From Cylindrospermum stagnale PCC 7417 (lineage in GTDB: Bacteria; Cyanobacteriota; Cyanobacteriia; Cyanobacteriales; Nostocaceae), in contig NC_019757.1 in the NCBI RefSeq assembly GCF_000317535.1, positions 1,649,001 through 1,713,000 on the forward strand: DNA of 64,000 nucleotides, read 5' to 3'. A model generated the notes under the pieces. It worked only from the letters and a program-made list of their open reading frames with translations, was not told the DNA's origin and did no database searches. Shown piece after piece: positions 1 to 64,000 of this stretch (position 1 is its first letter; every line of letters starts with the position of its first letter). Both the position numbers and the translations under genes were made by a program.

Positions 1-347
1 TTGTAAGGCAAACGTTGGGGCCACTCAATCGCTACAATTCCCGGCATGACTTCAACGCCTTCCCAATAAGTTTCTAAATTCAAAGCGGCAACTTCATTTG
101 CTTCTAAGCGATATAGATCCAAATGGTAAAGCGGGAGGCGTCCTTCGGTGTACTCGTTAATCAGGGTAAACGTGGGACTGACAATCGATTCAGTGATACC
201 CAGACCCTTACCAATACCTTGCACCAAGGTAGTTTTGCCAGCGCCTAAATCCGCTTCTAGTAAAATTACACTACCAGCAGTCAGCAATTCTCCAAGAATT
301 ACACCCAAACAGATCGTTGCTTCTGCATCTGCAAGAAAGATGTTCAT
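1..347 (-). CDS. tsaE: TsaE, tRNA threonylcarbamoyladenosine ATPase subunit (partial)
   Basis: The C-terminus lies beyond the left window edge; about 115 N-terminal residues are visible. The frame starts at an ATG (345-347) with an in-frame TAA a few codons upstream. It shows a P-loop (EADLGAGKTTL), then SPTFTLINEY and the LYHLDLYRL segment typical of TsaE, followed by the IEWPQRL stretch. In this family TsaE hydrolyses ATP and, with TsaB and TsaD, makes the t6A37 modification of ANN-decoding tRNAs. Its stop codon is not in the window. Confidence 0.92.
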   Translation of the reverse strand, partial: MNIFLADAEATICLGVILGELLTAGSVILLEADLGAGKTTLVQGIGKGLGITESIVSPTFTLINEYTEGRLPLYHLDLYRLEANEVAALNLETYWEGVEVMPGIVAIEWPQRLPY

Positions 348-384
348 ATTGGTTAGTTATCAGTGATCAATTGTCCTCTGGTCT

Positions 385-1758
385 TTATTTTCCATGATTA
401 GCCCCACTGTACCAACGTAACAAGACTTTCGCTAGTTTTGGGGGATCGTGACGTACGCAACCCGTTTCATCTTCATACAAAACATTCGCTGGCACAATTC
501 GCCGTCCTAGTTGGGTGACAGCTTCTCGATCGAGAAAAACAGGATTAGACTTTTGTTGAGCATAACGGATCAATGATTGAGCCGAGGGGGATTTTTTGTG
601 GACTAATACAGCATCAAATAGCCGTCTTTGCCCGCAAGCATCATCAATGGCGCGGATGTGGTCAGCAACAGTGTAATCTTGGGTTTCTCCCGGTTGAGTC
701 ATGATATTGCAGACATAGATGCGGGGAACGTTTGTCGCGGCGATCGCATCAGCAATTTCTGGAACCAACAAATTGGGAATCAAGCTAGTATAAAGACTAC
801 CCGGCCCAATAATAATATAGTCAGCTTCTTTAATTGCCTTAATCGCTGCTGGCAAGGCTGGCGGGTTAGCAGGAATACAACCAACTTTCAGAATTTTACC
901 CCCAGCTTTGGGAATGCTAGACTCACCCTCGATGCGGCGACCATCGGCTAATTCTGCCCAGAGGCGCACATCACTCAGGGTTGCTGGTAGCACTTGCCCC
1001 CTAACTGCTAGCACTTTAGAACTAGCAGCCACAGCCTGTTCCAAATCCCCAGTAATTTCTGTCATTGCCGTTAAAAACAAATTGCCAAAACTGTGACCCA
1101 TCAAGCCATCCCCAGCCCGAAAACGGTATTGAAACAGTTCTGTTAATAACTTTTCTTCATCTGCCAGTGCAGCTAAACAATTGCGAATATCTCCTGGTGG
1201 TAAAACTCCAAATACCTCGCGCAACCTCCCAGAAGATCCACCATCATCAGCTACCGTGACAACGGCGGTGATATTCGCGCTGTAGGTTTTCAGTCCGCGT
1301 AGCAAAGTAGAAAGTCCAGTACCACCACCAATCACCACTATTTTTGGACCTCGGTACAATCGGTGATGTGCCAGTAGAACATCTATAAGTTCTTCTTCTT
1401 CGCCTCCTGGTCTTAGTACCTTAGTAATTGAGCCTACAGTACGGGATTGCCCCCAAAGCACCAACAGCACGCCGAACAGGATTACCAAAGGGCCGCTGAC
1501 ATAGTTGGGTAAAATGTTGGTGATCACTCCCAGAAAATTCCTCACCAACTCCAGCGCCCAAAAAATAGGAGTTAGCTTAATCCAAATAGCCAACCCCAAA
1601 CTTGCCAGCACTACACCGCTAACACTAATTAGCAACCAACGTTTTACTGATATTCCAGGAGATAACCACTTGAACCACTGGTTCACCCGATGAGAAGTGC
1701 GACTGCGCGATTGTTTTTGCAGGGCGTTGAGGGCTTGTCTGAGAAAACCGATTGACAT
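385..1758 (-). CDS. yvcK: YvcK-family protein (CofD-like, UDP-sugar binding), membrane anchored
   Basis: The 457-residue protein has two hydrophobic segments near the N-terminus (about residues 40-62 and 85-105) and then a cytoplasmic YvcK/CofD-like domain. The domain opens with the glycine-rich [14 protein letters not shown], followed by [26 protein letters not shown] and HSFGNLFL. In Bacillus YvcK binds UDP-GlcNAc and links carbon source to cell-wall synthesis and shape; a similar role here is inferred by family. The N-terminal membrane anchor is absent from the Bacillus protein and appears to be the cyanobacterial form. It is divergent from ruvC with about 175 bp between the starts. Confidence 0.88.
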
Positions 1759-1932
1759 ACCTGATTTGGAGCAGTGCTACAAAAAATGTTTAACAGAAAA
1801 TGTACACCACCTGGTTCAAAGACCAAGTGTGAAATTATTATAGTTATCAACTCTCTTGGACTTCGATTAAGTCTAAGAGAGTTGTCAGTATTGCCAGCCA
1901 AATAACACCCTGGATTAGTCAGAACGAATTTA

Positions 1933-2424
1933 ATGGAAAAGCGAATTTTAGGAATAGATCCGGGACTGGCAATTGTCGGATTTGGGCTAATTACCTGCAC
2001 ACAAAACGAAGCTAAAGCACAAGATACAACCGTAAAAATGCTGGATTTTGGGGTAATCCGTACGTCTGCCGATGCAGAAATGGGACAACGGTTGTGTACC
2101 TTATTCGACGATTTGCACACCCTGATGGAGGAATTTAAACCAGATTTGGTTGCAATTGAGAAATTATTCTTCTATCGTATGTCAAATACTATCCTAGTTG
2201 CACAGGCAAGGGGTGTATTAATTTTAGTTTTGGGCCAGCTTCGTCTCCCATATATAGAGTTTACCCCAGCACAAATAAAGCAAGCTTTAACGGGGTACGG
2301 GAATGCAGATAAGGCTGAAGTGCAAGATGCCGTAGCCCAAGCCTTGGATTTAGATGATATTCCCAAGCCTGATGATGCTTCAGACGCTTTGGCTGTAGCC
2401 CTAACTGCTTGGTATCAGTTATAG
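1933..2424 (+). CDS. ruvC: Holliday junction resolvase RuvC
   Basis: At 163 residues this is the normal RuvC length. The N-terminal ILGIDPG carries the first catalytic Asp, VAIEKLFF the catalytic Glu, and [11 protein letters not shown] the C-terminal acidic residues of the RNase H-fold active site. RuvC is a dimer that cuts Holliday junctions delivered by RuvAB during recombination repair. The ATG at 1933 fits the family N-terminus exactly ([11 protein letters not shown]). A TA-flanked mobile element begins about 30 bp after the stop codon. Confidence 0.96.
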
Positions 2425-2455
2425 AGTTGTACAACGAGAATAATTAACTGAACTA

Positions 2456-2687
2456 TAGCAATCCTATTTGAGTTGTGTATCCCTTCGGGAGCGGTCGGCA
2501 TTACAGCAGTATTTTTTTAACGTAGACGCGGAGCGGCGTGCCGCAGGCTACCACTCCAGACGCAGAGAGGAGGCAGCGCGTTGCGGGGGTTCCAAGAGTT
2601 GTAGCGACTGCCGTCGCAGAGGAAGAGAAAAAAGAGATGTGATGCCTACGGCTCCCGAAGGGATACACATCTAATTTAGGATCGCTA
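2456..2687. mobile_element. MITE, TA-flanked family, copy 1 (with nested repeat)
   Basis: The unit has imperfect terminal inverted repeats of about 37 bp (outer bases TAGCAATCCTA, inner part TGTGTATCCCTTCGGGAGC) and is flanked by TA on both sides (2454-2455, 2688-2689). It matches 6899-7082 in reverse orientation almost base for base. This copy has roughly 48 extra bp near 2505-2552 that contain a separate GC-rich palindromic repeat (GCGGCGTGCCGC core). It encodes nothing convincing. The TA duplication suggests mobilisation by an IS630/Tc1-mariner-type transposase, which is an inference. Confidence 0.85.
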
Positions 2688-2790
2688 TAGAGAGTAATTA
2701 TCAGTGGGCAGAAGAATTTTTTCGTCAACAAAATATTTGTCCTTGACGACAACAATTAGTAAAAAATGCTAAGTTACAGTTTTTCAACTT

Positions 2791-3508
2791 TCATGATTTT
2801 TCTGCTTCCCAAGATTTCAAGCTAGCTTTACGCTCTCTCCAATCTGGCATTACATTACCTAGTGCTTTCCAAAAGGCATTACCGTGATGGCGGTGTAATT
2901 AAGTGGACTAATTCATGAGCGACTACATATTCCAGAACCGCCACAGGAGCGTGAACTAAATGCCAATTGATGCGAATTATGCCATCTTTGCCACAGGTTC
3001 CCCAAACTTGTTTTTGCTCGGAAAGCTTGACATTTGGTAGCGTGAGCCCTAACTTATTTGCATAAATTTTGGCGAAATGCTTAATGTCCTGCAAAACGCG
3101 ATCGCATTTCCACGTAATCAAAGCAAGCTCAATCGCCTCCTGTTGCTGAATTTGAGTCAATTGCTGTGGTACTTGGATATAAAAGCGGCTTTTGCAAGTA
3201 ATCATTACCTGTTTTACATCGGCTGACTCTATCTGCAACATTAAGCTACGTCCCCGGTACATCACCTTTGCCCCACTAATGTAACCCTGGGGAATTTCTG
3301 GTGAATGCTTTGGGCGACAATCTTCAACAGCATTAAATAGCCAGCGCCGTTTGCTATCAAGAAAATCGGTAATTTCTTCAGAGGGAGTATCAGGTGGTGC
3401 AACAACTTCTACAGCTTCAGGGGTAACAATGATGCGCTGGTTTTTAATGCGATTACTATAGCGCACAGTGTAGGGAATGCTGGTTTGACCAATTTGTAAA
3501 ATAGGCAT
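2791..3508 (-). pseudogene. YgjP/DUF45-type zinc metallopeptidase, frameshifted
   Basis: The open frame from the ATG at 3508 ends at 2879 (209 aa), just after the zinc motif HELVHL. Shifting by one base near 2890 restores a typical C-terminus, reading HRHHGNAFWKALG and running to a TGA at 2791. That segment carries the third zinc-ligand His expected in this family. The upstream part matches the family (RIKNQRIIVTPE, VWGTCGKDGIIRINWHLV). The truncated product would keep HExxH but lose the third ligand and the closing helix, so it is probably inactive unless the shift is a sequencing error or is recoded. Confidence 0.8.
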
Positions 3509-3593
3509 AACAATAAATCAGACATCTTTTTATATCGGCGGTTAGAAACCGCAACTACACAGGCAAAACCCACCTGCGTGGGTTTAAAACTTA

Positions 3594-3710
3594 GAGGATG
3601 TCTGAAAAGTATCAAAATTGATCGAGATCCCCCCAACCCCCCTTTTTTAAGGGGGGCTTTTAACTCTCTTTTACCCCTTTTTTAAGGGGGCCGCCGCAGG
3701 CGGGGGGATC
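3594..3710. repeat. TNA-flanked MITE family, truncated copy A
   Basis: The left end GAGGATGTCTGAAAAGTATC and the adjoining TGATCGAGATCCCCCC match one arm of the complete copies at 9613-9849, 17740-17935 and 51884-52125. The G/C-rich middle (AAGGGGGGC blocks) is present, but the opposite arm is missing, so this copy is deleted at its right end. A TTA precedes it, consistent with the TNA target site. Just upstream (about 3528-3588) is another short palindromic repeat with GGTTAGAAACC and ACCCACCTGCGTGGGT arms. Confidence 0.7.
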
Positions 3711-3748
3711 TTATCCGAACCGTATTGACTCAATATCTTCTCTCTACG

Positions 3749-3894
3749 GTGTACACACATCCTTATCTAGAGTGAATTACAACCATAAAAACAAGATGTA
3801 ACCAGAAATCCAGTCCCCCTCATCGCTTGCGGGGAGGGGTTAAGGGTGGGGTTGTATGTCCATAAACGGGCAATTTTCAGACTTGTGTGTACAC
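3749..3894. repeat. Short inverted-repeat element with GTGTACACACA ends
   Basis: Perfect 11-bp terminal arms (GTGTACACACA at 3749-3759, TGTGTGTACAC at 3884-3894) enclose about 124 bp that contain a G-rich block near 3830-3855. It has no coding capacity. It could be a third kind of non-autonomous element, but only one copy is visible. Together with the repeat at 3594-3710 it fills most of the 530-bp gap before the cytochrome gene. Confidence 0.45.
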
Positions 3895-4039
3895 GATAGC
3901 CCAAAATCTGGGACGGGTGAGGATACCCATCCCACAAGAAAAGAAAAGCGCCCCTATTCCAGATAAAGACTAGATTTTAAGACATTTCTCAGACTACAAT
4001 CTCTTTAAAATTAGCATAGACGATTATCATTTCATATCT

Positions 4040-4633
4040 ATGAATTCTCCCTTAAAATCTCGCAAGTTACCAACTCAAGCAATAGGGGCCAAGATATTCC
4101 ATTCCTGCAATATCGTTAGCCTGTTTCTCATGCTTACCAGTGGACTCCAAATTTACAACGCCAACCCGGTTTTTGGTGGACGTGCAGGCTTACATATTCC
4201 TCCCATATTTACCTTAGGTGCTTGGTTAGCGGGGGGTAGACACTGGCATTTTGCCGCTATGTGGCTCTTTTCGCTCAATTTATTATGGTATGGAATTTAT
4301 GTTTTAATTACCCGACGTTGGCGACATCGCTTTGTGGGAGTTAATGACCTTAAAGCATTGCAAAAAAGTCAAAACTCCCAGCGGTTAATTTATGCTTGGC
4401 ACCGCATCGCCTATACAGCAATTATTCCTATATTGCTACTAGCTTTACTGACCGGAATAGGAATGTATAAACCTGCTCAATTTCCTTGGATTTTGGATAT
4501 GTTCGGCAGTTGGCAAGCGCTGCGAATTGTTCATTTTGCCTCAGTACCAATGGTTATCTTATTTGCCGTAATTCATTCTCTATTAGGAAGGCAAGCTGGG
4601 GGTGATAAACTCACAGAATCAATGTTTTGGTAA
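4040..4633 (+). CDS. Cytochrome b561/Ni-hydrogenase-type b subunit, membrane protein
   Basis: The 197-residue protein has four hydrophobic helices. His residues lie where the PF01292-type di-heme cytochrome b fold places its ligands: KIFHSCNIVS in helix 1, YAWHRIAYTA, and VHFASVPMVILFAVIHSLLG in the last helix. Such proteins pass electrons between the quinone pool and a periplasmic partner. The next gene, five bases downstream, is a molybdopterin oxidoreductase, so the two probably form one membrane-linked redox enzyme. The family call is firm; partner and substrate are inferred. Confidence 0.8.
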   Translation: MNSPLKSRKLPTQAIGAKIFHSCNIVSLFLMLTSGLQIYNANPVFGGRAGLHIPPIFTLGAWLAGGRHWHFAAMWLFSLNLLWYGIYVLITRRWRHRFVGVNDLKALQKSQNSQRLIYAWHRIAYTAIIPILLLALLTGIGMYKPAQFPWILDMFGSWQALRIVHFASVPMVILFAVIHSLLGRQAGGDKLTESMFW

Positions 4634-4638
4634 AACCA

Positions 4639-5379
4639 ATGTCCCATAAAGAAGATATCAACTTAATTCGTGTAAACCGTCCTCAATTAACTCGCCGGAA
4701 ATTTTTACAACTTTCGGGAATTTCTAGTGTGAGTTTATTTCTCGGTGGTTGTGGTACACCAGCATTAGAAGACTTAGTGGGTAAACTTTCTGAACCGCTG
4801 AATCAGAAGGTTGAAGGCTTAATATTTAAACCACAAAAACTTGTACCGGAATTTTCTGCTAGTGAAATTGAACCAGAAGCATTAATAATTAATACTTTCC
4901 GGGCTACTCCCATCATTGACCCAGCAAAATACCGTTTAATTATTGATGGTGAAGTAAATAATCCCCTCAGCCTCAGCCTAGCAGACATTCAGGCTTTGCC
5001 GCAAACTTCCATGATTATTCGTCACGTTTGTGTAGAAGGTTGGGCGGCGATCGTACAATGGGGTGGCGTAGGTATGCGAGAAATTGTTGCTCTCTCCCAA
5101 CCTAAAGCAAATGTCCAGTATGCTTACTTTAAATCGGCTGATGGCTACTACGAAAGTTGGGATATAGCTTCAGCGCTACATCCCCAAACTTTATTAGCTT
5201 ATCAAAAAAACGGCGAACCTTTGCCAGTAGAAAATGGTGCGCCCTTGCGTTTAGCTTCGCCGATTAAACTTGGTTATAAGCAGAGTAAGTGGGTTACTCA
5301 AATTACTCTAGCTAATTATTTTTCACCTTTTAAGGGCTACTGGGAGGATCAGGGTTACGAATGGTTTGCAGGACTGTGA
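4639..5379 (+). CDS. Molybdopterin-dependent oxidoreductase (SUOX fold), Tat-type lipoprotein
   Basis: I chose the ATG at 4639 over a TTG at 4627 that overlaps the previous gene. The N-terminus has a twin-arginine motif (TRRKFLQLSG) followed by a hydrophobic stretch and a lipobox (LGGC), indicating folded export and lipid anchoring. The central RHVCVEGW contains the Cys that ligates Mo in sulfite-oxidase-fold enzymes, and GYYESWDI and ENGAPLRL are typical of the fold. MsrP (YedY), which repairs methionine sulfoxide, belongs to this fold, but the partner here is a PF01292-type cytochrome rather than an MsrQ-like one, so the substrate is open. Confidence 0.82.
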   Translation: MSHKEDINLIRVNRPQLTRRKFLQLSGISSVSLFLGGCGTPALEDLVGKLSEPLNQKVEGLIFKPQKLVPEFSASEIEPEALIINTFRATPIIDPAKYRLIIDGEVNNPLSLSLADIQALPQTSMIIRHVCVEGWAAIVQWGGVGMREIVALSQPKANVQYAYFKSADGYYESWDIASALHPQTLLAYQKNGEPLPVENGAPLRLASPIKLGYKQSKWVTQITLANYFSPFKGYWEDQGYEWFAGL

Positions 5380-5455
5380 ATATTTTGTAATCAGGAATAG
5401 TAATTAATCTGACTGTTTCTCATTACCTCCAAATCTTAATTTTTGAACATTGAAA

Positions 5456-6901
5456 ATGAACTTTTTTGATAAATTAAATAGTCAGATATCGCGAAGTCAA
5501 AGCTTACTATTTGTAGGACTTGACCCAAACCCAGAGATGATGCCTGCTCGTTATGCATCTCCAAATCTCATCACTGGGTTGGAAAATTGGTTACAATTCA
5601 TTATTGCCGAAACTGCTGATTTTGTTTGTGCTTATAAGCCTACACTTGGCTTTTACGAAGCTTTAGGTGTTCCCGGTTTAGAATTACTGCTCAAAACTTT
5701 GGCAGTTATCCCGGCACATATTCCGATTATTTTAGATGCCAAACATAGTGACTTAAATACTAGCACCATCTGCGCTCACACTATGTTTACAGAATGGCAG
5801 ATAGATGCTATTACTCTCAGTCCCTATACTGGACAAGATCACGTAGCGCCGTTTTTGGTTTATCCTGATAAAGCTGTGTTTATTTTGTGTTGTACTTCTA
5901 ACCCAGGTGCAGCCGCTTTACAGCAATATCCTAGCAAAGAATCACCTCTTTATTTACAGGTAGTCAAGGAATCAAAAAATTGGGGTACTCCAGAACAATT
6001 GGGTTTGGAAGTAGGAACCACAAATGCTAATGCTTTGGCGCTGATTCGGGCAATTGCTCCTGAACGGATCATCATGGCACGTAGCATTTGGGCTGAGGGT
6101 AGTAATCTTAAAGAAATTTTGGCAGCAGGCTTGAATGCTAACGGTGACGGTTTGCTAATTCCTGTACCTCAAGATATGTTAGGAAAGCCAAAATTATCTC
6201 AGGCAATTCAGTCTTTACATTCAGAAATTAATCAAATCCGAACTGAAATTATCTGGGATGGTTCGACCTGTTCTGTGTGGTTTCCTGATATTTGTTTTTT
6301 AGATCAGCATCCTCACCAAGATTTGATTTTGCAACTTTATGATATTGGTTGCATTATGTTTGGTGACTATGTCCAAGCATCTGGAGCGACTTTTCCTTAT
6401 TACATCGACTTACGGAAGATTATTTCCAATCCTCAAGTTTTTAATCAAGTGATCGTTGCCTATGAAGAAATTTTAAAAAATCTGACTTTTGATAGATTAG
6501 CAGGTATTCCCTATGGTTCTTTACCTACTGCAACTGGTTTGTCCTTGCGCCTTGATTGTCCGATGATTTTTCCCCGGAAAGAGGTGAAAGCACACGGAAC
6601 TCGGAAGTTAATTGAGGGTGATTTCCATCCTGGTGAAACGGTCGTGGTAGTTGATGATATTCTGATTAGTGGCAAAAGTGTCATGGAAGGAGCAGAAAAG
6701 TTAAAATCAGCGGGATTAAATGTTAATGATATTGTGGTATTCATTGACCATGAACAAGGTGTAAAAGATAAATTACAACAGAATGGTTATCTGGGTCACT
6801 CGGTTTTAACTATTTCAGAAATTGTCACTACTCTGCATCAAGCAGGACGGATAAATAATGAGCAATTTTTAGCTTTTACAGAAAGCAATGAGGGTATATA
6901 G
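5456..6901 (+). CDS. pyrF-pyrE: Bifunctional OMP decarboxylase / orotate phosphoribosyltransferase
   Basis: The protein fuses the last two enzymes of UMP synthesis. Residues 1-270 are OMP decarboxylase of the longer type (FVGLDPNPEMMP, LDAKHSDLNT, MARSIWAEG). Residues 280-481 are OPRT, with the PRPP-binding loop VVVVDDILISGKSV. This order (PyrF then PyrE) is opposite to the animal UMP synthase. I prefer the ATG at 5456 to the TTG two codons earlier; no clear Shine-Dalgarno is visible. The TAG stop (6899-6901) is formed by the first bases of the inserted element at 6899-7082, so the native C-terminus may have been slightly different. Confidence 0.93.
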   Translation: MNFFDKLNSQISRSQSLLFVGLDPNPEMMPARYASPNLITGLENWLQFIIAETADFVCAYKPTLGFYEALGVPGLELLLKTLAVIPAHIPIILDAKHSDLNTSTICAHTMFTEWQIDAITLSPYTGQDHVAPFLVYPDKAVFILCCTSNPGAAALQQYPSKESPLYLQVVKESKNWGTPEQLGLEVGTTNANALALIRAIAPERIIMARSIWAEGSNLKEILAAGLNANGDGLLIPVPQDMLGKPKLSQAIQSLHSEINQIRTEIIWDGSTCSVWFPDICFLDQHPHQDLILQLYDIGCIMFGDYVQASGATFPYYIDLRKIISNPQVFNQVIVAYEEILKNLTFDRLAGIPYGSLPTATGLSLRLDCPMIFPRKEVKAHGTRKLIEGDFHPGETVVVVDDILISGKSVMEGAEKLKSAGLNVNDIVVFIDHEQGVKDKLQQNGYLGHSVLTISEIVTTLHQAGRINNEQFLAFTESNEGI

Positions 6902-7082
6902 CGATCCTAAATAAGATGTGTATCCCTTCGGGAGCCGTAGGCATCACATCTCTTTTTTATCTTCCTCTGCGACGGCAGTCGCTACAACTCTTGGAACCCC
7001 CGCAACGCGCTGCCTCCTCTCTGCGTCTCTGCGGTAATGCCGACCGCTCCCGAAGGGATACACAACTCAAATAGGATTGCTA
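6899..7082. mobile_element. MITE, TA-flanked family, copy 2
   Basis: This is the reverse complement of 2456-2687, nearly identical but without the 48-bp nested insert. The ends are TAGCGATCCTA and TAGGATTGCTA with a TA duplication outside each (6897-6898, 7083-7084). It inserted at the extreme 3' end of pyrF-pyrE and contributes its stop codon. It has no open reading frame of its own. Confidence 0.85.
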
Positions 7083-7121
7083 TATAAATACAACAAATTG
7101 CCCAGAATTTCGCTTTTCTAA

Positions 7122-7149
7122 GTTGAGACGTTGCATGGAACGTCTCAAC
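7122..7149. repeat. Palindrome GTTGAGACGTTGC/GAACGTCTCAAC, copy 1
   Basis: A near-perfect 28-bp palindrome (GAGACGTT and AACGTCTC arms around GCATGG). The same core recurs at 36639-36666. It lies between the MITE and the permease gene and could form a hairpin in RNA, but no T-run follows it. Confidence 0.6.
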
Positions 7150-7214
7150 AGTGTGGTCTATTCAAGTAGTTTGCAGTAGCTGCAACTTCCAGTTTTTAGG
7201 TAATTTTAAAATTG

Positions 7215-8315
7215 ATGATTATGAATTTGTCTCTCAATCAACTACTTAAATGGTTAATTTTTACGCTGCTATTTCCGCTAATCTTTCTTAATGTTTGGCT
7301 AGTATTTAAGTTTTTTAAATATTTTCAGCCATTAGTGACAATTTTTGTCTTAGCGACTTTGTTTGCCTTCATTTTAAACTATCCGGCTTCTCTTCTCCAG
7401 AAACGAGGACTTAAACGCAACTATGCAGTGGCGTTAGTTTTTATATTAGCATTGCTGATTTTAGTCGCGGTGGGTATCACGTTGCTACCCGTTGCGTTAG
7501 AGCAATTTAATGAAATGGCTAAACTCTTTCCCCAATGGGTTGATTCTAGTGAGGAAAAACTCCAGAGTTTGAATGATTTGGTTTTTGACCAGAAATTAAG
7601 AGTTAATTTAAGCCAGTTATTAACTAATATCATTAACCGCTTACCTGATGAATTAGAGCATTTGGGAAATCAAATCTTCAGCATTGTTGTAGATACTATT
7701 GATAGTATTTCTGAGGCATTAATTACAGTAGTACTAACTTTTTATCTATTATTAGATGGTGAGAGACTTTCAGAGTCAATACTGAAAAAATTACCATTAA
7801 ATTTTGGTCAGTTTTTGAGAAATTCTCTTCAGCAAAATTTCCAGAATTATTTGATTGGTCAGGTAAGTTTGGCTTTGCTGATGGGACTTTCGGAAACGTT
7901 GATGTTTTTAGTTTTTCGAGTTCAGTTTGGTTTATTGTTTGGTTTAGGGGTTGGGCTTTTGAGCTTAATTCCTTTTGGTGATGTTGTTAGTTTGGTTATC
8001 ATAATTTTAATTATAGCTTCCCATGACTTTTGGTTAGCAGTGAAGATTTTTGCGGTAGCTATTGTTATTGACCAGTTAATTGATCAGGCGATCGCACCGC
8101 GTCTTTTAGGTAAGTTTACGGGAATTAGACCAATATGGGTAATAATTTCTTTACTTGTCGGCACTTATATCGCCGGGGTGTTGGGTTTGCTAATAGCAGT
8201 ACCAGTGGCGGGTTTAATCAAAGATGCGATTGACGCTTTATCTAGTGATATTGATCACGCTGTTGAGGGTGAAGGTGTAGCAGAAATGTTAACTGAGGAG
8301 TCAGCAACGCAGTGA
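7215..8315 (+). CDS. AI-2E family transporter (PerM-type permease)
   Basis: A 366-residue membrane protein. Hydrophobic helices lie at about residues 10-30, 35-52 and 65-90, followed by a soluble amphipathic region (about 95-150) and then five more helices. This is the arrangement of the AI-2E exporter/PerM family. The C-terminal GIRPIWVIISLLVG and GVLGLLIAVPVAGL are family signatures. Transported substrates vary widely (autoinducer-2, Na+/H+, unknown), so no substrate is assigned. The ATGs at 7215 and 7221 are both possible starts. Confidence 0.85.
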   Translation: MIMNLSLNQLLKWLIFTLLFPLIFLNVWLVFKFFKYFQPLVTIFVLATLFAFILNYPASLLQKRGLKRNYAVALVFILALLILVAVGITLLPVALEQFNEMAKLFPQWVDSSEEKLQSLNDLVFDQKLRVNLSQLLTNIINRLPDELEHLGNQIFSIVVDTIDSISEALITVVLTFYLLLDGERLSESILKKLPLNFGQFLRNSLQQNFQNYLIGQVSLALLMGLSETLMFLVFRVQFGLLFGLGVGLLSLIPFGDVVSLVIIILIIASHDFWLAVKIFAVAIVIDQLIDQAIAPRLLGKFTGIRPIWVIISLLVGTYIAGVLGLLIAVPVAGLIKDAIDALSSDIDHAVEGEGVAEMLTEESATQ

Positions 8316-8319
8316 ATTG

Positions 8320-8355
8320 GCGCGATCGCTTCGAGCGGGCGCTCCGCGCGATCGC
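8320..8355. repeat. HIP1-ended palindrome
   Basis: Two GCGCGATCGC blocks, each containing the HIP1 octamer, face each other around GAGCG/CGCTC arms to make a near-perfect 36-bp palindrome just after the permease stop codon. HIP1 is abundant in cyanobacterial genomes; here the placement would allow a strong hairpin in the 3' UTR. Confidence 0.6.
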
Positions 8356-8426
8356 TTTGCGTCATCGCCTTTCTAGCTTTGGTATAAAATGTGAAAGCTT
8401 CCTAGTTCAGTGAAAATACGACGAAT

Positions 8427-9074
8427 ATGCCGAAAGCTGGTGATGGCGTTAGAAAAATGGCTTTGAAGCGCCGAACTGGGGCTGTATTACAGTTTAGTGC
8501 AGCTGGCGGTTTTGTGATTATTCCGCTTTTGCTACCTATTCCCCCAGGATTAAAACTCTTGGTTTGGCTTGGCTGCTTGGTTTGTGCAGCTTTCCTTTAC
8601 CAGCAAGGAAAGCATTTATGGATGCGAGCAAATCTAGCCACACAAGGGGCTGTAGGGGAAGAAAAAGTTGCCGAAACTTTAAAACCTCTGGAAAGTCAAG
8701 GTTGGAAGATTGAATATAACATCCCCCTAAAGCCCTGGGGTGATGCTGATGTGTTTCTGCATTCCCCTAAAGGTAATTACTTTGTCATCGATACCAAGAG
8801 TCAAAGAGGAGGAGTATTTTTTGATGGTTCTGTACTAAAGCAACGCTTCGGTAAGAAAGTTCACGAATTTAGGGGTGGAAAAGACTTATTGAAAGTTGTC
8901 GCAGGTCAAGCTGCCACTCTTAGAGATGTGAAACGGGTTAAATCTGTGCAGCCTATTCTGTGTTTTACACAAGCAAACTTAGAGGGAATTAAACAAAATC
9001 AAGATATTAATGGTGTGTATGTAGTAACTTCAGCAAAGTTAGTGAGTTTGTTAAAACAACTAGATAGAAATTAA
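8427..9074 (+). CDS. NERD domain (nuclease-related) membrane-anchored protein
   Basis: The 215-residue protein has two adjoining hydrophobic segments (about residues 18-35 and 38-58) and then a NERD domain. The domain reads GAVGEEKVAETL, GWKIEYNIPL, WGDADVFLHSP and FVIDTKSQRG, the last two giving the acidic and DxK residues of the restriction-endonuclease-like core. NERD proteins are predicted nucleases or DNA-binding proteins, often near helicases and signalling modules. No partner is adjacent here apart from the broken ATPase/DUF3226 pair downstream on the other strand. Biological role unknown. Confidence 0.8.
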   Translation: MPKAGDGVRKMALKRRTGAVLQFSAAGGFVIIPLLLPIPPGLKLLVWLGCLVCAAFLYQQGKHLWMRANLATQGAVGEEKVAETLKPLESQGWKIEYNIPLKPWGDADVFLHSPKGNYFVIDTKSQRGGVFFDGSVLKQRFGKKVHEFRGGKDLLKVVAGQAATLRDVKRVKSVQPILCFTQANLEGIKQNQDINGVYVVTSAKLVSLLKQLDRN

Positions 9075-9098
9075 TGCACAAATAACTAGAAATATAAT

Positions 9099-9956
9099 TT
9101 ACAAAGCTTGTAAAAATAACTTTAAACCATCAAAAGCCGGACTATCCCAGTTAAAATAACCCGCTTGTGCTGCTTCTCCTAAACGCTTATCTGGCGCAAT
9201 TTGTGACGCTAGCCAAACGCGTAAACGTGCTTTTGCTATATCTTTATTTTTCGGTTCTCTCCCTACTGTGGAATAAACACATTTAAAGTAATCATCTACA
9301 CATTGTATAGCTCGGTCTGTTGTCACTGCTTTTAAACAGACATCTTCTAGCATTCCATTATTTTGATAATCTGGCAAAATCAAAACGCTGACTTGGGGAC
9401 TTTCTCCAATAATTTGTTTGGGGCGATTTGGTATAGGTAATTTCCCAGTGTTTAAAAAGCCGCAGACACTATCAAATGCATTTATGGCTGAATCATCGGC
9501 ATCCCGTGTAATACCTAGAGAAACTACTTCATTATAACTAGGTCGCAAATGTAGTGTTTTCAAATAATTTCCAAGTCCCTGTTTACCTCCATAATTTTCT
9601 ACCTAAATATCAGAGGATGTCTGAGAAGTTGTTAGTGATAAATCAAACACTGGTAGATCCCCCTAAATCCACGCCAGTCGCTCATGGGGAGCCACTGCGT
9701 TGGACGGGTTTCCCTGCTTAAAGCAAGTGGCGTGGAGACCCCCAAGACCGCGCTGGCTCCCCTTTTTAAGGGGGACTTTGACTCTTGTTCCCCCCGGAAG
9801 GGGGGTTAGGGGGGATCTCGATCAATTTTGATACTTTTCAGACATCCTCTCAGTAATGTTAAGATGATTTAGAAATGCATTGAAAAATAAGACTTCTTCT
9901 GAACCTTCACCAATAAGTAGTTTTGGCTTGGAGAGTTGCTGCGATTTGCTAGACAT
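9099..9956 (-). pseudogene. DUF3226 (Toprim/OLD-like) protein, split by MITE
   Basis: The gene began at an ATG (9954-9956) that shares one base with the stop of the ATPase upstream, giving a TGATG translational-coupling junction. The first 34 codons (KPKLLIGEGSEEVLFF) are typical of the acidic start of Toprim-like DUF3226 proteins. The frame is then interrupted by the element at 9613-9849 and resumes downstream (ENYGGKQGLGNYLK, TRDADDS with the acidic pair, DGLKLFLQAL). Removing the element and one TCA duplication restores the frame, except for one TAG (9602-9604) where a CAG would fit. A 154-aa C-terminal fragment from an ATG at 9563 could still be translated. Confidence 0.82.
9613..9849. 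mobile_element. TNA-flanked MITE family, complete copy B
   Basis: The element has ends GAGGATGTCTGAGAAGT and ACTTTTCAGACATCCTC and a 3-bp TCA duplication (9610-9612 and 9850-9852). Its interior holds G/C blocks (CCCCTAAATCC, AAGGGGGACTTTG) shared with copies C and D but no coding capacity. It splits the DUF3226 gene. A GAG terminus with a TNA duplication is reminiscent of the IS1031 group of the IS5 family, which I infer as the possible source of transposase. Confidence 0.88.
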
Positions 9957-11020
9957 CAGCGAATCTCCCAGTCCAATTCTTCTGAGGTCTCTAAAGCTTC
10001 TTGGTCATAAGTAATGGCTTTAATTTCATCTTTTACTCTATCAAGTCGATGATAGCGAAAATCATATTTATCACTATTTTTAAATGCTTCGTGCGCTGCT
10101 ATGATGCACTCTCGACTGTGGGTAGTGGCAAAGATTTGTACATCTGCTCTTCTAGCAGCATCAGCGATTGCTTTCCAGACATTTGTTAAAACTGAGTGAT
10201 GTAAACCATTTTCAATTTCATCAATTAAAACAGTTCCACCTTTAGCATTAGCTATTGCTAAGACGATTGATAGTAAGCGTCCTATTCCTTCTCCCATTAA
10301 TGGTAATGGTACAAGCTGAGACACACCAATATCACCGTATATTATTGCTTCACTATCTACTAACACAGTAAGACGTTTCAAGCGTGGTTCTAATAAGCGT
10401 AGAGTTTGTAAAACTGCTTCTTGTTGCCCAACACGTTCCAGGTTACTAAAGCGCACAGTATCTTCTTTAGAAGAGCGGATATTAGTAGTTAAATAGATGC
10501 CTAGAGGAAATTTTTCTTTTCTAGAACGAGTACCAATTAATTTACCGTCGGCTGTTAGAGAGATGCGTGATGCACTTTTTTTATTTATTTGATATTCCAA
10601 TACTAAGGTGTTATGTGGTTTAAACTCGGTTGTTAGTGATGCGTTAGATTGCAAATCCTCAAAATCTTCAAATAGTGATAGTTGTTTTTTTGATTCATTT
10701 AAATAAATTTCCAGGAATCGTTCTATTTGATTATTTTCAATACCACTTAGTTTAATAATATTATCAATCATTTCTTGTCCAAAGAAAAATCCTCTCATTT
10801 CTTCCATATCTTCAAATCTACCACTCTTTCCTATACCTCGTAGACGATTAATTTGTAATAATGATTCAGGATTATTTGGGTTGATAAAAATAAAAATGGC
10901 TTCTAAAAGTGAAGTTTTACCAACATTATTTTTGCCACCAATTAAGTTGATTCTTTCCAGTGGTTCAATGGTAAAGTTCTGGAAGCAACGAAAGTTTTTG
11001 AGTGTTAATGAGCGCAACAT
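9956..11020 (-). CDS. AAA-family ATPase (RecF/SMC-like, AAA_15/21)
   Basis: The 354-residue protein begins LRSLTLKNFRCFQNFTIEPL, the standard start of RecF/OLD-type ATPases, followed by a P-loop (GGKNNVGKTSLLEAI). The signature region GEGIGRLLSIVLAIANAKGG, Walker B (GTVLIDEIENGLH) and the switch His (IFATTHSREC) are all present. ATPases of this type paired with a Toprim/DUF3226 partner resemble a split OLD nuclease, a layout often found in phage-defence islands; that role is inferred. The partner gene overlaps its stop codon and is inactivated, so this ATPase is probably an orphan now. Confidence 0.85.
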   Translation of the reverse strand: MLRSLTLKNFRCFQNFTIEPLERINLIGGKNNVGKTSLLEAIFIFINPNNPESLLQINRLRGIGKSGRFEDMEEMRGFFFGQEMIDNIIKLSGIENNQIERFLEIYLNESKKQLSLFEDFEDLQSNASLTTEFKPHNTLVLEYQINKKSASRISLTADGKLIGTRSRKEKFPLGIYLTTNIRSSKEDTVRFSNLERVGQQEAVLQTLRLLEPRLKRLTVLVDSEAIIYGDIGVSQLVPLPLMGEGIGRLLSIVLAIANAKGGTVLIDEIENGLHHSVLTNVWKAIADAARRADVQIFATTHSRECIIAAHEAFKNSDKYDFRYHRLDRVKDEIKAITYDQEALETSEELDWEIR

Positions 11021-11111
11021 AGCTTAATTAATTGCCTCAGCATTGTTGAAGCTTCTTACTCCTATAATTTTATCTTCTTTTATGTCAATTATTTGACTAT
11101 CATGCTACATA

Positions 11112-11140
11112 AAAAAATCCCCTGGCATTTCTACCAGGGG
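11112..11140 (-). terminator. Rho-independent terminator of clpC
   Basis: On the minus strand a perfect 7-bp stem (CCCCTGG/CCAGGGG) with loop TAGAAATG is followed by ATTTTTTT, about 40 bp after the clpC stop codon. Confidence 0.85.
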
Positions 11141-11178
11141 GAAATATTTACTTTAATAACAGTGATGAGGTCTAAATA

Positions 11179-13632
11179 TTAGCCAACACTTGCTAATAAA
11201 AACTCGCGTGTTTCTGGCTTGGTTACTCTTACCTGTCCGTCATCATCAATATCGACAATGGCGGTGTCTCCATCGGCGATTTGACCAGACAGTAGTGCTT
11301 CGGCGAGAGAATCTTCTAACAGGCGCATAATTGCCCGACGTAACGGCCTAGCGCCGTAGCTGGGGTTGTAGCCTTCTTGTACTACACGCTCTTTGAAGCG
11401 ATCGCTAACTTCTAGTTTAATTCCCCTTTCAGTCAAGCGGCCAGCCACATCGAGCAGCATAATTTCAGCAATTTGCTTGACTTCATCCTTACCCAACTGA
11501 GTAAAGACGATAATCTCATCTAAACGATTCAGGAACTCAGGACGGAAGTAAGCTTTCAATTCCTCATTGACTAAGGTGCGAATGCGGTTGTAACTAGCTT
11601 CTGATTGATTGTCGGCGAACTCAAAGCCTAAACCACTACCGCCTTTTTCAATCACCTTAGAACCGATGTTAGATGTCAAAATGATCAGCGTGTTCTTGAA
11701 GTCCACTTTCCGACCTTTGGCGTCGGTGAGTTGACCATCATCCAAGATTTGCAGCAACATATTGAATACATCGGGGTGCGCTTTTTCGATTTCGTCGAAT
11801 AGCAGCACTGAGTATGGTTTGCGCCGCACAGCTTCTGTTAGTTGCCCGCCATCGTCGTAGCCAACGTAACCAGGTGGAGAACCAATCAGCTTGGAAACGG
11901 TGTGGCTTTCCATGAATTCCGACATATCTAGGCGAATCATCGCTTCTTCGGAACCGAAGAAATATGCAGCTAATGCCTTCGCCAATTCAGTTTTACCAAC
12001 TCCGGTGGGGCCAGAGAAGATAAAGCTAGCAATTGGGCGATTGGGATTTTTTAGCCCGACACGTGCGCGACGAATGGCGCGAGAAACAGATGTAACTGCT
12101 TGTTCTTGACCGATGAGGCGTTGGTGAAGCGTGTCTTCTAGGTGTAATAGCAACTCTGATTCAGATTCCGTCAGTTTGTTAACTGGTACTCCTGTCCAAG
12201 AAGCGACAATTTGGGCGATGTCTTCTTCGCCAACGATGGGGATCGTAACAGTTTTATCGGTTTCTGATTCGGCGTGCAGTTGTGTTTGCAGTTCCAATTC
12301 TTGGCCGCGTAACTTGACAGCTTTGCCAAAGTCTTGGACTCTAATGGCGTCCTCTTTGGATTTGGTAACGCTGATTAGTTCGCGCTTGAGTTCTTTATTG
12401 GTGGAAGAGCGAGAGTTTCGCAAATGCACACGAGAGCCAGCTTCGTCAATTAAGTCGATGGCTTTATCTGGCAAAAAGCGATCGCTAATATAACGCTCTG
12501 ACAACTCTGCTGCTGCCAAAATTGCCGCATCAGAAATATGCACTTTGTGGTGCTGTTCATAAGCACTGCGTAAGCCGTAGAGAATTTGGACAGTTTCCTC
12601 AATCGAGGGTTCACCTACCAAAATCGGTTGGAAACGCCGCTCTAAAGCAGCATCGCGCTCAATGTGCTGACGATATTCCTTGAGGGTGGTAGCACCAATG
12701 CACTGGAGTTCACCCCGTGCTAAGGCTGGCTTGAGGATGTTAGCTGCATCCAAACCGCCTTCTGTACCACCAGCGCCAACTAAGGTATGTACTTCGTCAA
12801 TTACCAGGATGATATTGCCCACAGAGCGAATTTCATCCATGATTTTCTTTAGGCGTTCTTCAAAGTCGCCGCGAAAGCGAGTCCCAGATACCAGAGATCC
12901 CATATCCAGACTAATAACTTGCTTGTTGAGCAAAATCTCTGGAGCATCTTGGTTAACAATACGTTGAGCGATACCTTCTGCGATCGCTGTTTTACCAACT
13001 CCCGGTTCCCCAATCAACACTGGGTTATTCTTAGTCCGTCGACCCAGAATTTGAATGGTACGCTCAATTTCCTTTCCACGACCAACTACGGGGTCGAGTT
13101 TGCCTTCTTGTGCTAGTTTGGTGAGATTTCTGCCAAACTCCTCTATAGTTAGTTTTTGGTTACGCTTTTGACTATTACCACCAACGAATACAGAGGCATC
13201 ATCACCCAAACGACGCATTACCGCAGTGCGGACAGCCTTTAGGTCAACCCCCAGATTTTGCAGTACTTTAGCGGCGACTCCCTCGCCCGCTTCAGTTAAC
13301 CCCAATAATAAGTGTTCCGTGTTTATGTAGTTGTGTCCAAGGCTATGAGCTTCTCTAAACGATTGCTCGAACAAGCTTTTAACCTTGGGAGTAAAGGGAA
13401 TTTCTGGCGGGACAAAGCCAGATCCTCGACCAATAATTTTTTCTACTTCGCGACGTGCATCTTTGAGGGTAACGCCCAACTCGGTCAGCACCTTAGCAGC
13501 AACCCCTGTTCCTTCTCCCATCAACCCTAGGAGAATTTGTTCCGTTCCTACAAAATTGTGTCCCAGTCGGCGTGCTTCCTCCTGGGCTAGCATAATTACT
13601 CTAATGGCTTCGGAAGTGAAGTGTTCAAACAT
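11179..13632 (-). CDS. clpC: ClpC, Clp protease ATP-binding (Hsp100) subunit
   Basis: The 817-residue protein has the full ClpC order: two N-terminal Clp repeats ([20 protein letters not shown], then NTEHLLLG), AAA1 with Walker [14 protein letters not shown] and Walker [16 protein letters not shown], a UVR-type middle helix region, and AAA2 with [14 protein letters not shown] and [13 protein letters not shown]. The LGFEF segment near residue 680 is the P-loop that docks to ClpP. ClpC unfolds substrates for ClpP. In cyanobacteria it is essential in known cases and is linked to turnover of phycobilisomes and stress-damaged proteins. A clear terminator follows. Confidence 0.97.
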
Positions 13633-13865
13633 AGCGGGTTATTGCTCCCTTGCTGCTTGGACTTTGGGTGAGATAAAGTTCACCCTCATCTAAAGTTTCT
13701 TGTATTTTCTTAAAGATAATGTATCTTTATTTAAAGTTAAATGGCAGTGGTGAGAGCCGTAAGAGCTAAGGTGTGGTTGCCGTCATCAGCCTAAAATGGC
13801 GAAATTGTGAGACTCCTACGTCCTTAAATCTTAATGAATTTTAAATGCTGTGAGCTGTAAGAATT

Positions 13866-14162
13866 ATGACAGAATTTCCCGGAAGTAAAGATCAACAGCA
13901 TCCTCTTTACAATCGCGATCGCCCCTTTATTGATATTCTACTCACTCAAGAGGCAACAGATTACAATTTGGCAGAACTTGCTCGGCTAAAAATTCGTTAT
14001 CAAGGGTTCCCAGGTGCTAGAGACATTCAACAAGACCTAGATAAAGCCTTGCAGCGCTGGGGTTTGACCGAATCTGAACTTTTTGAAAAAACTCAAGCAC
14101 TTCACAAGGTTGGGGGAATTTATCAAAGTCGCGGCAAAAAAGAAGAGCAAGATTGGAACTAG
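13866..14162 (+). CDS. DUF3288 family protein
   Basis: A 98-residue soluble protein with the conserved opening KDQQHPLYNRDRPFIDILL, then a helical body (NLAELARLKIRYQGFPGARD) and a charged C-terminus. This matches the small DUF3288 family, which as far as I know is confined to cyanobacteria and has no known function. It has its own upstream region, divergent from clpC. Confidence 0.75.
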   Translation: MTEFPGSKDQQHPLYNRDRPFIDILLTQEATDYNLAELARLKIRYQGFPGARDIQQDLDKALQRWGLTESELFEKTQALHKVGGIYQSRGKKEEQDWN

Positions 14163-14217
14163 GCTTTAGGCATTGTTTTATCCCACTTTTTCCTCATTTA
14201 TCCTGCGGTTTTTGTGT

Positions 14218-14391
14218 TATAATTTCTAGCTATACGGCAGGGAGTGCCGGAATTAACGCTTGAGGAGCTAGTTGGAAGACTAGGTGAACATTAACAAAAA
14301 ACAGTTATTGTGCCCAAGAAACCTGAAGCCTTTTGGTTAAGGTACTTCACTTTTTTTCAATATAAATAAACCCGCTTAGACGGGTTTATTT
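14218..14391 (+). ncRNA. Candidate small RNA between DUF3288 and lipoprotein genes
   Basis: A consensus -10 box (TATAAT, 14218-14223) is followed by about 165 bases without a convincing gene, ending in a strong hairpin terminator (14364-14391). Internal complementarities include CTAG/CTAG around TTGGAAGA (about 14269-14284) and GTGAA/TTCAC. There is no good -35 box. It could instead be a processed 3' UTR of the DUF3288 mRNA. I do not recognise a known RNA family. Confidence 0.3.
14364..14391 (+). terminator. Hairpin terminator AAATAAACCCG/CGGGTTTATTT
   Basis: A perfect 11-bp stem with loop CTTAGA; the descending arm ends in TTTATTT. It sits about 200 bp after DUF3288 and 90 bp before the next start. 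Confidence 0.75.
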
Positions 14392-14478
14392 GTGACTAAT
14401 TTCGATTTAAATGTAACTTTGGGTAGTTGCCAGCAGCGAATACAATAAGTTAGCTACATATCCTGCTGGGAGACTTTG

Positions 14479-15192
14479 ATGAAAAGTTACAGTTTTTTGC
14501 AAAAAATTACTACAGCGATTATCATATCCAGCCTTTCTTTATCCTGTGGTGCAACTGCTAAAAGAGAAACAAATCAAGCACAAGCTACTAATAAGCCAAA
14601 GCCAGAACCAACTATTGTCTACGGTGACTTAATTATTAAAGAACAATCAGATTATCTGATGATTCCCGTTAATCTCCCAGGACAGGATAACGATAAAGAA
14701 AGTAATTCTGGATATTCCCGTGATTACAAAAGAGAAAACCTACTATATAATATCATTTTTTATCATAAACAAAATGGTGATGCTCATCTTTTATTAAAGA
14801 AGAAAGCCATAATAAATTCCTTCGATTTCTTAGAAACAAAGACAGCAGGCAAAGTATCCACAAGGCTTTGGTTATATAAAATTTTTGACCAAGATACTAA
14901 TGGAGACAAAAAGCTAGATTATAAAGATGCCAGTATTGGTTATGTTTCTGATTTATCCGGCAAGAATTTGCAGCAAATTACTCCAAATAATACTCAATTG
15001 ATAAATTGGATTATTATCCCTAGTCAAAACGCCATTTTTCTGAAAATTATCAAAGACTCAGATAATGACAAAAAATTTACAGAAGCGGACAAGACAAACT
15101 TTGTCAGAGTTAGTCTTGATAAACCCGGTATGGGAATTGAAATTATTAGCGACCAAATAGAGCAAGAAATTAAGTCATATCTTCAAAAATAA
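14479..15192 (+). CDS. Lipoprotein with EF-hand-like calcium loops, unknown function
   Basis: The 237-residue protein has a signal peptide with lipobox LSLSCG (Cys near residue 23). The mature part contains two acidic loops of EF-hand spacing, DQDTNGDKKLDYKD and DSDNDKKFTEAD, which suggest Ca2+ binding. I know no named family for the rest. I used the ATG at 14479; a TTG one codon earlier is the alternative. It is followed by a gap to 15389 that ends in a palindromic repeat (GCGTAGCGTCTCGTAGAGA, near 15362-15381). Confidence 0.65.
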   Translation: MKSYSFLQKITTAIIISSLSLSCGATAKRETNQAQATNKPKPEPTIVYGDLIIKEQSDYLMIPVNLPGQDNDKESNSGYSRDYKRENLLYNIIFYHKQNGDAHLLLKKKAIINSFDFLETKTAGKVSTRLWLYKIFDQDTNGDKKLDYKDASIGYVSDLSGKNLQQITPNNTQLINWIIIPSQNAIFLKIIKDSDNDKKFTEADKTNFVRVSLDKPGMGIEIISDQIEQEIKSYLQK

Positions 15193-15388
15193 GGTAATTG
15201 CCATATATCTTTTCAGGTTATAAAAACCTTTATTTGGTGCTTTTAACAACTATTTTTGTACTAGTACATCACGGCGGAAATAAAGCTACCATTCACAATT
15301 GCTGAAAGCTTTACAGTACAAGCTTTTTAATTTTTAATTTCTAATTTTTAATTCCGCGTTCGCGTAGCGTCTCGTAGAGATAGCGGTA

Positions 15389-16450
15389 CTAGCTTTCTTG
15401 CAGAGCAATTAAGTGTTTTAGCCTTGATTCACATTCTTGATAAATCCAAAAAACTCGATTAATTCCTTGCACTTTCAACCAATTAACTGAAATATATAAA
15501 TATTCAACTTTAGTTTGTTTGGCAATTGCTTCTAACAAAATGCCTAACGATGATGCACCGATTCTAAATAAGAAAATACCCGCCCTTCGTGGTAAATTAA
15601 ACTGTCGCAGTGACCAAAGTCTACGAACTTTTTCTGTAACCAAGGGTTTGGTGTGCCAACTTGTCATTAATTCTTTGGCTTTTTGGCGATTACCTCTAGC
15701 TTGTTGGTAAGCAATTAGAGTTCTATACTCTATTGGATTAAGGGGATAAAGACCGCGTCCACCTTTAGGATAAAGAACTGGCTTATCATTTTCATTTTCG
15801 CTGGAGTGTGCGCTATAAACTCTGCCATTGATTTGCCATTCATATTTGATTTCTTTAACTCCAGGGTGGTGCTTGATATTAATGCTGCTCAAAAATGTGG
15901 TCAAACCAGGAATAACAAACACAGAACAAATTAAATACATTAAGGAATCAAACAAACTCCACTTCATACCAAGATTTAAACCATATACCAAAGTAGGTGA
16001 TATTGTTAATATTGAAGTAATTCCAAAAATTGTAGATGAAACATTGGCTCTAGTTTCTCCCACAAAATAATATAATTTTTGAACTATCCAACTTGCAATA
16101 TAAACGCCAAAGCCACAAGAGATCAAGTAGACAAATAAAGTTCCATCAAGACTCATTGTCTTATTCTTAGATAGCAGAGATAAAAAAGTAAAAATTAATG
16201 CCAGACTGATGGTAATTCGGATATTTAACTTAGGAATTGCTCTAACAGAAAAATAAATTAATTCTTTGGGTTTTGCTAATCCAAGGTCAATGGCTTGTAA
16301 ATCTTTATCAATATCATCTGTAGGAACTATTATCGTATTTTCGATGTTGGCATAATCTACATTTAATCCAGATGTAAATTCGCCATTGCGTTGATAAGCG
16401 TAAAAATGGCGATTATTGGGTTTTTTAAAATTAATTAAACTTGCTTCCAT
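15389..16450 (-). CDS. Hypothetical polytopic membrane protein
   Basis: A 353-residue protein I do not recognise. A soluble N-terminal part of about 75 residues is followed by four hydrophobic helices (about residues 78-93, 102-124, 138-158 and 168-188). The C-terminal soluble half has the segments YEWQINGRVYSAHSSEN and NPIEYRTLIAYQQARGN, ending in basic helices. Its AT-rich composition matches the neighbours. The genes around it (DUF4282, small lipoproteins) give no pathway hint. Confidence 0.55.
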   Translation of the reverse strand: MEASLINFKKPNNRHFYAYQRNGEFTSGLNVDYANIENTIIVPTDDIDKDLQAIDLGLAKPKELIYFSVRAIPKLNIRITISLALIFTFLSLLSKNKTMSLDGTLFVYLISCGFGVYIASWIVQKLYYFVGETRANVSSTIFGITSILTISPTLVYGLNLGMKWSLFDSLMYLICSVFVIPGLTTFLSSINIKHHPGVKEIKYEWQINGRVYSAHSSENENDKPVLYPKGGRGLYPLNPIEYRTLIAYQQARGNRQKAKELMTSWHTKPLVTEKVRRLWSLRQFNLPRRAGIFLFRIGASSLGILLEAIAKQTKVEYLYISVNWLKVQGINRVFWIYQECESRLKHLIALQES

Positions 16451-16589
16451 TCTTTTTCACCGATTTTTATCGATTTATATGGCAAAAATTACTGTTCGGT
16501 TAAGCTAATTTATGCTGATTTTTGCAGTATTAGCACACACAGGACTTACTCTTGAGCGATTATCATTGCGAGTAGGGAGTAAACAAAGC

Positions 16590-16898
16590 TTATTTATCTC
16601 GAATTTGTTCAAGATATTGAACCATTTTTGCTGTATTGTCTGCTGTTTTGATTCCAGCAACTAAACCTTCAAGTCCAATTCGGATAAACAGTAGCCAAAC
16701 TAGACCAATTAACGGAGATAAAATCAAGGAAGATAAACCTTTGACAAAACCTTGAGAAAAACTACCAATGACAATGCTTAAAATCGCTAAACCTGCCAGA
16801 AAAATCACAATTCCGTAAACAATGCCGATCACTTTAGGAGCGACAAATCTAGAGAAAGAAAAGTCAAATAATGAACCAAAAAATCCTTTGTTGTCCAT
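16590..16898 (-). CDS. DUF4282 family small membrane protein
   Basis: The 102-residue protein starts with FFGSLFDFSFSRFVAPKVI, the typical DUF4282 opening, followed by two long hydrophobic helices (about 22-45 and 54-78) and a short charged tail. The family is widespread and uncharacterised. Confidence 0.7.
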   Translation of the reverse strand: MDNKGFFGSLFDFSFSRFVAPKVIGIVYGIVIFLAGLAILSIVIGSFSQGFVKGLSSLILSPLIGLVWLLFIRIGLEGLVAGIKTADNTAKMVQYLEQIRDK

Positions 16899-17051
16899 AG
16901 TTTTGTACCTGGTGAATGTTGATTAAACAGAACTTACGCACAGTACTGCAATGGTGTGAGATTCTTTCCTGCGGTCAGAATGACAGAAATGCGTTCCCTG
17001 TGCCTAAGTCCTGTTCGAGTTAAATGGCTCTACCGTAGTTGGTTTTAGCAG

Positions 17052-17633
17052 CTACAACTTATCTACCCAACCGTTGTTAGTCAGAAACAAAGTTATTTCT
17101 TGCTCAGGTGGATTATCTTTAGTTTCTAATATTTTATTAAGTTCACTAATTGTTGCTTGCACTTCTGGATCTTCAACCCATTTACCAATGGTTTTAAATT
17201 TGTACGTATATTTAACGCTTGACATTTGCGGAGCGCCAGGATAACTCTGTGGTGGAGTAAAATTTATGATTTTGTCAACCTCCGCTTCGCCAATACAAAA
17301 TCTTCCTGATGGTTGGTTATAAAATTTTTGTCCCTCTGGTGTGAGGGAGTATTCAATTGAAGGTGAACCGGGTGTAATTTCTTTGCTAGATAACAAGCCA
17401 ACTTTTACCAAAGAATCAAGTGGCTTGATGGAGTTAGCGGTTCTTTTGTCTACTGTAACAGGAAACGGAAACAAAAACACTAAAAAACATCCGACTTTTT
17501 GTTTAGCTAAGATTGTGTTGATAGCCTGTTTAAAATTACCCTCATTAGCATCTTTAGGATTACTGCAACCTGACAAAATTAAACTTAAGCCGGTGAGAGT
17601 TAACACAATCATGCTAATCATTTTCGTTTTCAT
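17052..17633 (-). CDS. Hypothetical lipoprotein
   Basis: The 193-residue protein begins at the ATG 17631-17633 (a TTG four codons upstream would be in frame). A signal peptide ends in the lipobox LILSGC. The mature part has alternating polar segments (YSLTPEGQKFYNQ, GRFCIGEAEVDKII, YKFKTIGKWVEDPE). The family is unknown to me. A single extra Cys pair (GCF, FCIG) might form a disulfide. Confidence 0.6.
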   Translation of the reverse strand: MKTKMISMIVLTLTGLSLILSGCSNPKDANEGNFKQAINTILAKQKVGCFLVFLFPFPVTVDKRTANSIKPLDSLVKVGLLSSKEITPGSPSIEYSLTPEGQKFYNQPSGRFCIGEAEVDKIINFTPPQSYPGAPQMSSVKYTYKFKTIGKWVEDPEVQATISELNKILETKDNPPEQEITLFLTNNGWVDKL

Positions 17634-17739
17634 CTTGAACCTCAAATTATGTATAGGTTTTCATCGCGGCACTTTTGCAAATAACTTTGCCAGTCTATTT
17701 TGTATGCTTATGAGATGAAGCTTTAGTGAAACTTCCTCA

Positions 17740-17935
17740 GAGGATGTCTGATTCGTATCAAAATTGATCGAGATCCCCCCAACCCCCCTTGCAAAGGGGG
17801 GCAAAAACTTCTTAAAGTCCCCCAAGGATTGGGGAGCCAGCGCTGTCTTGGGGGTCTTACCCATGAGCGACTGGCGTGGATTTAGGGGGATATACTTATG
17901 TTTGATTTATCACAAACAACTTTTCAGAACTCCTC
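17740..17935. mobile_element. TNA-flanked MITE family, complete copy C
   Basis: The ends are GAGGATGTCTG and AACTCCTC, with TCA duplicated at 17737-17739 and 17936-17938. It is oriented like copy A and opposite to B and D. The interior has ATCGAGATCCCCCCAACCC and the CCACGCCAGTCGCTCATGGG-type segment shared with copy B. It lies between two divergently placed small secreted-protein genes and disrupts nothing visible. Confidence 0.85.
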
Positions 17936-17954
17936 TCACAAGCAATATGTAGAA

Positions 17955-18644
17955 CTATCTTTTTCTATTGTTTGTCCGAACAGGTTTAGAATTATTTGGA
18001 CAAGTACAATTACCGTTATTGCTACCAGTTGTACCTGTTGATGTCTTAGATTGAGATGTGATAGTACCGATATTAGCAATAGTTATTCTTTTTTTTGATT
18101 TGGCAGCAGATTTAATAGGATCTCTATAACCCAAATCGAGAGCAGCTAATTCATTAACTGGTTCTGGTATATCAAAACTGAATGTTATTTTGGTTGGAAT
18201 TCCAGAAGAAAAATCATGTTTAATATTTCTTACATAATCACCATTAGTTATATAAGTTCCCATTTGTATAACTGTGGCAGCATATACAGTACCAGAGGAA
18301 TCGATAGCATTTGTAAATGGTCCTTGAGTAGTTGTGTTTGAAGCTTCAAATGAAAGGACTGCGGGTGTATTTCCTATATTCGTGATCAAAACATCGCAAG
18401 ATACTTTTTTATTGTTAATTCTCCGACAACCACGGGATTCAAATTTAAGATTGTATTCTTCATCAATCGATTGAGCGATTAATAATTTGTCTGATGATTT
18501 TTGTGTGATATCTGGTGTTACAGGAATAGCTAATGCAGTGGTAGATGTCACACCACAAGAAATTGTGATAGTTGCAGTGATGAAGTTCCTCAATAAAGAT
18601 TTTGACAACAGATTCTTACTAAAGTTGTGTAACTTTAAGCTCAT
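17955..18644 (-). CDS. Hypothetical secreted protein
   Basis: The 229-residue protein has an N-terminal signal-type helix (NFITATITISCGVTSTTALA). The mature domain is beta-rich and looks like an immunoglobulin-type fold (LKFESRGCRRINNKKVSC, DVLITNIGNTPAVLSF). The tail is low-complexity and Ser/Thr/Gly/Asn-rich with two late Cys (CTCPNN) and a basic end. I do not recognise a family. It is divergent from the sigma-DUF1822-CHAT run; a shared regulatory region is possible but unproven. Confidence 0.55.
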   Translation of the reverse strand: MSLKLHNFSKNLLSKSLLRNFITATITISCGVTSTTALAIPVTPDITQKSSDKLLIAQSIDEEYNLKFESRGCRRINNKKVSCDVLITNIGNTPAVLSFEASNTTTQGPFTNAIDSSGTVYAATVIQMGTYITNGDYVRNIKHDFSSGIPTKITFSFDIPEPVNELAALDLGYRDPIKSAAKSKKRITIANIGTITSQSKTSTGTTGSNNGNCTCPNNSKPVRTNNRKR

Positions 18645-18833
18645 ATCTTCTCCTGGTATGTGGTATTTTTTGTTGTGTTAAGTACCGCAGTATCCCTGTG
18701 CAGTTATTCAGCCATCAGCGGTTGGGTGAAGAGTTCCTCATTTGGTTACAAAACTTTATAAAGTTAGCGTAAAGCCTGATTTTTTATAGATGGGTTGAAA
18801 ACTTTACCGTGCTTACCTTACAGCCATTATCTG

Positions 18834-19481
18834 ATGAATAATTTTCATGAAGTACTCAAGAAACTGATTATCGATGCTTGTCGTCATCCTCCCAAAAGCT
18901 GGGAACGTCAGGAAGCTTTAACGCAAATCATTCGCTTGGTGATGCAGTCTGGTAAATTGTGGCAGGAGAACACACCGTATTATGAAGATGCACAGCAACA
19001 AATGTGGTTGTATTTTTGCCGTAATGTTTGCGAAGCGACTACGACGGAACAACCCTATGACCCTACGCGCAGTAGTTTGGTGACTTGGCTAGATAATTAC
19101 CTGAAAAGACGTCTGCAAGATTTTTGGATAGAGGAACAGGTTGAGAAAACTAGAACGGTTCCCCGGTTTACAGTAGAGGGGAAAACAACTGACCCTTTAG
19201 CAAATATCCCTGCACCCTCACTGCATTCACCCCTGGACATTCTCGAAGCGACCAAGAAGTGGGTAAATACAGACTCAAATGGTGAGTTACGGCGAATTCA
19301 TCTCAAAGGACATCCACAGGTAACTTGTCAGATGCTGCTGTGGCGACGTTTACCACCACGTACTCCCTGGAAAGACCTTTCTGCTGAGTTTGGTTTACCC
19401 ATTTCCACCTTAGATAGTTTTTATCGTCGCCAGTGTTTACCTCGGTTGAGGAAATTTGGTGAATTTGAGGGATATCTTTAG
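18834..19481 (+). CDS. Sigma-70-like protein heading a CHAT/CHASE2 gene cluster
   Basis: The 215-residue protein (ATG 18834; a TTG at 18795 would add 13 residues) resembles a minimal sigma-70 factor. A region-2-like helix pair reads SLVTWLDNYLKRRLQDFWIE, and a C-terminal helix-turn-helix reads PWKDLSAEFGLPISTLDSFY. The linker is short and there is no region 1.1 or 3. It lies 21 bp before DUF1822 and starts the tight five-gene run ending at 26677, so it may regulate its own operon or respond to the membrane sensor. Function inferred from fold and context only. Confidence 0.7.
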   Translation: MNNFHEVLKKLIIDACRHPPKSWERQEALTQIIRLVMQSGKLWQENTPYYEDAQQQMWLYFCRNVCEATTTEQPYDPTRSSLVTWLDNYLKRRLQDFWIEEQVEKTRTVPRFTVEGKTTDPLANIPAPSLHSPLDILEATKKWVNTDSNGELRRIHLKGHPQVTCQMLLWRRLPPRTPWKDLSAEFGLPISTLDSFYRRQCLPRLRKFGEFEGYL

Positions 19482-19502
19482 GGAGTAAAAATCCAAAAAA
19501 TT

Positions 19503-20447
19503 ATGACTTATAACAATATAGTAGATAGTCCCTTACCTTTACCAATTAGCCAGCAGACGAAACTGATAGCACAGCAGCTAGCCGACCAACTAACAGTAAT
19601 TGCTGTGGATGAACGAGTTTATCTAAATACTCTAGCGGTGTTGGTAGTGAATGATTACCTACAAATGATGGGTTTTGCAACTGACCTCGGAGGAAGTGAA
19701 ACTTTTAACTCGCTGCTGCATTTTGCTGCCGATGTGTCAGATTTAAAAGTTACTGGACTTGGACATTTAGAATGTCGGGCTGTTACCCCAGGGGAATTTT
19801 CTTGCTATATTCCAGAGGATGTTTGGCAAGATAGGATTGGCTATGTAGTAGTGGAAATAGCTAAATCCCAGCGCTTGGCATTGCTTCTAGGGTTTACCCA
19901 ATCAGTAACAGAGGCATCGTTACCCTTAAAACAATTACAACCACCAGAGTTTTTATTACGGCATTTGCATCAATTAGTGCAAGCCTTAGATAGTGTAAAT
20001 ACTGTAGTTATCAGCCAGTGGTTTGAAAATCTGTTTGTGGCTGGTTGGCAGAATCTAGAGGCGCTTTTCGCTGGAGACACTCTGAATTTAGCTTTGAGTC
20101 TGAGAAGCGATACTGCACCTGAGAGGGAAGTTGTTGGGGCAAAATTGATTGATTGGGGTGTTGAATTGGGGGGAGAAGCGGTGACGTTGTTGGTGGCGTT
20201 GACTGGGACAACAGATGAGCAAGTAGGAGTCAGGGTACAAGTGCGCCCTGTACCAGGAACATCCTATTTACCGCCAAATCTAGTTCTGGCTATTTGCTCA
20301 CCAACGGGGGAAACACTGAAGGAAGTATGCTCCCGCAGTCTTGATGATTACATTCAATTGCCTCGGTTTCAAGGTGTTCGTGGCGATCGCTTTCAACTAC
20401 GATTAACTCTTAATCAGGTAAGCTTTACAGAAGACTTGGCGATCTAA
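19503..20447 (+). CDS. DUF1822 family protein
   Basis: The 314-residue soluble protein starts LPISQQTKLIAQQLADQL and continues YLNTLAVLVVNDYLQMMGF, the signature of the DUF1822 family. The C-terminal half is beta-rich (VGVRVQVRPVPG, LPPNLVLAICSPTGE, FQLRLTLNQ). DUF1822 is found next to sigma-like and CHASE2/CHAT genes in filamentous cyanobacteria. Its biochemical role is unknown; an adaptor between sigma factor and CHAT protein is one guess. It is separated by 4 bp from the next gene. Confidence 0.75.
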   Translation: MTYNNIVDSPLPLPISQQTKLIAQQLADQLTVIAVDERVYLNTLAVLVVNDYLQMMGFATDLGGSETFNSLLHFAADVSDLKVTGLGHLECRAVTPGEFSCYIPEDVWQDRIGYVVVEIAKSQRLALLLGFTQSVTEASLPLKQLQPPEFLLRHLHQLVQALDSVNTVVISQWFENLFVAGWQNLEALFAGDTLNLALSLRSDTAPEREVVGAKLIDWGVELGGEAVTLLVALTGTTDEQVGVRVQVRPVPGTSYLPPNLVLAICSPTGETLKEVCSRSLDDYIQLPRFQGVRGDRFQLRLTLNQVSFTEDLAI

Positions 20448-20451
20448 ACAG

Positions 20452-22713
20452 ATGGGTCATCAAGTCGTCTTAAAATTCGGTCGCGGTTCCTGGCAGCAGG
20501 GGCTTCCGGCTATTACCGCTCAAATTGGCAGGGATGGCGAACCGCATCAAATCCAAGTTACTGCCAGTTTACCACCAGCCTTTGATTTGCCGGAACTTTA
20601 TCGCAATTGGCAGGTGTTGTATTTAGCGCTTTATGACCGTTTGGGGTGGCGATTTCGCATCACCTTTGACGACACCCAAGCAACGGTCACAAATTTTTCC
20701 TCTGCTGATTTTCATACAGTTTGTCAGCAGTTACGCAGTCGGTTTAATGTCTGGTTGAATTCCCCAGAGTTTCGCCCCGTTTACCAAAAGTTATGGCAAA
20801 CCTTGAGCCAAGATAGTTCAATTCGCCTACTAATTGAAACCAATAACCCTGAATTACGGCAATTTCCTTGGCATCTGTGGGACTTTTTTCAGGATTATCC
20901 ACGGGCGGAATTTGCTTTAAGCAATCCTAACCATGAGCTAATTCCGGTTAATTCCCGCCATAGTTCTAGTGAAGTCAGAATTTTGGCTGTTTTTGGCAAT
21001 AACCAAGGGCTGGATTTGCAACAAGACCAAGCCTTGTTAGAAAATTTACCCAATGCTAAACTGACATTTCTCTCAGAACCATCGCGGCAAAGCATCAGTG
21101 ACCAGATGTGGCGTTATAGTTGGGACATCTTCTTTTTCGCTGGTCATAGTTCTAGCCAAATGGCAGGGCAAAAGGGGAAAATGTCCTTGGATGGCGATCG
21201 CAATCTGACAATTGGCGATTTAGAAAATGCCCTGCGGCGGGCGATTTCTCAGGGTTTGCAACTAGCAATTTTTAACTCCTGTGAGGGTTTGGGGTTAGTA
21301 AGCGAACTAGAAAATTTAGGCTTGCATATTCCCCAAATTATCATCATGGGAGAAGCTGTGCCAGATAGGGTGGCACAAGGGTTTCTCAGTTATTTTTTAG
21401 AAGCATTAGCGCGGGGTGAATCGTTTTATTTAGCAGTCCGGGAAGCGCGGGAACGCTTGCACAGTCTAGAAGATGAGTTTCCTTGTGCTAGCTGGTTGCC
21501 GGTAATTTGCCAGAACCCCGTCGCTATTCCTCCCACCTGGAACAGTTTACGCCGTATTCATCACCAACCAGGATACAGGGTTTTGTGGGCGAGTGTGGTG
21601 ATGAGTGCCTTGGTTGTGGGGATGCGAAGCCTGGGAGTTTTTCAGGGAACAGAACTACAAACCTTTGACCAAATGCTGCGCTGGCGACCAAATGAAGCAA
21701 CTGACAACCGATTGCTGGTAGTTGGTGCTACAGAGGAAGACATCAATAAATATGGATTTCCGCTTCCAGATGCCATACTGGCACAGACAATTAAGCAGTT
21801 ATATCGGCATCAAGCGCAAGTCATTGGCTTGGATATTTACCGCCACAACCCAGAGAGTGCAGATTTAATCAAGAGGATGCAGAATAGCGATCGCGTGATT
21901 ACCCTATGCAAAGTTAGAGAAGGTGACGAGGGAGACATCCCAGCACCACCAGGAATACCCCTCAAGCGCCAGGGTTTTAGTGATGTGGTAGTAGATCGCG
22001 ATCGCATCGTCCGCCGTCATTTATTGGCCATGACCCCACCACCTTCATCTAAATGTAAAACAGAATACGCCTTCAGTCTCCAACTAGCACTGAAATATTT
22101 AGCAAATCAAGGCATCTCTTCACCACCCACCGAAGTTTTGCAACTTAAAAACAAAGTTTTCCCCAAACTCCAACCCCACACAGGCGGCTACCACCAGCTA
22201 GATACACGGGGTTATCAGATATTACTCAATTACCGTTTTCCCCAAGTTTCCCAGCAAGTCAGCCTTAGCCAAATACTGAATGATCAGCTCGACCCCAACA
22301 GTATAAAAAACCGAGTTATACTGATTGGTGTCACCGCCCCTAGCAGCAGAGATAAATTTTTTACACCATACAACAGTCAAGCCATTTACCAGGAAACCCC
22401 AGGAGTCATTCTCCAAGCACAGATGGTGAGCCAAATACTGAGTGCTGTGATAGACAATCGTCCAATATTTTGGGTTTTATCTCCAACCTGGGAAATCCTC
22501 TGGATAGGCTGCTGGTCTTTGCTAGGGGGAGTTTTAGGGTGGTACTGTCGCTCGTTATTAATTTTAAGTTTAACTATCTCAGTAGCAGCTATTAGTTTAT
22601 ATGGAATCTGCTATGTCCTGTTACTACAAGGTTGCTGGATGCCCTTAGTTCCGTCAGCCTTAGTTGTAATATCTACAGCAACCATCACTTTTTACATCAT
22701 CTCTAAAAAATAA
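20452..22713 (+). CDS. CHAT peptidase-CHASE2 sensor membrane protein
   Basis: The 753-residue protein has an N-terminal cytoplasmic half containing a CHAT (caspase-like) domain with the His in FFFAGHSS (H232) and the Cys in FNSCEG (C277), both catalytic positions intact. A transmembrane helix at about 375-395 follows, then a periplasmic CHASE2 domain (about 400-660, with GLDIYRHNPES and RVILIGVTAPSSRDKFFTP). Three C-terminal helices (about 675-750) close the protein. CHASE2 normally senses external signals for kinases or cyclases; here the output module is a putative protease placed before the sensor. Confidence 0.85.
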   Translation: MGHQVVLKFGRGSWQQGLPAITAQIGRDGEPHQIQVTASLPPAFDLPELYRNWQVLYLALYDRLGWRFRITFDDTQATVTNFSSADFHTVCQQLRSRFNVWLNSPEFRPVYQKLWQTLSQDSSIRLLIETNNPELRQFPWHLWDFFQDYPRAEFALSNPNHELIPVNSRHSSSEVRILAVFGNNQGLDLQQDQALLENLPNAKLTFLSEPSRQSISDQMWRYSWDIFFFAGHSSSQMAGQKGKMSLDGDRNLTIGDLENALRRAISQGLQLAIFNSCEGLGLVSELENLGLHIPQIIIMGEAVPDRVAQGFLSYFLEALARGESFYLAVREARERLHSLEDEFPCASWLPVICQNPVAIPPTWNSLRRIHHQPGYRVLWASVVMSALVVGMRSLGVFQGTELQTFDQMLRWRPNEATDNRLLVVGATEEDINKYGFPLPDAILAQTIKQLYRHQAQVIGLDIYRHNPESADLIKRMQNSDRVITLCKVREGDEGDIPAPPGIPLKRQGFSDVVVDRDRIVRRHLLAMTPPPSSKCKTEYAFSLQLALKYLANQGISSPPTEVLQLKNKVFPKLQPHTGGYHQLDTRGYQILLNYRFPQVSQQVSLSQILNDQLDPNSIKNRVILIGVTAPSSRDKFFTPYNSQAIYQETPGVILQAQMVSQILSAVIDNRPIFWVLSPTWEILWIGCWSLLGGVLGWYCRSLLILSLTISVAAISLYGICYVLLLQGCWMPLVPSALVVISTATITFYIISKK

Positions 22714-23457
22714 ATGCATCATAAATTATTCAATTTCTTCGTTCCTCATCTAAAACTGATAACCCTAACTTCAGCGCTAGTGTTTTCTCAGTTGAGTTTA
22801 CCCCAAATGGCAGCAGCAGAAAACTCATCATCCTTAAATCTAGAAACACAATTCAAACCGCCTAACGACGGCGCACCAGGAGGACGCAAAGGTGGTGGTA
22901 GTAGACCAGGTTGTCCAGCTACAAATCAGCCGATTACAGTATTAGTTCCGGCAGCTAACATCGGCTGGACAACTTCTACTCATCCGACTTTCTGGGTTTA
23001 TATTCCATACCAAGTAACGTCTCCACATCCTGTAGATTTAGTTCTTCGCGATGACACAGGTAAGCAAGTCCACAAAAATACTTTTCAATTCACAGGTAAA
23101 CCAAGAATTATTAGCTACCATTTGCCAGAAACAGCACCAGATATAGAAATAGGTAAACGTTACAGTTTATCAGTTTCTTTCTTTTGTAACCCAGTTAACA
23201 GGTCTGAGGCGAATATAGTTTCCACCTGGGTGAAGCGAGTCGCACTTAGCCCAGAACTGAAGAAGAAGTTGACAGCCGCAACACCAAAGCAGCGGATAAT
23301 TTTGTATGCCGAGAATGGGTTGTGGTTTGATACTTTAACAGCGTTAATTGAACTCCGTCGTCAATCACCTGATGCATCTTTGGATACGGCTTGGGCTGAT
23401 TTATTAAAACATCATTTTGTGCAGTTAAATGAGTTAATTAGTGTGTCCTTGCGGTAA
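22714..23457 (+). CDS. DUF928 domain secreted protein
   Basis: The start codon follows the previous stop directly (TAA ATG). The 247-residue protein has a signal peptide (ALVFSQLSLPQMAAA), a Gly/Arg-rich linker (GGRKGGGSRPGCPA) and a DUF928 domain (PVDLVLRDDTGKQV, TAPDIEIGKRYSLSVSFFCN). The C-terminus is helical (LYAENGLWFDTLTALIELRR). The compartment implied, periplasm or surface, matches the CHASE2 sensor of the gene upstream. Function unknown. Confidence 0.75.
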   Translation: MHHKLFNFFVPHLKLITLTSALVFSQLSLPQMAAAENSSSLNLETQFKPPNDGAPGGRKGGGSRPGCPATNQPITVLVPAANIGWTTSTHPTFWVYIPYQVTSPHPVDLVLRDDTGKQVHKNTFQFTGKPRIISYHLPETAPDIEIGKRYSLSVSFFCNPVNRSEANIVSTWVKRVALSPELKKKLTAATPKQRIILYAENGLWFDTLTALIELRRQSPDASLDTAWADLLKHHFVQLNELISVSLR

Positions 23458-23485
23458 TATTAAAAATAATTTTTATTACAAAAAT

Positions 23486-26400
23486 ATGAAAAATATTATT
23501 CACGTGAAAACAGCTATTGCGATTTCCGCTACCTTATTAAATCTTGTGGGGATTAGTTATCCAATTATCTTACATACTCCCCCAGCACTAGCACAAAATT
23601 CTGGCGAAAAAGACCAGATAGTGGAACAAATGGCTCTAGCAAAAGCACTCTTTGAAGAAGGCGAAGCACTGTTTAAAAAAGCCGATTATGCATCTGCTGT
23701 AGAGGCTCTAGAACCAGCCTTGAAACTCTTGGTAAAACTAGAAAGTTCCAAGGAAGCTCAACAACTCGCTCAATATATGGATTTAGCTTACTTTCCAGAT
23801 AGAATTTGGAAAATTACAATGTTTCTCGGTGTAGCTCATGCAGGATTGGGCAATTACAAAAAGTCCATTGATTATAACCTACTACATTTATTAGTAACTC
23901 CAGCGCTTATAGAAGCGCTCCAAAATTATAGCCCGTATTACAACCCTGAAAATTTTGTAATAAAGATAAGACAAAATGAAGTTGATATAGTGAATCGAAT
24001 AGGACTTAATTATCAATCCTTAGGCAGCTATAAAAAAGCAATTGAACATCATAATATAGCTTTATCTACAGCACAAAAAATCAAATACCCAACAGGAGAA
24101 TTTGATGCTTTCATCCGCTTAAGTAAGGCTTACATTAATCTCAATGATAATACCAAAGCCACTAATTATGCTGAACAAGGTTTAGCCTTAGCAAGACAAA
24201 TAGAAGATCGGGAGGCAGAGGCAGAAGCTCTGGGACAATTCCAAAAAATTTATACTAGCTTGAAAGACTATAATAAAGCAGTAGAATATGGCGAACAAAG
24301 TTTAGCGATCGCACGCCAACTAACAAACTCTATTGACAAGATACATCTTCTCAGAAACATCAGCTATAATTACATATCTTTGGGAAAGAATAGCAAAGCA
24401 ATTGAATACCAGGAGCAGAGCTTTGCGATCGCCACACAGATAGGAGGATATGTAGAGTGTTTATCTCTGGCAAATAAGGGTGATTTTTACCATTCCTTGG
24501 GAGACCATGCTCAAGCTATTGAATATAGTCAAAAAGCTTTGAAAATCGCGCTAGACTTCAGAAATCCACTGTTAGAAGATAAGGCTAATAAAACCCTGGG
24601 TAATACTTACTTTTCTCTAGGAGACTATAAGAAAGCTATTGAATATTACCAAAAAAAATTAGTGGTGGCACAGCAAAGAGGAAACCCAGAAGAGGAAAGT
24701 AGTACTTTGCTAAGTTTAGCGAAGGCTTACTTGGAGTTAAGAAATTATAATCAGGCAATTAAATTGGCTCAACAGAGTTTAGGAATTGCAAAAAAACATA
24801 ACTATCGGGAAAATGAGGAACTTGCTCTCCAGCTTTTAGGAAACACTTATATAGGTTTAGGTGACTTTTCCAAAGCAATTGAGTACCAGCAAAATACTTT
24901 AGCAAATTCTCGTCAATTAAAACAGCCAGACAGAGAATATCTGGCTTTGGAACAATTAGGTGTTATTTATCATGAACAAGGAAACTATAGCAAAGCCATT
25001 GATTACTATCAACAGAGTTTAAACAACCGTAGAAACTCTCAAAAAGTTGATCCAGAGCAATGGAAGATTTTATCAAAGCTAGGTTCTGCGTTTGCTGAAG
25101 CTGGTAATTTTTCCCAGGCTCAAGAAACATTACAAGATAGTGTGAGATCGCTGGAATATGAACGGAGAAGACTAGGAACTAATGATAGTGATAATCTGAC
25201 ATTTTTTGAACAGCAAGTAGATACATACCGAACTTTACAAAAAGTCTTCATCGCCCAAAATCAGCCGCAAGCAGCCTTAGAAATTGCTGAACGAGGACGT
25301 ACCCGTGTATTAGTTGATTTATTAGCAACAAGACTATTCGCTACTCAAGCTACTCCCATAACTCTCAGTCCACCAAGTATTGCCCAAATTCGGCAAATAG
25401 CTCAACAGCAAAATGCTACCTTAGTCGAATATTCAATTATTAATCAATCTTCTGGATTTCGCCAGCAAAAGCAGGCATCTAATCTGTATATTTGGGTCAT
25501 CAAACCTACAGGAGAAGTTATATTTCGGCAAGTTGACCTTAAATCCCTGAAAGCTCCACTCAAAGACCTTGTTAGCCAAACTCGTGAACTGATTAACGAA
25601 GGTAGAGGACGTGGAAAAAACAATAACCTAACTTTATTGCCAGGGAACTTAGTCAAACTTCAAGGTGATGCTGATGATTGGCAACCTTGGGAAATTGTAT
25701 CTACAAATGTATCTGCTCAAACCATAACAATCAAACGACCAGATAATCCCGAAGCGCCGCCAATTATACGTCCAATCAAAGATGTAGTTTCTCAAGTTGA
25801 GTCTCGCCGTAGCAATCACCCCAGCTTACAGCAACTCCATCAATTACTCATCCAACCCATTGCTGATTTACTACCAAATGACCCCAATTCTCGTGTAATT
25901 TTTATTCCTCAAGATGAACTTTTTCTTGTGCCTTTTGCCGCATTGCAAGACGCACAAGGTAACTTTTTAGTTGAAAAACACACCATTCTTACTGCTCCAG
26001 CTATTCAAATTCTTGACTTAACCCGTCAACGGCGTGGACTAAATCGTAAAGACAAAAGTGCTTTAGTGGTTGGTAATCCTACGATGCCAAAAGTATCCCT
26101 TGTGCCAGGGGAACCACCGCAACAATTATCAGCTTTGCCAGAGGCAGAAAAGGAAGCACAGTTAATTGCTCAGATGCTGGGTACTAAAGCGTTGATTGGC
26201 AATCAAGCTACTAAAGCAACAGTGGTATCACAGTTACCAAAGGTAAGCATAATTCATCTAGCTACCCACGGGTTACTAGATGATAGACGCGGCTTAGGAA
26301 GTAGCATTGCTCTCGCTCCTGATGTCGAAAAGCAAGAGGGTAACGGTTTGCTGACTGCTGATGAAATTCTCAATTTACAGTTAAATGCTGAGTTAGTAGT

Positions 26401-26677
26401 CCTCAGTGCTTGTAATACTGGCACTGGGGAAATTACGGGAGATGGGGTGATAGGTTTATCTCGCTCGTTAATTTCTGCGGGTGTTGCCAGTGTGTTGGTG
26501 TCACTGTGGACTGTACCTGATGCGCCCACAGCGTCGTTAATGACTGAATTTTATCGCAATTGGCAGCAGCAACCAGACAAAGCGGCTACGCTGCGTCAAG
26601 CAATGTTGGCAACTATGAAACAGTACCCTCATCCGAGAGATTGGGCTGCTTTCACTATTATTGGCGAGGCGGAATAG
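23486..26677 (+). CDS. TPR-CHAT protein, exported
   Basis: The 1063-residue protein (ATG 23486; the longer frame overlapping the previous gene has no good start) has a signal peptide (about 1-37, ending PPALAQ). About ten TPR units follow through residue 560, with recurring YKKAIEYYQ/ALGDYxKAIE patterns. The C-terminal third is a CHAT domain with His in IHLATHGLL (H928) and Cys in VVLSACNTGTGE (C976), both intact. The signal sequence implies that this protease-like domain works outside the cytoplasm, opposite in topology to the CHAT domain of the CHASE2 protein. Confidence 0.85.
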   Translation: MKNIIHVKTAIAISATLLNLVGISYPIILHTPPALAQNSGEKDQIVEQMALAKALFEEGEALFKKADYASAVEALEPALKLLVKLESSKEAQQLAQYMDLAYFPDRIWKITMFLGVAHAGLGNYKKSIDYNLLHLLVTPALIEALQNYSPYYNPENFVIKIRQNEVDIVNRIGLNYQSLGSYKKAIEHHNIALSTAQKIKYPTGEFDAFIRLSKAYINLNDNTKATNYAEQGLALARQIEDREAEAEALGQFQKIYTSLKDYNKAVEYGEQSLAIARQLTNSIDKIHLLRNISYNYISLGKNSKAIEYQEQSFAIATQIGGYVECLSLANKGDFYHSLGDHAQAIEYSQKALKIALDFRNPLLEDKANKTLGNTYFSLGDYKKAIEYYQKKLVVAQQRGNPEEESSTLLSLAKAYLELRNYNQAIKLAQQSLGIAKKHNYRENEELALQLLGNTYIGLGDFSKAIEYQQNTLANSRQLKQPDREYLALEQLGVIYHEQGNYSKAIDYYQQSLNNRRNSQKVDPEQWKILSKLGSAFAEAGNFSQAQETLQDSVRSLEYERRRLGTNDSDNLTFFEQQVDTYRTLQKVFIAQNQPQAALEIAERGRTRVLVDLLATRLFATQATPITLSPPSIAQIRQIAQQQNATLVEYSIINQSSGFRQQKQASNLYIWVIKPTGEVIFRQVDLKSLKAPLKDLVSQTRELINEGRGRGKNNNLTLLPGNLVKLQGDADDWQPWEIVSTNVSAQTITIKRPDNPEAPPIIRPIKDVVSQVESRRSNHPSLQQLHQLLIQPIADLLPNDPNSRVIFIPQDELFLVPFAALQDAQGNFLVEKHTILTAPAIQILDLTRQRRGLNRKDKSALVVGNPTMPKVSLVPGEPPQQLSALPEAEKEAQLIAQMLGTKALIGNQATKATVVSQLPKVSIIHLATHGLLDDRRGLGSSIALAPDVEKQEGNGLLTADEILNLQLNAELVVLSACNTGTGEITGDGVIGLSRSLISAGVASVLVSLWTVPDAPTASLMTEFYRNWQQQPDKAATLRQAMLATMKQYPHPRDWAAFTIIGEAE

Positions 26678-26737
26678 ACCTTTCTGGACAATGGTTTTAA
26701 ATACAAGTTGAAATGCAGGATGCACACCGTGATAATT

Positions 26738-27658
26738 TCACTCACTCATAGACAACACCCAATCACGTAAAAGTGGGTTGACTTTATCGGGTGCTTCATC
26801 ATGGGGACAATGACCCGCTGTGAGGAAATATTCTGTTAATTGGGGATAATATTGGCGAAACTTTTGGGAACGTTCTCTGGCATTTATCCAAGGGTCTGCT
26901 TCTCCCCACAATATTAATAGAGAACAAGTTAATTGCTTGAGTAGCACATCTACTTTTTCTCCTTGGGGACTGCTAAAAACTGAGACAAATACATCTAATG
27001 CACCAGCATCAAAAGCAGGACGAGAAATTTCGTCGATCAATTGCTCTGTAATTGCGCTTTTATCTAGATAAACTTTTTCTAGAGTTTGACGAATTACCCA
27101 GCGCTGGCGCACGTATTGAAATAATATAGTTTGGGCTAAAGGTTGCTGAAAAATCCACTTTACAGAATCACCCAAAAGTTTCTGCAAGGGTTGTTTAGGT
27201 GGCTGAATTTGAGCTTGTAAAGCTTCTGGTTCTGATGTTGGTTGGGTGGTACTAAAGGGGCCTGCACTATTAAGTAATGCTAAACCCGCTACACTGTCGG
27301 GACGTTGAGCTGCAACACACAAGCAAGCGTAGCCACCAAGAGAGTTACCAGCTAATACGGCTTTTTGACCAATCACTTCACTGATAAAATCATTAAGTTG
27401 GTCGCGCCATAAGTCGCCGCCATACTGCAATTTTGGTTTAGCTGAACGACCAAATCCCAAAAGGTCGATGGCATATACTTCAAAATCTGGATACAGTCCT
27501 GTGATATTCTTGCGCCAGTGGTCTGTGGAAGCACCAAAACCATGCACTAACAGCAAGGGTGGACGTTGCGGTTGTTTTTCTCCCGCTTTTACGTAGTAGA
27601 CGTTGTGCCCTCGCCACTGCCAATATTTGCCGGGAATTGGGGCTGTAGTTGCCTGCAT
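26738..27658 (-). CDS. Alpha/beta-fold hydrolase
   Basis: The 306-residue protein has the HGFGAS oxyanion motif, nucleophile elbow AGNSLGGYA, acid in WGEADPW and catalytic His in TAGHCPHDEAPD. In cyanobacteria close relatives with WRGHNVYYVKAGE are annotated only as alpha/beta hydrolases. Plant homologues include chloroplast hydrolases such as pheophytinase, so an ester of a pigment or lipid is a reasonable but unproven substrate. Confidence 0.85.
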   Translation of the reverse strand: MQATTAPIPGKYWQWRGHNVYYVKAGEKQPQRPPLLLVHGFGASTDHWRKNITGLYPDFEVYAIDLLGFGRSAKPKLQYGGDLWRDQLNDFISEVIGQKAVLAGNSLGGYACLCVAAQRPDSVAGLALLNSAGPFSTTQPTSEPEALQAQIQPPKQPLQKLLGDSVKWIFQQPLAQTILFQYVRQRWVIRQTLEKVYLDKSAITEQLIDEISRPAFDAGALDVFVSVFSSPQGEKVDVLLKQLTCSLLILWGEADPWINARERSQKFRQYYPQLTEYFLTAGHCPHDEAPDKVNPLLRDWVLSMSE

Positions 27659-27806
27659 GATTTAAATAAATGTTAAGTACATTCTCATAATTGTAGACTA
27701 GCAATCATATCTAACACCCCACCCTAGCCCTCCCCGCAAGCAGGGAGGGAACAAAATGTTCTAATACTTGCGGGTGGTTTACGAAGTGAAAACTGATAAC
27801 TGACTA

Positions 27807-28691
27807 ATGATAAAAGAAAGATTGATTACAGGTAAGACTAAACTTTTAGGGGTGATTGGGCATCCGGTGGAGCATTCTCTATCGCCAGTGATGCATAATG
27901 TTGCCCTTGGCGAGATGGGGTTAGATTATGTTTATCTTCCCTTGCCGATCGCACCACAAAATTTAGAAATAGCGATCGCAGGTTTTGCCGCTATTGGCGT
28001 GGTTGGTTTTAGTGTGACAATTCCCCACAAGCAGGCGATATTGCCTTTGTTATCAGAGATTACGCCCGTAGCCCAAGCCATCGGCGCAGTGAATACTGTA
28101 ACGCGCCAAGATGGTAAATGGGTGGGGACAAACACGGATGTAGAAGGATTTATTGCCCCTCTGCAAACAACGTATCACCAAGATTGGCGTCAAAAGGTAG
28201 CGGTAATTTTAGGTAATGGTGGTGCAGCCAGGTCCGTTGTGGCAGGTTGTATCCAGCTTGGTTTTGCGTCAATTCATGTTGTGGGGCGCAATGTGCAGAA
28301 GTTAGAAGAATTTCGCCATAGTTGGGGCAATTCACCTCTAAAGGAGAAATTTCAGGTGCATCAATGGGAGGAACTACCACAGCTAATTCCCCAAGCTGAC
28401 TTGTTGGTAAATACAACCCCGGTGGGGATGTATCCCCAGGTGGAGGCGTCACCTTTGAGTGTTGAGGAAATGGCTGATCTGCCAGCAGATGCGATCGCTT
28501 ACGATTTGATATATATTCCTAAACCGACGCTATTTCTCCAACAAGCAGAAAAACAAGGGGCGATCGCGATTGATGGATTAGAAATGCTAGTCCAGCAAGG
28601 CGCAGCAGCTTTAAAAATCTGGTTACAGCGTCCAATAGTGCCTGTGGACGCGATGCGCCAAGCATTGCAGAATCATTTGGGTAATTGGTAA
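27807..28691 (+). CDS. aroE: Shikimate dehydrogenase
   Basis: At 294 residues it is slightly longer than the usual 270-290. The substrate site reads GHPVEHSLSPVMHN with the catalytic Lys-Asp pair in VTIPHKQAI and NTDVEGF, and the NADP fold begins ILGNGGAARS. It reduces 3-dehydroshikimate in aromatic amino acid synthesis. The last residues (GNW) and the TAA stop fall inside a 7-bp tandem repeat (28680-28716), so the C-terminus has been shaped by repeat expansion. The region just before the ATG is also TGACTAA-like. Confidence 0.95.
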   Translation: MIKERLITGKTKLLGVIGHPVEHSLSPVMHNVALGEMGLDYVYLPLPIAPQNLEIAIAGFAAIGVVGFSVTIPHKQAILPLLSEITPVAQAIGAVNTVTRQDGKWVGTNTDVEGFIAPLQTTYHQDWRQKVAVILGNGGAARSVVAGCIQLGFASIHVVGRNVQKLEEFRHSWGNSPLKEKFQVHQWEELPQLIPQADLLVNTTPVGMYPQVEASPLSVEEMADLPADAIAYDLIYIPKPTLFLQQAEKQGAIAIDGLEMLVQQGAAALKIWLQRPIVPVDAMRQALQNHLGNW

Positions 28692-28737
28692 TTGGTCATT
28701 GGTAATGGGTCATTGGAAAAGCTATGACCAATGACCC
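28680..28737. repeat. Heptanucleotide repeat (STRR) and convergent hairpin
   Basis: Five GGTAATT/GGTCATT heptads (28680-28716) run through the aroE stop codon. The last unit pairs with CCAATGACCC at 28728-28737 to give a perfect 10-bp stem, GGGTCATTGG. It lies between convergent genes and can act as a bidirectional transcription barrier. Such 7-bp repeats are known from heterocystous cyanobacteria. Confidence 0.75.
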
Positions 28738-28749
28738 GTTACCCCATCA

Positions 28750-30570
28750 CTAACTATACTCAGGCATCCGCATATACATTTCCTGACCTTGGGAATTATA
28801 GATGAACAGCGGCCGTTTGGCATTGTCACCAATCACTACTAGCGCTTCCCGTAAGCTTTGGAAGTGGTTTTTTAGGTCAGCATCAGGATTAGCCGAGCTA
28901 TTTTGTAGTGCTTGGTCATAAGCAGGAGTTAACCGGACAATAATTCCTTGGTCACTGATGGTAAATGTGCAAATCTGAATTCCATTCGTACAAGTTTTAG
29001 TCAAGTCAGCGCGGGTTTGTTCTAAATCGCCATAGATTTGGAGTTTCTCTTGTGCTTGTTGGAGAGAATCTGAGTATGGTTGGAGGAGAGACTGAGCTTG
29101 AGAGTAGTACAAGCTATCACGAGAAACCTGTTGAGCAACCTGCAAAGCCTGACTCCAGTATGTTACCGCTGTCTTCCATTGTTGTTTTTGCGTATAGACT
29201 TTAGCTTGATTGGCTGTGTTGATGGCTTGTTGGTAGGTTTTAGCGGCTAATTTTTCTTGAGTGGCGCGATCGCGTGCCATGAGCAATTTTGGTTGATATT
29301 CTGCCAACAGATTTTGTGCTTCTTGGTATGCTGGGCTAGACTGGGGGATGCTCTTTAAGCCATTGACCACTAGAAGCCAAGTAGACTCCAGCTTTTGCCA
29401 GTCATTACCAGATTTGGCATTGGCTTCGTTATTGACGGCTGTAAGAGCGACAGCTTTGGCTGCGGTCAATTTTTTCAGCCAGATTTCCTCTTTGAGTAAT
29501 TGTTGATTTGTCGTTTGTAACCCGACACGATAACCTGGTAATTTGGCTTGCACCAGCCCATACAGTTCGCTATTGGGGCTGATCGCCTCTAGCGGTGCGA
29601 TCGCTTGTCGCCATAAACGAAGTCTTGCCTGTAATTCCGCTAGGTTATTAGCTGGAGTCAGCATTTTTTCTTCCACCAAGGATGCGGCTTGCAAACCATT
29701 GATTACTAAGCTAATTTTTTGTGACTGTGCCGATAAACTTGCAGAAAGTTCCTCTGCTTGCTGGTGACGGAATGCCCAGTTGGGAATCTTTTTTAGGTCA
29801 CTGCTGGCTGCTAACAGTTGCTGTTGCACTGCAACCAAGTCTTTTTCTGACTTGGCTTGGCGCGTCAGTCGCCGGGATTCTGTTTTTAATAATTCAGCTT
29901 TTTGTATTTCTTCACACTCGGATATCGCGCAAGGACGAGTCAGAAAGTAAGCACCGCCACCAAACACGAAACCTCCCACCAAGGCTACACCAATGATGAT
30001 CGGTTGCAAAAACTTTGCAGACTTGGAAACCGCCAAATCTGGTGAACCGGCCAAGGGGTCAAACGCTTCCTCCAACTCAACCTCATCGAGAGATAGATTG
30101 TCTAAGATCGAGTCATCTATCGATGGAGATTCATATATGGGAATATCGGTAGGGGGAAAAATTAGGCTCCCGCTTTCTCTCTCACTACTGCTTGAGGGCA
30201 CCGAGTTCCCCATCACCCCTAAATTCCAATGCTTGGGAGTAGCGAGTTCCTCGTCTGCCTCACTCTTTTGAACCTTCTCACTCAGGCAATGTTTGGCATA
30301 AGGGAGTTTTTCTCCAGACACTCTGAGGAATAATTGCGTCTCCTGGAACTGGTAGTTGGGTTGCCGCTGGAGTGCTTCTTCCAGTACCGTAAAAATTGTT
30401 GGCTGGTCAACTATTACACCAAGTGGGTGTTGAGTTAAAATCATTAGCTCATTATTTTTTACGGCACACTTAACCTGGAAAAGTTCGCCAGATTGAACTT
30501 CCGCAAGCAATTGTTCCTGTAGAATCTTGGCTAAAAGCTGTATATCTTCCTGTGGGAATGCTACTTTCAT
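28750..30570 (-). CDS. Hypothetical single-span membrane protein with long coiled-coil
   Basis: The 606-residue protein has an N-terminal soluble domain (about 1-100, starting MKVAFPQEDIQLLAKILQEQ), an acidic linker, one transmembrane helix (about 192-212, PIIIGVALVGGFVFGGGAYF) and a Gln/Ala-rich helical domain to about 500. The C-terminal domain reads CTFTISDQGIIVRLTPAYDQ. The layout suggests a membrane-tethered scaffold. No family recognised. Confidence 0.6.
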   Translation of the reverse strand: MKVAFPQEDIQLLAKILQEQLLAEVQSGELFQVKCAVKNNELMILTQHPLGVIVDQPTIFTVLEEALQRQPNYQFQETQLFLRVSGEKLPYAKHCLSEKVQKSEADEELATPKHWNLGVMGNSVPSSSSERESGSLIFPPTDIPIYESPSIDDSILDNLSLDEVELEEAFDPLAGSPDLAVSKSAKFLQPIIIGVALVGGFVFGGGAYFLTRPCAISECEEIQKAELLKTESRRLTRQAKSEKDLVAVQQQLLAASSDLKKIPNWAFRHQQAEELSASLSAQSQKISLVINGLQAASLVEEKMLTPANNLAELQARLRLWRQAIAPLEAISPNSELYGLVQAKLPGYRVGLQTTNQQLLKEEIWLKKLTAAKAVALTAVNNEANAKSGNDWQKLESTWLLVVNGLKSIPQSSPAYQEAQNLLAEYQPKLLMARDRATQEKLAAKTYQQAINTANQAKVYTQKQQWKTAVTYWSQALQVAQQVSRDSLYYSQAQSLLQPYSDSLQQAQEKLQIYGDLEQTRADLTKTCTNGIQICTFTISDQGIIVRLTPAYDQALQNSSANPDADLKNHFQSLREALVVIGDNAKRPLFIYNSQGQEMYMRMPEYS

Positions 30571-30825
30571 AGAGCGTGACCGCTAGTCTTTATATATGGT
30601 TTTTATTATCTTTGACGGGAGAAAAATAATGGCTTCTGTTTGCTCTCTCTTAAATGCATAGTTTAATTAACCCCAGTGTTTACATCCACTAGACCAACTT
30701 TTTAACACAAATCCAGACCTTTGGGCAAAAAATACTAGAGTGACGATTGTTCGTATTTTTACTTTTTCCTCCTGCTAGATGCTAAATTAGACAGTTCCAG
30801 CCCCAGCGAAAACTACAAATAAAAA

Positions 30826-30942
30826 ATGGGAATAATCCGTGTTTTGGGCATTTTTACCGCTTTACTAGGGGAAATTAAAGGTTCAGTAGCTACCGCAACT
30901 GTACTTTCTGGCTATCTTGCGGCAGTTAGAAAATATCCATAG
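30826..30942 (+). CDS. Possible 38-aa hydrophobic small protein
   Basis: Within the otherwise empty 30571-31201 gap, an ATG opens a 38-codon frame with a hydrophobic, membrane-compatible core (IIRVLGIFTALLGEIKG, then TVLSGYLAAV). No clear ribosome binding site precedes it (AAATAAAAA), so support is limited to composition. I see no other structure in the rest of the gap. Confidence 0.3.
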   Translation: MGIIRVLGIFTALLGEIKGSVATATVLSGYLAAVRKYP

Positions 30943-31201
30943 CGAAGACAAACAACTTTAGCTTAATGCTTTTAGACACTAGAAAGTTTACGGAGGAGAT
31001 GAGTTAGGTCTGATCAGCCTGACACTGACGAGTTGGCTCTAGAAATTAATTTGCCCCATCTGTTGAATTCGATAAAATTGATCCGTGAAAAATAAATTTT
31101 TATAGCTAACCAAAGCTTGATTCGGCAATCAGGGTGCTGTAGAAGCAATGAGACAGCAGTTCAGAAATGCTTTGGGAGTGTCAATACTAAGGTGGATGTC
31201 A

Positions 31202-32428
31202 ATGGATCTATTAGAGTATCAAGTTAAAGAATTGTTTAGTGAGATGGGAATTCCTGTATTACCATCGCAACGAATTGACCATCCCGCAGATTTGAAACGC
31301 TTAAAAATCCGCTATCCGATTGTCCTGAAATCCCAAGTACATGCTGCTGAACGGCAAAAAGCTGGTGGAGTCAGGATTGTAGAAACGACAATCGATGCGA
31401 TCGCAGCTGCTCAAACGATCTTCAATTTAACGATTTGGGGAGAATTGCCGGAAGTATTGCTGGCAGAATCGAAGTACGACGCCGATCAAGAATTTTATCT
31501 AGCAGTAGTTTTAGATACCGCAGTCTGCCGACCAGTACTACTAGGTTGCAAAGAAGCAGATATCGATTGGGAATCGGCAGGGGAGAAAATGCAATATGTT
31601 GTTGTGGAACAGGAATTCTCACCATTTTATGCCCGACGACTGGCATTGAAAATGGGTTTGCAAGGTGCGCTGATGCTGTCAGTTAGCAGCGTGCTAGAGA
31701 AGATGTACCAGTTATTTGTGCAAAAAGATCTAGACTTAGTGGAGATTAATCCTCTAGCCGTCAGCGCTTCTGGTCAGGTGATGGCTCTCAATGGCAAAGT
31801 CAGAGTCAACGAACGAGCAATCAACCGTCATCCAGAGATGGCCCAAATGGCAGCAAAAATAGTCAGCCGTCATACCAGTAGTCAAATCAACGGCATTTTA
31901 GGCGACTGGGATGCGGCAGCTATACACGGTAAAATAGGTATTTTAGGTAATGGTACTGGTTCGGTGTTGACAACTTTAGATTTGGTCGCCAACGCTGGTG
32001 GTAAACCAGGTGTTTGTTTCAATCTGCGCCATGCTTTTCTCACTGATACGGCACCGACTACCTTCTTGGGTCGCTTAGATACAGGTCTAAAAATGTTAGC
32101 TGCTGACAAAAGCATTCAAGTAATACTGATTAACTTCCTAGGTACTATTCCTCAGTTGGCAGAAATGCCGGAGGTCATTGCTAATTTTTGGCAACAAGAC
32201 AACAGCGAAATTAAATCCTCTATTTTAAGCTCCAGTGGCAGCAGAAGCCATCGCGGGGTATCTCTGCCGCGCTTGGTTGTCCGTCTTGCTGGTTCTGAAT
32301 TCAACGCCGCTAGACAATATTTAGCTACACTCAAAACCCAGAGCGATGTGCTAATAGTGGTAGAAAATTTAGATACCGCAGTGGCGGAAGCAGTCCGGCT
32401 TGCCAAGTTAACTGCTTATAGAAAATAG
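31202..32428 (+). CDS. Succinyl-CoA ligase beta-like ATP-grasp protein
   Basis: The 408-residue protein (second of two close ATGs, giving MDLLEYQVKELF) follows the SucC pattern. The ATP-grasp segment is LKSQVHAAERQKAGGVRIV, metal binding is in DLVEINPLAV, and the C-terminal CoA-ligase domain starts GKIGILGNGTGSVLTTLDLV. The usual LDVGGGA segment is replaced by FNLRHAF. It pairs with the alpha-like gene 93 bp downstream. The true reaction may not be succinyl-CoA formation. Family membership is clear; substrate is not. Confidence 0.75.
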   Translation: MDLLEYQVKELFSEMGIPVLPSQRIDHPADLKRLKIRYPIVLKSQVHAAERQKAGGVRIVETTIDAIAAAQTIFNLTIWGELPEVLLAESKYDADQEFYLAVVLDTAVCRPVLLGCKEADIDWESAGEKMQYVVVEQEFSPFYARRLALKMGLQGALMLSVSSVLEKMYQLFVQKDLDLVEINPLAVSASGQVMALNGKVRVNERAINRHPEMAQMAAKIVSRHTSSQINGILGDWDAAAIHGKIGILGNGTGSVLTTLDLVANAGGKPGVCFNLRHAFLTDTAPTTFLGRLDTGLKMLAADKSIQVILINFLGTIPQLAEMPEVIANFWQQDNSEIKSSILSSSGSRSHRGVSLPRLVVRLAGSEFNAARQYLATLKTQSDVLIVVENLDTAVAEAVRLAKLTAYRK

Positions 32429-32521
32429 TCACAATTACGTATCAATACGACACTGCACTTGTGTTGCTGTTATTCCCAGTATTTTGAGCCACTCTCTTTG
32501 CTAAACTTAACCGGATTTTTT

Positions 32522-33403
32522 ATGAACCTAACGCCAGATAGCAAAGTTTTAATCCAGGGCTTTTCTGAATTTATCTCAGAAACTCATGTTGCTCAAATGA
32601 AAGCTTACGGTACAAATTTGATCGCTGGTGTCAATCCCGGATGTGGTGGTCAGCTATTGTACGATCTACCGATATTTGACTTGGTTGAGGAGGTGGTGGC
32701 ACAATTTGGGGCAATTGACACCACGATCATTTGTGTACATCCTTACCAAGTCTTAGATGCAGCATTAGAAGCGATCGCTTCTAATATTCGCCAGATCATT
32801 ATTATCTCTGGTGGTGTACCACCTTTGGATATGGTGCAACTACTTCGTAAAGCCGAAGCTTGTGAAACCATTGTGGTCGGGCCTAACAGTCCGGGAATTA
32901 TTGTACCGGGAAAAATTCTTTTAGGTACTCACCCTAGTGAATTGTATACTCCTGGACACGTGGGCATTGTCAGCCGCAGCAGCACTCTGACTTATGAAAT
33001 CGCTTGGGAATTAACCAAAGCTGGCATGGGTCAGTCTATTAGTGCCAGCATTGGCAGTGATGCGATCATTGGTTCATCGTTTCTGCAATGGCTACAAATT
33101 CTCGATGAAGATGAAGCTACCCAGGCGATCGTTTTGGTCGGTCAACCAGGGGGTGGTAGTGAAGAAGCTGCGGCGCAATATATTACTGAGACAATTGATA
33201 AACCAGTAATTGCCTACATTGCAGGTAGACACGCACCACCGGCAAAACATTGGCGTCAGACAGGCACTTTAGCGACTTTTGTGGGACGCGATCCTAGTTA
33301 TGGGACTGCACAAAGTAAATTAGCTGCTTTTCAAACAGCACAAGTATCGGTAGCTGAACGCCCTTCGGAAATTCCTGAATTGTTGAAAAAGGTGCTTAAG
33401 TAA
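32522..33403 (+). CDS. Succinyl-CoA ligase alpha-like CoA-binding protein
   Basis: The 293-residue protein (ATG 32522) has a CoA-binding Rossmann start (KVLIQGFSEFISETHVAQM, GVNPGCGGQ), the GPNSPGII segment and GIVSRSSTLTYEIAWELTKA, all close to SucD. The phosphohistidine loop, normally KRMGHAGA, reads KHWRQTGT here, so the phosphorylated His appears to be missing. The partner beta-like gene is also divergent. Confidence 0.75.
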   Translation: MNLTPDSKVLIQGFSEFISETHVAQMKAYGTNLIAGVNPGCGGQLLYDLPIFDLVEEVVAQFGAIDTTIICVHPYQVLDAALEAIASNIRQIIIISGGVPPLDMVQLLRKAEACETIVVGPNSPGIIVPGKILLGTHPSELYTPGHVGIVSRSSTLTYEIAWELTKAGMGQSISASIGSDAIIGSSFLQWLQILDEDEATQAIVLVGQPGGGSEEAAAQYITETIDKPVIAYIAGRHAPPAKHWRQTGTLATFVGRDPSYGTAQSKLAAFQTAQVSVAERPSEIPELLKKVLK

Positions 33404-33476
33404 TCAGCGACGATGTTGGCAACTCTAGCCGTAGGTGATAATAGTTTCAGGTTTAATTATTCAGGAGGTGCTGATC

Positions 33477-34088
33477 GTGGTCTTTGCTCAAACCAGTCCG
33501 CCAAACCTGGACTCAGACGGGACAACAATGCGCTTCACCCCAGATGAATATCGAGGGATGGAAGAAACCGCACAGGAACGCCACGAATACCGCAACGGAG
33601 AAATTATCACGATGTCAGGGGGTTCAGAAGCCCACAGTGCGATCGCCAGTAACCTGTTAATTTATCTGGGATTTTTGCTCAGAGACACCAACTTTCGCTG
33701 CTACAACAGCGACTTACGCCTTTGGATTCCTGAATATCAGTGTGGAACCTACACTGATTTGATGGTCGTTGATGGACAACCAGAATTCAACGGCAATCGC
33801 ACGGACGAAATACTCAATCCTCTACTGATTGTCGAAGTTTTATCACCCTCCACTGAAGCCTATGATAGAGGAGATAAGTTCAGAAAATATCGCTCTCTTC
33901 CTAGCTTTTGTGAATATCTGCTCGTCGGCCAAACTGAACCCTACATTGAGCAGTATCATATCCTTAATCATGACAGCAATGATCGCTGGCAATTGCAAGT
34001 TCACGATCACCTTGAGCGGTCGATTGTCCTGCACAGCTTAAATGTAGAGATTCCCCTGTCTGAAATCTATCGCCGCATTAATTTTTAA
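33477..34088 (+). CDS. Uma2 family (DUF820) endonuclease-fold protein
   Basis: I place the start at GTG 33477, seven bases after a strong AGGAGGTG ribosome site (33463-33470); upstream in-frame starts lack one. The 203-residue protein has ERHEYRNGEIITMSGGSEAH, SDLRLWIP, TDLMVVDG and LIVEVLSPSTEAYDRGDKF, the last giving the E-x-V core of the restriction-like fold. Uma2 genes are greatly expanded in Nostocales and their role is unknown. Confidence 0.85.
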   Translation: MVFAQTSPPNLDSDGTTMRFTPDEYRGMEETAQERHEYRNGEIITMSGGSEAHSAIASNLLIYLGFLLRDTNFRCYNSDLRLWIPEYQCGTYTDLMVVDGQPEFNGNRTDEILNPLLIVEVLSPSTEAYDRGDKFRKYRSLPSFCEYLLVGQTEPYIEQYHILNHDSNDRWQLQVHDHLERSIVLHSLNVEIPLSEIYRRINF

Positions 34089-34101
34089 GTTAGCGATCGC
34101 A

Positions 34102-34345
34102 CTATATAATAAGTGACTTTTTACCCTCATTCTTCTCAATTTCAGTCCAGAGTTTTAAGTACAGTCTATCCAGTTCTTCCTGTGTCTGCCTTCCTTTGAA
34201 TGGCTGCCCAGTAAAATGTACTAACCTCGGATAAGTTAACGGTACTGATTGCAGCATTGCCAATAAACTGTGAGACTTCTTCGCTACCAGTTTCTTGATT
34301 GAGTAAAGCTAAAACAGCAGAAGCATCGACAATAACTTCACTCAC
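34102..34345 (-). pseudogene. VapC-like PIN toxin, truncated and fused to unrelated tail
   Basis: A GTG (34345) overlapping the antitoxin stop by 8 bp opens a frame with the PIN N-terminus (EVIVDASAVLALLNQETG and TVNLSEV), holding the first acidic residue. After about 42 codons the similarity ends and the frame stops at 34166. In another frame the following bases read VHFTGQPFKGRQTQ and EELDRLYLKLWTEI to a stop at 34102, a coding-like tail from something else. The rest of the PIN domain is lost, so the toxin is probably dead. Confidence 0.65.
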
Positions 34346-34580
34346 TTAAAGCCTCCAATCTTCGTTCCTGAATTAACTCTTCAGAAATTTTTCTACTAGC
34401 AGGAATATATTGCCTGAAAAGAGATTGAGCATTTTGTACAGAACTTTGGATGCGATTCTGAATTGGTCGATCATCTAGCACAAGGACAGCATCATATTCA
34501 CCCACTGGCATATCTACAGGAGAATTAACTAACAACTTGCCATCGCTTGTTATGGTGACTTTTATTTCTAATGTTTTCAT
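34338..34580 (-). CDS. Antitoxin-like small protein (VapB-type partner)
   Basis: The 80-residue protein has an N-terminal beta segment (LEIKVTITSDGKLLVNSP, then GEYDAVLVLDD) and a helical C-terminus (KISEELIQERRLEAL). The toxin start overlaps its stop. Size and position fit an antitoxin of a type II PIN module, though the sequence is not a classic AbrB or RHH fold. It may persist as an orphan. Confidence 0.55.
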   Translation of the reverse strand: MKTLEIKVTITSDGKLLVNSPVDMPVGEYDAVLVLDDRPIQNRIQSSVQNAQSLFRQYIPASRKISEELIQERRLEALSE

Positions 34581-34607
34581 AATTAACTCATCATTAACAA
34601 AAAATAC

Positions 34608-36503
34608 CTACATATCTCGCTTGTATTCTGCTAGCAGGTGGGGAATGTGATCATAGCCATCTACACCGATAACAGAAATGATTTTCGGGCGATTTTGCTG
34701 TAGGAGTATTTGAAATGTTAACTCCCCAATTTGTCCCTGGAGAATTATTAGAAACCCGGCTACTTGCCGCCACTCAAGAGAAGCAATTTGCTCTAAAAGG
34801 TACATTCCCAAACAGCCTGTATAAACTGCTTTTTCGGAATTTTGGAGATGGTAATAAGCTTCAGATAGATAGGCTAAATTGCGACCTTGGAGATACAAGT
34901 CGCCAGAAACTTGTGCTGTTTTGAAGCCATCTTCTAGATATTTAATCGCAGTTTGAGGTTGTCCAATTACTAAATAGGCAATGCCTAAGCTGCTGAAACA
35001 TAAGGCTTTACTTTGAATATCGCCTAATTTTTCTGATAGCTTTAAACCTTGCTCTAGATAGTGAATTGCTGATTCATAAATTTCTGGTTCTCTTTGTTCC
35101 AGCTTTCGAGCTTGCATGACTTCGCTGTAGCCTAAATTTACCAGTGCATTGGCTTCGCCGGTGCGTGCTTGCTCTACAGATGCGCCACTAACGCCTGGTT
35201 GGCGACTGAGCATTAATGCCCGTTGACTGTAGTTGATTGCTTCAGGATAATTTTGTTCTTGGACGTAGGTACGGCTGAGGTGGTTGAGGTTAGCGATTTC
35301 ACAGGGGCGATCGCCTGCGTTTCTCGCGATCGCTAAAGCTTGCTGATGAAATTTGAGCGATCGCTGATATTGCCCCATCGCCCGCTGAGAATAGCCTAGC
35401 AACGTCAAGATCCGCGCCTTTTCTTGAGTTCCTTCTACAGATGCCAGGGGTTCATCCAAATAATCTAGGGCATTTCGTAAAGAACTACCAGAAAAAGAAG
35501 CGAAAATCCCCCCATACAAAGGAAAGTAGGGACGCTGGGCAAAGGTGCGGAGAACCTGGAGCATAATTTGCGAAGCACCATTGCTGTACATTGCCCCAGC
35601 ATTCTGAAAACCACTCGCTAACTGACTCCAAATCACGGCAAAGGTCAAAAAAGTGGAAATGGATAACTTCGGCCCGGCTTGGACATTGTAAGCTTGTTGG
35701 TCAAACCAGTGAACTAACCCCCGTTGCAACTGCTGTAAAACTACTGCCAGTTCCACCCAGTCACTGAGAGTAATCTGAGGATGCTTTTGGGCAAATTCAA
35801 TTGCCGATTGCTCCATTGCCAGGGTGCGAAAAAAGGCTTGGGGTAACTCGCTGTTAACTAATTTAGCCCAACTTGCCCAGGGGCCACTTTCTCCTGGGAC
35901 ACCGCCAAATCCGAGAGAACCGCGATTTTGCTCATACATCCAACTGAGGAGGTTTTCTTGCAGTCGCACCCAAGCAGATAAACCACGGGTGATGCCTGTT
36001 GATATCTGCTGTAAATCAGAATTCGCTTGGGCAAATTGCTGTAACGATTTTCCTAACTGCTGTAGTTGTGACAAACTTAACGGATACTTCAGATTCGGGT
36101 CGGTAACGCGGATGAACGCAGCCAAACGATCGCCTGTTGCATCTAGGGTAATTTCGCGCATTGCCAAAGCGATCGCTTCTGTGGCTTTGTTTTGGTCTTG
36201 CCAGCGTTGCCATTGGCTTTGAATGGTTTTAATCGCTCGCAAACTCCGAGTCGCTTTGGATTTTTTGAGTTCATCTTTTTCGCTATCTACTTGCCCTTGG
36301 ATAGCATTCAGGCGATCGCTCAAAGCTAGCTCAAATACTTCTCCTGTGCCAGAAGTGATACCGTTGAGCAGCAGTTGATACACCTGTTCCACAGAGCTGA
36401 TCTTGCCCTTGAGGGTGGTGGCGACAATTTCATCGATTAAGGCCAGGTAGCGAACTAATAAGTCAGCGCTGGCGCTATCGCGTAATGGCAGAGAGTCAGA
36501 CAC
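34608..36503 (-). CDS. Tetratricopeptide repeat protein
   Basis: The 631-residue protein has no signal peptide. The first 370 residues are helical and lack a recognisable motif. From about residue 375 come four or five TPR units (GQYQRSLKFHQQALAIA, QNYPEAINYSQRALML, YESAIHYLEQGLKLSEKLG, GQPQTAIKYLEDGFKTA). It is probably a cytoplasmic scaffold or regulator. No partner is suggested by neighbours. Confidence 0.7.
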   Translation of the reverse strand: MSDSLPLRDSASADLLVRYLALIDEIVATTLKGKISSVEQVYQLLLNGITSGTGEVFELALSDRLNAIQGQVDSEKDELKKSKATRSLRAIKTIQSQWQRWQDQNKATEAIALAMREITLDATGDRLAAFIRVTDPNLKYPLSLSQLQQLGKSLQQFAQANSDLQQISTGITRGLSAWVRLQENLLSWMYEQNRGSLGFGGVPGESGPWASWAKLVNSELPQAFFRTLAMEQSAIEFAQKHPQITLSDWVELAVVLQQLQRGLVHWFDQQAYNVQAGPKLSISTFLTFAVIWSQLASGFQNAGAMYSNGASQIMLQVLRTFAQRPYFPLYGGIFASFSGSSLRNALDYLDEPLASVEGTQEKARILTLLGYSQRAMGQYQRSLKFHQQALAIARNAGDRPCEIANLNHLSRTYVQEQNYPEAINYSQRALMLSRQPGVSGASVEQARTGEANALVNLGYSEVMQARKLEQREPEIYESAIHYLEQGLKLSEKLGDIQSKALCFSSLGIAYLVIGQPQTAIKYLEDGFKTAQVSGDLYLQGRNLAYLSEAYYHLQNSEKAVYTGCLGMYLLEQIASLEWRQVAGFLIILQGQIGELTFQILLQQNRPKIISVIGVDGYDHIPHLLAEYKRDM

Positions 36504-36638
36504 TTTAGCTACTAGAGAACGTCACGTTAATTCTAATTCTAGTTGCGGCAGAGAGGGAATTAGAAAAGGCGAGGGCTTTTTCAATTTCATTTTTTCCCCG
36601 AACGACAATCTCCCCATTAGACATCTGTGGCAAAGAAT

Positions 36639-36666
36639 GTAGAGACGTTGCATGCAACGTCTCTAC
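36639..36666. repeat. Palindrome GTAGAGACGTTGC/GCAACGTCTCTAC, copy 2
   Basis: A perfect 28-bp palindrome sharing the GAGACGTTGCATG core with 7122-7149. It lies between two minus-strand genes, just after the kinase stop codon, and could stabilise or end the kinase transcript. Confidence 0.65.
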
Positions 36667-36683
36667 CTTGGGTTATATGTCTA

Positions 36684-39600
36684 TTAAGTCCGCCCAGCCA
36701 GATTTGCCACCACCGCAGCTAACTCCGCCGGATTAACTGGCTTAGGAATATGGAGCTGAAAACCTGCCAACAGCGCTTGGGTGCGGTCTTCAGCCGTCGC
36801 GTAGGCTGTCAGTGCCACTGCGGGAATCCTTCCGCCTTGCTCTTGTCCAAGGGCCCTGAGTTGACGAATCAGGGCGTAGCCATCTTCTTCTGGCATGCCA
36901 ATATCGCTGACGAGAATATTCGGGTGGAATTGTTGCAAAGCTTTAAGTGCGTCGAAAGTGGATGCAACTGCCATCACTTGAGCGCCATATTGTCCGAGAA
37001 TTGTCTTCAGCAAATGCCTGGTGTCTGCTTCATCGTCGACGACAAGCACTCGCACGCCTTCTAATATTGGCAGGCTGTTTTTGGTGACTTCAGCGCTGGC
37101 AGTAGGGGCAATTTGCTTTGGTGTACTCGACTCTTCTATAGGTGCAGCTTTCATCGGCAGTTTGACAACGAATGTCGTTCCCTTTCCAATGCCTGGACTT
37201 TCTACAGAGACAGTGCCACCGTGCAATTCTACCAAGTGACGGACGATCGCTAATCCTAATCCTAATCCACCATGCGATCGCGTAGTTGAGCTATCGGCTT
37301 GGCGGAAGCGCTCAAATACATGGGGCAAAAATTCAGCAGTAATTCCCCCACCGTTATCACTCACACGAATTTGTACGACGCCAGAATCCATCCGCTCTAG
37401 TTGCACCTCGACTCTTCCCCCCTTGGGGGTAAACTTCACAGCGTTGGTGAGCAAATTCCACATCACTTGTTGCAAACGGTTGGCGTCCCCGATTACTGCT
37501 CCCAACGCTGAGTCAAATCTGCACTCAATCCAAATTTCTTTAGCGTCTGCTGCTGGGCGAATGGTGTCGATGGCAGATTCTACCACTGGTATTAGTTCTA
37601 CCCGATGGAGATTTAGGCGGAGTTCACCGCGAATAATTCGGGAGACATCTAAAACATCATCAATCAGTTGTGCTAAGGAGCGGCTATTGCGATCAATTGT
37701 TTCCAGTGCTTTAGCGGTGGTAGTCTCATCAAACTTGCGGCTCTTGAGTAGCTGTGTCCAGCCCAGCATGGCATTGAGAGGAGTGCGGAGTTCGTGAGAG
37801 AGTGTACCTAAAAATTCATCCTTGATGCAATTTAAAGCTTCTGCTTCAGTCCGTGCCATTTGTTCGCGCGCTAGCAGTTGTTCTCGTTCTTGCTCTGCTT
37901 GTTTGCGATCGCTAATGTCAATCATAAATCCGTGGAGCAACTGTGGTTGATCTTCTTCACCCCGCACAACATTAACAATTTCGTACAACCAGACGATTCT
38001 GCCATCAGCTGCCAACATTCTGTATTCAAATTCGTAATTATTCAGTGACAGCGAACGCTCTACACAATATTTAGTTGTCCACTCCCGATCTTCTGGGTGG
38101 ATATGTTCTACCCAAAAATTGTCGGTGTACCAGTCTGTCGAGGGATAGCCAAGAATTTCCACAGTTTGCGGCCCGACATAAGTAAACTGTCCGGTAGTGG
38201 GGTTTGCCTCCCAAGGAATCACGTGCACTTTTTCTGTGAGTTTCCGGAATCTTTCCTCGCTTTGTTTCAGGGCGGCCTCTGCTTGCTTTTGTTCGGTAAT
38301 ATCCCTGACTAGGGCGACAAATCCTTCAACTTGGCCATGCTGACTAAACTGGGGAATGTACGTGGTACTAACATCACGATATCTACCGTGTTTATCAATT
38401 ACTTGGTTTTCAAACGATACTTGCTCTCCTGACATTACTGCTTCTATATACGGACGCACAAACTGATAACCCGACTCACCCAGAACTTCTCTAATGTGCT
38501 TGCCATAAGTTTCTGAAGCGGGAATCCCAAACAATTCTTCATATCCTTTGTTATTAAAGCGATAACAATGTTGGGTATCGATATAGGAAATCAGTACGGG
38601 TACAGCATTTGTAATTAGGCTTAGTTCTTCTTCCCGTTGGTGCAGAGTCTTTTCTGCCCGTTTACGTTGGCTTAAATCCAGACAAAATGCAATCTGCTCT
38701 TGTTGGCGATTGTAAGGTTCTTGCAACAAAACTATCCCAATTAAGATGGGGACACGACTACCATCTTTGCGGATATACTCTTTCTCAAAGGGGTTAGCGA
38801 CTCCATGCTTTAAAAGTTCGGCGATCGCTTTTTGATCCAAATCTATGTATTCTGGTGGTGTCATCACATCCCAACGCACCTCACCTGCCAGCATTTCTTC
38901 ACGGCTATAGCCCACCATATTCAAAAAATAGTCGTTGGCGTACTCGATACCACCTTCAAAGTCGCTAACGGCCACACCAAATATATTTGATTCCACTAGC
39001 CGACTGAACCGCTTTTGACTATCTTGCAGTGCTTGTTCTGCTTGTTTGCGTTCTGTAATATCCCGGCTAGCGGAAACCCTCACAGTCCGTCCTTGGTAAA
39101 TGCAGCTTTTACCGACTATTTCCAAGAAAAAAGTTGTGCCATCTTTTTTTACACCAGTCATCTCATAAAGCTTTTCATCACCATTGCAGATATTTTCTCG
39201 GAAGATTTTTTGCCCTTCTGGTGTTAAAAAGTCTGCCGCCGACATGCCAATCACTTCATCAATTTCGTAGCCAAACATTTTGGCAAAGGCTCGGTTGGCA
39301 TCCAGAACTTTTCCATTTTCGTGAATGATTACGCCTTCAATAGTGGCATCGGCTAAGGCACTAAATCTGCTTTGGCTTTCACGTAAAGCATTTTGCGCCT
39401 GCTGGCGTATACTTAAGTCCAAAACAAAGCCAATTACTTGCTCTGGATTATTTTCTAATAAGGCAGAACCTGTCAAAAGGGGGATGCGACTGCCATCTTT
39501 GCGGATATATTCTTTTTCAAAAGGCTGACATACTCCTCTGCTGTCGAGTTCGGTAACAGAGCGATTCTCTTTCAAAGATGCTGAACGCAAAGCGCACATT

Positions 39601-40190
39601 TCTAAATCTTCTGGGGATACGATGTCGCGCCAACGCACCCGCCCAGCTAGCAGATCCTCCCGCGTATAGCCCACCATTTTTAAAAAAGCATCGTTAGCCT
39701 CAACAATCCCCCCATTAATATCGGCTGTAATCACCCCGATGATGTTCGATTCTGTCAAGCGTCTAAACCGTGCCTCGCTCGCCTGTAGCTGCTGCATACT
39801 TAACTCTAAACGCTTTTTCGCTGTGCGTAGCTGCGAGTTCAAAGAGCTAATTAGTATTGTCACCAGGACAAACAAGCCTAACCGTATCATGCTATCTAGA
39901 GCATGAACCGAGAGGGGAAATACTGGCTTTAAGAAAAAGTAGCTAACGGCTAAAGTAGATAAAGCCGTAGCCAATAAACCAGCTTCCATGCCGCCATACC
40001 AAGCACTAACGGCAACGGCAGCAAAAAACAGTATGAAAATTGTTGGGTTTAGCAGTGGCTGTAGCAACAATGTCAGTAGTAAGGCGATACAAACAGCTAA
40101 TACTGCCACAGCATAGAACTTGAGGCGGGAGCGTATTCCTTTCAACGTGGCTTCTCCTTTGGTGCAGCTAGCTGAAGGGACTGTACCCAT
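36684..40190 (-). CDS. Hybrid histidine kinase with five PAS domains and receiver
   Basis: The 1168-residue protein begins with four closely spaced membrane helices (about 20-115, DUF4118-like as in KdpD). Five PAS regions follow (near residues 142, 275, 395, 525 and 650, for example NAFLKMVGYTREDL-like EANDAFLKMVGY). HisKA has the phospho-His in SHELRTPLNAML, then HATPase (NLLTNAVKFTPKGG, GLGLGLAIV), then a C-terminal receiver with Asp in NILVSDIGMPEEDGY. The signal is unknown; no cognate regulator is adjacent, though the divergent region to the helicase is 500 bp. Confidence 0.9.
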   Translation of the reverse strand: MGTVPSASCTKGEATLKGIRSRLKFYAVAVLAVCIALLLTLLLQPLLNPTIFILFFAAVAVSAWYGGMEAGLLATALSTLAVSYFFLKPVFPLSVHALDSMIRLGLFVLVTILISSLNSQLRTAKKRLELSMQQLQASEARFRRLTESNIIGVITADINGGIVEANDAFLKMVGYTREDLLAGRVRWRDIVSPEDLEMCALRSASLKENRSVTELDSRGVCQPFEKEYIRKDGSRIPLLTGSALLENNPEQVIGFVLDLSIRQQAQNALRESQSRFSALADATIEGVIIHENGKVLDANRAFAKMFGYEIDEVIGMSAADFLTPEGQKIFRENICNGDEKLYEMTGVKKDGTTFFLEIVGKSCIYQGRTVRVSASRDITERKQAEQALQDSQKRFSRLVESNIFGVAVSDFEGGIEYANDYFLNMVGYSREEMLAGEVRWDVMTPPEYIDLDQKAIAELLKHGVANPFEKEYIRKDGSRVPILIGIVLLQEPYNRQQEQIAFCLDLSQRKRAEKTLHQREEELSLITNAVPVLISYIDTQHCYRFNNKGYEELFGIPASETYGKHIREVLGESGYQFVRPYIEAVMSGEQVSFENQVIDKHGRYRDVSTTYIPQFSQHGQVEGFVALVRDITEQKQAEAALKQSEERFRKLTEKVHVIPWEANPTTGQFTYVGPQTVEILGYPSTDWYTDNFWVEHIHPEDREWTTKYCVERSLSLNNYEFEYRMLAADGRIVWLYEIVNVVRGEEDQPQLLHGFMIDISDRKQAEQEREQLLAREQMARTEAEALNCIKDEFLGTLSHELRTPLNAMLGWTQLLKSRKFDETTTAKALETIDRNSRSLAQLIDDVLDVSRIIRGELRLNLHRVELIPVVESAIDTIRPAADAKEIWIECRFDSALGAVIGDANRLQQVMWNLLTNAVKFTPKGGRVEVQLERMDSGVVQIRVSDNGGGITAEFLPHVFERFRQADSSTTRSHGGLGLGLAIVRHLVELHGGTVSVESPGIGKGTTFVVKLPMKAAPIEESSTPKQIAPTASAEVTKNSLPILEGVRVLVVDDEADTRHLLKTILGQYGAQVMAVASTFDALKALQQFHPNILVSDIGMPEEDGYALIRQLRALGQEQGGRIPAVALTAYATAEDRTQALLAGFQLHIPKPVNPAELAAVVANLAGRT

Positions 40191-40694
40191 AATTAGCTAG
40201 ACAAAGTAATAGCTCAACACCTATTATGCATAAAGAAAGTACCAGCCAACATTTGCTTGGTGTGAATCTATCGAAAGTCGTAAAAGCCGGTGTTAGCAAA
40301 TTTGCTATCAGATGTCACTGTTTCAGTTTAAAATTATAGTATTGGTGATTTTTCTAGAATAAAAATTTATTAAAAGTTAACTGGTCTTCCTGGTGGTAAA
40401 CTGAATTATCACCTCTTATTCACCTTAACTAAGCATTGCTTTTCCCATAAATTATGGTTTACTAAAAGTTGGTAACTGGCATCACTAACTTGGTGGCAAC
40501 CTGCTATAATATGCGATTTTTTTCAGAAATATTTACTATCATAGTTGCAGAGATTTTAGAAGACTATTATTTGTTTGCCAATCGGACATTGGCGGACTGT
40601 GCAGTTTTATTGTATTTTATCAAGATTCCTGTGAGAAATAATGCACTTTTTGCGTTATGAGTAGTTTAAAAATAGTTGGCAGAGAAGCTCCTAG
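40191..40694. other. Divergent intergenic region, no gene seen
   Basis: The 504-bp AT-rich spacer separates the kinase and the helicase, transcribed away from each other. I find no convincing gene, tRNA or repeat; short open frames here lack coding character. It must hold both promoters, but no clear -35/-10 pair stands out. Confidence 0.5.
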
Positions 40695-42299
40695 ATGGCT
40701 CGCACCCCTACATTAACTTTTGATCGTGGCACATTAATTTTACATCCACCACCACGGGGCAAAGCCTGGATGGATTACGCCACATGGGATGATAGAATCG
40801 AAAAATTCCGCGTTCGGGCGATTCAATACCGCTCTTTAGTGGAAGCCCTACAAGCAGAAGAAACAAACTTTATCGACGAGGCGAAGGAATTTTATCCTTT
40901 AGAGTTGGTTGCCGGTTTAGAAATGACTCCCTATCCCCACCAGACTGAGGCATTAGCAGCTTGGAAACTGGCGGGAAGGCAAGGGGTGGTGGTGCTTCCC
41001 ACTGCGGCAGGAAAGACGTATTTAGCGCAAATGGCGATGCAGGCGACACCACGCACAACCTTGATTGTGGTACCAACTTTGGATTTGATGCATCAGTGGT
41101 ACGCGCATCTAGAGGCGGCGTTCCCCGATGCACAGATAGGTTTATTGGGGGGAGGTTCGCGGGATAAAACACCGATTTTGGTGGCTACTTATGACAGTGC
41201 AGCCATTCATGCTGAGACTTTGGGGAATCAGTATGCTTTGATCATTTTTGATGAATGTCATCATTTACCGACAGATTTTAGTCGGGTAATTGCTGAATAT
41301 GCGATCGCACCTTATCGTTTGGGACTTTCCGCTACACCAGAACGCACCGATGGTAAACACGCTGATTTAGATATCCTCATTGGGAAAGAAGTTTATCGCC
41401 AACGCGCTGAAGACTTGGCGGGGAAGGCTTTAGCAGAACATGAAATTGTCCAAATTAAGGTGAAGTTATCACAACTTGAGCGGGAAAGATATCAGCAGTT
41501 GATTCAAACCCGCAACGATTTTTTGCGCCAATCACAGATTTCTCTGGGGAGTCTGCAAGGTTGGCAGATGTTTGTGCAAATGAGTGCGCGATCGCAAAAT
41601 GGCCGCAGAGCGATGTTATCACACCGGGAAGCCAAGGAAATCGCTTTGGGAACTGATGGTAAATTGCGAATTTTGATTGACTTATTAGCAGAACATTACC
41701 CAGAACGAATTTTGATTTTCACTGCTGATAATGCTACGGTTTACCGCATTTCCCAAGAGTTACTTGTTCCGGCTATTACCCACCAAACGCCTGTGAAGGA
41801 AAGGCATGAGATATTAACTAAGTTTCGTGAGGGTGAATTTAATACTTTGATTGCTTCTCATGTTTTGAATGAAGGGGTTGATGTGCCGGCGGCAAGTATT
41901 GCTATTATTTTATCGGGGACTGGTTCGGCGCGGGAATATGTTCAGCGTTTGGGGAGGATTTTACGTAAGGGTAATACTGAAAATAAACGCGCGATTTTAT
42001 ATGAAGTGGTGGCTGAGGATACGAGTGAGGAGGGAACTTCGGCTAGAAGGAGAGGGGAGAAGAGTAACGAACCGCCAAGGCGCCAAGAACGCCAAGAGAA
42101 TAAGGAGAAGAAAAAAGGGAATTTGCAGGTGATTTATGGAAGTGGTAAGCCAGAAAATTTGAAGGCGGCGGAACAGTTAGGGATTAATTATTCAATTCAA
42201 AATCAAAAATCAAAAATCAAAAATTCAGATGTTACCGACAGATTTATTGATGCACCGTCTCAACGGGGAGGAGATCATCCCGAAGAGACTGAAACTTGA
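40695..42299 (+). CDS. XPB/RAD25-like DNA helicase
   Basis: The 534-residue SF2 helicase has motif I VVVLPTAAGKTYLA, motif II IIFDECHHLP, motif III LGLSATPERTDG, motif V IASHVLNEGVDVP and motif VI YVQRLGRILRKG. A small N-terminal domain precedes the motor. This matches archaeal/bacterial XPB. Its stop lies 71 bp inside the DUF790/Bax1 gene, its known partner in archaea. The C-terminus contains two repeat-derived stretches (42066-42100 and 42191-42226), giving NEPPRRQERQENKEK and SIQNQKSKIKN. Confidence 0.88.
   Translation: MARTPTLTFDRGTLILHPPPRGKAWMDYATWDDRIEKFRVRAIQYRSLVEALQAEETNFIDEAKEFYPLELVAGLEMTPYPHQTEALAAWKLAGRQGVVVLPTAAGKTYLAQMAMQATPRTTLIVVPTLDLMHQWYAHLEAAFPDAQIGLLGGGSRDKTPILVATYDSAAIHAETLGNQYALIIFDECHHLPTDFSRVIAEYAIAPYRLGLSATPERTDGKHADLDILIGKEVYRQRAEDLAGKALAEHEIVQIKVKLSQLERERYQQLIQTRNDFLRQSQISLGSLQGWQMFVQMSARSQNGRRAMLSHREAKEIALGTDGKLRILIDLLAEHYPERILIFTADNATVYRISQELLVPAITHQTPVKERHEILTKFREGEFNTLIASHVLNEGVDVPAASIAIILSGTGSAREYVQRLGRILRKGNTENKRAILYEVVAEDTSEEGTSARRRGEKSNEPPRRQERQENKEKKKGNLQVIYGSGKPENLKAAEQLGINYSIQNQKSKIKNSDVTDRFIDAPSQRGGDHPEETET
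42066..42100. repeat. GCCAAG-type repeat inside helicase gene
   Basis: AACGAACCGCCAAGG followed by CGCCAAGAACGCCAAGAG is a common dispersed repeat of Nostocales intergenic DNA. Here it sits in frame in the helicase C-terminal region and is translated as a charged linker. Confidence 0.6.
42191..42226. repeat. TCAAAAA tandem repeat at helicase/DUF790 junction
   Basis: Units of AAAATCA or TCAAAAA occur about four times immediately before the DUF790 start codon (42229). The helicase frame reads through them, creating the 71-bp overlap of the two genes and replacing the ribosome site region with A-rich sequence. Confidence 0.6.
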
Positions 42300-43443
42300 T
42301 GAGAAACATTTAGGTTTGGCGGCTGAGTTAATTAGTTTTTTTCAGGAGGCGGTGGGGAAAACGCAAGGGGTGCTTGAGCGTCAATTGTCAGATTTTGAAG
42401 GCGATACGACTGATTATAGAATGAAGCGGGGTTTGGCTTATATTCTTAAAAGCAGTTTTTGCAATTTTGAAATTGTTAGTCCTTTGGAACCGCCAATGTT
42501 AAGAGAACGGGTGTTTGCACTGGCGGCGAAATCTGTTGCTAGTCGAGAATCAACTCAAGTTACACTCAGCAAAATTGCTGATGAGTTAACTCAAGAACTT
42601 GAACGGGAAGTTTTACCGGCACAGGTGCGAGATGGACTTTATGCTGATTTGGCAGAAAATAAGATTTTGACGGCTTTTGATCCACCAACAACGCCACATT
42701 TGTTAAATAGATATAATTTATCTCAGGTGCAAGGAGTATTTTATAAAGCTAGTCAACTGGTGTTAAATGCTCACCGCAATGTGCCAGGGGAATATAAGCT
42801 GTTATTTCGCTATCTCAAGTTGTTTCAATTAATGGCTTATATTGAAGGTGATGCTGATCACGGCTTTACAATTACTATTGATGGCCCGACGAGTTTGTTT
42901 AATCCGAGTACGCGCTACGGTTTGGCAATCGCTAAACTAATTCCCGCTTTATTACACGTTACAAAATGGAGTTTGGCAGCAACTCTCCAAACCCGCGACG
43001 CCTATACAAATGCTTGGAGAACGGGACGTTTTACCCTCAATTCAGAATGTGGTTTGGTGTCCCACTATCCACCAGGCAAACCTTACGATAGTATGTTAGA
43101 ATCATCCTTTGCTGATAAGTGGGATTCTCTCAAAAGTGGCTGGGTGTTAGAGCGAGAAGTTGATTTAATTCCGATTCCCGGTAGTGTGATGATTCCCGAT
43201 TTTCGCTTGGTACATCCTGATGGACGCAGCTTTTTATTAGAAATTGTTGGTTATTGGCGTCCTGAATATTTACAAAAGAAGTTTTCTCAAGTGCGCCGCG
43301 CAGGTTGTGATAATTTGATTTTGGCAATTTCTGAGCGGTTGAATTTAGAAAAAGCTGGGGTGAAATTAAATGATGTGCCTGGGAGGATTATTTGGTTTAA
43401 AGATAAGTTATTGCCGAAAGCTGTCTTAGCTGCGATGGAATGA
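42229..43443 (+). CDS. DUF790/Bax1 nuclease, partner of XPB
   Basis: The 404-residue protein starts MLPTDLLMHRL and has the DUF790 body. The C-terminal PD-(D/E)xK-type nuclease region reads VMIPDFRLVHPDGRSFLLEI followed by VGYWRPEYLQKKF. In archaea Bax1 binds XPB to form a helicase-nuclease machine that unwinds and incises damaged DNA, an excision-repair-like activity. Direct overlap with the XPB-like gene supports the same complex here. Confidence 0.85.
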   Translation: MLPTDLLMHRLNGEEIIPKRLKLDEKHLGLAAELISFFQEAVGKTQGVLERQLSDFEGDTTDYRMKRGLAYILKSSFCNFEIVSPLEPPMLRERVFALAAKSVASRESTQVTLSKIADELTQELEREVLPAQVRDGLYADLAENKILTAFDPPTTPHLLNRYNLSQVQGVFYKASQLVLNAHRNVPGEYKLLFRYLKLFQLMAYIEGDADHGFTITIDGPTSLFNPSTRYGLAIAKLIPALLHVTKWSLAATLQTRDAYTNAWRTGRFTLNSECGLVSHYPPGKPYDSMLESSFADKWDSLKSGWVLEREVDLIPIPGSVMIPDFRLVHPDGRSFLLEIVGYWRPEYLQKKFSQVRRAGCDNLILAISERLNLEKAGVKLNDVPGRIIWFKDKLLPKAVLAAME

Positions 43444-43617
43444 GCACGTAGATGTATAGAATAAAATTCAACTATTTCTCTTTTGTCATTGCGCCTTGGC
43501 GTGAGATTTGTCTTAATTATGTCCTCAGATATACCTCTAACGTCAGAGGAGCCATAAACATATCTTCAATAGGGTGGAGGGGTAATTAGCTTTTTGCCTT
43601 CCAACTTAAGATTTGTC

Positions 43618-44238
43618 ATGAACATTCATTATCTGACTCAATTAGCCAAAAAACTGGCTGTGATCACTGGAATTATCACCGTGAATGCTTTCCTCAGCAT
43701 TCCTCTAATGGCTCAAAGTCCACCTGATACTACCCCACCCGACAGAACTCCAGCGACACCCGCGACTACTGGTACAGGAAACCTGATCGAAGTAGCAAAT
43801 GCTAATCCTTCTTTTAGCACCTTGGTGCGAGCTGTACAAGCAGCTGGACTTGCTGACACCCTTGCTAAAGGTAACTACACTATTTTTGCCCCTACAAATC
43901 AAGCCTTCAACGAATCCTTACCTCCAGGTGCAGTAAATTTACTCCTCCAACCAGACAATAAGGATCTGTTACGCCAAATTCTCAGCTATCATGTCATATC
44001 TGGTAAAGTAACTGCTAATGAATTAAAAACTGGTACAGTAAAAACTCTTGGCGGTGGTGTTGCTGTGCGTGTGACAGGAAATAAGGTAATTGTGAATGAT
44101 GCCAGCGTCATCCAACCAGATATTCAAGCCAGCAATGGAGTGATTCACGCAGTTAATCGTGTAATCCTTAGCCCAAAGTTACGCGATGCTCTCAACTCTA
44201 AGTTAGGTACACCACAGCCAACTCAAACTCCGCAATAA
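43618..44238 (+). CDS. Secreted fasciclin (FAS1) domain protein
   Basis: The 206-residue protein (ATG 43618; upstream TTG rejected) has a signal peptide ending PLMAQS, a Pro/Thr-rich linker and one FAS1 domain with the two conserved boxes: NYTIFAPTNQAFNESLP and SNGVIHAVNRVIL. FAS1 domains mediate adhesion or matrix association outside the cell. Confidence 0.85.
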   Translation: MNIHYLTQLAKKLAVITGIITVNAFLSIPLMAQSPPDTTPPDRTPATPATTGTGNLIEVANANPSFSTLVRAVQAAGLADTLAKGNYTIFAPTNQAFNESLPPGAVNLLLQPDNKDLLRQILSYHVISGKVTANELKTGTVKTLGGGVAVRVTGNKVIVNDASVIQPDIQASNGVIHAVNRVILSPKLRDALNSKLGTPQPTQTPQ

Positions 44239-44673
44239 AAAATATACCTTCGCCTAGGTTGGGCGTTGCGCCATTGCTTCCAGCGATTGGGCGGACTGTC
44301 ATGCTGGAGGCAATCGCTTTTATCAGCATTTCAACAATTTAAATTAAAACTTTTTTAAGATTTAGCAACAAGATAGAATATATCTTTTATAATTTGACGA
44401 AGTTACAAAGTCAGATTTTATCTACTTGTTTTGCTTAACTAATAAACAAAATTATTGACAATTTAAGTACCTCAAAATACAATAACTGCGAAAACATCAT
44501 CTATAATATTTTTACCTGTACCCATTCTTCATGAAAAAAGCTGCACTTAATAATTAGCAAGAATATTACCGTTGTGCCAAAAAAGTCTTTACTCATTATT
44601 AAGTCTAAATTTCTAGAGAATTGGTATTAGAGAATAAAAACAAGCAATATTAAAAGAAATTGGGATTAAATAA
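44239..44673. other. AT-rich intergenic region
   Basis: A 435-bp spacer between two secreted-protein genes on the same strand. Near 44260-44330 a GC-richer patch (TTGGGCGTTGCGCC, GCGATTGGGCGG) looks like repeat debris. The rest is AT-rich and no gene or terminator could be supported. Confidence 0.4.
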
Positions 44674-45006
44674 ATGAACCATAAAATTACTGCCGCTTTA
44701 TCAATTATGGCAGCGTTAACAGCCTTAGAAAGCTCAGTGTTCGCACAGTCACCAGAGCCACAACCAAATCTGGAAAATTTCACCTTAAGTGGTGATTCTT
44801 TAATCGGAATTGATGATAGAAGCGCGCAGCGTGACTTCGGGAAATTTTTTGAGCAACAAAATCGTGGCAGCGACAACACAACTTCAGAGCAATTGCCCCT
44901 CAACGAATCAATATCACTACCAAGCACCCCTATTTTTTTGCAACCGGCTCAATCTACTAACGGTAATGACGGGTTGCAATTGCAGTTAGATTTGGGGAAC
45001 GAGTAA
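44674..45006 (+). CDS. Hypothetical small secreted protein
   Basis: A 110-residue protein with a signal peptide (ITAALSIMAALTALESSVFA) and an acidic, Gln/Asn/Ser-rich mature part without Cys (FTLSGDSLIGIDDRSAQRD; LQLQLDLGNE at the end). No family recognised; low complexity suggests an extracellular or periplasmic peptide. About 210 bp of non-coding DNA with HIP1 follow. Confidence 0.5.
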   Translation: MNHKITAALSIMAALTALESSVFAQSPEPQPNLENFTLSGDSLIGIDDRSAQRDFGKFFEQQNRGSDNTTSEQLPLNESISLPSTPIFLQPAQSTNGNDGLQLQLDLGNE

Positions 45007-45216
45007 ACAATTAAAAATTAAAAATTGTTCGTGTCCTGATTTATAGCTGTGGCGATCGCGTAATGCGATCGCTAAAAATCAACCCTCCCTAAGCTGGCAA
45101 AAATTACTGTGCTGTTTTACGGTACAGATCGACACATAGACCAAATCTATCTCGGAGATTATTCTGCAAGCGTTATGCAGTAAAATTAGTCCTTTAGATA
45201 GAGGAGGGCTAGACAG

Positions 45217-46560
45217 ATGACACGAGTCATCATTGTGCGCCACGGTCAGAGTACCTATAATACAGAGAAGCGCATCCAAGGGCGCACAGATGTATCAAGA
45301 TTAACAGAAAAAGGTTGTAACGACGCCAGAAAAGTAGGCAGAGCTGTTAGTAATATTGTATTTAACGCCATTTACTGTAGTCCTCTACAGCGAGCAAAAA
45401 AGACAGCAGAGATCATTCACAGCGAATTAGCAGAACAGTCTGCCGTTCCGCAAACGAATGACCAACTGCTAGAAATTGACTTACCTTTGTGGGCAGAAAT
45501 GCTTTCAGCAGATGTCAAGCAGAAATTTGCCGACGACTATCGCGTCTGGCAAGAACACCCTGATAAACTGGGGATGCTCATTAACGATGCTGAGGGTACA
45601 AGAGAACATTTTCCTGTTTTGGCTGTGTACGCCCAAGCGCGGCAGTTTTGGCAAGAAATTTTAGCCCGTCATCCGAAAGAAACTATTCTCATAGTTGGAC
45701 ATAACGGCATTAATCGCGCCCTGATTAGCACAGCACTGGGTATTTCCCCAGGTCGCTATCATTCGATACAGCAATCTAACTGTGGTGTCACCGTCCTGAA
45801 TTTTGCTGGGGGGTTGGATGAACCAGTCCAACTGGAATCGATGAATCAGACGCAACACATGGGAGAAACTTTACCGACATTGCGGCCAGGTCATCAGGGA
45901 ATTAGATTGTTGCTGGTACGTCACGGAGAAACCGAGTGGAATCGCCAAGGCAAGTTTCAAGGACAAATTGACGTTCCCCTGAATGATAACGGGAGACAAC
46001 AGGCAGCTAAAGCCGGGGAATTTCTCCAAGATGTAGCAATTGATTTTGCTGTCAGCAGTACAATGTTGCGTCCTAAAGAAACGGCAGAGATTATCCTCAA
46101 ACAACATCCTAGTGTGAAGTTGGAATTGCTTGATGGTTTAAGGGAAATTAGCCACGGACTCTGGGAAGGAAAATTTGAAGCAGAAATAGAGCAAGAGTTT
46201 CCGGGAGAGTTGGAACGCTGGCGGACAGAACCCGCAGTAGTGCAAATGCCTGAAGGGGAAAATTTGCAACAGGTATGGGAACGCAGTGTCGCCGCTTGGC
46301 AGTCAATAGTACAAGCAGCATTAGAAAATCAACCCCAAACCGGCTTAGTAGTAGCACACGACGCCACTAATAAAACCTTGCTTTGTTATCTTCTGGGTTT
46401 ATCGCCAGATAATTTCTGGAATTTCCGCCAGGGTAATGGCGCAGTTAGCGTTATCGACTACCCCTTGGGACTAAATGGTTTACCAGTGCTCCAAGCGATG
46501 AACATTACTACTCATTTGAGTGGCGGTATTTTGGATAAAACGGCTGCTGGGGCATTGTAG
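45217..46560 (+). CDS. Histidine phosphatase with two tandem phosphoglycerate-mutase-like domains
   Basis: The 447-residue protein has two complete domains. The first opens VRHGQSTYNTEKRIQGRTD with the second His in IVGHNGINRAL. The second opens VRHGETEWNRQGKFQGQID with the second His in VVAHDATNKTLL. Both active sites look intact. Such cyanobacterial proteins are usually called phosphoglycerate mutase, but cofactor-dependent phosphatases of this fold include phosphoserine phosphatase, so the substrate is open. A good GAGGAGG ribosome site precedes the ATG. Confidence 0.88.
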   Translation: MTRVIIVRHGQSTYNTEKRIQGRTDVSRLTEKGCNDARKVGRAVSNIVFNAIYCSPLQRAKKTAEIIHSELAEQSAVPQTNDQLLEIDLPLWAEMLSADVKQKFADDYRVWQEHPDKLGMLINDAEGTREHFPVLAVYAQARQFWQEILARHPKETILIVGHNGINRALISTALGISPGRYHSIQQSNCGVTVLNFAGGLDEPVQLESMNQTQHMGETLPTLRPGHQGIRLLLVRHGETEWNRQGKFQGQIDVPLNDNGRQQAAKAGEFLQDVAIDFAVSSTMLRPKETAEIILKQHPSVKLELLDGLREISHGLWEGKFEAEIEQEFPGELERWRTEPAVVQMPEGENLQQVWERSVAAWQSIVQAALENQPQTGLVVAHDATNKTLLCYLLGLSPDNFWNFRQGNGAVSVIDYPLGLNGLPVLQAMNITTHLSGGILDKTAAGAL

Positions 46561-46608
46561 GGCGAGATCTCAATTTTAGATTTTGGATTTGGAATTGTCT
46601 CCACGTTA

Positions 46609-46642
46609 GTGCCATTCCCTACTTAAAAATAGGGAATGGCAC
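46609..46642. terminator. Convergent hairpin between phosphatase and pilT
   Basis: A perfect 13-bp stem, GTGCCATTCCCTA with its complement, encloses CTTAAAAA. It separates converging genes and is flanked by A/T runs, so it can work in both directions. Confidence 0.75.
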
Positions 46643-46672
46643 CAAAAAATCTAAAATTGGCACTGTCGAAAA

Positions 46673-47965
46673 TTAAACCCGACCTCGGAGAAATTGCGCC
46701 ATTTCATTAGGAGTTGGTGACATTTCCAAGGCAGTTTCTTCAGTGATGCGACCTTCTTGGTAAAGGTTGAGCAGTGACTGATTCATGGTAATCATCCCAT
46801 CAAAGCTGGCTTGCTTCATCAACTCGGTAATTTCATCATACTTACCGTCTTTGATCCATTCTTTGACCGCGTCTGTGTTAATCAGAATATCGTGGAAGGC
46901 AGCCCGCTTACCATCAGTTGTGCGGCACAAACCTTGAGCAATTACCGCTACTAAAGACTCAGAAATTGCCACCCTCATTGCATCCTGTTCCTCACCGGCG
47001 TACAGATTGAGAATCCGCTCAATGGTTTTCACAGCGCTATTGGTGTGCAGAGTTCCCATGACTAAGTGACCAGTTTGAGCCGCTTTCAGGGCAGTATTGA
47101 CTGTTTCTTTATCCCGCATTTCCCCCACCAGAATCAAATCTGGGTCTTCCCGCAAAGCTGCTTTTAAAGCGTGGTCAAATTTTAGGGTGTGCATTCCCAC
47201 TTCCCGTTGCTTGACTAATGACTTGTGGCTTTGGTGGACAAATTCAATGGGATCTTCAATAGTGATGATGTGTTTAGGCATCTGTCTGTTGATGTAGTCA
47301 ACCATCGCCGCCAACGTCGTCGATTTGCCAGAACCAGTAGGCCCGGTAACTAAAATAAAACCTTTGTGGTAATGGCAAATATCCCGCAAAACTGGAGGTA
47401 ATCTCAACTGCTCCATAGTCAAGATTTTTAGCGGAATCAATCGCAGCACCATTGAATAGCCTCTGAGGGAGTCAAAAACATTGATCCGCACACGGGCAAA
47501 TTCGTACTGAGTTGCGCCATCAAATTCTAGGCTTTCTTGAAACCGCTGAATTTCCCCCTCGCTCAATACTTCACGCAACCAACTGATAAAACCTTCTTTA
47601 TCGGTTTCAGGATAATCCGTTATTTGGATTTCTCCACGGTTGCGGAAGCGGGGGATCTCACCAACACCCAAGTGAAGGTCAGAAAATCCCTGATCAAACG
47701 CTTCTTTGACGAGCTGCGCTAAGGTCGGTCCCGAATATTTAATTTTGAAGGCGGAAGGACTAGGAATCATCGGCGGTGGAGTTCCCGGACGATGGGTTGC
47801 AACAGGCGCAGAAGTTGTTGGTGAGGATGTGGTCTTAACAGCGGGGGTATTGCCACTGCGATCAATTGACATATCTAACGTTTGTGTAGCTTGGCGCTGC
47901 GTAGTCACCGTTGGCGGTGGTGGTGGTGGTATTGGTGGTAGATTACGGGGCTGTGATTCTGTCAT
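46673..47965 (-). CDS. pilT: PilT, type IV pilus retraction ATPase
   Basis: The 430-residue protein has a Pro/Thr-rich N-terminal extension of about 75 residues, then the PilT core: LHLGVGEIPRFRNRGEI, Walker A GPTGSGKSTT, Asp box TIEDPIEFVHQ, Walker B ALREDPDLILVGEMRD and the His box TGHLVMGTLHTNSA. It powers pilus retraction and motility or DNA uptake. The N-terminal extension has five or more prolines in a row and is longer than in proteobacterial PilT. Confidence 0.93.
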   Translation of the reverse strand: MTESQPRNLPPIPPPPPPTVTTQRQATQTLDMSIDRSGNTPAVKTTSSPTTSAPVATHRPGTPPPMIPSPSAFKIKYSGPTLAQLVKEAFDQGFSDLHLGVGEIPRFRNRGEIQITDYPETDKEGFISWLREVLSEGEIQRFQESLEFDGATQYEFARVRINVFDSLRGYSMVLRLIPLKILTMEQLRLPPVLRDICHYHKGFILVTGPTGSGKSTTLAAMVDYINRQMPKHIITIEDPIEFVHQSHKSLVKQREVGMHTLKFDHALKAALREDPDLILVGEMRDKETVNTALKAAQTGHLVMGTLHTNSAVKTIERILNLYAGEEQDAMRVAISESLVAVIAQGLCRTTDGKRAAFHDILINTDAVKEWIKDGKYDEITELMKQASFDGMITMNQSLLNLYQEGRITEETALEMSPTPNEMAQFLRGRV

Positions 47966-48036
47966 ATATCTTCACTTTTGGCAGGCAGAAAGTTGAATCA
48001 GCAAAAACTTAGTGGTGACTTGGGACAAATACTTGC

Positions 48037-48131
48037 GTAGACGCCTGAGGAATAGAGGCATTCAATTTTCGATTGGGAATTTTAGATTTCTTTTGCATCC
48101 AAAATCTAAAATTCTGTCAGGCGATGTCTAC
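48037..48131. repeat. Nested inverted repeat upstream of pilT
   Basis: An outer pair, GTAGACGCCTGA with TCAGGCGATGTCTAC, encloses an inner perfect 13-bp hairpin (GAATTTTAGATTT, 48077-48089, with its complement at 48102-48114). It lies in the 800-bp gap between pilT (minus) and the next plus-strand gene and resembles dispersed palindromic elements rather than a terminator. Confidence 0.5.
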
Positions 48132-48488
48132 TTTAGGGGCTACGTCTACACAACTCTGGCACAACAGTCAGTTTCTGTTCATCCACCTCCACTTGTATCT
48201 TTTCTTTTTTAAATTCCACTATTTATTGGTTCTATAGAAATTATTTCACAGATATAAACTTGTTTAACACACCCCGTCCCTTAAAATCTCTATGTGTATA
48301 CACTTAAAATTTCAGTTCTAAGAAAGACTAAATATTTAAAAGCGGCTATTTCCATGTTGAAAATGAGAAATTTTTCTTCAGGATGAATCCAAGTTGCTAG
48401 CAATTAACAGCAAAATCAATCAGCAGATAATTTTTTCAGCTTGATTAGATAATTATGAGAAGCACTACCGGTTTTTATAAGAAATGTT

Positions 48489-48590
48489 AAGCAATCTCGA
48501 CCCAAGCCTTCGGGGATCAAAGTATGGGACTAACGGACTTAAGGTTCTATGCCTGAAGATAGATGCGACAAATAGCCTTGATCCTTAAAT
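48489..48590 (+). ncRNA. Candidate structured leader or small RNA
   Basis: GC-richer DNA in an AT-rich gap can fold into a closing stem GGATCAA/TTGATCC (48514-48520 with 48578-48584). It holds an inner hairpin TCTAT/ATAGA around GCCTGAAG, and is preceded by a CCC/GGGG loop with CCTTCGGGG. It lies about 180 bp before a small membrane-protein gene. I cannot match it to a named riboswitch. Confidence 0.25.
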
Positions 48591-48770
48591 GTGAACTTGA
48601 CTAGACATCCATAATTACAAAATATTAACTGTAAACTTTAGTAAACAAATGCTCATTTTATCAATAGGTTTCTATATACTGAAATTTCACTTAAATCAAT
48701 TTAGTTTGCTCGCCACAAGCGGGAAATAGCTAAAAAAAATAAACCTTGCTGTGTATTGGGAGGAAAAGTC

Positions 48771-49145
48771 ATGGTTTCTGCTCAAAGCTCTAATCTAGGA
48801 AAGACCTACTCCTTGTTGTTGATTAAAAGCTTTTTGATCTGGACTTTCACATTGGCAGTGTGCTTGCTGGTTGTCGGTTTCCCATTAGTTGTTTTGATGG
48901 CGACGTTCGGATGTTTGTTGTCGATTGTGCTGCAATCTGTAATGCCTGTTAGTGCAGTTTTGCTTGTAGCCGGCGGTCTAATCATGTTTAATGTGATGGC
49001 TGTGTTGGTTGCTGCTGGCGTGCTAACTCTTAAAGGTATTCATCCTAAGCAAGTCAGATGGTTAAGCTGGCTGCATGGAGAGACAGAACAAATGCAGACT
49101 ACCGTTTATGCTGCTTGTCCTTTAACTTGCGAAACAAAGTTTTAG
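48771..49145 (+). CDS. Hypothetical small membrane protein
   Basis: The ATG at 48771 follows a good GGGAGGAAA site; a TTG at 48756 overlaps that site and is rejected. The 124-residue protein has two long hydrophobic helices (FLIWTFTLAVCLLVVGFPLV, and a second to about residue 85) and a polar Cys-containing tail. Unknown family. A terminator follows at once, so it is transcribed alone. Confidence 0.6.
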   Translation: MVSAQSSNLGKTYSLLLIKSFLIWTFTLAVCLLVVGFPLVVLMATFGCLLSIVLQSVMPVSAVLLVAGGLIMFNVMAVLVAAGVLTLKGIHPKQVRWLSWLHGETEQMQTTVYAACPLTCETKF

Positions 49146-49179
49146 TCATCATTACGGAATTCGACAAACAGTGCATCTG

Positions 49180-49200
49180 CCCGGTTCAGCCGGGTTTTTT
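49180..49200 (+). terminator. Rho-independent terminator
   Basis: CCCGG-TTCAG-CCGGG followed by TTTTTT, 35 bp after the small membrane-protein gene. Confidence 0.85.
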
Positions 49201-49294
49201 AATGTTTATTTTTATTTTGTTAAAGCGATCAGGGCTTTAAAGAAGGAAAATTATTTATCTTGCGTTGTGAACTATAATTCATGGCGTCTCAGTC

Positions 49295-49347
49295 TAATGA
49301 CTCATGACTAATGACCAATGACTATTGACTATTGACTAATGACTCAT
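49295..49347. repeat. Heptanucleotide tandem repeat (STRR) at wecB start
   Basis: Seven consecutive 7-bp units of the type TAATGAC, TCATGAC, CAATGAC or TATTGAC run into the wecB start codon, which is itself part of the last full unit. No Shine-Dalgarno is recognisable within it. Confidence 0.8.
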
Positions 49348-50454
49348 CAACAGCGAGTTGGCGTTATTTTGGGTACTCGTCCGGAAGCCATTAAACTAGC
49401 GCCAGTGATTCAAGTCTTTCAACGTTCCCCGGACTTGGAGTTGCAAGTAATTTTGACAGGACAGCATCGCGAGATGGTTGAGCAAGTAATGCAACTGTTC
49501 AACCTCAAAGCAGATCGTAACCTGGAGATTATGCAGCCGCAGCAATCTCTAAATGATATTACCTGCCGCAGCTTACAAGGCTTAGAGGCGCTATTCCAGG
49601 AAAATAAGCCAAATTTAGTTTTAGTACAGGGAGATACTACCACTGCTTTTGCCGCAGCTTTAGCAGCATTTTATCAAAAAATACCTGTAGGTCATGTGGA
49701 AGCTGGTTTAAGAACGGATGATTTATTTAATCCTTACCCAGAAGAAGCTAATCGGCGGTTAATTTCTCAACTCACCCAGTTACATTTTGCCCCAACTCCT
49801 TGGGCGGCGGAAAACTTGCGCCGTTCTGGTGTGTTGGGAGAAATTCACTTGACGGGTAACACGGTGATTGATGCGCTGTTGAATGTGGCTGCAACTCAAC
49901 CAGCTTGTGAGATAGCAGGCTTAAACTGGGATAAATATCGTGTTCTGTTAGCTACAGTGCATCGCCGAGAGAATTGGGGAGAACCATTGCAAGCGATCGC
50001 CCAAGGGTTTTTGCAGATTTTAGACAAGTTTGCTGATACAGCTTTGCTATTGCCATTACACCGCAATCCGACTGTCAGGGTACCGTTGCAGGAACTTCTA
50101 GGCAATCATCCCCGCATCTTTTTGACAGAACCCTTAGATTATGGTGAATTAGTCGCGGCGATCGCGCGATCGCATCTTTTGTTAACCGACTCCGGTGGCT
50201 TGCAAGAAGAAGCACCCAGTCTTGGTAAACCTGTGTTAGTTCTCAGAGACACCACAGAAAGACCAGAAGCCGTTACCGCAGGTACCGCCAAACTTGTGGG
50301 CACTACCAGTGAGAAAATTTTTGCCACCGCTAGTGAATTACTCAGTAACCCAAATGCATACACAGCAATGGCAAATGCCATTAATCCCTTTGGGGATGGT
50401 CATGCAGCAGAACGGATTTTGCAAATTGTGCAAAATTACTTAGGGTGCAACTAA
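49339..50454 (+). CDS. wecB: UDP-N-acetylglucosamine 2-epimerase (non-hydrolysing)
   Basis: The 371-residue protein has ILGTRPEAIKLAPVI, VQGDTTTAFA, GHVEAGLRTDD, TVHRRENWG and LLTDSGGLQEEAPSLG, a complete WecB set. It makes UDP-ManNAc for cell-surface polysaccharide. The first three residues (MTH) come from a 7-bp repeat. A terminator follows the stop. Confidence 0.95.
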   Translation: MTHQQRVGVILGTRPEAIKLAPVIQVFQRSPDLELQVILTGQHREMVEQVMQLFNLKADRNLEIMQPQQSLNDITCRSLQGLEALFQENKPNLVLVQGDTTTAFAAALAAFYQKIPVGHVEAGLRTDDLFNPYPEEANRRLISQLTQLHFAPTPWAAENLRRSGVLGEIHLTGNTVIDALLNVAATQPACEIAGLNWDKYRVLLATVHRRENWGEPLQAIAQGFLQILDKFADTALLLPLHRNPTVRVPLQELLGNHPRIFLTEPLDYGELVAAIARSHLLLTDSGGLQEEAPSLGKPVLVLRDTTERPEAVTAGTAKLVGTTSEKIFATASELLSNPNAYTAMANAINPFGDGHAAERILQIVQNYLGCN

Positions 50455-50493
50455 GCAACATCATGGTGGTGTAATTTCCAGAAATATGCTTCT

Positions 50494-50519
50494 AAAACCG
50501 GAGTTCCTGCCGGTTTTTT
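50494..50519 (+). terminator. Rho-independent terminator of wecB
   Basis: AAAACCGG-AGTTCCTG-CCGGTTTT with a continuing T-run, 40 bp after the stop. The following stretch to 51082 is AT-rich and I see no gene or repeat in it. Confidence 0.8.
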
Positions 50520-51082
50520 ATTAGCTATAGATACTTAAACTAGCTAGCAGTTTAAATCACCAGCAACCAAAATTACCCGAACAGGACTGACGCAAAATCA
50601 TGAAAAAACAATATTGTTGAATCTGCTTGCTAATGTCATTGATACTTCATAGGCGCAGGTACACGGAGAAAATTTCCGGTTGAATAAACCGCAGTATTAC
50701 ATATTAGCAGTAATTACACTTAAAATTTTTTATAAGTATTATCCTGTAATAATCTGTAGGCATGAAATTTTCATAATACATTTATTCAGTAATATTACTA
50801 CTGTTTAAACTTAAATTTTATACTAAATTTAAGTTAGATTCATAAATCATAAAAAATCATCGCACATTCACTATTGTTTCAAAACTTCATAAATCTGATT
50901 GTTGTGTGATGATTTTAGATTGTTCTAAATCTAAAAAACCAAAGTGCTGGTTAATTATTAGGTTGCACTACTCATACAAGTACAGAAAAATCAAATCAAA
51001 TGTGTGCACAGATGTACGTTAGTCATTTTGATATTTCTGTAGTTTCCCTTGCTAAAAACCATTCACACAGGTAGATAATTCC

Positions 51083-51823
51083 ATGCAAGAGCTACTGGTG
51101 TACATTGAGAATAAAAAGCAAGAATTCGCTCAATTACCCTTGTTCGATTTTATGCAAGATCAAACCATAAATCCAAGACAAAGGTTGTCTTTTGCTCCCT
51201 GTATGGCTCATTATGTAATGAGTTTTGGTGACTTGAACAAATATGTTTTTCCAGTGAATCTGTCTGATAATCTACTTCAGCAAATTGTCAATGAGTACAC
51301 GATTGAAGATTCTAACCATTGGCAATGGTTTCTAATTGACTTAGAACAACTAGAATTTAATCCCTCCTGGAATTTCACTCAGTCATTGAGATTTATTTGG
51401 GGTGAGGAAACCAAAATTACCCGGCAGATAGCCTATCAAGTTGCTGCATATACTTTACAAGCAGATCCTGTAATTAGACTAGCAGTAATTGAGGCTCTAG
51501 AAGCAACGGGAAAAGTTTTTTTCTTGATATCAAGTTCAATCGCCTCAGAAATTCAAGAGATTACCAAAAAAAAATACATATATTTTGGTAATTCACATTT
51601 ACAAGCTGAAAATGAACACGCTATTTTTACATCGGAAATCAGAAAATTACTCATAGAAATAGAACTTACAGACTCACAGATTCAAAAGTGTTTTGATGTG
51701 GTCGATGGAATATTTAATATTTTTTCACGGTGGACAAACGAGTTGTTGGAATATGCGCTAAAGCACAGAGTTGAGCTAGAAACTTATCAAGAAGCTCAAC
51801 ATAAGCTGACACTATTGAATTAA
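51083..51823 (+). CDS. Heme-oxygenase-fold protein, possibly diiron (HDO-like)
   Basis: The 246-residue all-helical protein has metal-ligand-like residues spaced as in heme-oxygenase-like diiron oxidases: TIEDSNHWQWF (Glu and His on one helix), VIEALEATGKVFF (Glu) and HLQAENEHAIF (His, Glu, His). Length and helix pattern fit the fold. No heme-oxygenase proximal-His motif was evident. It is monocistronic with long spacers on both sides; substrate unknown. Confidence 0.55.
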   Translation: MQELLVYIENKKQEFAQLPLFDFMQDQTINPRQRLSFAPCMAHYVMSFGDLNKYVFPVNLSDNLLQQIVNEYTIEDSNHWQWFLIDLEQLEFNPSWNFTQSLRFIWGEETKITRQIAYQVAAYTLQADPVIRLAVIEALEATGKVFFLISSSIASEIQEITKKKYIYFGNSHLQAENEHAIFTSEIRKLLIEIELTDSQIQKCFDVVDGIFNIFSRWTNELLEYALKHRVELETYQEAQHKLTLLN

Positions 51824-51883
51824 GTTTTCGCTAATTTACTGTAGCTAATGGCTAATTTATCTAAGCCATTAGCTGTTCGCTTA

Positions 51884-52125
51884 GAAGATGTTTTAAAAGT
51901 CGTTGATGATAAATCAAACACTTGTAGATTCCCCTAAATCCACGCCACTTGCTTTAAGTCGGCAGAGCTGCTCAACGCAGTGGCTCCCCAGGACTTGGGG
52001 ACTTTAAGAAGTTTTTGCCCCCTTTTCCAAGGGGAGCCAGTTGCGTGGGAGGGTTTCCCGACTTGAGCTTGCCTGGCGTGGGTTGGGGGAATCTCGATCA
52101 ATTTTGATACTTTTAAAACATCCTC
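51884..52125. mobile_element. TNA-flanked MITE family, complete copy D
   Basis: The ends are GAAGATGTTTTAAAAGT and ACTTTTAAAACATCCTC, with TTA duplicated on each side (51881-51883, 52126-52128). The interior resembles copy B but is about 5 bp longer and diverged in the G-rich blocks. Its right end is only about 10 bp from the glgA stop codon. Confidence 0.85.
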
Positions 52126-52136
52126 TTAGCCGATTA

Positions 52137-53558
52137 CTATTTCAAGACTAACTTTGGTTGTTGTGAAGAGGCTTCCTCTTCATCTGGCAAGCCGTAAAGT
52201 GACCTGTACAACTTCACGTACTCCTTAGCAGATTGATACCAACTGAAATCCTCGCTCATACCGCGTTTTTGTAACTCCTGCCATTGGGGTTTGAAACGGA
52301 AACCCTCCCAAGCCCGAATCATGCAGGTGAACAAGTCTAGGGGTTCATAGCGGTCAAAGCAATAACCAGTCCCGGCTTCGTTGACTGGGTCGTGATGCGT
52401 TACAGTGTCAACTAATCCGCCTGTACGCCGCACAATCGGCACGGAACCATAACGCAAAGCCATCATTTGGCTGATACCGCAGGGTTCAAACCGGCTAGGC
52501 ATCAAGAAGGCATCAGTCCCAGCGTAGATGCGACGAGAAAGAGCATCGTTATACAGTAGGTAAGTGGCCATGCGCCCTGGATAGCGGGATGCCATCTGCC
52601 ACATTTGGCTTTCGTAGTAGCGATCGCCAGTTCCTAGCAGTACAATCTGTGCATCTGTATATGCCAAGAAGCGATCCAGGATTTGTAAGATCAAATCAAT
52701 GCCCTTTTGTTCGACTAACCGGGTGACAATCCCAATTAAAAAGGCATTGCGGTTAACCTCTAACCCCACTTCTTCTTGCAGAGCAATTTTGTTAGCCTTG
52801 CGTTGATCTAAGGCATCGGCTGTGAAAGTTTGGGCGATGTATTTATCCTTCTCAGGGTTATAAACCTCAGTATCTATCCCGTTGATAATTCCAGATAACT
52901 TACCACTGATGAAAGACAGCAAACCTTCAAGAGTTTCACCATAAGCGGGTGTCTTGATTTGCTCGGCATAAGTCGGGGAAACTGTATTCACCTTGTCGGC
53001 AAATTGCACCGCTGCGGCCATGGTGTTGTGTCCTTGCATGTACCAGGGACACCAAGTAATTTTCTCCAAATACCAACGCCAAGGCCCTTGATAAGCCAGG
53101 TTATGAATGGTAAACACGCTGGTGATATCTGGATCTTGGTGCATCCACACAGGAATCATCCCTGTATGCCAATCGTGACAGTGGACAATTTCCGGCTTCC
53201 AGTAATTCCAGCAAAACTCAGCTGCACCATTAGAAAACAAGGTGAACCGCCAGTCTTCATCTTCTCCAGAATAAATGCGGCGGGGCATGAAAGCAGGATG
53301 TCCAAATAAGTACAAGGGAACATCTGTACCAGGCAGAACGCTTTCGTAAACTGCAAAGTCCTGGAACATGGCATATCCGCGCCAAATAGGCTCCTTGGGA
53401 ATCTCCATTTTGTCAGGCAGGAAGCCGTAGTAAGGTAGGAAGATTCGGACATCATGCCCCATTGCTCTCAAGAATTTGGGCAATGCTCCGACAACATCAC
53501 CCATTCCCCCAACTTTCGCAACGGGAGCTGCCTCTGCTGCAACAAATAGAATCCGCAT
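52137..53558 (-). CDS. glgA: Glycogen synthase (ADP-glucose)
   Basis: The start at ATG 53558 gives the family N-terminus [20 protein letters not shown]; a longer frame would add 20 unlikely residues. The 473-residue GT5 enzyme has KVGG for ADP-glucose, [20 protein letters not shown], and the C-terminal [19 protein letters not shown]. It extends alpha-1,4-glucan in carbon storage. Confidence 0.95.
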
Positions 53559-53697
53559 GGTAGTTTCTGTTTCCCCAGTTCTGCCAATATTGTCAATGTC
53601 ACCTCTTGATGCCGGCAAACGGAATTAGTCGCGTCTGGCAAGCCTTTTGGGCAACGGCAATCATTTCTGATCTAATCACATCTGGTTGCCCAATAGC

Positions 53698-54666
53698 TTA
53701 AGAACCTCGCTGAACCTCAGTAAATATTTGCTCTAAAATTTCTGTAGCTCCCTGTTGGCGTAGGATATTGGCTAGTTCTGCGCCTATGGCTTCAGCATTG
53801 TTAGCCGCACCTGTGATCGTATCTTTGACCAGCTTTTGACCATCGACACTGGCGACTAACCCCGTTAGTGTTAATTCGTCATCAACAATTTCTGTATTGA
53901 CGCCTATGGGTACTTGACATCCGCCTTCGAGTATGCGTAAGAAAGACCTTTCGGCAAGACAGCGATCGCGTGTTTGGGGATGTTCGATCGCTTTCAGGAG
54001 GTTGATCAGTTCGGTGTCATCAGCACGGCATTCTATCCCCAGAGCACCTTGGCCAACGGCGTGGAGGGAGATTTCTTTGGGGATAACTTGATGGATGCGC
54101 GAGCTCATTTCCAACCTTTCTAAGCCAGCAACCGCCAAAATTAAGGCGTCATACTCACCCGCATCCAGTTTCGCCATGCGTGTAATCAAATTTCCCCGCA
54201 CATCTTTAAAATTAAAATGGGGGAAGTGGTGGCGTAACTGCGCTAGTCGTCGCAGCGAAGATGTCCCAATCACCACACCTGCTGGTAAAGTATCGATTTG
54301 CAGCCCTTTGTGTTTTTCATGCAGCACCAAGGCATCGGCTGGGTTTTCCCGTTCGGTAATTGCTGCCAATGTTAACCCTGCGGGTAAGTTAGTCGGCAAA
54401 TCCTTGAGGGAATGAACGGCAAAATCAATCTCCTGATTGAGCATTCCCACTTCGAGTTCTTTGGTAAATAGTCCTTTATCACCAATTTTGGCTAATGCTA
54501 CATCCAGGATTTTGTCGCCTTGGGTAGACATGGTGTGGACTTCAAAAGTGATATCCGGAAAGCTTTTCTGGAGTTGCGCTTGCACCCAGTATGTCTGAAC
54601 TAGAGCTAGTTGGCTTTTACGTGAACCAATACGAATAGTGCGTGGAGGGCTAGAAACTGAAGTCAT
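53698..54666 (-). CDS. hemC: Porphobilinogen deaminase (hydroxymethylbilane synthase)
   Basis: The 322-residue protein begins at ATG 54666. It has [24 protein letters not shown], the substrate Arg-rich [11 protein letters not shown] and [12 protein letters not shown], and the dipyrromethane cofactor Cys in [10 protein letters not shown]. It makes hydroxymethylbilane for heme, chlorophyll and bilins. Confidence 0.96.
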
Positions 54667-54800
54667 AAAACAATATGTCAAACCAGGCGATAAATTCACT
54701 TCATCTAGACTACCTCAGCGAGTGACTTACCGGATTCTATACAAGTAATTTAGATTAAGTTTATTCTGACTTTATTTACATTTCTTTACATATTCTCAAA

Positions 54801-55226
54801 TTACTTTAAGGTTTCTTGGATATATTCTTGTAATTGTTGGGTACGCTGTTTTGTAACCTGTTCCAGACAACCAGCGTAAATGCTAGGAGCGAGCGTTCCC
54901 CCTTCATATTCGCTACTGACAAACTCACAATTGCGATCGCGAAACTTCAGCCATGCTTGCTGTGCGGTAATTAATTTTTGTTGTCTAGACTTTGGTAACT
55001 TTGGCAAAAGTTGTTTATAAACCTGGTTCAACTTTTTATCTGCATTCTTAAAAGACAAGTCAGCACATTGAGTGATTTCTCTTTGAGTTTGAGCATTGTC
55101 ACAATTTAGCCGTTGCGCTAGCTGTGTTTCTAGCTGTTTGGGTGTTGTGTTTGCCATTGTTACAGCAGGGATACTCAAGCTGCTAAGGGTGAGGATGGTG
55201 ATTAAAGTGGGTATTATCTGGTGCAT
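54801..55226 (-). CDS. Secreted LprI-like (DUF1311) protein
   Basis: The 141-residue protein has a signal peptide ending in PAVTMA, then the DUF1311 pattern: CDNAQTQREITQCADLSFKN, LNQVYKQLLPKL, AQQAWLKFRDRNCEF and GCLEQVTKQRTQQL, with four Cys placed for two disulfides. LprI-type proteins can inhibit lysozyme; here this is only family inference. Confidence 0.8.
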   Translation of the reverse strand: MHQIIPTLITILTLSSLSIPAVTMANTTPKQLETQLAQRLNCDNAQTQREITQCADLSFKNADKKLNQVYKQLLPKLPKSRQQKLITAQQAWLKFRDRNCEFVSSEYEGGTLAPSIYAGCLEQVTKQRTQQLQEYIQETLK

Positions 55227-55357
55227 GGGAATTTCTTATGATGTGTGTAGTAATCATATCTGATTTGTGAAAATTATTTTTTAAACGAACCGCAGAGACG
55301 CAGAGGACACAGAGAGAAGAAATATCTTTTATGACAGAGATGAGTTTTTCATATTCT

Positions 55358-55549
55358 TTATTTATCGTTAATTTGCTTTGTTGCCTTACCATCTCGGAAA
55401 TCTTGCAGCCAAATGACGAATTTAGCCCAACCCATTACCACTAGCAAGTATTTAGTAGTCCGTAGTTTTAAAACTAATTCTGAACATCCAGACTTAATCC
55501 AACTACGCCGTAATGTGCTAATAAGACTAATCCCCCAACAAACAGCCAA
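55358..55549 (-). CDS. Possible small hypothetical protein or gene remnant
   Basis: A 63-codon frame with hydrophobic and basic stretches (VCWGISLISTLRRSWIK-like start, LLVVMGWAKFVIWLQDF). It reads open for seven further codons upstream without a start. The gap 55227-55698 also has a CGCAGAGACGCAGAG-type repeat near 55290-55310 and no other supported gene. Could be decayed coding sequence. Confidence 0.25.
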   Translation of the reverse strand: MAVCWGISLISTLRRSWIKSGCSELVLKLRTTKYLLVVMGWAKFVIWLQDFRDGKATKQINDK

Positions 55550-55698
55550 ACCTCCCCCCAGAGGGACTACCTAATTTGACTGTTGAGGTAAAGTGAATAG
55601 TTGACCCTTTGAAAAGGCAGTAAAAGGAAATGTTAGCCTCCCTTGAAAAGGGGAGACAGTCGCTACAATAATTATATTTAGCAACACCAAACTGCTAG

Positions 55699-56481
55699 TT
55701 ATATCTTGGCTAATTCTCGCTTTTCTAATTGCAGTTTAAATCGTTCACCAGGGGTAGGCTCAATCACCTGTGTTGCTAGATTATGCTTCTCTAATAACGC
55801 CCTAAATTCGGCAACACTTCCCGTAGCTTGAAGAAATTTAATCATCAATCCCTCAAACACCACATCTCCCCCTGCTGCTGTGGGTAAAATAATTTGAGGT
55901 TGTAGCCACTTAGTCACTTCCAATCCACTATTTGCTCCTTGAATAATCAAACCCAGCAAAGGCAACCCCAAATTGACCATTGGTGTTATCACTATATCAA
56001 CGGGTGCAACCTGCTTAAGTTGCGGAGAATGATAGCCATGAGGTTCATAGTAAAGGGTTAAACCACTTTCTAATTCTTTGAGAAGATAAGCATTTTCTAA
56101 TATAGTTGGGCCAATTGGGGAACCGGGAAAAGTTTTGATTTCTACTTGCTGATTCAAGGTGAAAGTTTCACCATGTGCGAGGGCTGTTACTTGGGTGTAA
56201 CCCAATTGTTTTACAACCTTGGCAGCATTAGGAGAACCGACAACTTTGATATTATGGTCAAGCTGCTTAAGTGTTGGTGGGTGAGCATGGTCTTCCAAAC
56301 CTTGAGACAGCAGTATTAAGTCAATATTTTCTGGTATTGGGCGTTCTTGAGTTCGGGAACCTTTGAAGAACCAATCTGAATTACTGAAGGTTAAGGAACC
56401 AACCAGCCAAGGGTCAAGTAATATCCGCTGTTCGCCGATTTCAATCAGCCAACTATTGCTGTCTAACCAAGTTAAGTGCAT
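55699..56481 (-). CDS. MBL-fold (UlaG-like) protein with altered metal motif
   Basis: I chose the ATG at 56481 (MHLTWLDSNSWLIEIGEQRI) over 56511. The 260-residue protein has the beta-lactamase fold (ILLDPWLVGSLTF), but the usual HxHxDH reads SQGLEDHAH, lacking the first two ligands. GFxxE-type later motifs are weak too (LYYEPHGYH retains a His). It may bind metal differently or be non-catalytic; similar forms occur in other cyanobacteria as far as I recall. Confidence 0.7.
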   Translation of the reverse strand: MHLTWLDSNSWLIEIGEQRILLDPWLVGSLTFSNSDWFFKGSRTQERPIPENIDLILLSQGLEDHAHPPTLKQLDHNIKVVGSPNAAKVVKQLGYTQVTALAHGETFTLNQQVEIKTFPGSPIGPTILENAYLLKELESGLTLYYEPHGYHSPQLKQVAPVDIVITPMVNLGLPLLGLIIQGANSGLEVTKWLQPQIILPTAAGGDVVFEGLMIKFLQATGSVAEFRALLEKHNLATQVIEPTPGERFKLQLEKRELAKI

Positions 56482-56753
56482 AGCTAAAGTGAAGATAACG
56501 CCTGTCTTCATTATGCGGTGTTAAAGGGAATTAAGGGGTGGGGTTGTTTGATTATTGGCTAAACCCCTACAAAGCGTCTAAGTTAGGACTGACGCATTGA
56601 CAAAGAATGGTAAATATGTTTTCAGTTTGATTCGTTGAAACTTCTATAAATTGTGCGTTAGGGAACGCACCCTACGGAGAAAGTTGCGTAAGAAGACGCA
56701 TCAAAAAAGTCTGAAAAGAGGGTAAATTGTTAGGGTGCGTAAGTCCTATAAGT

Positions 56754-57938
56754 TTAAAAAACACCGACTTTATCCACTTTTTCCCAAGGTAAATCTATAT
56801 CGATTCTCCCTACATGACCATAGGCAGCAAGTTTTCTATAAAATCCGCCTTTTGTCAATGAAGGTAAAAATCTCAAATTGAATTGCTTAATAATTCCTGC
56901 TAGACGAAAATCAAAATTTTTCTCTAGAATTGTGGTGATTTCTTCATCAGGAATTTTGCCAGTTCCAAAGGTTTCTACTTGAACACTGACAGGACGAGAA
57001 AGCCCAATAGAATAACTTAACTGCACTTCACATTCTTGGGCAAGTTTGGCAGCTACTATATTTTTGGCTGCATAACGGGCGGCGTAAGCTCCAATTCTAT
57101 CTATCCTAATGGGATCTTTGCCGCTCAAAGCAGAACCACTATGTTTAGAATATTCACCATAGGTATCTATGGCATTTTTTCTGCCTGTTAATCCAGCATG
57201 AACAGCAGGCCCGCCAACAATCAACGGACCATCAGGATTAATAAATATTCTGGTTCTTTCATCTGGTTTAATATCTTCATTTTGAAATACAGGATAAATC
57301 ACGGTTTCTCGAATATCATCCTGTAATTGCTGCAAATCAGGTTTTGACGGTTTATTTTGACTAGCAATAACTGTAATGCTGTGAATTCTATCAGGTCGGC
57401 GGTTTTTATATTCAACTCCTACTTGAGTTTTGCCATCAGGGGTTAGATAGGGCAGGATTTTTTGGCGTTTCACTTGACTAAGTTCTCTGGCTAATTTGTG
57501 TGCTAGCCAGATGGGCAGAGGCATTAGACTGTCTGTTTGATTGCAGGCAAAGCCAAAAACTGTTGCTTGATTATTAACAGTAATTTTCTCTATTTCTTGA
57601 TCAGATAGGCTTTTTTCATCAAATAAATGAGATTGTTCTCGATGTAATTCTGTTAAGCTAGTCAAAATACTACAATTCTTACCGTTAAAATCAGATTGCT
57701 CATAACCAACAGAGTCAATAACGTGTCTAGCAGTGTTGGTAAAATCGACGTTAGCGTTAGGTTCAAATCTGGCAGCTATAAAAACAATGCCTTTAGAGAC
57801 AGCGCATTCTGTAATTACTCTGGCGTAAGGATCTTGTTGCAAAAATCGGTCAACAATTGCATCACTGATCTGATCACAAAGTTTATCAGGATGCCCCTCT
57901 GTGACTGATTCTGATGTAAACATGAAGTCTTTTTTCAT
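56754..57938 (-). CDS. Divergent S-adenosylmethionine synthetase (MetK paralogue)
   Basis: The 394-residue protein has TSESVTEGHPDKLCDQISDA, FGFACNQTDSLMPLPI, LTPDGKTQV and SGKDPIRIDRIGAYAARY, so it is a true MetK-family member. But the active loop reads GGPAVHAGLTGRK where most MetKs have an Asp before xGLTGRK, and DTYGEYSKHSGSALSGKD instead of DTYGGxxxHGGGAFSGKD. It is probably a second copy beside a standard metK elsewhere. It sits 60 bp after a P-type ATPase on the same strand. Confidence 0.82.
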   Translation of the reverse strand: MKKDFMFTSESVTEGHPDKLCDQISDAIVDRFLQQDPYARVITECAVSKGIVFIAARFEPNANVDFTNTARHVIDSVGYEQSDFNGKNCSILTSLTELHREQSHLFDEKSLSDQEIEKITVNNQATVFGFACNQTDSLMPLPIWLAHKLARELSQVKRQKILPYLTPDGKTQVGVEYKNRRPDRIHSITVIASQNKPSKPDLQQLQDDIRETVIYPVFQNEDIKPDERTRIFINPDGPLIVGGPAVHAGLTGRKNAIDTYGEYSKHSGSALSGKDPIRIDRIGAYAARYAAKNIVAAKLAQECEVQLSYSIGLSRPVSVQVETFGTGKIPDEEITTILEKNFDFRLAGIIKQFNLRFLPSLTKGGFYRKLAAYGHVGRIDIDLPWEKVDKVGVF

Positions 57939-57998
57939 AAAAATTCATCTTTTTTGTCTAAAAGTTTATTTAGGAAACCACATATAAATATTGTTAAA

Positions 57999-60900
57999 TT
58001 ATCTGTGTTCATCTGTGTTCATCTGTGGTTTAATATTTTTAGTATTTTCATTTACTAAAAGGGGCAGTAAAGCGCTACCGCCAATAACAGCACTATCCAC
58101 AATACTCAGGGGTGTAATTTTCAAAATATTCCTGAGTGGGGGAATAGTGAATGCTAGGATTTGAATGGCAAATGAGCCTGTAACGGCAATATTTAAATAA
58201 GGATTACGCGGCAGTTTCTCTGGACTAAATATGCTGTGTTTTTCAGAACGGCTGCTAATAGTATGCAGTAGTTGCCCAGAGGTCAAAGTCATAAAGGCAA
58301 CGGTGCTGGCCCTTGGGCCAATACCATATCGGAGAATGGCGTAACCATAGGCGGCGAGAGTACTAACTGAGAGGGTGGCTGACTCAAAAGCAATTCTGCC
58401 AAAGTCGGAATTTTTGATAATCGGTTCGTCAGGGTTGCGGGGTGGCTGACTTAATACATCGGGTTCTGGTGCTTCTAAGGCTAGGGAAAGACCGGGGAAG
58501 ATGTCGGTTACCAAATTTAGCCATAGGAGTTGGATGGCGTTTAAGGGTTCGCCGATACCTAGGGCGGTGGCGGTGGTCATCACCATGATTTCGCTGAGGT
58601 TGGTGGCTAGCAGGAAATGTACAGATTTTCTAATGTTGTTGTAGATTGTCCTTCCCCGACTAACGGCAATCATCATGGTTTCTAGTTTGTCATCTTCTAA
58701 GACGATATCTGCTACTTCTCGCGCTACGTCGGTTCCCCCTTTACCCATAGCGATGCCGACTTGTGCGGCTTTTAGGGCTGGTGCGTCGTTGATTCCATCG
58801 CCGGTCATGGCGACAACTTTGCCGGCTGCTTGCAAGGCTTGGACAATTTGCAGTTTATTGCTGGGACTGATGCGGGCAAAAACATCAACTTTGTCACTCA
58901 GGGCTGTTAATGCTTCGGGTGTGAGATTGTTGAGGTTGGTGGAGTCGAGAATTTCTAGTTGTGGATCTCGATTTAATTCTAGTTCTTTGGCGATCGCATA
59001 AGCTGTTGGACTTTGGTCGCCTGTAATCATGACTGTATCAATCCCCGCTTGATGAAAGTCGGCAATTAATTGTTTGGCCCCTTTTCTGATCGGGTCTGCC
59101 ATTCCCACCAGTCCCAGCCAAATTAAGTCTGACTCATGATTGTTGTTGTTGTCAGCTGCGTCAATATAACTGTAAGCTACTCCCAGCACCCGCAGCGCCT
59201 TCAGTGCCATGCGATCGTTTTCCATCTCGATCGCCTGTTTGTCTGCTTCGGTAAAGGGCACTACTTGCCCCTGGATAACGCACCTTTGGCAGATCTCGAT
59301 CACTTCGGCGGGATTACCTTTGACTGCAACCATCCGCTGGCAATTATGAGTTTCATGGATTGTACTCATCATATTGCGGTTTTCTGAGCGCAGGTTGGTT
59401 TGCCGCAGGGGATATTTTTCTCGAATGGCGATCGCATCTATTCCCGCACTAATTGCCATGTAAATCAGGGCATTTTCGGTGGCTGAACCTGTAACCAGAT
59501 ACTCACCATCCTCCTGGCGGCAGAGTTCGCTTTCATTGCAGAGAACTGATACATAAATCAGCTTTAACAGTTCGTTGCAGAGATAAGGATTAATTTTCTC
59601 TGTGTCGGCGATAAATTCACCGTCAGCTACTTTCATGTGTCTACTGTTGGTGAGAATTTCCACCACGGACATTTGATTTTCTGTCAGTGTCCCGGTTTTA
59701 TCTAGGCAAATTGTCTGCACTGAACCTAAAGCTTCCACTGCACTCAAACTGCGGACTAGGACTTTGTTTTGTCGCATATCGCGGATACCCAGGGCTAAAG
59801 TGGTAGTGGCTATTGTTGGCAATCCTTCCGGTACTGCCGCCACAGCTAAAGATATGGATGATTGCAGCATTTGCACTAAACCATAGCCCCGCAAAACGCC
59901 TAAACCAAAGACTAAACCGCAGATTCCCATCCCCATAAAAACCAGTTGACTGCCTACCTCATCTAGCTGTCTGGCCAGGGGCGTTTCTGTTGCTGTTGCT
60001 TCACTAACGAGTTGTTGAATTTTGCCCATTTCGGTAAATTTTCCTGTGGCTACCACCGCCGCTAGTCCTTGGCCACCAGTGATTAGAGTCCCTTTATAGA
60101 TCATATTTAAGCGATCGGCTAACGGCACATCTACTTTCACAGAATCGGCAACACCCGTGAGAGAATGCTTATTTTTGGTAACGGGAATACTTTCTCCAGT
60201 TAGCGCCGACTCATCAATACTCAGGTTATCTGCCTCGATGAGTCGGGCATCGGCTGCCACATAATTGCCAGGTTTGAGAACTAAAATATCTCCCAAGACC
60301 ACATTTTCTGTGGGTATTTCTATCTGATTGCTATCTCTAATTACCCAAGTTGATATTTGTTCCCGACTTTTGAGAGCATCAATGATTCTTTCTGACTGAC
60401 TTTCTGTGGCGTAACCAATAACCGCATTCAAACCAACAACACCCATAATCACCACAGCATCAATTAATCCCCCTGTAAAAATCGAAATCCCCGCAGCTAC
60501 GGCAAGTAAAGCCACCGGTAGAGATTTAAACTGGTTAATGAAGATGCTTAAATTGGAACGAGTAGATGATTCAGATAGAATATTCTGTCCATATTTATGC
60601 AGATTAGTTGTGGCAGCCTCACTGGATAGTCCTGCTATTTCTGAAGTATTTAAGCTACTTAAAACGCTATCTGCTGCCATTAAATGCCAGCTTTTTCTTT
60701 CTTGCTCGTGGATATTGACTGCGGATATTTTACTTTTATTTGCCGCCTTGGCTAATTTTTTTGACTGAATCAGTCTACCATTTTTGGGAAAATCTAAAAC
60801 AATTTTATAAATTATTGATGCAATTTGTTTACAGGTATATTTTTCTGTAAAAATCACCAGTATATTGCTAGTCAACGGGTTAGCAGACGCATAAATTATA

Positions 60901-61055
60901 TCTGAGTCAGTTACAAGGCATCGCTCCAAGTATACTTTTAGCTCTGGTGAATGATCAAGTTCATCTACTTTATATCTAGCTCTCCCCTTGACTTTGGTGT
61001 GTATTGCTTGAATCACAGCAGTTCTTGCTCCTAGTAATGCCCTAAAAACTTCCAA
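57999..61055 (-). CDS. Cation-translocating P-type ATPase (P2, PEGL type)
   Basis: The 1018-residue pump has an N-terminal ferredoxin-like domain of about 110 residues (HTKVKGRARYKVDEL), then the A-domain TGES, TM4 AAVPEGLPTIATTTLALG, phosphorylation CLDKTGTLTENQ, hinge MTGDGINDAPALKAAQVG, and TM6 LLWLNLVTDIFPGL. PEGL plus NLVTD suggests Ca2+ or Mn2+, as in SERCA-like pumps. The last residues (KPQMNTDEHR) are coded by a GATGAACACA tandem repeat, so the natural C-terminus has been extended. Confidence 0.88.
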   Translation of the reverse strand: MEVFRALLGARTAVIQAIHTKVKGRARYKVDELDHSPELKVYLERCLVTDSDIIYASANPLTSNILVIFTEKYTCKQIASIIYKIVLDFPKNGRLIQSKKLAKAANKSKISAVNIHEQERKSWHLMAADSVLSSLNTSEIAGLSSEAATTNLHKYGQNILSESSTRSNLSIFINQFKSLPVALLAVAAGISIFTGGLIDAVVIMGVVGLNAVIGYATESQSERIIDALKSREQISTWVIRDSNQIEIPTENVVLGDILVLKPGNYVAADARLIEADNLSIDESALTGESIPVTKNKHSLTGVADSVKVDVPLADRLNMIYKGTLITGGQGLAAVVATGKFTEMGKIQQLVSEATATETPLARQLDEVGSQLVFMGMGICGLVFGLGVLRGYGLVQMLQSSISLAVAAVPEGLPTIATTTLALGIRDMRQNKVLVRSLSAVEALGSVQTICLDKTGTLTENQMSVVEILTNSRHMKVADGEFIADTEKINPYLCNELLKLIYVSVLCNESELCRQEDGEYLVTGSATENALIYMAISAGIDAIAIREKYPLRQTNLRSENRNMMSTIHETHNCQRMVAVKGNPAEVIEICQRCVIQGQVVPFTEADKQAIEMENDRMALKALRVLGVAYSYIDAADNNNNHESDLIWLGLVGMADPIRKGAKQLIADFHQAGIDTVMITGDQSPTAYAIAKELELNRDPQLEILDSTNLNNLTPEALTALSDKVDVFARISPSNKLQIVQALQAAGKVVAMTGDGINDAPALKAAQVGIAMGKGGTDVAREVADIVLEDDKLETMMIAVSRGRTIYNNIRKSVHFLLATNLSEIMVMTTATALGIGEPLNAIQLLWLNLVTDIFPGLSLALEAPEPDVLSQPPRNPDEPIIKNSDFGRIAFESATLSVSTLAAYGYAILRYGIGPRASTVAFMTLTSGQLLHTISSRSEKHSIFSPEKLPRNPYLNIAVTGSFAIQILAFTIPPLRNILKITPLSIVDSAVIGGSALLPLLVNENTKNIKPQMNTDEHR

Positions 61056-61602
61056 AACTTGCTTTAATTGAGTAGATTTAGATTCATTATATTCTATGTT
61101 TATAGAGCGAATGTAGATCCAATTTTAAATTATTTGCAGGAAACACATAGGTAAACAATAGGATTACTGTAGGATTTTGGTTAGCGAAGAGAGCGTTATG
61201 CGCTTAAAACTAGCATACACCTAGAGTTTCACCTCTACCCCTATGCTTCTTGCCTGACTTTACTTCTTGATCAAATAGAATTGCTAAACATGCCAGTTTA
61301 ATTAAATTAATTACCAACTTCATCAGCCTAAAGTTATAGAGGCATTTTTAAGCTGGTGTAAAAACACAATACAATTTCTCCTTAGCTCAAGAGCAAAAAT
61401 ACCGGTTACTCTGACCGATGAAATATGCCTATGGTTATAAGCAATAAAACTAATCTCAGCGTAACTCCACCTTTGGAACCAGGCAATCGGGAAATTAAAA
61501 TGTTAATCTTGGTCGTGGGAGCTATCACAAACATTCTAGAATAATGGTTGTAATTATCAACTCCCATTTGAGACCAATTAGCAGCAAAATGTGAGTGAGT
61601 AA
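61056..61602. other. Divergent intergenic region, no gene seen
   Basis: 547 bp between the P-type ATPase (minus) and the FMN-binding protein gene (plus). It is AT-rich; a minus-strand open frame at 61406-61609 lacks family features and overlaps the start region of the next gene, so I treat it as non-coding. Confidence 0.45.
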
Positions 61603-62043
61603 ATGACAACTTCTACAGACAGAAACCAACAGTTTTATCAACTGGATAAACTTATTAAAGACATTGGCTTTGGGATGTTAACCACAGTCGATGAAGATGG
61701 CAGCTTGCACAGTCGCCCCATGTTCGTGAATAATGAGATTGACTTTGAGGGCGTACTTTGGTTTTTCACTGATGCCAGATCTCATAAAGTGTTGGAAATT
61801 CAACACCGCCAACAGGTGAATGTCAGTTTTTCTTCACTTGAAAAACAACAATATATTTCTATTTCCGGAACGGCTCAACTGGTGACAGACCACAATAAGC
61901 TACAACAGCTATGGCAGCCAGAACTGCAAACTTGGTTTCCTAAAGGACTAGAAGAGCCTGATATTGCTTTGCTCAAAGTGAACATCAATAAAGCTGATTA
62001 TTGGGATAATCGATCCAGTTCTCAACCACAAAAAATTATTTAG
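61603..62043 (+). CDS. Pyridoxamine-5'-phosphate-oxidase-like FMN-binding protein
   Basis: The 146-residue split-barrel protein has GFGMLTTVDEDGSLHSRPMF, LWFFTDARSHKVLEI and NVSFSSLEKQQYISISGTAQ, the pattern of the general-stress-protein 26 group. It probably binds FMN or a related flavin and has no clear enzymatic activity assigned. Confidence 0.85.
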   Translation: MTTSTDRNQQFYQLDKLIKDIGFGMLTTVDEDGSLHSRPMFVNNEIDFEGVLWFFTDARSHKVLEIQHRQQVNVSFSSLEKQQYISISGTAQLVTDHNKLQQLWQPELQTWFPKGLEEPDIALLKVNINKADYWDNRSSSQPQKII

Positions 62044-62200
62044 TTTGTTCACCTACCACGCTTTTTAAGTTGTAACATTCTGTAATTGAACTCGCTAAAT
62101 TAAGTATTGTTAATTAGAAATGTTCAATATGGCAGCATGATGCAAACACCTATAAGCAGTGGTAGTTCTGAAAAAACTTTATCAGTGAGGATATTTAGTC

Positions 62201-62812
62201 ATGAGAATACAGAAAATAGCCATGGCTGGCCTTGTAGTCATTAGCATTATTATTGGTACATCTGATAAAAATGTAACTACAGCCCAGCCAAATCCAATTA
62301 CTGTTAGATTGACTCAGAACCCACTCAGCGCTTCAGATAGGCAATTTCTCACCAAGGCTGGTCAGGACAGTACAGCAGAAGTAGAACTCGGTGAATTGGC
62401 ATCTCAACGGGCGGCAAAAGTTCAGGTAAAACAGTTTGGACAGCGGATGGTAGAAGATCATACGCAAATGAACAAAGAACTCCAAGAATTAGCAGCCCAA
62501 AAGGGTCTAACTATACCGCAAGATATCGGTGAAGACAACAGCAAGGTGAAAGCTGAGTTATCAAAGCTTTCAGGCGCGGCTTTTGACAAAGCATATATGA
62601 ACCACATGATTGCAGATCACACTAAGGATGTGTCTCTGTTCCAGCGTCAGTCCCAGCAAGGAAATGATCCGGACTTAAAAGCTTGGGCGGCTAAAACTTT
62701 GCCGACGCTGCAAGAGCATTTGCAGCTCGCTCGTTCCATCACGGGTAAATCTGTGACACCTAGCGGAACGGGGGGTGGCATTGGCCTAGCGTGCCGGAGA
62801 GCAGTTGCCTAG
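62201..62812 (+). CDS. DUF4142 secreted helical protein
   Basis: The 203-residue protein has a signal peptide, then DUF4142: LTKAGQDSTAEVELGELASQ, VKQFGQRMVEDHTQMNKEL, MNHMIADHTKDVSLFQRQSQ and the LPTLQEHLQLARSI end, with the repeated HxxxH-like His pattern of the ferritin-like fold. The last residues (GIGLACRRAVA) appear to come from an IS200/IS605 end-like sequence (62777-62866), so the true C-terminus has probably been replaced. Confidence 0.8.
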   Translation: MRIQKIAMAGLVVISIIIGTSDKNVTTAQPNPITVRLTQNPLSASDRQFLTKAGQDSTAEVELGELASQRAAKVQVKQFGQRMVEDHTQMNKELQELAAQKGLTIPQDIGEDNSKVKAELSKLSGAAFDKAYMNHMIADHTKDVSLFQRQSQQGNDPDLKAWAAKTLPTLQEHLQLARSITGKSVTPSGTGGGIGLACRRAVA

Positions 62813-62866
62813 GACTCATGAAGCGTCAAGCCCCCGTGCTGGACTTCGGGGGTGTGTGTCAACAGA
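62777..62866 (+). mobile_element. IS200/IS605 right-end (omega-RNA)-like remnant
   Basis: The stretch ends in a CCCCCG-TGCTGGACTT-CGGGGG hairpin (62831-62852) followed by GTGTGTGTCAAC, and is preceded by GAGAGCAGTTGCCTAGG. This resembles the 3' end of TnpB-type elements in Nostocales. No tnpB lies upstream, so it looks like a solitary end. Family assignment is from memory of such ends. Confidence 0.5.
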
Positions 62867-62869
62867 ACA

Positions 62870-63115
62870 CTAACGACAATGCAATAAAACTGAACTTTTC
62901 TCTACAAGCGTTTGTTTGTCCCGTCGTAATGTGATCCTCATAGCTCGGTTATACTTGACCTGAGCAATCAGAGCCACCGTGTATGGTTGTCCAGGCAGAT
63001 TAAGGTGAAAAATTATCTGCTGTGGGAGATGTCTATTGTAAGCAACTCGTTTAGCTATTTCGCCGTAAGCCTCCCACTGAAACGGTACGACCTTCTGTGG
63101 TGAGATATAAGGTGG
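62870..63115 (-). pseudogene. Decayed minus-strand coding remnant downstream of RHH gene
   Basis: An 81-codon frame without a usable start reads as convincing protein (KVVPFQWEAYGEIAKRVAYN, then FHLNLPGQPYTVALIAQVKY and RAMRITLRRDKQT). With a one-base shift it would connect, through RIELVGGRVIFNHL, to the TAG that ends the RHH protein at 63151. The two pieces may once have been one gene. Family not recognised. Confidence 0.4.
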
Positions 63116-63189
63116 TTAAAAATAACGCGACCTCCGACTAATTCAATCCGCTATTCCTTGACTCTAAGGGGGTCAGCGTTATTTTTAAC
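63115..63189. repeat. Inverted repeat GTTAAAAATAACGC
   Basis: The arms at 63115-63132 and 63171-63189 match over 18-19 bp with one extra base, enclosing about 38 bp that hold the RHH stop codon. The unit could be a small insertion that ended the RHH frame. Confidence 0.6.
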
Positions 63190-63348
63190 ACTCTCTGTTT
63201 CGACTCCGCTCAACACAAGTAGATTTGGCAGTCTATCAACCCAGTCTTCTACTATCTGCGTGACTGTTTTATCTTTCATTACAGCATAAGAGTGAAGTTT
63301 GTTCAATCTACGCTCAGACATCCTGACATTTAATCTAGTAGTTTTCAC
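63151..63348 (-). CDS. Ribbon-helix-helix protein divergent from tnpB
   Basis: A 65-residue protein with the RHH pattern: beta strand [20 protein letters not shown], then helices ([19 protein letters not shown]). The tail (from [13 protein letters not shown]) is coded by an inverted repeat. It starts 62 bp from tnpB in the opposite direction, so both promoters share one short region; it could repress tnpB or itself (inference). Confidence 0.6.
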
Positions 63349-63410
63349 ATTTGTCTACCCGTTGTTGTCACTTTTATGGGATTATAGTCTTGATAGTTGA
63401 GGATAGACAA

Positions 63411-64000
63411 GTGAGGACAGCGTACCAATACAAACTACGACCAACAGCAAAACAAGCCTTAGAGATAGACAGATGGCTGGCTATGCTATGCGCTCAGTAC
63501 AACTATCTGTTGGCTGATAGATTTGATTGGTATGAGCGTAATCGTTCATCGATTAATGCCTGTCCTATTGTCTGCCATATACCAGAATTGCGGGATAACC
63601 CAGACTATTATTCACAAAAGAAAACGCTACCGCAGCTTAAAAAAACTCATCCTTGGTACGGTGAAATTTACTCGCAGGTTCTACAGGACATAGTTAAACG
63701 AGTGAAGGTGACATTTGACCGTTTTTTAAAAGGTGATAGCAATGGCAAACGTAGTGGTAAGCCGAGATTTAAGCCCCGTGACCGTTATCGCACATTTACA
63801 TATCCACAGATGAAAGATGGGTGTTTGCAAGGTAATTTAATAACTTTACCAATGTTCGGCATAGTTAAAGTTATCTTGCATCGCCCAATACCTGACGGAT
63901 TTAAAATTAAAACCGCATCAGTAACAAAAAAAGCTGATGGTTATTATTTGACCTTGAGTCTTGAAGATCCGACAGTCCCGAATATTAAGCCTGATTTCAA
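63411..64000 (+). CDS. tnpB: TnpB, IS200/IS605 RNA-guided nuclease (5' part)
   Basis: A GTG start opens a frame that runs off the right edge after 196 codons. It shows the TnpB start ([20 protein letters not shown]), [40 protein letters not shown] and [20 protein letters not shown]. The RuvC and zinc parts lie outside the window. TnpB proteins are programmable nucleases using a 3'-derived omega RNA. TTGTCTACC (63353-63361) and GGATAGACAA (63401-63410) form an inverted repeat upstream that may mark the left end. Confidence 0.85.

Follow-up and report, generated by a model that had tools for sequence, protein, structure and literature searches.

The closest described systems are the EACC2-caspase systems reported in eLife in 2021, in which a constant caspase module carries swappable C-termini, CHASE2 being cited among them for versions linked to TRADD-N, and in which an ECF sigma factor and DUF1822 adjoin most TRADD-N-independent versions (PMC8195603). 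The same text proposes autopeptidase activation for the module and calls DUF1822 a TPR protein (PMC8195603). In the window, as we call the whole stretch of 64,000 nucleotides analysed, a constant N-terminal module of the caspase superfamily (CHAT in Pfam, caspase in the paper) is likewise combined with a C-terminus that varies among relatives and with adjacent genes for an ECF sigma factor and DUF1822, a likeness judged by the CHAT domain, the C-termini and the neighbours. The earlier note on this DNA had known of no described pathway with such a composition; a caspase module with ECF sigma/DUF1822 neighbourhoods had in fact been published in 2021, and of three elements that the relevant passages of that paper do not mention, namely DUF928, an exported TPR-CHAT protein and an anti-sigma role, the window encodes the first and an exported-looking form of the second (PMC8195603).

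Control of a sigma inhibitor by a CHAT protease has been demonstrated for Craspase, in which Csx29 binds and cuts the C-terminal part of Csx30, at a site within that part and not between the domains, and the N-terminal part of Csx30 binds CASP-sigma (PMC10028731). The locus shares with Craspase a CHAT protease, a sigma gene and, if the role proposed here for DUF1822 holds, a two-part sigma inhibitor whose C-terminal part is the protease target; Craspase, however, is guided by CRISPR RNA, whereas the window encodes a membrane receptor with CHASE2. The likeness proposed between DUF1822 and Csx30 concerns role and layout; no Csx30-type entry stood among the matches listed (a missing entry excludes nothing), and a Pfam scan of 20 window proteins named no Cas7-11 effector.

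Membrane anti-sigma systems of the RseA/DegS type share their single transmembrane layout with a DUF1822 family from another class of the phylum (f38, see below) and differ from the window, where protease and sensor form one protein and no clear membrane segment is seen in the putative guard. A caspase-type protease joined to CHASE2, as in gene 3, is given as one domain combination for a Trichodesmium metacaspase, in passages that mention neither a sigma factor nor DUF1822 nearby (PMC2853523). Additionally, MtxA of magnetotactic bacteria (4Z29) resembles DUF928 in its signal peptide, its Ig-like and helical domains and its neighbouring CHASE2 gene, which follows that of MtxA and encodes, unlike gene 3, a CHASE2-adenylate cyclase (PMC4439547). 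HetF is a CHAT protein with a membrane segment from filamentous cyanobacteria; identity with it was rejected, the score of 18.4 bits lying far below the NCBIfam cut-off of 1200.

Results

Five open reading frames with ATG starts follow one another on the forward strand (Table 1), separated from gene 1 to gene 5 by 21, 4, 0 and 28 bp, which bears out the earlier description of five same-strand genes with gaps of 0-28 bp. The families then named were also recovered, by Pfam for genes 2 to 5 and through a weakly matching profile of relatives for the sigma factor of gene 1. The upstream neighbour (17955-18644) lies on the opposite strand, 189 bp from gene 1, and the downstream gene (26738-27658) is convergent to gene 5. 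Since promoter-like matches stood at chance level (17 in number, where shuffled sequences gave 18.0 on average), it is the spacing that suggests a single mRNA for the five genes; that the arrangement exceeds chance follows from the neighbourhood counts in relatives.

Table 1. Features of the locus, in window positions; each gene ends with the last base of its stop codon.
Feature	Position	Strand	Description	Evidence
Gene 1	18834..19481	+	ECF-like sigma factor of 215 aa with regions 2 and 4	Profile of 39 relatives, weak
Gene 2	19503..20447	+	314 aa DUF1822	Pfam 8.2e-66; predicted model; domain associations
DUF1822 interdomain linker, residues 191-210	20073..20132	+	Candidate cut site; Arg201 codon 20103-20105	
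Gene 3	20452..22713	+	753 aa, CHAT module and CHASE2	Pfam CHASE2 3.7e-67, CHAT 2.6e-12
Gene 4	22714..23457	+	247 aa secreted-looking DUF928	Pfam 1.5e-57
Gene 5	23486..26677	+	1063 aa exported-looking TPR-CHAT	Pfam TPRs, CHAT 3.8e-73

Conserved clustering, which the earlier note had put forward as a check, held for part of the locus: sigma factor, DUF1822 and CHAT module form a core that is widespread in related cyanobacteria, but the five genes are no fixed set, DUF928 and TPR-CHAT accompanying mainly the CHASE2 version of the module in the neighbourhood counts. DUF1822 was found in 56 of 60 relatives. The module query, too, had matches in 56 of the 60, the best of them spanning residues 1-364; four of these 56 matched only at 1e-15 or worse, perhaps through other CHAT proteins, and a single genome could contain as many as 27 module matches. 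For the neighbourhood, domain-association, Arg201 and dyad counts, loci with the same sequence were counted once, and the neighbourhood counts include only modules matched over more than 250 profile columns.

The window copy of gene 1 had no Pfam match at 0.1, and the profile of its 39 relatives, when compared with PDB sequences, matched ECF sigma factors best, namely SigE and SigK, at weak values (2q1z, 0.0014; 4nqw, 0.0032), the match to the region-4 part of 2q1z alone being not significant. DUF1822 is the next gene after 36 of 61 distinct sigma genes; among the other 25, TPR-CHAT comes next in eight and a contig end in one. The pairing also occurs without the module: in a module-less set made up of the best-scoring DUF1822 copy of each genome, a long sigma-like gene lies directly upstream in 29 of 30, and sigma-70 region 4 was found in the four of these genes that were scanned (10 of 12 long-type genes, all scans together).

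Besides, the DUF1822 N-terminal domain heads the proteins of family f38, whose genomes we presume to be Gastranaerophilales and take as a non-photosynthetic lineage. In the 25 genomes fetched, from 42 with a DUF1822 match, 23 of 25 proteins have one hydrophobic segment and 23 of 25 loci have a sigma gene next, 12-106 nt downstream (four of the 23 sigma genes seeded the sigma profile, and those four match Sigma70_r4 in Pfam); the exceptions are L189, at a contig end, and L208, probably a split gene, with a frame of 304 aa followed by one of 644 aa. In one comparison a single f38 row turned out to be the wrong protein and was left out. All ten N-termini tested exceeded Pfam's DUF1822 cut-off, L185 and L186, scanned at full length, had no match to DUF1822 at 0.1, the DUF1822 profile built here saw the family weakly (0.0019 at best), and TonB-like ends appeared in three scanned proteins, two above the cut-off and one below. 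The module profile had no match in the 25 genomes and was found in four of four control genomes of the window's order. A one-pass membrane protein beside a sigma gene is the textbook anti-sigma layout and, since f38 places the N-terminal domain in this layout, DUF1822 looks like the guard of its sigma factor, to which it would bind. The window DUF1822 has no clear membrane segment of the kind expected in a transmembrane anti-sigma factor (best 20-residue hydropathy 1.54), and only 6 of 138 DUF1822 ORFs reach 1.7.

The predicted model of DUF1822 (pLDDT 89.9, pTM 0.67) has a second, Ig-like domain at about residues 208-314 and its lowest internal pLDDT in the interdomain linker (blocks 66 and 67). 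The model is not a TPR fold and had no Foldseek match at 0.001; the N-terminal domain gave weak rows from nuclease entries, which presumably represent the nuclease superfamily. Model and domain profiles rest on an alignment (A1) built without the module-less clade, in which 26 of 72 rows appear to be long-type sequences that were cut short and wrongly aligned at their N-termini, and which was therefore not used for N-domain conservation.

The CHAT module is the next gene in 90 of 101 DUF1822 proteins matching both domain profiles, against 0 of 30 matching the first only (two others match the second only). The module was itself the criterion by which most loci had been selected, so that 90 of 101 leans upward; in a check that leans less, where coordinates of sigma or DUF1822 genes served for the selection, the module came next in 11 of the 12 having a next gene. 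Counted from the module, DUF1822 lies directly before 86 of 121 distinct copies. Among 127 full-length proteins, left after ORFs under 280 aa were dropped, Arg201 is kept in 81 of 87 that are module-linked, its segment is gapped in 30 of 30 that are module-less, and Arg occurs in 7 of 10 (K in two) outside both groups, where the next gene is not a module; because of these last proteins, the residue could be structural. The second domain and the Arg-bearing linker thus appear to go with the CHAT module, which may cut DUF1822. With an hhalign probability of 25%, the module-less clade may carry a diverged equivalent of the second domain, and the apparent lack of the domain there is partly built in, since the second-domain profile comes from A1, mostly module-linked and without this clade. 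As the module-less proteins are one orthologous clade and f38 is one family, each contrast may reflect a single event.

Gene 3 consists of the constant N-terminal module with CHAT (residues 1-365), a hydrophobic segment near 377-396, CHASE2 (385-694 in Pfam) and further hydrophobic segments C-terminally. CHASE2 is present in 81 of the 121 distinct modules and absent from 40, and nSTAND1-WD40, AAA_35, Peripla_BP_6 and pentapeptides were seen as other C-terminal kinds in six proteins scanned. The earlier note had judged the dyads of genes 3 and 5 intact, and they are also conserved: H232 in 116 and C277 in 117 of 117 distinct sequences (119 and 120 of 120 with duplicates), while gene 5 retains H928 and C976 throughout (46 of 46 distinct sequences, 47 of 47 with duplicates). 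Its placing of the two dyads on opposite sides of the membrane is plausible, since the start of gene 5, read by eye, is signal-peptide-like.

The secreted-looking DUF928 protein, with an Ig-like domain and C-terminal helices, lies downstream (next two genes, within 600 bp) of 57 of 81 CHASE2 modules and of 0 of 40 modules without CHASE2, one of the former and two of the latter having no downstream sequence. Its best structural alignment was MtxA (VIA-align, 4Z29), which it does not match in sequence and which was absent among the best 50 Foldseek rows; in the genome of the window, DUF928 and CHASE2 are also paired with cyclases. TPR-CHAT lies nearby (from the fourth gene upstream to the fifth downstream, on either strand) for 40 CHASE2 modules, on the opposite strand in 17. 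PADLOC matched gene 5 only (TPR 7.3e-37, C3a156 0.0007).

Discussion

Our results suggest, with a confidence somewhat short of even, a system built on a transmembrane-receptor protease, which would switch an ECF-like sigma factor by cutting its DUF1822 guard. DUF1822 would be a two-domain anti-sigma factor whose N-terminal domain holds the sigma factor and whose second domain, Ig-like in fold, docks with the CHAT module that gene 3 encodes; CHASE2 and the periplasmic partners DUF928 and TPR-CHAT would perceive an envelope or outside signal, upon which the cytoplasmic CHAT domain would cut the interdomain linker, the best candidate site being after Arg201, and the freed sigma factor would transcribe its regulon. 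Gene associations lend comparative support to the coupling of proteolysis and a sigma switch suggested in the earlier note, and the comparison argues for the pairing of sigma factor and DUF1822, the association of second domain and Arg linker with the module, intact dyads, swappable sensors and the CHASE2-DUF928 link, while we infer binding, cutting, cut site, signal and regulon. What is new here is evidence on how the sigma/DUF1822/CHAT system may work.

DUF1822 might also guard the sigma factor and release it by allostery, through signal-induced rearrangement or partner switching, with CHAT acting on another substrate. The same genetic links would fit, and the f38 and module-less pairs must function without the module, but we consider this unlikely, as the catalytic pair of gene 3 is kept in 116-117 of 117 sequences and the Arg linker segment is missing from the module-less clade. 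We assign a similarly low probability to an autoproteolytic conflict system along the lines of the 2021 proposal, in which the caspase-type domain would activate itself with a lethal or counter-invader output, the sigma factor would only express response genes and DUF1822 would be a scaffold: the autopeptidase activation suggested in that text (PMC8195603), the STAND and WD40 parts of relatives and a CHAT-TIR / TIR-CHASE2 pair in the window's own genome agree with it, but PADLOC matches are limited to gene 5, the DUF1822 model shows no TPR fold, contrary to the wording of the paper, and DUF1822-sigma pairs occur without the module. That sigma factor and DUF1822 merely control how a distinct envelope proteolysis unit, made up of CHASE2, DUF928 and TPR-CHAT, is expressed, as the pairing with cyclases and the 17 of 40 opposite-strand TPR-CHAT genes might indicate, is improbable in view of the tight spacing here and of the module directly following DUF1822 in 90 of 101 cases.

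In the open-licence PMC literature we found no tested function for DUF1822 or the module. Beyond the cutting of a DUF1822 guard, it is conceivable, if rather doubtful, that DUF1822 founds an unrecognised anti-sigma family, perhaps predating photosynthetic cyanobacteria if f38 is non-photosynthetic, that was captured by a membrane receptor-caspase via a docking domain, either added or reshaped, together with an Arg cut site. If so, many cyanobacteria would operate several such lines of receptor, protease and sigma factor side by side, their sensors being interchangeable; this would be the bacterial counterpart to signalling by receptor and caspase, with transcription as its output. Were DUF1822 an anti-sigma factor that can be cut, a large part of cyanobacterial signalling that is so far unexplained would become testable, and receptor-driven, Craspase-like sigma release would be common outside CRISPR. 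Moreover, the DUF928-CHASE2 link offers a handle on what CHASE2 senses.

A minor observation concerns gene 3 itself, which in the window has G at residue 300 where the other sequences, 117 of 117, have R, an oddity that may alter the protease of this copy.

Organization of the locus and its conserved core

The earlier note had described five tightly spaced genes on a single strand, and ORF and Pfam analysis bore this out (window at C2:1649001-1713000 of the 7.6 Mb C. stagnale genome). Gene 1 gave no Pfam match; the top PDB-sequence matches of its profile (39 relatives) were ECF sigma factors, but weak, and a cousin, L038, matched Sigma70_r4_2 at 0.0013, under the Pfam family cut-off. From hydropathy only, the gene 3 product would have its CHAT-bearing N-terminal module in the cytoplasm, followed by a hydrophobic segment at ~377-396, CHASE2 and more hydrophobic segments.

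Gene neighborhoods were counted in the fetched loci with duplicates merged by sequence (61 sigma genes, 121 modules). The gene following sigma encoded DUF1822 in 36 cases and TPR-CHAT in eight, DUF1822 immediately preceded 86 of the 121 modules, and the C-termini of six scanned CHASE2-less modules carried nSTAND1-WD40 (two), pentapeptides (two) and AAA_35 or a periplasmic binding domain (the rest), indicating that sigma, DUF1822 and the module form the core and the sensor is exchanged. DUF928 lay within the next two genes of 57/81 CHASE2 modules against 0/40 modules lacking CHASE2, and TPR-CHAT was nearby in 40/81 against 3/40; therefore, both belong mainly with the CHASE2 sensor. The five-family system suggested previously is not one fixed set.

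In the C. stagnale genome, DUF928 also adjoins CHASE2-cyclases (L174, L175) and a TIR-CHASE2 protein (L177), and by coordinates 6/8 DUF928 domains have one of 11 CHASE2 domains no more than 1 kb away. In open-licence PMC literature no published source for DUF928 going with CHASE2 as a rule was found beyond one cluster, mentioned in the available part of a WD40 paper. In L177 (C2:4517000-4532000), a CHAT-TIR gene (364 aa) adjoins the TIR-CHASE2 gene (588 aa), followed by DUF928, with TPR-CHAT on the opposite strand; the layout of outside sensor, membrane and TIR resembles a Toll receptor, accompanied by a CHAT-TIR partner.

Features of the window and of the loci compared
Feature	Location	Strand	Basis
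Gene 1, ECF-like sigma factor	window 18834..19481	+	
Gene 2, DUF1822	window 19503..20447	+	Pfam
Gene 3, CHAT-CHASE2	window 20452..22713	+	Pfam
Gene 4, DUF928	window 22714..23457	+	Pfam
Gene 5, TPR-CHAT	window 23486..26677	+	Pfam
AAA_15/AAA_21 ATPase gene adjoining Clp ATPase gene	window 9956-13632	-	
CHAT-TIR / TIR-CHASE2 region	L177:5815-9684	+	
CHAT-TIR / TIR-CHASE2 region, TPR-CHAT	L177:9754-12549	-	
DUF1822 C-terminal part fused to NB-ARC-like ATPase	L120:4924-6891	+	
Family f38: long one-TM protein headed by DUF1822 N-domain, beside sigma gene	L185-L189, L191-L210		

DUF1822 as a proposed guard of sigma

Three natural arrangements, sharing the DUF1822 N-domain and sigma, speak at the sequence level for our proposal that DUF1822 guards sigma. 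In the module-linked arrangement, 101 distinct DUF1822 proteins matched both domain profiles (the second trained without the module-less clade), with the module as next gene in 90 and a sigma gene just upstream in 67 (36 short, 31 long type). The module-less arrangement comprises 30 proteins matching the N-domain profile alone, followed by the module in 0/30 and preceded by a long sigma-like gene in 29. Sigma-70 region 4 was present in all four long genes scanned from these loci (L001, L011, L014, L029) and in 10/12 long-type genes scanned overall, being undetected in L063 and L110.

The third arrangement is family f38, from the same phylum as the window's group and a different class, in which the DUF1822 N-domain heads a protein of ~800-1300 aa with one hydrophobic segment, a TonB-like end in three scanned proteins (two above cut-off, one below) and a sigma gene directly downstream in 23/25 loci. 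Membrane anti-sigma factors have this layout. The N-domain scored above cut-off in 10/10 N-termini tested, and hhalign against the DUF1822 alignment built without the module-less clade gave a probability of 73% (E 3.1e-05); the whole proteins of L185 and L186 had no DUF1822 match. The module profile had no match in the 25 f38 genomes and matched 4/4 control genomes. The module-linked/module-less contrast and the f38 contrast may each represent a single evolutionary event. In the f38 locus L185, the long protein and sigma gene are followed by a zinc-ribbon/AAA ATPase-like frame.

Searches of open-licence PMC literature found no publication assigning DUF1822 an anti-sigma role. The view that no pathway of such composition has been described does not stand, since the accessible portion of a 2021 eLife paper already presents this kind of neighborhood, as a prediction (PMC8195603).

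Candidate cleavage site and specificity

Residues 191-210 of DUF1822, between its two domains, form the lowest-confidence internal stretch of the predicted model. Residue 201 was arginine in 81 and lysine in one of 87 DUF1822 with the module next, and arginine in seven and lysine in two of 10 others where it was not; the surrounding segment was a gap in 30/30 module-less proteins. This linker with Arg201 is the candidate site at which the CHAT module would cut DUF1822. Craspase offers a working precedent, as in the sections consulted the Csx30 N-part binds CASP-sigma, and the CHAT protease binds the C-part and cuts there (PMC10028731). In L120, the DUF1822 tail is retained directly before a CHAT-CHASE2 gene, an NB-ARC-like ATPase takes the place of the N-part, and there is no sigma gene alongside; this one case is what would be predicted if the N-part is the partner of sigma and the C-part that of the protease.

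Codon 300 of gene 3 (window 21349-21351), part of an almost invariant MRE motif within the CHAT domain, encodes glycine in the window and arginine in 117/117 distinct relatives, which suggests that the specificity of the window copy may be shifted relative to theirs.

Distribution among relatives

DUF1822 was present in 56/60 relatives and 84/116 phylum-sampled genomes (42 of these 84 being f38), while the module and sigma queries matched 56 (four weakly) and 47 of the 60 relatives, respectively. The closest relatives of gene 3 on named contigs were Nostocales-type cyanobacteria (e.g., Rhizonema, Scytonema, Nostoc, Calothrix). C. stagnale itself harbors a second cluster of all five families (L068; sigma, TPR-CHAT, DUF1822, CHAT-CHASE2, DUF928) and a further cluster whose sigma-like gene is longer (L055). 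Gene order was identical to the window in at least two other loci (L129, L166), and TPR-CHAT lay between sigma and DUF1822 in at least L049/L060, L068 and L072. Absent upstream of the window copy, a conserved box around GCAATACTAA-ATATTCTTGC precedes a group of orthologous window-type sigma genes, e.g., in L068 and L162.
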